From the IMG/VR virus record IMGVR_UViG_3300036398_002063, positions 1-27,061 of that record: a stretch of 27,061 nt of DNA; one strand, given 5' to 3'. A program made the position numbers and the translations under genes. The notes beneath the pieces are model-generated. The model did not search any database, was not told where the DNA came from, and saw only the letters and a list, made by a program, of their open reading frames with translations. This DNA is from a virus. Positions within the stretch are counted from its first letter, which is position 1; every line of letters starts with the position of its first letter. Positions 1-27,061 of this stretch are shown piece after piece.

Positions 1-460
1 GTTTTGCTTCTGTTACGTTAGCATCTTTAATTTTTGCTGTTTCTACAGAGTCTGAAGCAAGCATTGTTGCTGTAACTGTTCCAGTATCACCAGATGTAAC
101 TACAGTACCTGATACGTTAGGAAGTGTAATTGTACGATCTGCTGTTGGGTCAACTACTGTAAGAGTTGTTTCGTAATCATTTGCTGTTGAGCCTTCGAAG
201 GTAATTTGTGTATCGAATACACCAACTGCTGCTGGTGCTGACCACTCAACGCCATATGTTGCACCTGAGTTTGCTGTAAGAACTTGACCATTTGTGCCAA
301 CGCCTAAACGAGCAACTGCATCGTCTGCACTACCAACAATCAAATCACCTTTAGCGTCAACGACGCCTGCGGTTACTACATTTTTTCCGTTGACAGTCGC
401 AGTTGATCCTTCAACTACCAGTCCTGCCTTTACTCTAAAATCTTTTGTTACTGTTGCCAT
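1..460 (-). CDS. Tail-fibre-like structural protein (C-terminus outside the window)
   Basis: Read on the minus strand from ATG at 460, preceded by a clear AAGGAG ribosome site; the frame stays open to the window edge, so only the N-terminal 153 residues are seen. Residues about 35-70 carry a module rich in Lys-Gly-Asp and the string VGTNGQVLTANSG, followed by a Trp-containing EWSAP segment. The same module recurs in the protein at 4890-5420. Such modules are common in phage tail-fibre and appendage proteins, where they form beta-rich repeats. It is the last visible member of the minus-strand tail block. No receptor-binding domain is visible, so the exact role is inferred from sequence style and context. 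Confidence 0.7.
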   Translation of the reverse strand, partial: MATVTKDFRVKAGLVVEGSTATVNGKNVVTAGVVDAKGDLIVGSADDAVARLGVGTNGQVLTANSGATYGVEWSAPAAVGVFDTQITFEGSTANDYETTLTVVDPTADRTITLPNVSGTVVTSGDTGTVTATMLASDSVETAKIKDANVTEAK

Positions 461-476
461 TTATATATCTCCTTAG

Positions 477-923
477 TTAGGCCTTTAACCCAATACGCAA
501 ATAGCGTAGGGTTATTGGTGTTTGCCCACCTACAGGAACTACAGTTAGTGAAACTGTGTCTCCCGCTCTAGACACGGAGATGGTGCCAATATTCCCATCG
601 TTGTCTACTGTTCCATATTCACTAACGCTTACATCTGTAGCATCAGGGACTATGGTTAATTCTGTGGCCCAATATTTATTTGCACCACCAGAAGTCTTTT
701 TAATTGAGATCATGTACTTTACAGATCTCCACTCGCTTGCCAAAAAGTTATCAAAAATTGTTGAGTTCTCAATACCATTGATTGTGGACTCGTTGTTTCC
801 ATCTGAACCAAGATCTGTTGATCTTGCAGAGGTGCTGTCAATCAAATCTTCATAGTTTGTTTGACTTGGACGGTCTCCAGTCTGGAACAGAGACTTGATG
901 CTTGCAATTGATAATTTTGCCAT
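477..923 (-). CDS. Small phage structural protein, tail-appendage block
   Basis: 148 residues, start ATG at 923. The N-terminus (MAKLSIASIKSLFQTGDRPS) followed by a TNYEDLIDS segment resembles a leader seen in phage virion proteins whose body is a beta-rich domain; the rest is Ser/Thr/Val-rich and fits a beta-sandwich. There are no cysteines and no signal peptide. A TATAAT box at 930-935 (minus strand) ends only 6 nt before the ATG and no ribosome site is visible, so its own transcript would be leaderless. Assignment as a virion component rests on composition and neighbours; no catalytic motif is present. Confidence 0.65.
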   Translation of the reverse strand: MAKLSIASIKSLFQTGDRPSQTNYEDLIDSTSARSTDLGSDGNNESTINGIENSTIFDNFLASEWRSVKYMISIKKTSGGANKYWATELTIVPDATDVSVSEYGTVDNDGNIGTISVSRAGDTVSLTVVPVGGQTPITLRYLRIGLKA

Positions 924-944
924 GTCTGTATTATATCATGTATT

Positions 945-1166
945 TTAAAGTATATAGTTAGATAGGCCTATGATCTGAAGAGGGATTGCGGGAATGTTGC
1001 CAATAGAGTTTGGCACCTGTATTGCTGTAAACCTTATTCTAAATGGCAGTACTGAGTTTATACTTATACCACGACTTGGCTGGGTAATTTCTACATTTGG
1101 AAAAGAAACTCTTTCAATGGCTTTTGTAAAAACTGGGGTATTGTTATTTATAGCAACTGTTGCCAT
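945..1166 (-). CDS. Hypothetical protein, tail-appendage block
   Basis: 73 residues, start ATG at 1166, sharing one base with the stop codon of the upstream gene (TAATG), so translation is probably coupled. The protein is Ile/Val/Asn/Pro-rich with alternating hydrophobic residues, consistent with a small beta domain, and has no cysteines or membrane segment. I do not recognise a family. Its tight coupling to the Ig-like gene at 1166-1579 suggests the two are needed together, perhaps as parts of one appendage. Confidence 0.6.
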   Translation of the reverse strand: MATVAINNNTPVFTKAIERVSFPNVEITQPSRGISINSVLPFRIRFTAIQVPNSIGNIPAIPLQIIGLSNYIL

Positions 1167-1579
1167 TAGTTTGTAACATCCTCAAGGAGAGTAATCTTCC
1201 CTTGAGCAACTGTCCAAACAAGTACGTCTTGTGGAAGACGAATTTCAATATCAAAAATATCATTTGTTCTTAACTGTGCGGTTTGAGCGGCAGTGAGGTT
1301 AACCTTAAATTCACCATCGTCATCTGATAAATCTTGCTCTGGGGTAATTGAAAAAATTAACGTTGCAGTATCTGTAATTATTTGAGGATCAACTGGAGTA
1401 GTTGGTCTTTTAAATTCTACCTCAATGTCCCAATCAGGAATAACTAAAGGCTGCTTTGAGTCATCTGTAAGATAAACCATAAAGGATGCTGTATCTCCCT
1501 TTACAATAGTCCAATTAACAAATGGTGGTTTTTCACCAATATCGTATGTGGATGCGCCTTGCCCTCTATAAGTAGCCAT
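1166..1579 (-). CDS. Ig-like / BppU-N-like tail-appendage protein
   Basis: 137 residues. The N-terminal part contains NWTIVKGDTASFMVYL, and the C-terminus ends in a GKITLLEDV strand. The same architecture (aromatic, x-[KR]GD-[ST], alternating hydrophobic strand, closing G-x-I-x-hydrophobic segment before D-[IV]) appears in the proteins at 6017-6376 and 7223-7636, so this is one of three paralogues. The fold resembles the N-terminal Ig-like domain of phage baseplate upper proteins (BppU type), which attach tail appendages; this match is by eye. A TATAAT box (1589-1594, minus) lies 9 nt before ATG with no ribosome site. It overlaps the next gene by one base. Confidence 0.65.
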   Translation of the reverse strand: MATYRGQGASTYDIGEKPPFVNWTIVKGDTASFMVYLTDDSKQPLVIPDWDIEVEFKRPTTPVDPQIITDTATLIFSITPEQDLSDDDGEFKVNLTAAQTAQLRTNDIFDIEIRLPQDVLVWTVAQGKITLLEDVTN

Positions 1580-1656
1580 AGTTCTTTTATTATATCATAT
1601 AAGTAATCATGTATTTTGTTATTAAATCGTTATAATTCAAAACAAGGGGGTTGGCC

Positions 1657-1685
1657 TTGTACTAGTCAGTAGATTGTGTTATACT
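1657..1685 (+). promoter_or_regulatory. Promoter for the lysozyme-like gene
   Basis: TTGTAC (1657-1662), 17-base spacer, TATACT (1680-1685). The 5' leader then holds an inverted repeat, TGAGGCC-AAAAC-GGTCTCA (about 1690-1708, one G-T pair), that could be an operator or leader hairpin. A strong AGGAGG (1721-1726) precedes ATG at 1735. Confidence 0.75.
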
Positions 1686-1734
1686 AGATTATGAGGCCAA
1701 AACGGTCTCATTCGTTTCTTAGGAGGTAAAAACT

Positions 1735-2274
1735 ATGAGAGAAACAAAAGTGTGGTTTGGGATAATGCTATTGGTGGTTGTGTCTGCTGTTTTTGCAAAC
1801 AAGGCAAACGCTACTAGCAAAAATAATTTACTAATTAAGCCTGTTGAAATAAATGCTGCCGCCCCTAAAGCGGCATTAGTTGTTTCTAAGGCTAAAAAAT
1901 TAGAAAGTTATGAAAATAAAGTACATCTTACAGATGTTCAACTAAAAGAACTTTTATCCCTTGTGGGATTTAAAGGAAAAGATTTGGTTGTGGCCTGGGC
2001 CATAGCCAAAAAAGAGTCTAATGGTCGTCCTTTAGCATTTAATGGAAACCATAAGACTGGCGACTCATCCTATGGGATGTTTCAAATAAACATGATAGAC
2101 AACCTTGGCCCAGATAGAAGAGATAAATTTGATTTGGACCATAATGCCGATTTGTTTAACCCAGTAAAAAATGCTGAAATAGCATACTACATGTCTAAGG
2201 GTGGAGAAAACTGGTCTGCTTGGAAGGGTATAACACCCAGAACAAAAGAGTGGATGAAAAAGTTCCCCTATTAA
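1735..2274 (+). CDS. Secreted lysozyme / lytic-transglycosylase-like protein
   Basis: 179 residues, ATG at 1735 after AGGAGG. Residues 1-26 are a signal peptide or N-terminal anchor: Lys/Arg start, hydrophobic core IMLLVVVSAVF, possible cleavage after ANA. Residues about 66-179 resemble an SLT/lysozyme-like domain: AIAKKESNGRP supplies the likely catalytic Glu94, and SYGMFQINM (112-120) is the typical substrate-groove motif that follows it; a late AEIAYYMSKGGENWSAW segment matches the end of such domains. The likely role is cleavage of peptidoglycan glycan strands, as an endolysin or wall-active enzyme exported by Sec. It is the only plus-strand gene among the minus-strand tail genes, with its own promoter and a terminator after it. 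Confidence 0.85.
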   Translation: MRETKVWFGIMLLVVVSAVFANKANATSKNNLLIKPVEINAAAPKAALVVSKAKKLESYENKVHLTDVQLKELLSLVGFKGKDLVVAWAIAKKESNGRPLAFNGNHKTGDSSYGMFQINMIDNLGPDRRDKFDLDHNADLFNPVKNAEIAYYMSKGGENWSAWKGITPRTKEWMKKFPY

Positions 2275-2289
2275 AATTTAAAGAGGAAT

Positions 2290-2330
2290 AAAAAATCCCC
2301 CTTGGCTATATGCCTTGGGGGTATTTTTTA
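2290..2330. terminator. Bidirectional intrinsic terminator
   Basis: CCCCC...GGGGG and GGC...GCC arms (2297-2321) separated by a two-base mismatch, with A-runs on the left and a T-run (TATTTTTTA) on the right. It can stop the plus-strand lysozyme transcript and minus-strand readthrough from 2338, which converge here. Confidence 0.85.
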
Positions 2331-2337
2331 TACTTAA

Positions 2338-2709
2338 TTACACAGGGATGGATACTGGCTCTCCATCACCATCTCGTCCAATAAATGTGTTAGTATCAGC
2401 ATCATATGCCCAACCTACTGCTGGATGCAACAGTGGGTCTGACACTAAGTGTGTGATATCAACTACTGTTGGATCGCTCATAAACATTGCAGCAAGTCTA
2501 TCATCTGTATAAATTATATCTACAACTTCATCATCAACTACAAATGCAATAGCCTGTGCTCTTTCGTGAACTGGCTTTCCGTTTAAAGGGTTAGCACTAG
2601 ACTTTGCCTGTTGAAACATTTCCTCTGTAAGTGTTGGATCTCCTGCTGCCGCTCTGAATTCTTCCAAAGAATTAATATCAGCCATATTAGTGAATTCTTC
2701 ATCTGCCAT
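2338..2709 (-). CDS. Acidic phage protein, tail-appendage block
   Basis: 123 residues, ATG at 2709 with AAAGGAG upstream. The N-terminal part is acidic and helical (SLEEFRAAAGDPTLTEEMFQ); the middle has short beta strands around VVDIIYTDDRLAAMFMSDP and VVDITHLV; the end, VGWAYDADTNTF, resembles a VGW-Y-D-x(4)-F motif found near the C-terminus of many small phage proteins encoded beside tail fibres. No cysteines, no signal peptide. It may be a fibre-associated or assembly protein, but the function is unknown. It is separated by 12 bases from the upstream six-cysteine gene and ends at the shared terminator. Confidence 0.65.
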   Translation of the reverse strand: MADEEFTNMADINSLEEFRAAAGDPTLTEEMFQQAKSSANPLNGKPVHERAQAIAFVVDDEVVDIIYTDDRLAAMFMSDPTVVDITHLVSDPLLHPAVGWAYDADTNTFIGRDGDGEPVSIPV

Positions 2710-2721
2710 TTTTTTTCTCCT

Positions 2722-2940
2722 TTATCCTATTGCTTCCCATTTACCTATTGGACAACTTGCATTTTCCAACTTTGCTTTAAGTAACATTATACACCCACAT
2801 TCTTTACACTGCTTGGTAGCCTGTATAAGTTGTGGGCATTTTTTGCATATTGACATTCTATAGTCAAAAGTGTCTTTGTCAACCTTTTTAATTGATGGAT
2901 TTAATAAATCCCATGGTTTTGCGCTTCTTTTGTTCTCCAT
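2722..2940 (-). CDS. Six-cysteine small protein (DUF6171-like)
   Basis: 72 residues. Six cysteines are arranged C32-x2-C35, C45-x2-C48-x-C50 and C63, closing with CPIGKW. The pattern fits a small protein binding one or two zinc ions, or an Fe-S cluster. A second copy is encoded at 10241-10441 with the same spacing (C30, C33, C43, C46, C48, C61 and CPVGKW). The resemblance to DUF6171 is from memory of the cysteine layout. It sits between virion-type genes, but nothing shows that it is a virion protein. A GGGGG stretch upstream of ATG 2940 may serve as ribosome site. Confidence 0.75.
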   Translation of the reverse strand: MENKRSAKPWDLLNPSIKKVDKDTFDYRMSICKKCPQLIQATKQCKECGCIMLLKAKLENASCPIGKWEAIG

Positions 2941-2958
2941 TTTACATACCCCCGTATA

Positions 2959-4494
2959 TTAGAATCCACTAGTTTCAAAACCGTCAACAGTAGATCCTTG
3001 TGTAATTGTTCCAGATGCTGCTTTTATAATTCCAAAATTATTTCCTTTTGTGGCAAATGATGGAGTTGACGTTCTTTGTGTGTAAGCAGTTCCTGAAAAG
3101 TTTGTTCCGCCATATGAATCAATAACAACGTTTCCGTTTGACTGTGTTGTTACTTTCATTGAGTTAATTTTTGCAACATTGGTACGTGCATCGGCTGCTA
3201 AGAGGGCAGTTGCAGTTCCAATAGAGTGATCACTTAATGTTGTAGCACTTCCACTCTCTACTTTAATTGTTCTTAAATAGTTTGTAGTTGTTGTAACTGT
3301 AGCATTTGTTCCACAGTGTCCAGCGTAGTTTGCGGGACCATTATTAAATCCTTGACCACCGTGAGGTGTCCATGCTCCGCCGCCAACATACCACCAACAG
3401 TCTCCTCCGTCGCCACAGTTGCAGACATTTCCGTAACTAGGTACATTCGTGCCCCACGCAATTCCATAAGGCTGTGAACAAGTACGAGTTACACCAGTAC
3501 AGCACCCACTTGGGGTACATCCATTGCTATAACAGGCGGCACTAGTGTATCCTCCACAGGAATTTGATGTTGCGTCTGCAGAAAACGAATATGATGCCAT
3601 ATATCTATTTGCATCTGTTGCCCAATAAACTAAACCAGTTCCTGGTGTAAGTGTTCCAGCCTGAGTTAATCCATTTTGGCTATTCATTGTTATTGTGGCA
3701 AGAGCGGGAACAGCAGAATCTGACTGTGCTTGTGACCCATTAGCATACCAAACACCAGCACGGTTTGTCCATGATTGTCCTGAAGTTGTTGTTGCTCCAA
3801 GGGTAAGACTTGTTGTTCGATTAAATGTGTCAGCATCTGCGGTAGGAATAGCATTTGGTGTAATTGAGTTTGTTGTTCCACCAAGAGATGATCCATTAGC
3901 GTTGACTGCAATAACATCAAATGTATAAGCCTGGTTTTGTGCAAATGAGCCAGTAACGGTCAAAGGAGATGAAGATCCACTAACGGTTAAAGCAATTGAT
4001 GGGGTACTTTGAACTAAATAACTTGTGATTGAAGAACCACCAGTTGCATTAACTGTAAATGGAATTGAAACTGTTGTGACATTTGTTTTAGTCGCTGTTC
4101 CAGCAGTCGGTGCTTGTGGAACAGTAGTTGCAGTAATTGCAGAAGTTGCTGATGAACTTACTGTCTCTGATGGTGTGCTTCCACCTACTGCTTTAGCAGT
4201 AAATGTATATGATACTCCAGATTGAAGTCCTGTAACTGTAACTGGGCTGGATCCTGTTCCAATGAATGAACCAGGATTTGATGCTACAGTGTAGGATATT
4301 GGAATTCCACCTTTTGCATTAGCAGTTACAGCAACTGTTGCTGCTCCATTGTTATACGCACGGCCTGTACCAACATTTGTGGCAGTACCAATAGTTGGCA
4401 CTTCTGGGACGTCGGCAATTTTTGCATTACCCGCTGATGCATCGTTATACTTCTTACCAGTTAGGTTAGAATCACTTGTTTTTCTAATTGCCAT
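2959..4494 (-). CDS. Large tail adhesin with two Fn3-like domains and a Cys-rich insert
   Basis: 511 residues, ATG at 4494 after AAAGGAT. Residues about 30-122 and 127-213 are two fibronectin-III-like repeats (P-x-A/I-P-T starts, paired YTFTAKAVG and YTFDVIAVN strands). Residues about 218-305 and 400-505 look like a jelly-roll or lectin-type sandwich (FNRT, VYWATDANRY, NSMKVTTQSNGNVVIDSY). Between them, residues 313-394 hold ten cysteines in a Gly/Asn/Trp-rich stretch. This is unusual for a cytoplasmically assembled phage protein and suggests a disulphide- or metal-stabilised tip. The likely role is receptor or sugar binding at the virion surface. It is the longest gene of the tail block; sections of it show up as long open frames on other strands, but those are shadows. 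Confidence 0.8.
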   Translation of the reverse strand: MAIRKTSDSNLTGKKYNDASAGNAKIADVPEVPTIGTATNVGTGRAYNNGAATVAVTANAKGGIPISYTVASNPGSFIGTGSSPVTVTGLQSGVSYTFTAKAVGGSTPSETVSSSATSAITATTVPQAPTAGTATKTNVTTVSIPFTVNATGGSSITSYLVQSTPSIALTVSGSSSPLTVTGSFAQNQAYTFDVIAVNANGSSLGGTTNSITPNAIPTADADTFNRTTSLTLGATTTSGQSWTNRAGVWYANGSQAQSDSAVPALATITMNSQNGLTQAGTLTPGTGLVYWATDANRYMASYSFSADATSNSCGGYTSAACYSNGCTPSGCCTGVTRTCSQPYGIAWGTNVPSYGNVCNCGDGGDCWWYVGGGAWTPHGGQGFNNGPANYAGHCGTNATVTTTTNYLRTIKVESGSATTLSDHSIGTATALLAADARTNVAKINSMKVTTQSNGNVVIDSYGGTNFSGTAYTQRTSTPSFATKGNNFGIIKAASGTITQGSTVDGFETSGF

Positions 4495-4515
4495 TTTTTA
4501 TCCTTTATCTAAGAA

Positions 4516-4848
4516 TTATGATATTTCAGAACCGAATGCTGCAAATGACATATTTGCAGATGATGCATAAACACGAACAACGTCTCCTGCTGCTAGTGTA
4601 AGACCAAGTGTGAGCATTATTGAATCGCTTGCTGCGACAGTTGCGCCGTAAACAATGTAGTGTTTTGCAGCAGTAGTTGAATCCGCTGCTGGGCGAACTA
4701 CAATACGATATGTTCCTGATGTGCCTGCTTGATTACAAACAGAAACTGTTGAAATTACTGTAGAAGTTGATGATGGGACTGTATACAGTGTTGTTTCTGT
4801 TGTAGCACTTGGGGCATTCTGTGCTAAAACTTTATAGGTTGTTGCCAT
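4516..4848 (-). CDS. Small beta-rich virion protein
   Basis: 110 residues, start ATG 4848 with AAGGATCC upstream. Ala/Ser/Thr/Val-rich with regular alternation (TTLYTVPSSTSTVISTVSVCNQ, YRIVVRPA, GDVVRVYASS), typical of a compact beta-barrel or jelly-roll. Small proteins of this composition with a TLYTVP segment are frequent beside phage tail fibres; the role may be a decoration or trimerising base. One cysteine, no signal peptide. A TACAAT box (4874-4879, minus) could be its own promoter. Function inferred from composition and neighbourhood only. Confidence 0.65.
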   Translation of the reverse strand: MATTYKVLAQNAPSATTETTLYTVPSSTSTVISTVSVCNQAGTSGTYRIVVRPAADSTTAAKHYIVYGATVAASDSIMLTLGLTLAAGDVVRVYASSANMSFAAFGSEIS

Positions 4849-4889
4849 GGGTGGATCCTTCCGTTATTTGTATATTGTATCATAGATTT

Positions 4890-5420
4890 TTAGCATCCCA
4901 TTAACATTATTATGTCTGGCATGATATCTATGGTTCCCCCCAGAGATACTGGAGAATTATTTATTGTTATTGCTGAATTTGTCAATGAAGAATTTGGTAT
5001 GTTGCTTAGTGTATTGCTTAACCCACTTATTGTTTTGTTGGAAAGTGTTACCACATTGCTTAATCCAACTTCTGGGCTAGTCCATTCCAGTCCAGTAGTT
5101 GTTCCTGAATTTGCAGTTAAAACTTTACCGTTTGTTCCAACCGCAAGAACGCTAACTGTCGACGCAGAGGAAGCGCTTATGATGGCCCCTTTTGCTGTTA
5201 AAACTGCACTTCCAATTGTATCAATATTATTAATTTGTTCTTGTAGGTCATTAATCGTGTACGCTACTGATGGACTTACTAAGTTTGAGGGATTTGTTTC
5301 ATTTATGTCAAAATCATATGATCCGTAGTGGTAGGCTCTTAGCGCTGCTTGAATGTCGGCAGAATCTGCGTACCCTGGTATTTTTGTGGGTATTAACTCG
5401 CCAATTGCTTCAACTGCCAT
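4890..5420 (-). CDS. Tail-fibre-like protein
   Basis: 176 residues, ATG 5420, ribosome site GAGGTG, and a TGTGGTATAAT -10 box at 5438-5443 (minus). The N-terminal part (GELIPTKIPGYADSADIQAALRAYHYG) is an appendage-attachment type segment; a short helix ITDLQEQI-like region follows (NDLQEQINNI), then the module LTAKGAIISASSAST...VLAVGTNGKVLTANSG shared with the protein at 1-460, and finally Asn/Ser-rich short repeats (SNKTISGLSNTLSNIPNSSLTNS) that may form a beta-helical shaft. The likely role is a thin fibre or fibre base. It lies downstream of the gene at 5439-6014. Confidence 0.7.
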   Translation of the reverse strand: MAVEAIGELIPTKIPGYADSADIQAALRAYHYGSYDFDINETNPSNLVSPSVAYTINDLQEQINNIDTIGSAVLTAKGAIISASSASTVSVLAVGTNGKVLTANSGTTTGLEWTSPEVGLSNVVTLSNKTISGLSNTLSNIPNSSLTNSAITINNSPVSLGGTIDIMPDIIMLMGC

Positions 5421-5438
5421 ATTTTCACCTCATAGAGA

Positions 5439-6014
5439 TTATACCACAGTTGTGTTTACTGAAATAAACAAGTATACAGAAACATCTGTGGCAGTTAGTG
5501 CTTGCCAAGATCCAGAGTACTTCATGGCTTTAAGGGTTATTGCAAGGTTTGATCCAGAAACCGCAACATTTGATATTGAAGATGAAACTAGGTCTGAGTA
5601 TTTAATGTCATGCTGAACATTGAAGTTTGATGCTACCAGTGGAGATCCTGTAACAGTAACTATAGAAGAGATTGGAACTAAAATTGTTGAAGAGGTTCCT
5701 GAAGTAAAGTCAACTGTAGTGTCTAGTCGTGCATGCAGTGCTGGATTAACCTTTAGAATTGATTCCCATTGATTTGCTCCAGGTACCGAAATGTACTGAT
5801 ACATGTATGAATAATCTGCACCAGGTGATACATTTATGTATAGGTCATTTAAGTAAATTGTTTCTGTAAAATTTTTTGTATTTGGGTCACCACTTCCAAC
5901 AAATACCTTGCTACCTCTTTGCCCTGTGGGACCAATATCAACTGCAACTTCTATAATCTCTGGTGGAGCAATAATAGCAAGATCATCAATATTTACGGGG
6001 ATAGAAAGTGACAT
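5439..6014 (-). CDS. Minor tail / appendage protein with short collagen-like turn
   Basis: 191 residues, ATG 6014, two bases after the stop of the upstream gene, so probably coupled. Residues 1-35 end in a short GPTGQRGSKVFVGSGDP stretch, a collagen-like hinge followed by the pattern FVGSGDPN..., L.DLYIN...G..Y.Y often seen in phage fibre proteins. The C-terminal half is Ser/Val/Thr-rich and beta-like. It likely forms part of a fibre together with the neighbouring Ig-like (6017-6376) and collagen-like (6401-7135) proteins. No enzymatic motif is visible. Confidence 0.65.
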   Translation of the reverse strand: MSLSIPVNIDDLAIIAPPEIIEVAVDIGPTGQRGSKVFVGSGDPNTKNFTETIYLNDLYINVSPGADYSYMYQYISVPGANQWESILKVNPALHARLDTTVDFTSGTSSTILVPISSIVTVTGSPLVASNFNVQHDIKYSDLVSSSISNVAVSGSNLAITLKAMKYSGSWQALTATDVSVYLFISVNTTVV

Positions 6015-6016
6015 TG

Positions 6017-6376
6017 TTATACTGCTCCAGAAATATCATCTGTTACAGTTATTGTTCCAGTCACTAGGGTGTGAGTAATTCCAGTGGTGCCAACTATCTC
6101 AACATCATATACATAAGATCCAGGGGTTAGGGTTCTTCCAACGGTTGGTGTTATCTTACATGTAATTATATCTGTGGTAGAGTCAACAACAGCAGAAGCA
6201 ATTTTTTGTGTTCCCGCAGAACCTCTTACATTTGCAATGATAAACTTCGCACTTGAACCGTCTCCAGTGAATGAGTCTAATGAGAACGTTGTTCCATTTG
6301 CAGACTTTGGGCTAACAACAAACTCAAAAGTGTCACCACGATAGTAACTAAAATTATATGTACCTGGAAATGCCAT
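6017..6376 (-). CDS. Ig-like / BppU-N-like tail-appendage protein
   Basis: 119 residues, ATG 6376 with a strong AGGAGG (6381-6386, minus) and a TGGTATAAT box just upstream (6392-6397). FSYYRGDTFEFVV near the N-terminus and GTITVTDDIS at the end match the proteins at 1166-1579 and 7223-7636, making a three-member family within one tail block. The usual role of such domains is to dock an appendage on the baseplate or tail tip. It is the first gene of a tightly packed pair with 5439-6014. Confidence 0.65.
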   Translation of the reverse strand: MAFPGTYNFSYYRGDTFEFVVSPKSANGTTFSLDSFTGDGSSAKFIIANVRGSAGTQKIASAVVDSTTDIITCKITPTVGRTLTPGSYVYDVEIVGTTGITHTLVTGTITVTDDISGAV

Positions 6377-6400
6377 TATTCCTCCTAATCCATTATACCA

Positions 6401-7135
6401 CTAAGAAACTGAGATATACATACCTTTTAAAATAATACTGGACTCGTTGTCAGTTCTTGCCTGAATGATTCCGCCTTCTGATCTTATTTTTGCAATATCT
6501 ATATATAGGGTTTGATTAAAGGACATCTCGTATGGGTACTTGTATTTAAGCATTCCTATATATCCTGTCGGAGATTCAACTTTTGGGATAAAAGTTCTAA
6601 TCCACGCCTCAGTATTATTTGTGTCGGTACTTAAAACAATATCATATCTTATATCAACCTTAGCCCCAACCTTTAACTGCTTAAAGTTAATTCTTTGGGT
6701 CATTGGATTCCACAAAGAAACATGCCCTGAAGGTAAAAAAGTCAAAGTACTGTTGGTTGGATCATCTGTCATTAAAATATCTACCCACCCATCGTCGCCT
6801 CTTTCGGGTCCAAGCAAAATTGGTTTTTTATTTTGGTTTTGATAATACGCCCATCCAGGATATTGTCCTGATGGACTTTCGTATCCTTCTCCTCCGCCTT
6901 TTCCAGGATCGCCTTTAGGGCCTTGTGGACCCTCCTTACCCTCTTTACCTGGAACTCCTCTTTCGCCTCTTTCTCCTGGCGGCCCTGGAGGTCCTGGTGG
7001 TCCTACTTCCCCTTTTTCTCCTTGAATTCCTGGTACGGCTATATACTCAGTATTGGCTAGTTTATCAACTCTTGTTTCTTTTATAGCCTCAGAGTATCTT
7101 GATTTAGGAGCATCCATATTTTTTGATATGGCCAT
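6401..7135 (-). CDS. Collagen-like tail-fibre protein
   Basis: 244 residues. Residues 36-80 are fifteen uninterrupted Gly-X-Y triplets, including three successive GPP triplets and charged GER/GEK/GKE triplets. This is a collagen-type triple helix, a known way for phage fibres to make a trimeric stalk. Residues 1-35 form a short charged head, and residues about 90-244 a globular beta-rich tip ([37 protein letters not shown]). The product should be trimeric. No good ribosome site precedes ATG 7135, but a tiny coupled gene ends four bases upstream. Confidence 0.85.
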
Positions 7136-7138
7136 TTT

Positions 7139-7222
7139 TTATTTCTTAACTTTAAATATGGTGCCGTTTATTTTTATTAATGGAGGAAGTTTAATGTTAG
7201 TATCTTTAACTTTAATTATCAT
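7139..7222 (-). CDS. Tiny basic protein (27 residues)
   Basis: ATG 7222 follows directly on the TAA of the upstream gene, and TAA ends four bases before ATG of the collagen-like gene. The peptide MIIKVKDTNIKLPPLIKING plus TIFKVKK is basic, with two matching strands (IIKVKD, IFKVKK). No family recognised. The perfect fit between two stop/start junctions is the main support. Confidence 0.5.
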   Translation of the reverse strand: MIIKVKDTNIKLPPLIKINGTIFKVKK

Positions 7223-7636
7223 TTAAGATATCCCACTAGTAGTTCTTGTGCTTGCTGGAGAAACATCTCCTAGTACGCATATTGTTCCAATTACTGGAGT
7301 CCATGTTATTACTGAAGCCCCATCTGGAACTATTGCCTGAAGGTCAAAAGAAAGTTCTGCGACCACTGACTTATATTTTGTTCCCCAGTTTACTGTAATG
7401 TCTGCTGGGGCTGTAACGGTTACAACACTTCCGTCTACTGTTACTACAAGTTCATCCAAAACGTCTGAGGTTGGATCGTAGGCTGTTGCAGAGTATGTCC
7501 AGCCTTCGGTATCAAATTCTGTTACTTCGTCATTTTCAAGAAGTGAAACTGTGAACGAAGAAGAGTCACCACGAACGACTGTCCACTGTATATTTGCTGG
7601 GGTGGCCCCAAATTTTTCGATTGTAGGTGAGCACAT
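7223..7636 (-). CDS. Ig-like / BppU-N-like tail-appendage protein
   Basis: 137 residues from ATG 7636. A longer open frame reaches TTG 7714, but a TATAAT box at 7644-7649 (minus) ends 7 nt before ATG 7636, so the transcript would begin at this codon and the longer start is unlikely. IQWTVVRGDSSSFTVSL and the closing GTICVLGDVS segment mark it as a paralogue of 1166-1579 and 6017-6376. It is a predicted beta-sandwich attachment domain of the tail or baseplate. It heads the run of genes leading into the collagen-like fibre. Confidence 0.65.
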   Translation of the reverse strand: MCSPTIEKFGATPANIQWTVVRGDSSSFTVSLLENDEVTEFDTEGWTYSATAYDPTSDVLDELVVTVDGSVVTVTAPADITVNWGTKYKSVVAELSFDLQAIVPDGASVITWTPVIGTICVLGDVSPASTRTTSGIS

Positions 7637-7643
7637 ATCAATG

Positions 7644-7649
7644 ATTATA
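7644..7649 (-). promoter_or_regulatory. TATAAT -10 box, leaderless start at 7636
   Basis: On the minus strand TATGGTATAAT is followed by 7 nt and ATG. No ribosome site is present. Similar GGTATAAT boxes stand before the genes starting at 5420, 6376, 8269 and 12169, defining a tail-gene promoter class without an obvious -35 box. Confidence 0.6.
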
Positions 7650-7864
7650 CCATAATAAATAGGATTGGCCCCTAGGGGCAGTGGGGTGGGGGTAGAGAGC
7701 AACCTAGGAGCCAACCTTCATGATTATAACATTCATTTATGTATTAGTTATTAAGCATCGTACAATATCCTGTTAATTAGTAACAAAAAGTTATAATTGG
7801 AATTTAAAAATATAAAGCCAGAGTGTATTGAAATTGTTATAAAAGAGTTATAAAGGTATACATA

Positions 7865-7880
7865 CCAAATGTCCGTTTTG
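7865..7880 (+). repeat. TGTCCG box
   Basis: CCAAATGTCCGTTTTG, 16 bases identical to 13881-13896, and one of six places with an AAATGTCCG-type box. It is probably a protein-binding site. Confidence 0.45.
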
Positions 7881-7984
7881 TCTCAATAGTCCAGGGCATT
7901 GATAGTGTATACTTAAAATATATAAAGAAAAGAAATAACTAACTAGTAAGGTTTTTAAGATATCTTATATATTATATATAGTAG

Positions 7985-8269
7985 TTATTTAGAACGAGAA
8001 ACATACTCAAGTAATATATCGTACATATGATCTAGTTTATCACTAGTTGCTTTACGAAGTTGTTTTGCTTCTTCTTGTTCCGACTTAATTGCCTTGATCT
8101 CATCACGCATACTGGTTCCGCCGTTAGTTTTGGTTTCGGCACGAATATCGCATACCGCTTCGTGAATAGGCTTGATCTGGACTTTAATATACCAACGAAT
8201 AGCACCAACTATGATTGCTCCAATTGAAAGCAAAGTAAGAATAAATTGAGCCCAATCGGTAGTAGTCAT
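7985..8269 (-). CDS. Holin-like small membrane protein
   Basis: 94 residues, ATG 8269. One membrane segment at residues about 7-28 (WAQFILTLLSIGAIIVGAIRWY) is followed by a charged, helical cytoplasmic or periplasmic tail (IKAIKSEQEEAKQLRKATSDKLDHMYDILLEY) that may be coiled coil. This topology matches the DUF2746-type holin-like proteins frequent in actinobacterial phages, though no sequence signature proves it. A holin would let the lysozyme at 1735-2274 or another endolysin act, though a Sec-exported lysozyme would need it less. A TATAAT box (8279-8284, minus) lies 9 nt before ATG. Confidence 0.6.
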   Translation of the reverse strand: MTTTDWAQFILTLLSIGAIIVGAIRWYIKVQIKPIHEAVCDIRAETKTNGGTSMRDEIKAIKSEQEEAKQLRKATSDKLDHMYDILLEYVSRSK

Positions 8270-8336
8270 TGTGGGATTATTATACCATTATTTGAGATTA
8301 AACAAACAAATAAAGGGCTAATTACATGAGACGTGG

Positions 8337-8342
8337 TATACT
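8337..8342 (+). promoter_or_regulatory. TGGTATACTT -10 box before the halogenase gene
   Basis: TATACT within GTGGTATACTT, 31 nt before ATG 8374, with ribosome site AAGGGG. It resembles the GGTATACTT boxes at 15252 and 27055. No good -35 box, so it may be an extended -10 promoter divergent from the holin-like gene. Confidence 0.5.
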
Positions 8343-8373
8343 TATTACGAAGAACTAAAAACAAGGGGTTATT

Positions 8374-9978
8374 ATGAATTCAAATAAAATTTTGATAGTT
8401 GGTGGAGGTTCTGCTGGATGGATGACTGCTGCAACTTTAATAAAGGCATATCCCGACAGAGATATAACCCTTCTGGAAAGCAAACAAATACAAAAAATTG
8501 GTGTTGGTGAGTCAACCAATGCAGGTTTACCAGCATGGCTTTCTTTGTTAGATATAGACTACAAAGACTTTATGGCTTACACTGATGCAGCGTATAAATT
8601 AAGTATAAAGTTTACAGATTTTCATTCTATAGGGGATAACGGTTTTCATTATCCTTTTGGTCATCCTACCCTTCAAAATTTTAAAACAAATCCACCAGGA
8701 GATTGGCATTTTTTAAAACTTATTGAGCCTGAAACAACAAGACAAAGTTATGTAAATTCCATATTCCCAAGTTCTGTACTTATAGATACTAACAAGATGT
8801 ATTTCCCCAAAAACACATATGAGATGGATGGGTTTAGCATGAAGAGAGACTTTGCGTTACAGTTTGACGCTATTAAGTTTGCCTCATGGTTAAAAGAAAG
8901 ATATGCTATGCCAAGGGGTGTAAAACATATTGAGGCAGATGTTGTAAAAGTAAATACTGATGACGATGGAGTATCAAGCATAGTTCTTAGTGATGGAACA
9001 GAGTTATCTGCCGATATTTATATAGACTGCACTGGATTTAAGGGGTTGTTAATAAAAGAAGCACTACAAACACCTTTTGAGTCACATGCTGAGCAACTTC
9101 CTATCAATAGAACCTGGGCGGTTCAATTGCCTTATGAAGATCCAGACAGGGAAGTTGTTAATTATACAAACTGTACTGCATTAGGGTATGGATGGGTCTG
9201 GAATGCCCCACTATATTCTAGAATAGGTACTGGGTATGTTTATTCTGATAGATTTACTACACCAGAAGATGCCTTAGAAGAATTTAAAGAGCACTTGAGA
9301 AAAGAGCACGGAGCACACAGAATAACCGATGATCTTAAATTTAGAGATATTCCGTTTGAGTCTGGAGTAGTGTCAAAGCCATGGAATAAAAATGTTGCCG
9401 CTATAGGTCTATCTGGATTCTTTTTAGAGCCACTAGAATCAACGGGGCTAATGTTTATTCATCAATTTGCAGTAATGCTTACAAAAATGATAATGAATCC
9501 AGTTATCAATAAGTTTGATCAAGAAGCATATAATTTTGAAGTAAAAAGAACTATTAATAATTATTCCGCATTTGTTCAACTACACTATCTATTATCAAGT
9601 CGTAGGGATACAGAGTTTTGGCGGTACATGACAAGCAGAGATGTTCTTCCAAAGACAAGGAACGATGCTAATATGACTACCTTTTTGGCAGAGATAAGAG
9701 GCAAACTAAATACTCAAAATTTTGCTATATCAATTCTTGAGGGTTTTCATTGTATTGCAGTTGGACACGAATGGTATCCAATTAGCCCATTGTCACTTAA
9801 TGAGGTCAAATACAATACACCCTCGATTGATCCAGTGGAAATTGCAAGATCGTTTAAGTCAAACTCTGAGCAACTTAGGGCAAAGTGGTTTAACGTAATA
9901 AAGGACGCACCAACACATTATCAGTTCTTAAAAGAAAATTATCACAGCGCAAAATCCGATCAAGAGTTGCCACTTTAA
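8374..9978 (+). CDS. Flavin-dependent tryptophan-halogenase-like enzyme
   Basis: 534 residues, the usual size of the family. VGGGSAGW (9-16) is the FAD-binding GxGxxG motif; GVGESTNAGLP (43-53) follows in the expected place; Lys75 in AAYKLSIKF aligns with the catalytic lysine of PrnA-type enzymes; GYGWVWNAPL (271-280) is the family's WxWxxP signature, with Ala where Ile is usual; EPLESTG (352-358) supplies the conserved glutamate (Glu355 or Glu352) near the lysine. These motifs predict a FADH2- and O2-dependent enzyme making a bound halogenating species and adding Cl, Br or I to an aromatic substrate. A viral enzyme of this family, VirX1 from a cyanophage, is known to iodinate. No flavin reductase gene is visible nearby. 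The substrate is unknown. Confidence 0.92.
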   Translation: MNSNKILIVGGGSAGWMTAATLIKAYPDRDITLLESKQIQKIGVGESTNAGLPAWLSLLDIDYKDFMAYTDAAYKLSIKFTDFHSIGDNGFHYPFGHPTLQNFKTNPPGDWHFLKLIEPETTRQSYVNSIFPSSVLIDTNKMYFPKNTYEMDGFSMKRDFALQFDAIKFASWLKERYAMPRGVKHIEADVVKVNTDDDGVSSIVLSDGTELSADIYIDCTGFKGLLIKEALQTPFESHAEQLPINRTWAVQLPYEDPDREVVNYTNCTALGYGWVWNAPLYSRIGTGYVYSDRFTTPEDALEEFKEHLRKEHGAHRITDDLKFRDIPFESGVVSKPWNKNVAAIGLSGFFLEPLESTGLMFIHQFAVMLTKMIMNPVINKFDQEAYNFEVKRTINNYSAFVQLHYLLSSRRDTEFWRYMTSRDVLPKTRNDANMTTFLAEIRGKLNTQNFAISILEGFHCIAVGHEWYPISPLSLNEVKYNTPSIDPVEIARSFKSNSEQLRAKWFNVIKDAPTHYQFLKENYHSAKSDQELPL

Positions 9979-10113
9979 AATATTTTTCTTTAAGGTTCGC
10001 CCGATAAGACTTTGACGCTTAAAAGTCGCCGAAATAGAGGTTATTAAACCACCTATGTACAAACCTTGCATTAATAATGCTATATGTACACGTATTGGTA
10101 ACAAATTGTTATA

Positions 10114-10143
10114 TTGGACAAGGGTAAGGTTTTGCGGTACAAT
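10114..10143 (+). promoter_or_regulatory. Promoter upstream of the six-cysteine gene
   Basis: TTGGAC (10114-10119), 18-base spacer, TACAAT (10138-10143). The predicted start site lies at or beside ATG 10150, so the first product could be leaderless. The stretch before it (9979-10113) has only weak hairpins, such as GACTTT...AAAGTC, that could end the halogenase transcript. Confidence 0.5.
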
Positions 10144-10149
10144 AGTAAT

Positions 10150-10218
10150 ATGGCATACAAACCAAATTTCCAGGCTAAGGTAGTATCTAGTATTAGTTAT
10201 AGGCTACTGTATATATAG
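10150..10218 (+). CDS. Possible 22-residue leader peptide
   Basis: ATG 6 nt after the TACAAT box opens a short frame beginning MAYKPNFQAKVV and ending in TAG at 10218, 22 bases before ATG 10241. It could be a leaderless upstream peptide or chance. Nothing else supports it. Confidence 0.3.
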   Translation: MAYKPNFQAKVVSSISYRLLYI

Positions 10219-10240
10219 GCGAACCAGAGAGACTTGTTAT

Positions 10241-10441
10241 ATGAGCGATGATGTTAATATAGGTGATTGGCTTAATCCTTTTTCGCCTAGAGCCAGTGAA
10301 GACTTGGCTGAGTCCCGTTTGAAAATTTGTCAAGGTTGTGAGTTCTTTAAGAAAAATGGATCCCGCTGTAAAAAATGTAATTGCTTTATGAAGGCTAAGA
10401 CTTCTCTGGAACAAGCAAAATGTCCTGTTGGTAAATGGTAG
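10241..10441 (+). CDS. Six-cysteine small protein (DUF6171-like), second copy
   Basis: 66 residues with cysteines at 30, 33, 43, 46, 48 and 61 and the ending CPVGKW. It is clearly related to the protein at 2722-2940, which lies in the tail block on the other strand. Both have a W-x-L-x-P segment near the N-terminus (DWLNPF here, WDLLNP there). A zinc or Fe-S site is likely. Standing between the halogenase and two mutually similar genes, it may belong to that functional group, but the reaction or partner is unknown. Confidence 0.75.
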   Translation: MSDDVNIGDWLNPFSPRASEDLAESRLKICQGCEFFKKNGSRCKKCNCFMKAKTSLEQAKCPVGKW

Positions 10442-10481
10442 GCACAAATGTGGTATATACTTATAGAAAAGGGGTTAGAGT

Positions 10482-11201
10482 ATGTTTAAGAAAAATGAAA
10501 AACCATTAATTGAGTTTGTAGCAACAATAGAAGGTTTGGAAGAATTTGAAGAGATTACTCCGAAGCCAACAAAATCTTTTATTCCACAGTGGTTTAAAGA
10601 TGCACCAAATAATCCAGACTCTATAAAAATGTGTCCCTCTTTTCCAGATTTTTTCTCACAAGGATATGTAATACCAGCATGGCAAGATATTTTGCTACAG
10701 TATGACAAAAAAACTATGAACTGGAATATTCAATCTGCAGGAGTATTCTTTGAATGGGGTATCCACCACAATGGTCAGTTTTTAGATTTTGCAGATGTAA
10801 CTACCCCCGTTGATAAAAAAGAAGTAAGTATTATATTTAAGGCAAACTCTCCTTGGTCTATTGTTACACCAAAAGGTTGGAGTGTCTTGCAGTTGCCTAT
10901 GTTTTATAACTTTGAGCATGAATTTAGCGTTACTCCAGGAATTATAGATACAGATCTTTATCATGAAATTAATATGCAGGTCTTGTTCCCTGCAGATAAA
11001 AATGAAATATTCATTAAGAGAGGAACCCCTCTGGCGATGTTTATTCCTTTTAAAAGAACCAAATACAAACATGTTGTAAGAAAACAAAATAAAAAAGACA
11101 AGAAAGTGGTAAGTCAAAATCACCTCTACTTAGAGTCTCATTTTCTAGGAAGTGGTGCTTATAGAAAAATGCAAAGAAAAAGAGATAAAGAAAGTGAATA
11201 A
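10482..11201 (+). CDS. Phage protein of unknown function, paralogue of the next gene
   Basis: 239 residues, ATG 10482 after AAAAGGGG; a TATACT box lies at 10456-10461. The N-terminal half contains MCPSFPDFFSQGYVIPAW, then a beta-rich half with SPWSIVTPKGWSVLQLPMFY and TPLAMFIPFKR; the C-terminus is basic (KHVVRKQNKKDKK). The order C-P-[AS]-F-x-D, a proline-rich Phe/Tyr strand, and a G-x-P-L-x-[MY] strand recurs in the next gene, so the two are distant paralogues. The composition suggests a jelly-roll type barrel. It may match the uncharacterised DUF6065 group, which I cannot verify here. Context hints at cooperation with the halogenase. Confidence 0.7.
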   Translation: MFKKNEKPLIEFVATIEGLEEFEEITPKPTKSFIPQWFKDAPNNPDSIKMCPSFPDFFSQGYVIPAWQDILLQYDKKTMNWNIQSAGVFFEWGIHHNGQFLDFADVTTPVDKKEVSIIFKANSPWSIVTPKGWSVLQLPMFYNFEHEFSVTPGIIDTDLYHEINMQVLFPADKNEIFIKRGTPLAMFIPFKRTKYKHVVRKQNKKDKKVVSQNHLYLESHFLGSGAYRKMQRKRDKESE

Positions 11202-11952
11202 AAAACCATTAAAGGTGTACTGGGCCCCAGGAGTATATAACTCAGAAGAGGACCTATCATTTTTTTACAGTAAGCCCGAAAGTCTTTTTAACAATGCCCG
11301 AAAGTTTCGTAAAAAAGAAAATTCACAACCAGGAATTCTTGCTTGTCCTGCATTTACAGATCTCTACAAAAGAGTTGCAGTCTTTACTTCTCCAATAACA
11401 TGTAAATATGAATTTGATTATACAGATAAAAATAAAATGCTTAGACCTATGACCAAAGCAGAATTACCCCTAATCCGTAACTCTAGAGAAGACATGTTTG
11501 ATTATGGTCCTATATTCTTTTTATCCCTTGGTCCTTTGCTTTTTGCAGAAGAGCCAGTTGTAATGAGATTTACACCACCATATTTTCATAAACCACAATA
11601 TACGCAAGATGGAACCGTCATGCCAGGAGAGTTTAATATTGGTGAATGGTTTAGGCCACTTAGTTTTGAGTTACAGATGTGGAATCATAAAGGAGAAATT
11701 AAGTTTGTTGAAGGTGAGCCTTTAATGTATCTTGAATTTTTTACAGATCGTCCCATTGAACTAATACGGTTTGACCACACAGAGGTTATACATAAATATG
11801 TAAAAACCATGCTAAAGGTAAGTACTGCATTTGGAAAATCTCCTATTGCTAAAAAATATGAAAGATTTAGGAATGTTGGAATGCGTGAAAAGATTCTTAA
11901 AGAGATTAAGAACAACCTTGTTGGCAACGAATCAGTTATGCTGGAAAACTAA
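11194..11952 (+). CDS. Phage protein of unknown function, paralogue of the previous gene
   Basis: 252 residues from GTG 11194, which overlaps the previous stop by eight bases; an earlier in-frame GTG at 11152 would give a long overlap and is less likely. ILACPAFTDLYKRVAVFTSP matches the Cys-Pro-Phe segment of the previous protein; PPYFHKPQ...PGEFNIGEWFRPLSFELQM and EGEPLMYLEFFTDRP match its LPMFYNFEHEF...PGIIDTDLYHEINMQ and RGTPLAMFIPF. The basic C-terminus is helical. No catalytic residues can be named. The two probably arose by duplication and may form a heterodimer. Confidence 0.7.
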   Translation: MNKKPLKVYWAPGVYNSEEDLSFFYSKPESLFNNARKFRKKENSQPGILACPAFTDLYKRVAVFTSPITCKYEFDYTDKNKMLRPMTKAELPLIRNSREDMFDYGPIFFLSLGPLLFAEEPVVMRFTPPYFHKPQYTQDGTVMPGEFNIGEWFRPLSFELQMWNHKGEIKFVEGEPLMYLEFFTDRPIELIRFDHTEVIHKYVKTMLKVSTAFGKSPIAKKYERFRNVGMREKILKEIKNNLVGNESVMLEN

Positions 11953-11974
11953 ACACTTATTCTTAAAATAAGGT

Positions 11975-12169
11975 CTAAGGCTCTAGAGGTGTAACATCAT
12001 CCTTGCATGAACAATTATCACAGCATGCTTCTTCAGAGGTCTTTAGTTCCAAACCATCGTTTTCCACCCATGATATATCTCTACCCATAGAGTCTGTCTT
12101 AGGCATGTGGTTTGACTCAAATTGTAATCCTGGATCCCAGGCTGCTTCAAAGTTATCTAGTATTCCCAT
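11975..12169 (-). CDS. Small acidic protein with a CCxxCxC motif
   Basis: 64 residues, from ATG 12169. It is acidic, with a C-terminal EEACCDNCSCKDD cluster that could bind metal. A GGTATAAT box at 12177-12182 (minus) ends 7 nt before ATG, so the transcript would be leaderless. It converges on the gene ending at 11952. No family recognised. The region 12183-12342 upstream is AT-rich and shows no gene. Confidence 0.6.
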   Translation of the reverse strand: MGILDNFEAAWDPGLQFESNHMPKTDSMGRDISWVENDGLELKTSEEACCDNCSCKDDVTPLEP

Positions 12170-12342
12170 AGGAATTATTATACCTTATTCTGGATATTCT
12201 TGTCTATCCCCCCGAAAATCTGAAAAATATTATAAATTCACTTTTACCAAAATCTGAATATTTTTCTGAGATGTACGATACACATAATAAAAAAGAAAAT
12301 GACAAAAGAATAGTGAGCACGTATACACGCACCCACTAGATC

Positions 12343-12528
12343 TTATTGTATTTGTTTTGTGCCTTGCACGTAACCATTTATTCCAAGCAAATCGCAGGTT
12401 ATTTTTACACGTTGATTTTCGTGCAATGTAGACCTAAATAATTCTACAAAATCAAATGCTTCTTGTTTAGACATCAGTTTTATTTTGCGAGTGTTACCTT
12501 GCATAGATGTTAATGTAATGTCTATCAT
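12343..12528 (-). CDS. Small protein of the LTSFNG family, copy on the minus strand
   Basis: 61 residues from ATG 12528, whose ATGA overlaps the upstream stop; a TTG 15 bases earlier is less likely. The protein starts MIDITLTSMQGNTRKIKL and ends VKITCDLLGINGYVQGTKQ. Two homologues are encoded on the plus strand at 13222-13398 and 14193-14369 (ITLKLTSFNGTTKAM...LQVSCDTLGISGHLKG). The family has an N-terminal beta hairpin and a conserved [ST]CD-x-LGI-[SN]G-[HY] ending. Function unknown. It is the second gene of a pair that is duplicated in inverted orientation. Confidence 0.75.
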   Translation of the reverse strand: MIDITLTSMQGNTRKIKLMSKQEAFDFVELFRSTLHENQRVKITCDLLGINGYVQGTKQIQ

Positions 12529-12701
12529 CGAGTCACCGACCAATTAGACCACCAAGGCAATCGGTCTGGGTCTTCTATCCAGAATCGGTCAATGTTATTT
12601 TCACACACCTCGCAGAAGGTGTATTGTGTATCTGATACCTCAGATATAGCGGATAGATGAGGGGTATGCTCTTTGCATACTATGTTTGTTAATGTAGTCA
12701 T
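12525..12701 (-). CDS. Small CxxH/CxxC zinc-finger-like protein, minus-strand copy
   Basis: 58 residues from ATG 12701, with AAAGGTGG ribosome site; an in-frame GTG nine bases upstream lies inside that site and is not favoured. C9-x2-H12 and C30-x2-C33 form a likely zinc site, followed by ENNIDRFW...DPDRLPWWSNW. The protein at 14017-14193 has the same length and layout (ENNISRYY...DPERLPMWTDW). Both are followed by an LTSFNG-family gene, so a two-gene unit is present twice. The function may be a small DNA- or protein-binding adaptor. Confidence 0.75.
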   Translation of the reverse strand: MTTLTNIVCKEHTPHLSAISEVSDTQYTFCEVCENNIDRFWIEDPDRLPWWSNWSVTR

Positions 12702-12737
12702 TTTGACCACCTTTCTTTTTTAATTCTTATAGTAGTA

Positions 12738-12766
12738 ATACTAGCATACATTTGCCCAAAAGTCAA
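12738..12766 (-). promoter_or_regulatory. Minus-strand promoter of the 12701 operon
   Basis: On the minus strand TTGACT (12761-12766), 17-base spacer, TAGTAT (12738-12743). The string GTATGCTAGTATTA also occurs in the plus-strand promoter at 15119-15147, so the two are copies. Confidence 0.75.
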
Positions 12767-12787
12767 TTCTTGGCACGGCGTGTCGTA

Positions 12788-12803
12788 TGTGATTTACACC
12801 ACA
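12788..12803. promoter_or_regulatory. CRP/GlxR-like palindrome 1
   Basis: TGTGA-tttaca-CCACA, one mismatch to TGTGA-N6-TCACA. Its centre lies about 65 bases upstream of the predicted start of the minus-strand promoter. Confidence 0.6.
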
Positions 12804-12825
12804 CAGCCCGGCGTAAAGTTATCCA

Positions 12826-12841
12826 CATGATCTAGATCACA
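12826..12841. promoter_or_regulatory. CRP/GlxR-like palindrome 2
   Basis: CATGA-tctaga-TCACA, one mismatch. It overlaps a DnaA box and is followed by CCAGAATT. Confidence 0.55.
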
Positions 12842-12866
12842 TCCAGAATTGAGCGTAAGTTATCCA

Positions 12867-12882
12867 CATGACCTACATCACA
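12867..12882. promoter_or_regulatory. CRP/GlxR-like palindrome 3
   Basis: CATGA-cctaca-TCACA, one mismatch. Its centre is about 76 bases before the predicted start site of the plus-strand promoter at 12916-12944. Confidence 0.6.
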
Positions 12883-12885
12883 TTT

Positions 12886-12901
12886 CGAAATGTCCGATTT
12901 G
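12886..12901 (+). repeat. TGTCCG box
   Basis: CGAAATGTCCGATTTG, between a CRP-like site and the plus-strand promoter. Confidence 0.45.
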
Positions 12902-12915
12902 TCATACTTACTGGC

Positions 12916-12944
12916 TAGTAGATGTCAGACCCCTCTGCTATACT
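12916..12944 (+). promoter_or_regulatory. TGTCAG-class promoter of the 12991 operon
   Basis: TGTCAG (12923-12928), 10 bases, TATACT (12939-12944). The -35 position (TAGTAG) is poor. The -10 is flanked by the inverted repeat CTATACTTCTAAGTATAG. The arrangement is copied almost exactly at 13933-13961. Confidence 0.7.
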
Positions 12945-12990
12945 TCTAAGTATAGAAAGTTAAAAAGTATTTAACAAGAAAGGAGTCAAA

Positions 12991-13221
12991 ATGACTCACT
13001 CAATAAATAACTACTACTCAGAAATTCGTAGCGATATTGCTAAAGAATTTGGATTAGAGGCAGGTGGCTATGCGCCACAACCTAAAATGATACCTATCCG
13101 AATTGCTCAACGCATAAACGATAAGTATCCACCTACCTATGAGGGTAGAAAAATTATTCTTCACCCTATGGCTAAGCGTATTGCTAAGCGATATATGTCT
13201 ATCGTTATGGAGGCTAAATAA
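12991..13221 (+). CDS. Small basic phage protein
   Basis: 76 residues, ATG 12991 with AAAGGAGTC. Basic C-terminal half with the helices IPIRIAQRINDKY and HPMAKRIAKRYMSIVMEAK. No cysteines or membrane segment. The basic helices could bind nucleic acid, but I do not recognise a family. It is the first gene of a five-gene operon whose members abut or overlap. Confidence 0.65.
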   Translation: MTHSINNYYSEIRSDIAKEFGLEAGGYAPQPKMIPIRIAQRINDKYPPTYEGRKIILHPMAKRIAKRYMSIVMEAK

Positions 13222-13398
13222 ATGATACAAATTAAATTGACATCTTTTAATGGTAATGTAAAGCGTGTAGATTTTTCTACCGCATACCTTGCTAAACAAT
13301 ACATAAACGCACTACCTAGTGCACTACCTAAAACAATTACCCTGCAAGTGTCTTGCGACGCTCTAGGTATCTCTGGACATATCAAAGGAGTAAAATAA
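13222..13398 (+). CDS. Small protein of the LTSFNG family
   Basis: 58 residues; ATG directly follows the previous TAA and TAATG joins it to the next gene. MIQIKLTSFNGNVKRVDF and LQVSCDALGISGHIKGVK match 14193-14369 almost residue for residue, and 12343-12528 more loosely. Unlike those two copies, it is not preceded by a CxxH/CxxC gene. The function is unknown; the conserved SCD-LGISGH end suggests a ligand or metal site. Confidence 0.75.
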   Translation: MIQIKLTSFNGNVKRVDFSTAYLAKQYINALPSALPKTITLQVSCDALGISGHIKGVK

Positions 13399-13562
13399 TG
13401 AGTACACTCTATGCACAAAATTCCGTTTGCGGAAAATCACTTTCATATGCAGATGCATATGATATAAATTTAAATCCTGAAGGATTTATATGTTGCGATA
13501 ATTGCAAATCTATTTTAATCTGCCGTAAGGCTTGGGACTTTCTCTACAAGGGGGCAAAATAA
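13398..13562 (+). CDS. Small cysteine-rich protein
   Basis: 54 residues from ATG 13398 (TAATG overlap); an upstream in-frame ATG would overlap the previous gene by 45 bases and is not used here. Cysteines at 11, 32, 33, 36 and 42 include CCDNC, suggesting a zinc site. It ends with a Trp/Phe/Tyr helix (KAWDFLYKGAK). No family recognised. Confidence 0.65.
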   Translation: MSTLYAQNSVCGKSLSYADAYDINLNPEGFICCDNCKSILICRKAWDFLYKGAK

Positions 13563-13747
13563 TGAAAACAGAATTCGAAAAAGAATTAGAAATAAAAGAG
13601 GCATATAACGCAATGCTTGATGAGTGTTATCCAGAAATAAAAATCGGATACTCTACATTTACCGCTTCAGAAATTCTTTTTAATTGCGATCCCGTTATGT
13701 ATCATCAGGGACTTTTAGATTTTGAGGATGGAATGAACGATGAGTAA
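13562..13747 (+). CDS. Small acidic phage protein
   Basis: 61 residues from ATG 13562 (TAATG overlap). It starts with a charged helix (EFEKELEIKEAYNAMLDE) and continues with STFTASEILFNCDPVMYHQGLLDFEDG, a pattern common in small actinophage proteins of unknown role (S-x(2)-L-x(3)-D-x(2)-[AMY]-[YH]-x(2)-G-x-[LF]-D). Acidic overall; cytoplasmic. Confidence 0.65.
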   Translation: MKTEFEKELEIKEAYNAMLDECYPEIKIGYSTFTASEILFNCDPVMYHQGLLDFEDGMNDE

Positions 13748-13832
13748 TTTTTTTGTAAGTGGTAACGCATTGTTTTGGTTTTCAATGATTTGTTTTATTG
13801 CTGGATCTTATTTATTTGTGAAAGGCGAATGA
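13740..13832 (+). CDS. 30-residue single-pass membrane peptide
   Basis: ATG 13740 overlaps the previous stop by eight bases. Residues about 10-26 (LFWFSMICFIAGSYLFV) form one membrane segment, with a short KGE tail. It is the last gene of its operon. Small membrane peptides of this sort in phages may modify the host membrane; no function can be named. Confidence 0.55.
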   Translation: MSNFFVSGNALFWFSMICFIAGSYLFVKGE

Positions 13833-13845
13833 AAGCCCGGCCTTT

Positions 13846-13861
13846 TCGAACACTTGTTCGT
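13846..13861. promoter_or_regulatory. LexA/SOS-type box
   Basis: TCGAACACTTGTTCGT: the core CGAAC-N4-GTTCG is a perfect palindrome and matches the SOS box of Actinobacteria and Firmicutes. It directly abuts a perfect CRP-like palindrome and lies about 110 bases before the predicted start of the 14017 operon. Confidence 0.65.
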
Positions 13862-13876
13862 GTGATGTACTTCACA
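13861..13876. promoter_or_regulatory. CRP/GlxR-like palindrome 4 (perfect)
   Basis: TGTGA-tgtact-TCACA, no mismatch; its first base is the last base of the SOS-type box. Confidence 0.65.
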
Positions 13877-13880
13877 TATC

Positions 13881-13896
13881 CCAAATGTCCGTTTTG
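13881..13896 (+). repeat. TGTCCG box
   Basis: CCAAATGTCCGTTTTG, identical over 16 bases to 7865-7880. Confidence 0.45.
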
Positions 13897-13932
13897 GTAT
13901 ATTTTATGGTGATAATTTACTTTACATAATGT

Positions 13933-13961
13933 GTGTCAATGTCAGACCCCCCTGCTATACT
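13933..13961 (+). promoter_or_regulatory. TGTCAG-class promoter of the 14017 operon
   Basis: TGTCAG (13940-13945), 10 bases, TATACT (13956-13961), flanked by CTATACTTCTAGGTATAG. It is a near copy of the promoter at 12916-12944, so the promoter was duplicated along with the gene families downstream. Confidence 0.7.
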
Positions 13962-14016
13962 TCTAGGTATAGAAGGTTGAAAAAGAAGTAAGCCCCTTAA
14001 AGAAAGGAAGTCCACA

Positions 14017-14193
14017 ATGACTTCACTAAACACAATATGCGTTGAGCATAAGCCATTCGTCCCTGCTATCTCAGAATTTGGAGATGAGCAATTTACATTC
14101 TGCACTGAGTGCGAAAATAATATCTCTCGCTACTATGGCGATCACGATCCTGAGCGTCTACCAATGTGGACAGATTGGTATTTGACTAAATAA
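14017..14193 (+). CDS. Small CxxH/CxxC zinc-finger-like protein, plus-strand copy
   Basis: 58 residues, ATG 14017 after AAAGGAAG. C8-x2-H11 and C29-x2-C32 form a likely zinc site; the end PERLPMWTDWYLTK parallels PDRLPWWSNWSVTR in 12525-12701. First gene of a seven-gene operon and joined by TAATG to an LTSFNG-family gene, exactly as its minus-strand relative is. Confidence 0.75.
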   Translation: MTSLNTICVEHKPFVPAISEFGDEQFTFCTECENNISRYYGDHDPERLPMWTDWYLTK

Positions 14194-14369
14194 TGATAAC
14201 ACTTAAATTAACTTCGTTTAATGGTACTACTAAGGCTATGTCTTTCAGTACCCCCGCAGATGTGCGTAACTATATTGGCGCACTAAGTAATGCACTACCT
14301 AAGTCGGTAGTGTTGCAAGTATCTTGCGATACTCTTGGAATATCAGGTCACTTGAAAGGAAACAAATAA
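14193..14369 (+). CDS. Small protein of the LTSFNG family
   Basis: 58 residues, TAATG overlap at both ends. MITLKLTSFNGTTKAMSF and LQVSCDTLGISGHLKGNK make it a close paralogue of 13222-13398 and a more distant one of 12343-12528. Three copies within 2 kb show recent shuffling of small gene cassettes. Unknown function. Confidence 0.75.
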   Translation: MITLKLTSFNGTTKAMSFSTPADVRNYIGALSNALPKSVVLQVSCDTLGISGHLKGNK

Positions 14370-14503
14370 TGAACCTTGAAGAATATAAACAATTCGTAAA
14401 AAATAAGCGTGTAATGTCACGCATTGACGCTATGGCAATTCTTGAAAACGCCGCTAAGCAAAACGACCTTATCCATTCTCAAAAAGAAAGTGAGTCAAAA
14501 TAA
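14369..14503 (+). CDS. 44-residue helical protein, MNLxE family
   Basis: Starts at ATG 14369 in TAATG. MNLEEYKQFVKNKRVMSRIDAMAIL is a charged amphipathic helix; the protein at 16528-16638 begins MNLDEFKAYVKTQREASKAEAL and is a paralogue. Hydrophilic, no cysteines. Function unknown. Confidence 0.65.
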   Translation: MNLEEYKQFVKNKRVMSRIDAMAILENAAKQNDLIHSQKESESK

Positions 14504-14604
14504 TGACCTATGACGACTACTATGAAAACGAACGCATTAGCGATATCAATTCTTGCTATTGCACCAATCACTCAATTTGCACAATATGTAAGAAAGGATA
14601 CTAA
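14503..14604 (+). CDS. 33-residue cysteine-rich peptide
   Basis: TAATG overlap. An acidic start (YDDYYENER) is followed by C18-x-C20, H23 and C26-x2-C29, a compact metal-binding cluster. Too short for family assignment. Confidence 0.55.
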   Translation: MTYDDYYENERISDINSCYCTNHSICTICKKGY

Positions 14605-14607
14605 CTA

Positions 14608-14781
14608 ATGAGCATTGAACTACAAGACACATTGGCTATCTGCCGTCAAATTCGTAACAATGACCGAGATAGTGGAACACACTATCTACTAGGTTACCTA
14701 TGGGCTAACACTTCAGACAAAGAAAAAGAAAGAATCTATAAATTGTTCAAGGCAGACCTTGATGAGATTGGAGAAAAATAA
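14608..14781 (+). CDS. 57-residue helical protein
   Basis: ATG 14608, three bases after the previous stop. Helical and charged; IRNNDRDSGTHYLLGYLWANTSDKEKERIYKLF resembles the four-helix-like tails of small phage proteins. One cysteine. Function unknown; it is placed in the 14017 operon. Confidence 0.6.
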   Translation: MSIELQDTLAICRQIRNNDRDSGTHYLLGYLWANTSDKEKERIYKLFKADLDEIGEK

Positions 14782-14782
14782 T

Positions 14783-14887
14783 ATGGAATTCGTAATTGTG
14801 TGCATGCATTGTTGGAAGAATACAAAATATGATGCGTTAGATAATGTAACTGGCTTGCCGTGTAATCAATGCGGTAAAACACTATGA
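14783..14887 (+). CDS. 34-residue zinc-ribbon peptide
   Basis: ATG 14783 immediately after the previous stop. C7-x2-C10 and C27-x2-C30 within VCMHCWKNTKYD...LPCNQCGKTL is a classic zinc-ribbon knuckle pair. Its stop overlaps the next ATG (ATGA). Confidence 0.65.
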   Translation: MEFVIVCMHCWKNTKYDALDNVTGLPCNQCGKTL

Positions 14888-15003
14888 AAGGAAAAAATAA
14901 AATAGAAAAAGATATTTTTGGATTCGCAAACGCAATTGACATAGATCAATTGAGTAATGAACAAATAAAAACTTTAGAAGAAATATTTAAAGACTACAAA
15001 TAA
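14884..15003 (+). CDS. 39-residue charged helical peptide
   Basis: ATGA overlap with the previous gene. Lys/Glu/Asp-rich, ending LSNEQIKTLEEIFKDYK, probably one or two helices. Last gene of the operon and followed by a terminator hairpin. Unknown function. Confidence 0.6.
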   Translation: MKGKNKIEKDIFGFANAIDIDQLSNEQIKTLEEIFKDYK

Positions 15004-15010
15004 ATAAAAC

Positions 15011-15044
15011 AAAAGTTTGCAGAAATAAAAACTCTGCAACTTTT
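15011..15044 (+). terminator. Hairpin terminator of the 14017 operon
   Basis: AAAAGTT-t-GCAGA (15011-15023) pairs with TCTGCAACTTTT (15033-15044), leaving one bulged T. The arms run A-to-T, so it can act in both directions. Confidence 0.7.
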
Positions 15045-15071
15045 GGCCCGGCGCACTCGGGCGTGTCGTGA

Positions 15072-15087
15072 TGTGTTTAAGATCACA
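15072..15087. promoter_or_regulatory. CRP/GlxR-like palindrome 5
   Basis: TGTGT-ttaaga-TCACA, one mismatch, followed by CCAGAATT and preceded by GGCGTGTCG. Centre about 74 bases before the predicted start of the 15119-15147 promoter. Confidence 0.6.
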
Positions 15088-15118
15088 CAAATACTTTCCA
15101 GAATTACGGCGTGTCGAT

Positions 15119-15147
15119 TTGACTTTTTGGACTTTGTATGCTAGTAT
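15119..15147 (+). promoter_or_regulatory. First of two tandem promoters before 15292
   Basis: TTGACT (15119-15124), 17 bases, TAGTAT (15142-15147). It is a copy of the minus-strand promoter at 12738-12766. It would give a leader of about 140 bases containing the second promoter, so it may also make a short RNA. Confidence 0.65.
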
Positions 15148-15181
15148 TAATACATAACAATTAAATAAGTAAACAAGTCAG

Positions 15182-15197
15182 TGTGATAAAAGTCACA
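15182..15197. promoter_or_regulatory. CRP/GlxR-like palindrome 6 (perfect)
   Basis: TGTGA-taaaag-TCACA. It lies between the two tandem promoters: downstream of the first, where it could block, and about 74 bases before the second's start, where it could activate. Confidence 0.65.
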
Positions 15198-15208
15198 AAG
15201 AATATGTC

Positions 15209-15226
15209 CTAAATGTCCGAATTTGG
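15209..15226 (+). repeat. TGTCCG box
   Basis: CTAAATGTCCGAATTTGG, three bases before the -35 box of the next promoter. Confidence 0.45.
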
Positions 15227-15228
15227 AT

Positions 15229-15257
15229 TTGATAATGTCAGTCAAATTTGGTATACT
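15229..15257 (+). promoter_or_regulatory. TGTCAG-class promoter of the 15292 operon
   Basis: TTGATA (15229-15234), 17 bases, TATACT (15252-15257), with TGTCAG (15236-15241) ending 10 bases before the -10 box. Both a recognisable -35 and the TGTCAG element are present. Confidence 0.75.
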
Positions 15258-15291
15258 TAGAATATCAACAAAAAGAAAAGAAGGTGACAAT

Positions 15292-15495
15292 ATGTCAGCC
15301 AATGTATACTCAGTCCAGTCCTTACTAGTAGGAAAAACTTATCGCTCTCGCACTATTGAGGGAACTATCCTAAGTGCAGAGCCTCACCCTAAAGCCGTAT
15401 GGTATGAGGGTTGCGATTCTTACCTTGTAGAGATTCAGCCTACAAATCGTATCTCCACTACTTACCGCACCGTTGCGGTTAAGGTAGGTGAGTAA
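15292..15495 (+). CDS. Small beta-barrel-like protein
   Basis: 67 residues from ATG 15292, ribosome site GAAGGTG; a longer frame from 15223 would start upstream of the -10 box and is excluded. VQSLLVGKTYRSRTIEGTIL and later DSYLVEIQ... are alternating strands like a small SH3/KOW-type barrel. The proteins at 18926-19096 and 19190-19351 have the same outline ([VI]GD-x(2)-T...VTG-x-I). It may bind nucleic acid or protein. First gene of a six-gene operon. Confidence 0.65.
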   Translation: MSANVYSVQSLLVGKTYRSRTIEGTILSAEPHPKAVWYEGCDSYLVEIQPTNRISTTYRTVAVKVGE

Positions 15496-15497
15496 TA

Positions 15498-15641
15498 ATG
15501 GGAAATATTTTAGATGAATTGCAAAATATATTCTTATGCGATAATTGCGATACTCTCGCCATCGTGTCAGTAGTAAATGATACAATAAATATAGAACAAT
15601 GCGAATGCGTTGCCCTATTCACCACCCAAGAAAATAACTAA
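15498..15641 (+). CDS. 47-residue zinc-ribbon-like protein
   Basis: ATG two bases after the previous stop. C14-x2-C17 and C35-x-C37 flank two beta strands (LAIVSVVNDTI), consistent with one bound zinc ion. Acidic N-terminus. Function unknown. Confidence 0.6.
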   Translation: MGNILDELQNIFLCDNCDTLAIVSVVNDTINIEQCECVALFTTQENN

Positions 15642-15656
15642 CAAAGGACAGATAAA

Positions 15657-15863
15657 ATGGTAAAAATAAATCACTCTCTACAATTCGTAACTGAATTAGA
15701 TGAAACTCACCCAATCGGAATTCAACTACTTTCACTATCAGAAGAAATGCGTATCGCTATGCTAGAAGGAATGCTAGTAGAATTGCTAGTGCCACGAATT
15801 CAGCCAGTACTTGATGAACTAAACGCTGGAAATTCTTATGCAACGCTAAAGGTGGCAGAATAA
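15657..15863 (+). CDS. Small phage protein
   Basis: 68 residues, ATG 15657 after AAAGGAC. Leu/Glu/Met-rich helices in the middle (EMRIAMLEGMLVELLVPRIQPVLDEL) suggest a dimerising helical protein. No cysteines. TAATG overlap with the next gene. No family recognised. Confidence 0.65.
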   Translation: MVKINHSLQFVTELDETHPIGIQLLSLSEEMRIAMLEGMLVELLVPRIQPVLDELNAGNSYATLKVAE

Positions 15864-16024
15864 TGAAAGAATGTAAAGTAATTCATTGCACAAGCACAAG
15901 CCTTGTATATTCAGGCACAGACGCACTTATGCTTGGTGGGATTCGTACTGAAACATATTGCTATGACTGCGCCAATGCTTACAACCAAATCTCTGCAGAT
16001 GTAGAAAGTATGGTAAACCTATAA
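15863..16024 (+). CDS. 53-residue four-cysteine protein
   Basis: TAATG at both ends. C4, C9 and C33-x2-C36 (TYCYDC) fit a small zinc site around a beta hairpin. Unknown role. Confidence 0.6.
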   Translation: MKECKVIHCTSTSLVYSGTDALMLGGIRTETYCYDCANAYNQISADVESMVNL

Positions 16025-16200
16025 TGATGACACGTAAAGACTATGTAGCCGTTGCAGAAATTTTGAATTCATTTCAAGATTTAATTGCAGACCAATTTAC
16101 ATTTGAGGATTTGGTAATTGAATTTGCAGATTTCTTTTCTGCTGATAATCCAAATTTCAAAATGGATAAATTCACACACGCTTGTGGGTTAACACGATGA
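16024..16200 (+). CDS. Small phage protein of the TRKDYVxxAxxL type
   Basis: 58 residues; ATG 16024 or the next codon, also ATG. MTRKDYVAVAEIL, then FADFFSADNPNFKMDKFTHACG, follows a layout widespread in small phage proteins (helix, then F-x(3)-NP-x-F-x(3)-[KR]F-x(2)-A-C). The family has no known function. Both ends overlap neighbours. Confidence 0.7.
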   Translation: MMTRKDYVAVAEILNSFQDLIADQFTFEDLVIEFADFFSADNPNFKMDKFTHACGLTR

Positions 16201-16352
16201 TTCTAGATACTGGAACACTAATCGGAATAACAATTGCACTTGCTGGTTCTTTAACTGTTATGATTTTATTTTGGAAACAAAACATTGCACAACAAAAAGA
16301 AATTCGTAGGTTGCAGGTTGCGCTAAGAAGTGAACGACTAAAAAATAAATAA
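16197..16352 (+). CDS. 51-residue single-pass membrane protein
   Basis: ATGA overlap with the previous gene. Residues about 6-26 form one membrane segment (GTLIGITIALAGSLTVMILFW), followed by a basic helical tail (IAQQKEIRRLQVALRSERLKNK). It is the end of the operon and is followed by the first pseudoknot element. The topology resembles small spanin- or holin-accessory-like proteins, but nothing specific supports that. Confidence 0.6.
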   Translation: MILDTGTLIGITIALAGSLTVMILFWKQNIAQQKEIRRLQVALRSERLKNK

Positions 16353-16355
16353 AAA

Positions 16356-16386
16356 GAATCCTGAGCAAGATCTAAAACTGCTCACA
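16356..16386 (+). ncRNA. Pseudoknot element, copy 1
   Basis: First stem ATC (16358-16360)/GAT (16369-16371), loop CTGAGCAA, A-rich linker of 7, then TGCTCA (16379-16384), which pairs with TGAGCA in the loop. It begins four bases after the stop of the 15292 operon. Confidence 0.65.
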
Positions 16387-16410
16387 AAAACCCGGCGTGT
16401 CGTCCACAGG

Positions 16411-16419
16411 TTATCCACA
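16411..16419 (+). promoter_or_regulatory. DnaA box
   Basis: TTATCCACA, preceded by CCCGGCGTGTCG. A single box between operons. Confidence 0.5.
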
Positions 16420-16429
16420 GACCTTTACG

Positions 16430-16445
16430 TGTGATATTAAACACA
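16430..16445. promoter_or_regulatory. CRP/GlxR-like palindrome 7
   Basis: TGTGA-tattaa-ACACA, one mismatch, then CCCCAGAATT. Centre about 65 bases before the predicted start of the 16528 operon. Confidence 0.6.
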
Positions 16446-16466
16446 CCCCAGAATTCTATTATGGGC

Positions 16467-16495
16467 TTGTTTTTGTCAGTCACAGATGATAAGAT
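16467..16495 (+). promoter_or_regulatory. TGTCAG-class promoter of the 16528 operon
   Basis: TTGTTT (16467-16472), 17 bases, TAAGAT (16490-16495), with TGTCAG (16474-16479) ending 10 bases before the -10 box. Confidence 0.7.
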
Positions 16496-16527
16496 ATTTA
16501 TATCACTTTAAGAAAGAAGGAATATCT

Positions 16528-16638
16528 ATGAACCTAGATGAGTTTAAGGCTTACGTTAAGACCCAACGTGAAGCAAGCAAGGCAGAAGCCTTGTCAGTCC
16601 TATCCGCTAAGATTGTTGTAAAGAAAGAAGAAAACTAA
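16528..16638 (+). CDS. 36-residue helical peptide, MNLxE family
   Basis: ATG 16528 after AAGAAGGAATATCT. MNLDEFKAYVKTQREASKAE, then ALSVLSAKIV, parallels the start of 14369-14503, so it is a shorter paralogue. TAATG overlap with the next gene. First gene of a seven-gene operon. Confidence 0.6.
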   Translation: MNLDEFKAYVKTQREASKAEALSVLSAKIVVKKEEN

Positions 16639-16781
16639 TGGACACTTGTATTGATTGTAATGAGAACGCAGTAGATGTAACCGAGTTATATTGTTTTACT
16701 TGCTATCTTGACCGAGAGGCAGAGTCGCTGATAGACTATGCTAACACCCACCAATTATTTTTAACTAAGGAGAATGACTAA
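16638..16781 (+). CDS. 47-residue zinc-ribbon-like protein
   Basis: TAATG at both ends. C4-x2-C7 and C19-x2-C22 in MDTCIDCNENAVDVTELYCFTC form a clean zinc knuckle pair, followed by an acidic helix. Unknown role. Confidence 0.65.
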   Translation: MDTCIDCNENAVDVTELYCFTCYLDREAESLIDYANTHQLFLTKEND

Positions 16782-16996
16782 TGGAATACCTATACGCAGT
16801 AACTAGCACCAACGATAGTGCCACTAGCCCTAATTGGGTTGGACGCTATACCAATGCCCTTGACGCAGTTAATGTCTTTAATAGTTTTATTGACTATGGA
16901 GATGCTAACGAATACCGAACAGTTAATCTATCAGAGCCGTCAGGCAAAATGCATACAAAGACTTTTTATAGTAACGGAGAGGTCGTAGCAAAATGA
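16781..16996 (+). CDS. Small phage protein
   Basis: 71 residues, starting in TAATG. An alpha/beta outline: YAVTSTND strand, ALDAVNVFNSFIDYG helix, EYRTVNL strand, KTFYSNGEVV hairpin. No cysteines. It ends in an ATGA overlap. No family recognised. Confidence 0.65.
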   Translation: MEYLYAVTSTNDSATSPNWVGRYTNALDAVNVFNSFIDYGDANEYRTVNLSEPSGKMHTKTFYSNGEVVAK

Positions 16997-17139
16997 TAGA
17001 GGCAGAGGTAATTACTTGGAAGCCTAACTTTTTACATTCTTTTATAAAAGGAATGACTCAAGATGAGTTAGCAATATTTGACGCAGACATACAGGACGCT
17101 ATTGACGGAGTAATCGAAGATTGGGAAGGTAGAGAATAA
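16993..17139 (+). CDS. 48-residue acidic protein
   Basis: ATGA overlap at the start and TAATG at the end. Acidic with helix FDADIQDAIDGVIEDWEGRE. Possibly a protein-mimic or adaptor peptide, but nothing specific supports this. Confidence 0.6.
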   Translation: MIEAEVITWKPNFLHSFIKGMTQDELAIFDADIQDAIDGVIEDWEGRE

Positions 17140-17423
17140 TGGGATCAGTAACCGCACTAGGAATACAGGATACAGTATTGGATTTGGAAACTCAGATTCT
17201 TTATCACCTTAAGGGTAATCACTATCCTCCAGTACCCGCAGAAATGGTCGCCCCTTGTATTGAGGCTATTGACGCATACTATGATGAGGACTATGACCGA
17301 ATGATTGATATGCCAAAGGTTGGTGACTTTCAGATTCTATATCGTGGCTCAACGCAAGCACCTGCAAGGGCTATCGTAGACCAACACCACCTATCATTCT
17401 GGCTACCCGATTGGGAGGACTAG
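17139..17423 (+). CDS. 94-residue acidic phage protein
   Basis: Starts in TAATG. Helical N-terminus (TVLDLETQILYHLKG), then acidic YYDEDYDRMIDMPKVGDFQILYRGS and a C-terminal strand-rich LSFWLPDWED. One cysteine. No family recognised; position in the operon suggests a host-takeover type gene. Confidence 0.65.
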   Translation: MGSVTALGIQDTVLDLETQILYHLKGNHYPPVPAEMVAPCIEAIDAYYDEDYDRMIDMPKVGDFQILYRGSTQAPARAIVDQHHLSFWLPDWED

Positions 17424-17425
17424 AG

Positions 17426-17512
17426 ATGATTGACACTACTATTCCACACTCAAAGTATTGCGACTGTAAAAAATGTATCGCCATGGAAGAAGAAATTTAT
17501 GGTAATGAATAA
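17426..17512 (+). CDS. 28-residue three-cysteine peptide
   Basis: ATG three bases after the previous stop, and its TAA directly precedes ATG 17513. YCDCKKC (11-17) is a metal-binding type cluster. Support is the exact fit between neighbours. Confidence 0.5.
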   Translation: MIDTTIPHSKYCDCKKCIAMEEEIYGNE

Positions 17513-17755
17513 ATGAATGCTACAATGAAAACTATGAAATTGGTATATGCAGACCTTCTAACTCCATCGCAATTAATGGAAGGTGACTTAATCAACATTG
17601 ATAATGATGTTGTAGAAGTTTTATCCGTTGTAGATGATTCATCAGGAGATAACTACACAATTACACATCGTAACGACTACGGTGAAGAAGAAGAAACCTA
17701 TTGCACATATGAAGATATGTTCAAACTTTATGTTTTTGTAGACGAAGAGGAATAG
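17513..17755 (+). CDS. 80-residue acidic beta-rich protein
   Basis: ATG directly after the previous TAA. LTPSQLMEGDLINIDNDVVEVLSVVDD looks like a small barrel in which G-D-L-I precedes paired strands, then a YTITHRNDYGEEEETY hairpin. Such GDLI barrels occur in many phage proteins of unknown function. Last gene of its operon, followed by a GGCCGGGC core. Confidence 0.65.
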   Translation: MNATMKTMKLVYADLLTPSQLMEGDLINIDNDVVEVLSVVDDSSGDNYTITHRNDYGEEEETYCTYEDMFKLYVFVDEEE

Positions 17756-17768
17756 GTGGGCCGGGCTT

Positions 17769-17784
17769 TGTGATATTGATCACA
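17769..17784. promoter_or_regulatory. CRP/GlxR-like palindrome 8 (perfect)
   Basis: TGTGA-tattga-TCACA, extending to GTGATATTGATCAC. Centre about 54 bases before the predicted leaderless start at 17831. Confidence 0.7.
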
Positions 17785-17794
17785 GCCTTACGAT

Positions 17795-17824
17795 TTGACA
17801 TTTTTAGTCTAATAATGCTAGAAT
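17795..17824 (+). promoter_or_regulatory. Promoter of the Gp88 operon
   Basis: TTGACA (17795-17800), 18 bases, TAGAAT (17819-17824), 6 nt before ATG 17831. It has a consensus -35 and lacks the TGTCAG element. Confidence 0.75.
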
Positions 17825-17830
17825 TGATTT

Positions 17831-17983
17831 ATGAGAACACGAAAAAGCCCCGAGGAATTACGCAGACTTATAGAGTTGCGCCGTTCTAATGCTGCTTCTG
17901 CCGTGCCTTCTAAAAAAGTTTATTCTCGCAAGGGCAAGCAATGTCAGTCCCTAATGCTAGAATTAAAGAAAGAAAGTGAGTAG
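17831..17983 (+). CDS. 50-residue basic protein
   Basis: ATG 17831, probably leaderless. Very basic (MRTRKSPEELRRLIELRRSN... KKVYSRKGKQ), consistent with nucleic-acid binding or a small regulator; the first helix R-x(2)-SPEELRRLIELRR is amphipathic. It overlaps the Gp88-family gene if that starts at GTG 17976. Confidence 0.6.
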   Translation: MRTRKSPEELRRLIELRRSNAASAVPSKKVYSRKGKQCQSLMLELKKESE

Positions 17984-18710
17984 CCCAATGACCCAATTAA
18001 AAAGATCTAAAGATAGAAAGGTGGCTAACCTTGTCACAAAAAATGGAAAGCAAGCCGCAATTGCCAATACCTTCGGACTCCCTGCGGGAAAGTCTTATTC
18101 CTGTCCTGGAGCGACTAGCGTCTGCGAGAGTGTTTGCTATGCTGGCAGACTTGAAAAAGTATTCCCAACGGTAAAGAAAAACTTATTGCATAACTGGGAC
18201 CTGCTTAAAGACGCAGACTACTTAACTATGCTTAATCTAATTAGTGAGATGATTGCTGAGTTCAAAATTGATTGTGAAAAGAAAGACGCACCTAAGTTAT
18301 TTCGTATCCATTGGGACGGCGACTTCTTTAACGATACCTATACCACTGCCTGGTCCGATGTAATTAAACTTAATGAAGACATTCAGTTCTGGGTTTATAC
18401 ACGTGTAAAGTCTGCAGCGATCATCCTAAAGGATATACCTAATCTCTCTCTATACTATTCTACAGATAGTGAGAATAAGACTATTGGTATTGGGCTCAAG
18501 ACTGATCACGGTATTCGCCTTGCATACCTTGCCAAAAATTTTGCAATTGGCCAGGAAGATATGAAAGCGTTAACTTCAAAGCCTGGCGCTAAGTGTCCCG
18601 AAAACCTTAAAGCCATTCCACTTATATCACAAAAGGGTAGCGCTTGTGTATCTTGTTCGCTATGCGTGTATTCAAAAGCAGATATAGTATTTTCTGCTAC
18701 TAAGAAATAA
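17976..18710 (+). CDS. Gp88-family protein (actinophage gene product 88)
   Basis: 244 residues from GTG 17976; ATG 17988 is an equally good start and would remove the overlap. The N-terminal motif SCPGATSVCESVCYAG (C43, C50, C54) and the C-terminal cluster C207, C224-x2-C227-x2-C230 are the hallmarks of the Gp88 family of actinobacterial phages, with RIHWDGDFFND and WVYTRVK segments between. The seven cysteines suggest an Fe-S cluster or zinc. The biochemical role is unknown. A small basic gene is co-transcribed ahead of it. Confidence 0.85.
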   Translation: MSSPMTQLKRSKDRKVANLVTKNGKQAAIANTFGLPAGKSYSCPGATSVCESVCYAGRLEKVFPTVKKNLLHNWDLLKDADYLTMLNLISEMIAEFKIDCEKKDAPKLFRIHWDGDFFNDTYTTAWSDVIKLNEDIQFWVYTRVKSAAIILKDIPNLSLYYSTDSENKTIGIGLKTDHGIRLAYLAKNFAIGQEDMKALTSKPGAKCPENLKAIPLISQKGSACVSCSLCVYSKADIVFSATKK

Positions 18711-18716
18711 TATTTA

Positions 18717-18773
18717 ATGAATACATGGGGATGGATCCTTCTTTGGTTACTGATTTTATTTATATATCAGTGA
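18717..18773 (+). CDS. Possible 18-residue membrane peptide
   Basis: ATG 18717 opens a frame for MNTWGWILLWLLILFIYQ, a single hydrophobic helix. It starts six bases after the Gp88 stop, but with a weak ribosome site. Tentative. Confidence 0.35.
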   Translation: MNTWGWILLWLLILFIYQ

Positions 18774-18829
18774 TCTAGGAAGCCCGGCGCAAAAAAGTTT
18801 ATTTGTCAAGTTACGACACGCCTTTAAGA

Positions 18830-18845
18830 TGTGGGGTTTATCACA
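18830..18845. promoter_or_regulatory. CRP/GlxR-like palindrome 9
   Basis: TGTGG-ggttta-TCACA, one mismatch, followed by CCCAGAAT and preceded by CGACACGCC, the reverse of GGCGTGTCG. Centre about 63 bases before the predicted start. Confidence 0.55.
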
Positions 18846-18865
18846 CCCAGAATGCCCTCTAGGAT

Positions 18866-18894
18866 TTGATATTTATTAGATTTTTTGCTAAACT
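18866..18894 (+). promoter_or_regulatory. Promoter of 18926
   Basis: TTGATA (18866-18871), 17 bases, TAAACT (18889-18894). No TGTCAG element. Confidence 0.6.
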
Positions 18895-18925
18895 TAATAC
18901 ATACACCAAAACGAAAGGCAACAAA

Positions 18926-19096
18926 ATGACACTAAGCGGATACACTTACCAAATCGGTGATTTGTTCACAACAAGCAAGACAGGCGTTACTGGGCGCATT
19001 ACAAACTTTAGCCCAATCAATGCCAAACTAACTAGAGTTTCATTGCAATTAGCAAACGGCGCACACCGCTTCGCTATGGTCAAGACCTCTAAGTAA
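18926..19096 (+). CDS. Small beta-barrel-like protein
   Basis: 56 residues from ATG 18926 after AAAGGCAAC; an upstream frame from 18866 starts within the promoter and is excluded. YTYQIGDLFTTSKTGVTGRITNF is the same pattern as YKVGDTYTSQKSKVTGVISEI in 19190-19351: two adjacent monocistronic paralogues, each with its own promoter. The fold is probably a small five-stranded barrel; the role is unknown. Confidence 0.7.
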   Translation: MTLSGYTYQIGDLFTTSKTGVTGRITNFSPINAKLTRVSLQLANGAHRFAMVKTSK

Positions 19097-19114
19097 TCTC
19101 ACAATATGAGATTA
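19094..19114 (+). terminator. Hairpin after 18926
   Basis: TAATCTCA-CAATA-TGAGATTA, perfect 8-base arms that include the stop codon of the gene. No U-run follows, so it may be a terminator or an RNA-stabilising hairpin. Confidence 0.55.
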
Positions 19115-19127
19115 TTAGCAGATAGAT

Positions 19128-19156
19128 TTGTATTTCTGAGATTTTTCAGATATACT
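19128..19156 (+). promoter_or_regulatory. Promoter of 19190
   Basis: TTGTAT (19128-19133), 17 bases, TATACT (19151-19156). Confidence 0.65.
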
Positions 19157-19189
19157 AGAAATATAACCAACAACAGAAAAGGAAAAAAA

Positions 19190-19351
19190 ATGACAGTATC
19201 AACTGCACTATACAAGGTAGGCGACACCTACACATCACAAAAGTCAAAGGTAACAGGCGTTATCTCTGAAATCAAGCCAAACCCTAACGGCACAGTTCGT
19301 GTTAAGTTAGATGTAAATGGCACACCTCGCTGGACTACTTGGAAGGCGTAA
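19190..19351 (+). CDS. Small beta-barrel-like protein, paralogue of 18926
   Basis: 53 residues from ATG 19190 after AAAAGGAAAA. Alternating strands LYKVGDTYT, VTGVISEI, TVRVKLDV and a Trp/Pro end (GTPRWTTWKA). The previous gene and 15292-15495 share this outline. Function unknown. The 3' region holds AGTCGC-N9-GCGACT and CAGGA-acta-TCCTG hairpins before pseudoknot copy 2. Confidence 0.7.
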   Translation: MTVSTALYKVGDTYTSQKSKVTGVISEIKPNPNGTVRVKLDVNGTPRWTTWKA

Positions 19352-19399
19352 GCCTTTCATAGTCGCCAATGTACAGCGACTCTAAATAAGTGGCAGGAA

Positions 19400-19429
19400 C
19401 TATCCTGAGCAAGATACAAAAAGGCTCAC
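19400..19429 (+). ncRNA. Pseudoknot element, copy 2
   Basis: First stem TATC (19401-19404)/GATA (19413-19416), loop CTGAGCAA, A-rich linker, GCTCA (19424-19428) pairing with TGAGC in the loop. Its end meets the -35 position of the next promoter. Confidence 0.65.
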
Positions 19430-19456
19430 CACAATGTCAGACCTACCCCCTATAAT
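19428..19456 (+). promoter_or_regulatory. TGTCAG-class promoter of 19492
   Basis: TGTCAG (19435-19440), 10 bases, TATAAT (19451-19456). The -35 position (ACCACA) is poor. Confidence 0.7.
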
Positions 19457-19491
19457 AGAAATATCAACCACCAAAGAAAAGAGATAAAAAG

Positions 19492-19917
19492 ATGGCAACA
19501 AGAGGAAAAGCAATTAGCGTTAAAATCGCTACACCTAAAGTAATCAAGGCACTAGAAGGCGCACTTGCTAAACTAGAAGTTGATTGGACTTCACAAGAGG
19601 CAAATGAAGCAAAGTATCAGAAGGCTTATGAGAAGTGGAAAAAGGAACTTATTGACTATGCGGTAGCAAACATCAAGAAGGCAACCAACTTCCGCACTTC
19701 ATATCGTTCTTGGAACAACAACCTAAACATTGACTTTGACCTAGCAGTATCAGAAAAGGAACTGCCAACAGAGCCAACTAAGGATTTCGTAGTTCTACAC
19801 AGACACGAATATGAAAGTCAGAAAGAGGAAATTGCTAACGCAATTCGTATTCTCAAGATGACAGATGAGGAAGTTGTAAATACTTCCACATACAATGCGG
19901 TGGCTCGCTATCTCTAA
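19492..19917 (+). CDS. Phage protein of unknown function, 141 residues
   Basis: ATG 19492 after AAAGAGATAAAAAG. Long charged helices: LEGALAKLEVDWTSQEANEAKYQKAYEKWKKELIDYAV and a C-terminal helix ESQKEEIANAIRILKMTDEEVV, with an NNNLNIDFDLAVSEKE strand between. Lys/Glu-rich with no cysteines. It may dimerise by coiled coil. No family recognised. Transcribed alone from a TGTCAG-class promoter, with a long structured 3' region. Confidence 0.7.
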   Translation: MATRGKAISVKIATPKVIKALEGALAKLEVDWTSQEANEAKYQKAYEKWKKELIDYAVANIKKATNFRTSYRSWNNNLNIDFDLAVSEKELPTEPTKDFVVLHRHEYESQKEEIANAIRILKMTDEEVVNTSTYNAVARYL

Positions 19918-19960
19918 GTAATAATTGGAGGGGTTGCACACTAGGCTAGTCGCCTCTCCA

Positions 19961-19990
19961 TCACCTGAGTAAGTGTATAAACTGCTCACA
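19961..19990 (+). ncRNA. Pseudoknot element, copy 3
   Basis: First stem CAC (19962-19964)/GTG (19973-19975), loop CTGAGTAA, linker TATAAAC, TGCTCA (19983-19988). The C-to-T change in the loop still pairs by a G-U wobble. Confidence 0.6.
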
Positions 19991-20103
19991 TAATTAAATA
20001 AAGTTAGGGCAAGGGGTTCAGAGCCTCTCCTAATTCGCCAGGCTGATTAGGGCGATCATAGAAATACTATAGAGCACAGTTCACACCAACTGCAAGAGGT
20101 GTA

Positions 20104-20132
20104 AATTCCTGAGCAAGAATCAAAAAGGCTCA
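20104..20132 (+). ncRNA. Pseudoknot element, copy 4
   Basis: First stem ATTC (20105-20108)/GAAT (20117-20120), loop CTGAGCAA, linker CAAAAAG, GCTCA (20128-20132). Confidence 0.65.
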
Positions 20133-20149
20133 ATTTGTGCGCCGGGCCA

Positions 20150-20165
20150 TGTGATTAACATCACG
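20150..20165. promoter_or_regulatory. CRP/GlxR-like palindrome 10
   Basis: TGTGA-ttaaca-TCACG, one mismatch, directly after GCCGGGCCA. Centre about 73 bases before the predicted start. Confidence 0.6.
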
Positions 20166-20195
20166 TCTCAATATGTAAGATAAGGCCATTACGTG

Positions 20196-20224
20196 TTGCA
20201 TTTGTCAGTGGCGGATGCTAGAAT
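20196..20224 (+). promoter_or_regulatory. TGTCAG-class promoter of 20255
   Basis: TTGCAT (20196-20201), 17 bases, TAGAAT (20219-20224), with TGTCAG (20203-20208) ending 10 bases before the -10 box. TTGCATTTGTC is repeated at 20893. Confidence 0.75.
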
Positions 20225-20254
20225 TATAATATAACCAAACAGAAAGAGGCCCCT

Positions 20255-20713
20255 ATGGACCAGCAAACATATCCAACAGTAATACCGTCCGACCCAGCAA
20301 TAATCTCTACAGAAAATCACTACGTTACACGAGAATTTCTTGAGTCACAGTTAGTATCAAATAAAGAACGTATTGCTCAACTAGAGGAGCACATCCAAAA
20401 GGTAACCCAACGTTCATATGCAGATTCTGCAGATAAGAATCGTATGGTTGAAGCAATGCAAGAGTGGACTCTTGAGGCACTGGAGCACGGCACCATTGAT
20501 GAATCAGATGCCGAATCAATTGCTGAAATTATGGGCTTTGATTTAACAAAAGAATTCGAAGTTGAAGTTACAGTGTTGTACTCTGTTACAGTTAATGCTC
20601 GTAATGAAGAGGCTGCTGAAAGCGCTATTCACGATATTGATTTTGATACCGTTGATTATAACTCAGATAGTATTGCATATCTATCGTCTTCAGTTGATAG
20701 AGTAGATATTTAG
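20255..20713 (+). CDS. Phage protein with coiled coil and beta domain, 152 residues
   Basis: ATG 20255 after AAAGAGGCCCC. Residues about 28-55 are a likely coiled coil (FLESQLVSNKERIAQLEEHIQKV); 60-95 are acidic helices; 98-152 form a beta domain beginning EFEVEVTVLYSVTVNARNEEAAE. The E-V-x-V-x-Y-x-V-x-V-x-A pattern followed by an acidic helix is common in phage and bacterial small proteins of unknown role. It is strongly acidic. Transcribed alone from a TGTCAG-class promoter. Confidence 0.7.
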   Translation: MDQQTYPTVIPSDPAIISTENHYVTREFLESQLVSNKERIAQLEEHIQKVTQRSYADSADKNRMVEAMQEWTLEALEHGTIDESDAESIAEIMGFDLTKEFEVEVTVLYSVTVNARNEEAAESAIHDIDFDTVDYNSDSIAYLSSSVDRVDI

Positions 20714-20745
20714 TAGGGGGCTACTAATAGACATATCGAATGTCT
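20711..20745 (+). ncRNA. Two tandem hairpins in the 3' region of 20255
   Basis: TAGTAG-GGGG-CTACTA (20711-20726), which includes the stop codon, then AGACAT-ATCGA-ATGTCT (20729-20745). Both have perfect six-base arms. Pseudoknot copy 5 follows. Confidence 0.5.
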
Positions 20746-20758
20746 TTAAACTAGGTAA

Positions 20759-20790
20759 GGGCCCTGAGCAAGGCCACGTAAACTGCTCAT
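20759..20790 (+). ncRNA. Pseudoknot element, copy 5
   Basis: First stem GGCC (20760-20763)/GGCC (20772-20775), loop CTGAGCAA, linker ACGTAAAC, TGCTCA (20784-20789), then a T-rich tail (ATTTTTATTTTT). The GC stem replaces AT stems of other copies. Confidence 0.7.
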
Positions 20791-20816
20791 TTTTATTTTT
20801 ATAAAATCCGGCCCGA

Positions 20817-20832
20817 TGTGACTAAGATCACA
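20817..20832. promoter_or_regulatory. CRP/GlxR-like palindrome 11 (perfect)
   Basis: TGTGA-ctaaga-TCACA, centre about 103 bases before the predicted start of 20952. Confidence 0.65.
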
Positions 20833-20855
20833 CTATAATTTACGAAACCTTTAAG

Positions 20856-20870
20856 AAAATGTCCGAATTG
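20856..20870 (+). repeat. TGTCCG box
   Basis: AAAATGTCCGAATTG, between the CRP-like site and the promoter. Confidence 0.45.
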
Positions 20871-20892
20871 CCCCATATCTAACTATCCCGAT

Positions 20893-20921
20893 TTGCATTT
20901 GTCGGTGGGTGGGTGTATGAT
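20893..20921 (+). promoter_or_regulatory. TGTCAG-class promoter of the DUF932 gene
   Basis: TTGCAT (20893-20898), 17 bases, TATGAT (20916-20921), with TGTCGG (20900-20905) ending 10 bases before the -10 box. Confidence 0.75.
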
Positions 20922-20951
20922 TAGATTAACAACAAAAGAAAGAAGGAAATC

Positions 20952-21965
20952 GTGGCTCACGACTTAGAAACACAAAACGGCAAAACCTCATTCGCATCAT
21001 TCAGAGAACCTGCTTGGCACGGATTAGGTACAGTATTTACCGAGGAAAAAACAACGGCAGAAATGCTATCTCTTGCTAGTTTAGATAACTGGAATGTTCG
21101 CTTAGAGGATTTGGAAACCCCCTCACACCTAACAAGCGACAAGAATTACCAATATGTATTGCGTACTAATCCTACCGACAACACCCAGACAGATATTCTT
21201 GGCGTAGTTGGTGAGCGTTATCACGTTATGCAGAATGAGGATTTATTTTCATTCGGTGATAATATCCTAGACGGCGGTGGACGTTGGGAAACTGCTGGCT
21301 CAATCAAGGGTGGGCGTGTTGTATTCGGTGCGCTTGCACTAGAGCGTGAAACAATCCTAGACCCTAACGGCGTTGCAGATAAGGTAAAGACTTATTTGCT
21401 AATCAACACATCACACGACGGCTCAATCGCTATTCAAGCAAGCATTACACCCGTTCGTGTTGTGTGCGCTAACACTCTCAATCTTGCACTTAACACTACA
21501 CGCAAGAAAAATGGCGTTAAGCAATCATTCAAGATTCGTCACACACAAACTGCAAGCGGTAAGGTTGCCGTTGCTCGTGAAACTCTTGGGCTTGCTCATA
21601 AGTATATGGATTCTTTTGACCTTATGGCTAAGGCTATGATTGAAAAAGAAGTATCTGCTCAAATGTTTAACGACATTATTCTTACTGCATACCCTAAGCC
21701 TGAAAAAGATTCTAAGGGTGCTTTCAAGAAATGGGAGAACAAGGTAGATGTTATCAACGACATTTATACTGGTGAATTTAACGGAATGATTGCAGGAAAT
21801 GCGTGGGGTGCGTTTAACGCTCTTACTGAACGCCTTGACTGGTATCGCTCTGCTCGTGGTGGCAATAACGAATCTATCCTTGCAAGCGCAAGCGGATTTG
21901 ACCCTGCTATCAACGCAGAAAAAAATCGTCTGCTAAAAATTGTGCGTGAATTAACAAACGCATAA
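20952..21965 (+). CDS. DUF932 phage/plasmid-like protein
   Basis: 337 residues from GTG 20952 after AGAAGGAAATC. SFREPAWHGLGTVFTEEKTTAEML near the N-terminus, QTDILGVVGERYHVMQNEDLFSF, and SITPVRVVCANTLNLAL in the middle are the recognisable landmarks of the DUF932 family (TIGR03299 type), found on phages and plasmids. The C-terminal third is helical (AKAMIEKEVSAQMFNDIILTAYPKPEKD). The length is usual for the family. Its role is not established; it is often near anti-restriction or replication genes. It is transcribed alone and followed by pseudoknot copy 6 and the tRNA. Confidence 0.88.
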   Translation: MAHDLETQNGKTSFASFREPAWHGLGTVFTEEKTTAEMLSLASLDNWNVRLEDLETPSHLTSDKNYQYVLRTNPTDNTQTDILGVVGERYHVMQNEDLFSFGDNILDGGGRWETAGSIKGGRVVFGALALERETILDPNGVADKVKTYLLINTSHDGSIAIQASITPVRVVCANTLNLALNTTRKKNGVKQSFKIRHTQTASGKVAVARETLGLAHKYMDSFDLMAKAMIEKEVSAQMFNDIILTAYPKPEKDSKGAFKKWENKVDVINDIYTGEFNGMIAGNAWGAFNALTERLDWYRSARGGNNESILASASGFDPAINAEKNRLLKIVRELTNA

Positions 21966-21969
21966 AAAA

Positions 21970-21999
21970 TATTCCTGAGCAAGAATAAAAACTGCTCGC
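21970..21999 (+). ncRNA. Pseudoknot element, copy 6
   Basis: First stem TATTC (21970-21974)/GAATA (21983-21987), loop CTGAGCAA, linker of 5, TGCTCG (21993-21998, one G-U pair). It starts five bases after the DUF932 stop and ends four bases before the tRNA. Confidence 0.65.
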
Positions 22000-22001
22000 A
22001 A

Positions 22002-22075
22002 GATTCCATAGATCAATTGGTTAGATCGCTACCCTGTCACGGTAGAGGCTGCGGGTTCAAGTCCCGTTGGAATCG
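22002..22075 (+). tRNA. tRNA-Asp (anticodon GTC)
   Basis: Full cloverleaf: acceptor GATTCCA (22002-22008)/TGGAATC (22068-22074), D arm GATC...GATC, anticodon stem CTACC/GGTAG around CTGTCAC with GTC at 22036-22038, T arm GCGGG-TTCAAGT-CCCGT with one G-U pair, discriminator G. CCA is not encoded (CAA follows), so the host enzyme must add it. It is probably read from the DUF932 promoter. Confidence 0.95.
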
Positions 22076-22106
22076 CAAGTGGGCCGGCCTCCATAACATT
22101 TTGTTA

Positions 22107-22173
22107 CAAACCTCATTACGGTAGTATGATATTTTTCCCAAACCTTTATTACGGTAGTTGACTTTATTTCCCA
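22107..22173 (+). repeat. Two direct repeats CAAACCT-ATTACGGTAG-TTTCCCA
   Basis: CAAACCTCATTACGGTAG (22107-22124) then TTTTTCCCA (22132-22140); CAAACCTTTATTACGGTAG (22139-22157) then TTTCCCA (22167-22173). The second copy runs into the -35 box of the next promoter. Related units occur at 26164-26195 and 26235-26262 in the origin-like region. Confidence 0.7.
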
Positions 22174-22186
22174 GTTCGGGTACAAT
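22158..22186 (+). promoter_or_regulatory. Promoter of the 22218 operon
   Basis: TTGACT (22158-22163), 17 bases, TACAAT (22181-22186). The ATTACGGTAG repeat ends directly before the -35 box. Confidence 0.75.
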
Positions 22187-22217
22187 TAATATATACCTAC
22201 TACCAAAGGACCCACCA

Positions 22218-22643
22218 ATGAGAGATAGAAAAAGAGGCTATTTAGGCCAAATCGTTGACGGTAAGAAGTTAGCCACAATTGCTAATGATATCTATCGTCT
22301 ACAGTATAGTAATGAATTTAGTGAGTGTACTGTAGATAATTTACTATTCGTTACCCTTGAAGAAAAAAATGTATTTGGCGACAATAAGTATGCCTTGGTT
22401 TGCTCAGAGGGAGTAGGCTGGGAGCAGGATACTTATGGATGCTTAGAAGTACCAACAAACATTGGCCAGATGGGTCTATGGAATGGAAGAGTCTTTATAT
22501 CAGTAGATACAGTTAAGCAATGTCTAACAGATCAAACAGAAGATATCGCAGATTACGTACGTGTATTTGGCTCACGCCTAGACTCTAACTGCTCCCTATG
22601 GCAGTCCAAGATGTCAGTGGCAGAGGATACAATGGTAATATGA
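22218..22643 (+). CDS. Phage protein of unknown function, 141 residues
   Basis: ATG 22218 after AAAGGACCC; an in-frame start at 22158 would lie in the promoter and is excluded. Basic N-terminus (MRDRKRGY), helix KKLATIANDIYRLQYS, then strands (LLFVTLEE, KYALVCSEGVGW, GRVFISVDTV) and a C-terminal Cys/Trp segment. Four cysteines without a clear motif. First gene of a ten-gene operon reaching 24562. No family recognised. Confidence 0.7.
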   Translation: MRDRKRGYLGQIVDGKKLATIANDIYRLQYSNEFSECTVDNLLFVTLEEKNVFGDNKYALVCSEGVGWEQDTYGCLEVPTNIGQMGLWNGRVFISVDTVKQCLTDQTEDIADYVRVFGSRLDSNCSLWQSKMSVAEDTMVI

Positions 22644-22873
22644 CAACACAAACTACACAAGACCCAATGCTACAACCCTACTACTCCTGCGACCTTGATA
22701 TTCCTATTGTGCGTATTGAGGCAAAAAGCAAGGAACACGCAGAAGCCATTATGCAAAAGTTTATTGACCAAATCGCACCTATTATGGATAACATTATTAG
22801 TTGGGACAATGCTGATTGGGAGATTATGGAAAATGTATATGACCCTGAAACAGGAAGTTGGTTTGAGCAATGA
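22640..22873 (+). CDS. 77-residue acidic phage protein
   Basis: Start at ATG 22640, in an ATGA overlap; the upstream in-frame start would lie inside the previous gene. The IPIVRIEAKSKEHAEAIMQKFIDQIAPIMD segment is a strand then helix, and the end (DWEIMENVYDPETGSWFEQ) is acidic. Ferredoxin-like half-fold possible. Function unknown. Confidence 0.65.
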   Translation: MTTQTTQDPMLQPYYSCDLDIPIVRIEAKSKEHAEAIMQKFIDQIAPIMDNIISWDNADWEIMENVYDPETGSWFEQ

Positions 22874-23031
22874 CCACAACATTCAAGCCTTACACAATAC
22901 ACGAACTCGTAGAGGAAATCTATGAGGATAATTTCTCACACTTTGATTTTATGGAGAATATGAATGGTGGGGATTGCGATTGTAATCTACATATGACTAT
23001 GAATACTATCTTAAAGTATTGGGGTGAGTAA
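22870..23031 (+). CDS. 53-residue phage protein with a CDCNLH motif
   Basis: ATGA overlap. FDFMENMNGGDCDCNLHMTMNTILKYW has a [D]-C-x-C-x(2)-H cluster before a helix, a pattern common in small actinophage proteins of unknown role. Confidence 0.65.
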   Translation: MTTTFKPYTIHELVEEIYEDNFSHFDFMENMNGGDCDCNLHMTMNTILKYWGE

Positions 23032-23174
23032 TGTCAGTACAAACCTACAATGAATTGGCAGACCACTATGGACATAGCCTAAATGTGGCTATCTATGGTG
23101 ATCAAACAAACATCGCCATTGAATGTGAAAACTGTAACGAAGTGCTATTAGACTTTGATAATGAGGGAGAGTAA
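23031..23174 (+). CDS. 47-residue zinc-ribbon-like protein
   Basis: TAATG at both ends. A strand segment (LNVAIYGDQTNIAIECENC) ends in one C32-x2-C35 knuckle, followed by VLLDFDNE. Perhaps a half-ribbon that dimerises around zinc. Confidence 0.6.
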   Translation: MSVQTYNELADHYGHSLNVAIYGDQTNIAIECENCNEVLLDFDNEGE

Positions 23175-23332
23175 TGCTAGGTTATACTAAAGAGGAGTTA
23201 GATGAAATGGTTAATGCTATTCAGTCTGCTATAACTACCGTGAATCCTGACGATGACCCTTGGCTACATTCAAGACTGTATATGGCAAGCGAATTCTTAC
23301 AAGGCCTATGGGCAGAAGGGTACTTTGACTAA
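23174..23332 (+). CDS. 52-residue helical protein
   Basis: TAATG overlaps both neighbours. Helices KEELDEMVNAIQSAI and LYMASEFLQGLWAEGYF with an acidic DDDPW turn. No cysteines. Function unknown. Confidence 0.6.
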   Translation: MLGYTKEELDEMVNAIQSAITTVNPDDDPWLHSRLYMASEFLQGLWAEGYFD

Positions 23333-23562
23333 TGTGGATTAAATACATCTTTGTCTGTGACCCTGATGAATGTGACGCTCTTGTTGAGTTTACCGCCAGG
23401 GATGGCTATGACTTTCCCCTTGGCGTAATCCAAATGCACTGCCCTTGTGGCAGAATGATGAACTATATTAGTCATGAAAAAGCCTATGAACCTATTTTTG
23501 AAGATGTGACCAACATCACACCCCGTACAGTTGTCAAAATAGACTCAAACCCCTATAATTAA
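23332..23562 (+). CDS. 76-residue zinc-ribbon-like protein
   Basis: Starts in TAATG. C9, C14 and C37-x-C39 (MHCPCGRMMNYIS) fit a zinc ribbon; the end VTNITPRTVVKID is beta-like. A perfect TGTGA-N6-TCACA happens to lie inside the gene (23505-23520). Function unknown. Confidence 0.65.
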   Translation: MWIKYIFVCDPDECDALVEFTARDGYDFPLGVIQMHCPCGRMMNYISHEKAYEPIFEDVTNITPRTVVKIDSNPYN

Positions 23563-23565
23563 TAT

Positions 23566-23718
23566 ATGGACCTAAACACATTCAGAGAATACATTAGACT
23601 AAACGCTATCTCCCTTGAACAGGATTTAGAAAACGAGGACGGTGCCGATAGCGTTGTTCCTTACCTTGAAGGCGCTATTCACGTATCTAAGCATTACTTG
23701 GAGGTATTAGGTGAGTGA
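23566..23718 (+). CDS. 50-residue acidic helical protein
   Basis: ATG 23566, three bases after the previous stop. NTFREYIRLNAISLEQDLE and VVPYLEGAIHVSKHYLEVLG are two helices joined by an acidic turn. The end overlaps the GTG of the next gene. The layout matches the following protein's helices, so the two may pair. Confidence 0.6.
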   Translation: MDLNTFREYIRLNAISLEQDLENEDGADSVVPYLEGAIHVSKHYLEVLGE

Positions 23719-23956
23719 TAAGTATCCCTTCATCCCAGAGTATCTAGTTAAGTCTCTTGAAGATCTAACTATCCCATTAATTGATGTTATCCACGGATAC
23801 CTAAAGGTTGAAATGCTGGAGACAGAAGAAGTAATGGACGGGGATAATGACGATAGGTTTTTGGAGGGGTACCTAGAGGCCTTGACAAATGTATACTCCT
23901 TGACGTATAATTTATCTATAGACCGAAAACTATTAGAGGAGAACCACCGTGCCTAA
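23711..23956 (+). CDS. 81-residue acidic helical protein
   Basis: GTG 23711 with GGAGG upstream. Helices LVKSLEDLTIPLIDVIHGYLKVEML and YLEALTNVYSLTYNL, with an EVMDGDNDDRFLEG acidic loop. Possible helical dimer. No family recognised. Confidence 0.6.
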   Translation: MSDKYPFIPEYLVKSLEDLTIPLIDVIHGYLKVEMLETEEVMDGDNDDRFLEGYLEALTNVYSLTYNLSIDRKLLEENHRA

Positions 23957-24134
23957 GTGTCTAGATTGCAATAACACCACTCGCTTTTGGTATGTAGAGG
24001 TAAGCCATAAACTTGGTATGTATAACGAGGACGGCACCTTAGATGATGTAGAGGACGACTACTACGATGAAGTAGAAACCTCAAGCGGAGAGTGTGCAGA
24101 GTGCGAGTCCAAGAATGTTGAGGGACCACTCTAA
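23949..24134 (+). CDS. 61-residue zinc-ribbon protein
   Basis: GTG 23949 with GAGGAG ribosome site, overlapping the previous gene by eight bases. C4-x2-C7 and C49-x2-C52 (CLDC, CAEC) bracket a beta region and a very acidic loop (DDVEDDYYDEVE). Classical two-knuckle zinc ribbon. Unknown partner. Confidence 0.65.
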   Translation: MPKCLDCNNTTRFWYVEVSHKLGMYNEDGTLDDVEDDYYDEVETSSGECAECESKNVEGPL

Positions 24135-24562
24135 TGGAAACCTTTATTGAGATGGACTTTGATGAATGGTTTGATACATATAAGCCAATCCCTAATAACA
24201 TAGACAAGAATGCTTCCTTTGATGGGCATATGTTTGAAACCTATGGCGACGAGGTAGAGTTTGTAAAGAAGGTTGTAGGTAGTCACGTCTGGACCTATGG
24301 AGATGGAGATAACGGTGGCTCCTATGTATGGAATGGCTGGTCCTTTGTTAATAGGATTGGTTACTTTATTACTGAACTTCCTTGTCCCCCCGACACTACG
24401 ATTCAAGTTAAGGTTAGTTCTTATTGGTTCTACTGCGAAGGCTGCGGGGCTGAGTTAGAGGACGAAGGCCAACTAATTAATGATAAATACTATGATTTGG
24501 GTTTTTGCCCAGAATGTGCTACAGTAGAACAAAAGGCAGAAGCAGAAAGGGAATCAGATTAA
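24134..24562 (+). CDS. 142-residue phage protein with a C-terminal zinc ribbon
   Basis: Starts in TAATG. Acidic N-terminal part (EMDFDEWFDTYKPI), a central VEFVKKVVGSHVWTYGDGDNGG, and a C-terminal zinc ribbon with C101-x2-C104 and C125-x2-C128 (FYCEGCGAEL, LGFCPECAT), then an acidic tail. Last gene of the operon. Function unknown; the ribbon may bind nucleic acid or protein. Confidence 0.7.
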   Translation: METFIEMDFDEWFDTYKPIPNNIDKNASFDGHMFETYGDEVEFVKKVVGSHVWTYGDGDNGGSYVWNGWSFVNRIGYFITELPCPPDTTIQVKVSSYWFYCEGCGAELEDEGQLINDKYYDLGFCPECATVEQKAEAERESD

Positions 24563-24649
24563 GTTATTACAATTTTTGATGACTTGGTTTGCAATAACAA
24601 TAACAATATGGTTTGTCACAGGACACCTATAACACCAAAGGAGAAATAT

Positions 24650-24976
24650 ATGCAAGCAACACTAACAGATTTAATTTTAGCGGGACATTTCGGAGTTGAC
24701 TCAGGTCAGGCAATGGTGGGCGACCCCTGCTATCTAGATACTTGGCAGACTAACGCAGACGATGAATGGGACCTAGAGGGCAAGGCAGGACAGTATTCCT
24801 ATCAGGGAGCAAGCGCTACAACGCTAGAGTCTAACTATGGCACCGTTGGAATGCATAGTGCAGTAGTATTCTCTACTGGCTACGGTGATGGTCTTTATCC
24901 TGTATATGTACAACTCAATGAGGACGGGCGAGTGTCCAAGGTAGTTATCGACTTTGAGGGGGAACTTAATGAATAA
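24650..24976 (+). CDS. 108-residue phage protein, DSGQ-GDPCYL type
   Basis: ATG 24650 after AAAGGAG; the frame is open upstream, but the ribosome site decides this start. GVDSGQAMVGDPCYLD, GAS-T(2), GMHSAVVFSTGYGDGLYPVYVQLNEDGRVSKVVIDF is a beta-rich layout of a widespread family (DSGQ-x(2)-[VI]GDPCYL; perhaps DUF4241-like). Function unknown. The 87 bases before it show no clear promoter. Confidence 0.7.
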   Translation: MQATLTDLILAGHFGVDSGQAMVGDPCYLDTWQTNADDEWDLEGKAGQYSYQGASATTLESNYGTVGMHSAVVFSTGYGDGLYPVYVQLNEDGRVSKVVIDFEGELNE

Positions 24977-25124
24977 GGATACTATTAATCTTAAGTTGAA
25001 TGAGGCCCAGCAATTGCTATGGGGAGGATCTGAAACAGAAAACATTGCAGCGCATAACATTATTTCTAAGTTGATTGTAGATCTACAGGGGGAATCCGAT
25101 GTGGACACAACCGACACTGTTTGA
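24969..25124 (+). CDS. 51-residue helical protein
   Basis: ATG overlaps the previous stop by eight bases. LKLNEAQQLLWGGSETENIAAHNIISKLIVDL is helical. The 3' end carries the promoter of the next gene. Function unknown. Confidence 0.6.
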   Translation: MNKDTINLKLNEAQQLLWGGSETENIAAHNIISKLIVDLQGESDVDTTDTV

Positions 25125-25130
25125 TATAAT
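25102..25130 (+). promoter_or_regulatory. Promoter of 25164
   Basis: TGGACA (25102-25107), 17 bases, TATAAT (25125-25130), with its -35 inside the preceding gene. Confidence 0.65.
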
Positions 25131-25163
25131 TGAAGTAAACGACCTAACAAAGGAGCAAGAATA

Positions 25164-25529
25164 ATGGGAGCACGTACCAATTTCACAATCATAACCACCG
25201 AGGACCCAAATCAAAATATTAATCTATACTCACATTGGGGTGGGGATAGCGGCGTCATAGACCTAGCACAGGCGCTCAATAAGGCAATGCCACGCATTCG
25301 TATGGGGGACACATCATATGCTACACGCATTATCATTAATGCCCTGCAGGAAGACCACGATAGCGAAACAGGCTATGGGCTCTATGTAGGTGAGGTCAAG
25401 CACGAGGAGCAGTATGAGTACAAGGAAGTTGACCTGATTAATAATACTGTTACTATTGGGGACCTAACCAAGCCAATTGATAAGTTTATTAGTTATCATC
25501 TAGATATGGTTTCCGCTGAGCAAGACTAG
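25164..25529 (+). CDS. 121-residue phage protein of the MGAR-N-LYSHWGG type
   Basis: ATG 25164 after AAAGGAGC. MGARTNFTII...NINLYSHWGGDSGVIDLAQAL...YATRIIINALQEDHDSETGYGLYVGEV follows a layout I know from many phage proteins (start MGAR-x-N, LYSHWGG, then Y-x-TRI, then TG-[YF]-G). The role is not established. It is followed by a strong terminator. Confidence 0.75.
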   Translation: MGARTNFTIITTEDPNQNINLYSHWGGDSGVIDLAQALNKAMPRIRMGDTSYATRIIINALQEDHDSETGYGLYVGEVKHEEQYEYKEVDLINNTVTIGDLTKPIDKFISYHLDMVSAEQD

Positions 25530-25550
25530 GGGTAGGGTCATCCCAGTCTA

Positions 25551-25600
25551 GGGGTGAGGGGGCAGTGCTGTGGTGGGCTTGCCCTCTCCCCTATTTTTTG
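25551..25600 (+). terminator. Intrinsic terminator
   Basis: GC-rich hairpin GGGG-t-GAGGG...CCCTC-t-CCCC (25551-25591, with a two-G bulge) followed by TATTTTTTG. Ends the 25164 transcript. Confidence 0.85.
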
Positions 25601-25601
25601 A

Positions 25602-25607
25602 TATACT
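25602..25607 (+). promoter_or_regulatory. TATACT -10 box of 25624
   Basis: TATACT inside TTGATATACTATAGGAGAGG. It leaves only a short leader of about ten bases carrying the ribosome site GGAGAGG. Its -35 would fall inside the terminator hairpin. Confidence 0.5.
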
Positions 25608-25623
25608 ATAGGAGAGGTGAAAG

Positions 25624-25857
25624 ATGTATAGAATTAGCCGTAAGGTTGAAAAGACTAAAGAGGAAAAGGTAGCAGAAAAGATTGGCGTCTTGCTATCAGA
25701 CTTTCATCTTGACCTAGAAAAGGTTGGGGTGTATATGTCTAGGGCTTTACCCTATCTTGTTTTTCGCAGGGCACTTGAAGTACTAGAATCAGCACAATTC
25801 CAACTTGACATAGTAGAACAAAAGAGAGTAGAATATAACAGTGACCGACTTTTCTAA
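25624..25857 (+). CDS. 77-residue helical phage protein
   Basis: ATG 25624, ribosome site GGAGAGGTG. Basic start (YRISRKVEKTKEEKVAEKI), then hydrophobic and amphipathic helices (GVYMSRALPYLVFRRALEVLESAQFQLDIVEQKR). No cysteines. It overlaps the next gene by 17 bases. Function unknown. Confidence 0.65.
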   Translation: MYRISRKVEKTKEEKVAEKIGVLLSDFHLDLEKVGVYMSRALPYLVFRRALEVLESAQFQLDIVEQKRVEYNSDRLF

Positions 25858-26098
25858 CATATGTATTATCCTAGCAGAACTATACTCTGACTATAAAGAA
25901 GACCCAGGGTTCGTTGAGTTTATATCATTCAATGACTTAGGTTTGCCACTGGCTTACCTAGAAAAAGAAAACCTATGTAATGTAACTGGTGACGGAGAAA
26001 AGTACATTACTGAAACTTGGCAAATATTCTTGGCTTCTCTAAATCTTGATGATCAAGGTTTTGAAAGTCTTGATGAGGTTTTGGCTGCGGCTGAATAA
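25841..26098 (+). CDS. 85-residue acidic phage protein
   Basis: GTG 25841 inside the previous gene. Acidic, with a helix FSNICIILAELYSDYKED, strand-turn region SFNDLGLPLAYLEKENL, and a C-terminal helix ESLDEVLAAAE. Two cysteines. Last gene before the origin-like region. No family recognised. Confidence 0.65.
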   Translation: MTDFSNICIILAELYSDYKEDPGFVEFISFNDLGLPLAYLEKENLCNVTGDGEKYITETWQIFLASLNLDDQGFESLDEVLAAAE

Positions 26099-26119
26099 TC
26101 TCAACCCTTCGGGGCCGGA

Positions 26120-26140
26120 GTTTCGGACAATTCGGACATA
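26120..26140 (-). repeat. Double TGTCCG box
   Basis: On the minus strand TATGTCCGAATTGTCCGAAA: two TGTCCGAA units in tandem. Confidence 0.5.
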
Positions 26141-26205
26141 AGGTACAAACCTCAAAACCCTAAAACTTTATTACGATAGAGCCATTTTTTTCCCAGATCC
26201 ATGGA

Positions 26206-26220
26206 CAAACCTTCAAACCT
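26206..26220 (+). repeat. Iteron-like repeat CAAACCTTCAAACC, first copy
   Basis: CAAACCTTCAAACCT. Further copies at 26291-26304 and (A)AAACCTTCAAACCT at 26447-26461, with single CAAACCT units at 26146 and 26488. The reverse form AGGTTTG occurs at 26571, 26588, 26620, 26637 and 26652. Confidence 0.65.
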
Positions 26221-26328
26221 CATTTCCTAAAAAAACATTACGAACCTCTAAAAATTTTTCCCCATGCCTAGCATATAAAACCTTTCTTGTCAAACCTTCA
26301 AACCAGAATATATGGTTTGTCTATTACC

Positions 26329-26415
26329 TATAATAGTATTACGATCTCTCTTTCACATCCCCGCCCCTGCGTGAGAGCCAGGACTATCAGACATTCTTAG
26401 GCGGGGATTACGAAG
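26329..26415 (+). ncRNA. Candidate structured RNA or DNA hairpin
   Basis: TATAAT at 26329-26334, then ATCCCCGCC (26357-26365) paired with GGCGGGGAT (26400-26408), perfect over nine bases. The loop carries CCTG...CAGG. The preceding -35 is unclear. Confidence 0.45.
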
Positions 26416-26570
26416 ATGACACAATTCCCCCTAGTATAAGTACATACAAAACCTTCAAACCTTTTTCCTGGTTTTTTAAATAAATATCAAACCTTTTTAT
26501 ATTTTTTCCTGGTTTTTCTTAGTTTTATTGGACATTTTGCTGCATTTTTTATAGGGGTTTTAGGGAGAAA

Positions 26571-26643
26571 AGGTTTGACAAATGGAAAGGTTTGGGGTAT
26601 AATCCGCTATCGGAATATGAGGTTTGACAAATGGAAAGGTTTG
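26571..26643 (+). repeat. 24-base perfect direct repeat over a consensus promoter
   Basis: Copies at 26571-26594 and 26620-26643, starting AGGTTTGACAAATGG and ending AAAGGTTTG, 49 bases apart. The first copy gives TTGACA (26575-26580), 17 bases, TATAAT (26598-26603). The second has TTGACA (26624-26629) without a good -10. Confidence 0.85.
26575..26603 (+). promoter_or_regulatory. Consensus promoter inside iterons
   Basis: TTGACA-17-TATAAT, with AGGTTTG overlapping the -35 box and AGGTTTG again in the spacer. It could drive an origin transcript or the 26840 gene, under control of the repeat-binding factor. Confidence 0.8.
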
Positions 26644-26764
26644 TGATAGGAGGTTTGGGGCCCCCAAGAGATTACGACGCCTCATTTAAAAGCGCTCCAT
26701 ACTCCATTTCACTCCACTTTACTCCACTCCAGGTTAAATATAAAAAATATCAGTAACATTTAAT

Positions 26765-26818
26765 TGTGGATAAACCTGTGGATAACTATGCCAAACCACC
26801 TTATTGACATGTGGATAA
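26765..26818 (-). promoter_or_regulatory. Cluster of three DnaA boxes
   Basis: TTATCCACA on the minus strand at 26765-26773, 26777-26785 and 26810-26818, all perfect and in the same orientation, beside an AT-rich stretch. Confidence 0.75.
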
Positions 26819-26839
26819 CTCTTGTGATATTCTAGATAT

Positions 26840-27028
26840 ATGGTAAATCTCAGAGGTATTCCAACACCTGTTTGTCCTTGTTGTGGGTCAAGCCTATTAA
26901 GGCTAACAGTTCAATTTGATCCAGATACATATGAGGTAGAGATGTATCTATTAGATGATGCAGAGTGTGTAGACTGTAAATGTTTAATAACAGCACCTAC
27001 TCCATTAGATCATCCAGACTATGTATAG
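26840..27028 (+). CDS. 62-residue zinc-ribbon phage protein
   Basis: ATG 26840, with no strong ribosome site before it. C12-x-C14-C15 (VCPCCGSSLLRL) and C43-x2-C46-x-C48 (AECVDCKC) form a zinc ribbon, ending TAPTPLDHPDYV. Small proteins of this layout (CPCC...LTAPTPLDHPD) are widespread in phages and their role is unknown. It lies just after the DnaA boxes, which may suggest a link to replication. Confidence 0.7.
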   Translation: MVNLRGIPTPVCPCCGSSLLRLTVQFDPDTYEVEMYLLDDAECVDCKCLITAPTPLDHPDYV

Positions 27029-27054
27029 CCTATAAAGCCAGGGGACAAATAGGG

Positions 27055-27060
27055 TATACT
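27055..27060 (+). promoter_or_regulatory. GGTATACTT -10 box at the window edge
   Basis: AGGGTATACTT, like the box before the halogenase gene. It presumably drives the next gene beyond the window. Confidence 0.5.
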
Positions 27061-27061
27061 T

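Follow-up and report, generated by a model that had tools for sequence, protein, structure and literature searches.

A VirX1-clade flavin-dependent halogenase beside phage tail-fibre genes and its possible action on virion adhesins

The halogenase locus

The window, that is the whole stretch of DNA analysed here, consists of a 27,061-base virus record in which a halogenase gene is located between a divergent tail-fibre region and further genes on its own strand. The relevant features are the following.

2-8269, minus strand: tail-fibre/baseplate region, divergent from the halogenase
2959-4494, minus strand: fibronectin-III protein of the fibre region, candidate adhesin
6401-7135, minus strand: collagen-like tail-fibre protein with 17 Gly-X-Y repeats, candidate substrate
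8363-8368, plus strand: AAGGGG ribosome-binding site, read directly, 5 nt 5' of the halogenase ATG
8374-9978, plus strand: flavin-dependent halogenase gene (534 aa, PF04820, PHROG 2928, VirX1 clade) with an ATG start and no internal stop
8596-8598, plus strand: codon of the catalytic Lys75, invariant in 81/81 aligned sequences
9193-9210, plus strand: WVWNAP (residues 274-279), the WxWxIP signature with Ala278 (codon 9205-9207), the Ala being a clade trait
9427-9447, plus strand: EPLESTG (residues 352-358) with catalytic Glu355 and halide-site Thr357, the latter being Asn in 80/81 aligned sequences
10241-10441, plus strand: cysteine-rich protein of 66 aa, DUF6171-like, phrog_13558, between the halogenase and the 10482-11201 partner
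10482-11201, plus strand: recurrent partner, DUF6065-like, phrog_7084, with a predicted dUTPase-like fold
11152-11952, plus strand: phrog_17480 protein, ORF from GTG 11152 (GTG 11194 is possible too)

The identified neighbours of the halogenase are mostly virion proteins, and the fibre genes are on the strand opposite to it; the phage origin claimed by the first-pass annotation is borne out by the virus record and by the tail genes alongside. A homologue of the phrog_17480 protein adjoins the halogenase in a related locus, L002. Two cysteine-rich small proteins of the DUF6171-like type are encoded on opposite strands, one in the fibre region (2722-2940) and the other just beyond it (10241-10441). 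Moreover, in 19 loci (e.g., L002:11568-11861) a hydrophobic protein of 93-111 aa, always of one family, is encoded immediately 3' of the halogenase or nearby, its ORF often overlapping the halogenase stop codon; this family was not found in the window. Near matches to a promoter-like pattern number four in the window, where one is expected, the promoter scan of the window gave no excess over shuffles, and a promoter shared by the halogenase and its partner was rejected, the zero-mismatch pattern occurring only before the halogenase.

Family assignment and catalytic site

PF04820 matches residues 5-433 of the ORF (E 1.7e-99) and PHROG 2928, 'tryptophan halogenase', matches residues 4-518 (E 7.9e-137), while the dinucleotide-binding GxGxxG pattern is present as the FAD motif GGGSAG at residues 10-15. 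The dN/dS of the gene versus its relatives is 0.04-0.12; it is therefore maintained by selection, and these values together with the E-values exclude a chance match. That the ORF encodes a flavin-dependent halogenase is practically certain.

The catalytic site is intact. In the main alignment of 81 sequences (the window halogenase and 80 relatives with at least 38% identity), Lys75, Trp274, Trp276, Pro279, and Glu352 are each invariant (81/81), although these and the following residue counts are of non-independent events, since some of the sequences come from near-identical contigs. Glu355 does not vary in an alignment of 40 rows; based on the PrnA numbering Glu346-Ser347-Thr348, the catalytic glutamate is presumably this residue, the second Glu of EPLES. 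The family assignment of the first-pass annotation is thus confirmed, with the FAD motif, Lys75, and EPLESTG all in place, and its expectation of an active enzyme can be retained: judged from the catalytic residues, activity is highly probable.

Position 278, the Ile site of the WxWxIP signature, is Ile in 62/81 sequences, Ala in 13/81, and Thr in 6/81; Thr or Val also occurs among phage relatives, VirX1 has WVWNIP, and the window keeps both Trp residues and the Pro. The Ala278 halogenases are monophyletic (tree support 100/99). The replacement of Ile by Ala, previously taken as a possible pointer to another substrate or activity, is weakened in this role, because a conserved clade trait gives no sign of a lost or new activity; loss of function in particular was rejected, the trait being under purifying selection. 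The odd residue of the window is instead Thr357, the sole Thr among the 81 sequences, the other 80 having Asn. Its codon, ACG, is two bases away from either Asn codon, and a single base error is ruled out since the change from AAT or AAC requires two substitutions.

Structure and substrate pocket

The AlphaFold model of the halogenase (pLDDT 89.7), predicted from alignments built with the window and IMG/VR loci only, has the halogenase fold and superposes on VirX1 of cyanophage Syn10 (PDB 6QGM) with TM 0.90/0.92 and rmsd 2.3, in comparison to a TM of about 0.82 for PyrH or PrnA. VirX1, already named as a relative in the first-pass annotation, is the best solved match (E 1.1e-85) and is followed by Trp 5- and 6-halogenases; it shares 33% identity and the same catalytic residues with the window enzyme. 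Among the weakest halogenase matches is chain 5uao (E 4.9e-43), from an entry named Tryptophane-5-halogenase, which we take to be MibH.

The free tryptophan halogenases PrnA, PyrH, RebH, and XszenFHal share PF04820, the FAD motif, and the catalytic Lys and Glu with the window enzyme, from which they differ in the lower fold match (PrnA and PyrH) and in a substrate-pocket motif (XszenFHal). The reference for Trp 5-halogenases, L103 of Xenorhabdus szentirmaii DSM 16338, has near its C-terminus the XszenFHal-type motif FEEYSW, in a stretch that, as we assume from the PrnA and RebH structures, holds tryptophan. This motif is missing from the aligned window, VirX1, and phage relatives, the corresponding stretch of the window being AISILEGFHC. 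Because of this absence the window enzyme was not filed as a free-tryptophan halogenase, and 'tryptophan' is probably the wrong substrate name for it on sequence grounds. A characterised Trp 5-halogenase is known from X. szentirmaii (PMC6823310). For VirX1, PMC8407142 reports a large, open active site, which fits a bulky substrate, the iodination of many small aromatics in vitro, and a halide choice in which iodide is preferred to bromide and chloride, the last being known from VirX1 alone.

Distribution, phylogeny and probable host

Halogenase genes have been recognised in viruses from the early cyanophage genomes onwards, and VirX1 has been studied as a biocatalyst. The view that known viral relatives are few is not supported: tblastn retrieved 82 phage records with halogenase relatives, mostly Synechococcus phages and other cyanophages, IMG/VR contains 568 such stretches (top identity 67%), and a halogenase is reported in 20/153 cyanophages (PMC10452541). 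The window halogenase is not an isolated oddity; as an enzyme it is an ordinary member of a large family whose presence in viruses was already established. At least two halogenase genes per locus, some on opposite strands, occur in five loci (L017, L020, L043, L066, and L079).

In a maximum-likelihood tree of 66 sequences, 12 of which are from bacterial genome collections, the window, VirX1, and the cultured cyanophage halogenases form one 51-row clade with support 100/100. The clustering with non-halogenating FAD monooxygenases that would have spoken against the first-pass assignment was not seen, the gene grouping with a proven halogenase in a tree that held no non-halogenating monooxygenase. 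Ten of the 12 bacterial-collection rows fall outside the VirX1 clade, including the Xenorhabdus Trp halogenase group; the two inside it (L087 and L088) come from contigs titled as cellular (Euryarchaeota, Nonlabens) and are probably viral in origin. The halogenase of L088 (Nonlabens xiamenensis NODE_6) is nearly identical to its counterpart in cyanophage P-TIM40, and its contig resembles a cyanophage genome inside a bacterial assembly. A bacterial source of the clade was rejected, the nearest genome-collection matches having at most 38% identity and two of them looking viral.

Within the clade, the window belongs to a sister subclade of VirX1, from which it also differs in WVWNAP versus WVWNIP, in a probably actinobacterial host, and in lacking the adjoining run of 2-oxoglutarate (2OG) oxygenase genes. 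The closest cultured relative, in the same subclade, is the halogenase of Synechococcus phage Sf-CH11 (annotated tryptophan 7-halogenase; 43% identity over 97%); in contrast to the window virus, Sf-CH11 is a cyanophage and its halogenase is flanked by annotated 2OG oxygenases.

WhiB, which is said to be restricted to actinobacteria and the phages infecting them (PMC10611076), is present in 6/8 related contigs, some of them near-identical to each other, and the lake phage DSL-LC01 encodes WhiB proteins together with a tryptophan 7-halogenase (PMC10611076). The hosts of these related phages, to judge from their genes, are probably actinobacteria, and a cyanophage origin of the window is made unlikely. 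Since WhiB was not found in the window itself (a 27-kb record), we infer its host, which is probably a freshwater actinobacterium; a DUF932 protein of the window has 53% identity to Streptomyces phage proteins. A 17.5-kb contig from another sample (L112) encodes the 11206-11949 stretch of the window with 100% identity and, by this measure, comes from the same phage or from a very close one.

Gene neighbourhood in cultured phages and environmental loci

The halogenase usually sits in virion-structural regions. In 8/9 cultured cyanophages examined it lies among tail-fibre or adhesin genes; in particular, it is 3' of tail-fibre/structural genes and is followed by runs of small genes in Syn10, S-CREM1, Sf-CH11, S-RIM44, P-TIM40, Sf-FR1, P-RSM6, and S-WAM1, the exception being S-H35, where it is within a replication block. 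Oxygenases are encoded 3' of the halogenase in Syn10 (by Pfam) and in S-CREM1, Sf-CH11, Sf-FR1, and S-WAM1 (by record annotation), while in S-RIM44, P-TIM40, and P-RSM6 the genes at this position are annotated only as hypothetical. In S-CREM1 the second gene upstream of the halogenase is collagen-like, and downstream there are eight genes annotated as 2OG oxygenases together with a JmjC gene. In Syn10 the gene CPUG_00131 (530 aa, hypothetical in the record) was taken as VirX1 by length and match; this phage resembles the window in its neighbourhood, with a DUF6065-like partner downstream. Among actinophage relatives, a Gly_rich_2 protein is encoded just upstream of the halogenase in L002, and L012 has LamG upstream and Mtd_N downstream.

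The environmental neighbourhoods were compared in 47 dereplicated loci. A gene matching 2OG profiles, built from clusters with a PF13640 or PF13759 match in the representative (one below the curated cut-off), is present in 36/47 loci and within 3 kb of the halogenase in 34/47. The 2OG share is 92/394 among genes within 3 kb versus 18/280 among genes beyond 5 kb (Fisher p=1.5e-9, to be read as a guide only because genes within a locus are not independent). Genes near the halogenase also carry Gly_rich_2 (14), LamG (5), and Mtd_N (5) domains and match tail-fibre PHROGs; an enrichment of adhesin domains was not shown, Gly_rich_2 occurring in 14/113 genes within 3.5 kb versus 9/118 beyond 5 kb. 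Since genes beyond 5 kb are structural too, the 2OG enrichment is the one feature specific to the halogenase vicinity. One locus, L030, has none of the cassette families, and 5/47 loci have carbamoyltransferase genes. The labels of phrog_274, phrog_2297, and phrog_2954 (DNA endonuclease V, DNA endonuclease, or ferrochelatase) look doubtful; the proteins matched to them either resemble 2OG oxygenases in Pfam (in part below the cut-off) or are encoded among genes of that type.

In the window, a search with PF13640 and the three cluster profiles found no 2OG gene, and the hydroxylation/halogenation cassette is best read as reduced there. No carbamoyltransferase was found near the halogenase in the window or its closest relatives. 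A PF01613 search of 11 records, complete cyanophages in three cases, found no flavin reductase, a lack shared by the VirX1 phage Syn10.

The dUTPase-fold partner

The phrog_7084 family of the 10482-11201 gene recurs near the halogenase in environmental loci (L002, L010, L012, L014-L016, L021, L055, and others) and in Syn10, S-RIM44, S-CREM1, P-TIM40, Sf-FR1, Sf-FP1, and Sf-CH3. Members are known also from halophages, and Sf-CH8 has one surrounded by genes for photosynthesis and phosphate, the stretch examined there having no halogenase annotation. The only PDB matches of the partner profile are dUTPases, all of them weak (E 0.1-1.4). A model of the protein (pLDDT 80) gave with Foldseek 50 listed matches that are all dUTPase or dCTP deaminase; among these, E-values start from 1.6e-4, 11 are below 0.001, and TM to the query is only 0.25-0.38. 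Of the classical dUTPase motifs with the catalytic Asp, a GIIDTD-like stretch is kept in most rows; an RSS-type motif was not seen by eye. A dUTPase-like fold is probable from these models, and in S-CREM1 the relative is annotated as a triphosphate nucleotidohydrolase. The 11206-11949 protein was rejected as a second dUTPase-like protein (profile comparison probability under 1%).

Possible function

The reading that best accounts for the locus is an active VirX1-clade halogenase that modifies adhesins of its own virion within a hydroxylation/halogenation cassette, a reading with about an even chance of being correct; for the substrate as such, a virion or adhesin protein comes a little short of even, in agreement with one of the targets suggested in the first-pass annotation. 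In the proposed mechanism, FADH2 would be supplied by host flavin reductases, and O2 and halide would form hypohalous acid at the flavin, which would travel to Lys75 and from there reach an electron-rich aromatic ring, Glu355 acting as the base. The natural substrate would be a Trp or Tyr side chain of the phage's own receptor-binding or tail-fibre proteins, and the benefit would be in adhesin stability or receptor binding. The halogenase would be one member of a virion-protein modification cassette, which in most relatives also includes several 2OG-Fe(II)/JmjC-type oxygenases and often the dUTPase-fold partner. The 2OG enrichment, the fibre-gene context, the absent FEEYSW, and the lack of a phage flavin reductase suggest this reading, and a working analogy is given by MibH and SrpI, which act on peptide tryptophan, in the case of MibH after proline hydroxylation (PMC12615548). 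The opposite strand of the fibre genes and the missing 2OG gene in the window, S-H35, L030, the adhesin domains without clear concentration next to the gene, and the small aromatics accepted by VirX1 in vitro count against it, and the fibre regions could be no more than hot spots of insertion.

If the fibre-proximal site is such a hot spot, the neighbourhood says nothing on the substrate; this is unlikely, although T4-like cyanophages have been described as having hot-spot regions (PMC3037559) and genes 5-10 kb off are likewise structural, in view of the 2OG enrichment, of the repeated pairing of halogenase and DUF6065-like gene, and of a similar neighbourhood in actinophage relatives with different backbones. 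It would be compatible with either of two other readings. The halogenase could cooperate with a carbamoyltransferase and oxygenases in making a halogenated secondary metabolite or in decorating the surface polysaccharide of the infected cell, as proposed (metabolite or capsule) for the S-SSM6a gene cluster (PMC7824862); the carbamoyltransferase genes of a few loci and the broad iodination by VirX1 fit this possibility, which is nevertheless unlikely, as the most frequent neighbour families hold no adenylation, ligase, or other scaffold-making genes, the halogenase is located in virion-structural regions of unrelated phages, and the window and its closest relatives have no carbamoyltransferase nearby. 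Improbable, too, is a PrnA-like auxiliary gene halogenating a host metabolite, signal, or free tryptophan, with antibiotic protection or altered host physiology as the outcome: the cyanophage literature states antibiotic protection (PMC2984593, PMC9964418) and the overall family resemblance to Trp halogenases agrees with it, but the pocket motif of the Trp 5-halogenase reference is absent, the fold is nearer to VirX1 than to PrnA or PyrH, and the gene is in a structural region.

The modification of virion adhesins may be a new proposal for phage halogenases, as no statement of it was found in the accessible parts of the literature searched, nor any report of a natural substrate of viral halogenases. 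For the 2OG oxygenases of cyanophages, nitrogen-response or DNA-repair roles were considered earlier (PMC3037559), and protein modification is among the possible roles listed for S-CREM1 (PMC9964418). A broader extension, in which many aquatic phages from cyanophages to actinophages hydroxylate and halogenate their own receptor-binding proteins with the dUTPase-fold protein as a shared non-classical partner, is conceivable, on the unlikely side. The window halogenase is of interest because its neighbourhood makes the question of the native substrate testable. If virion adhesins are indeed its target, tail fibres carrying halogens would represent a novel type of virion chemistry and protein modification, and the many 2OG oxygenases of cyanophages, so far mostly read as nitrogen-response or DNA-repair genes, would be given a use.
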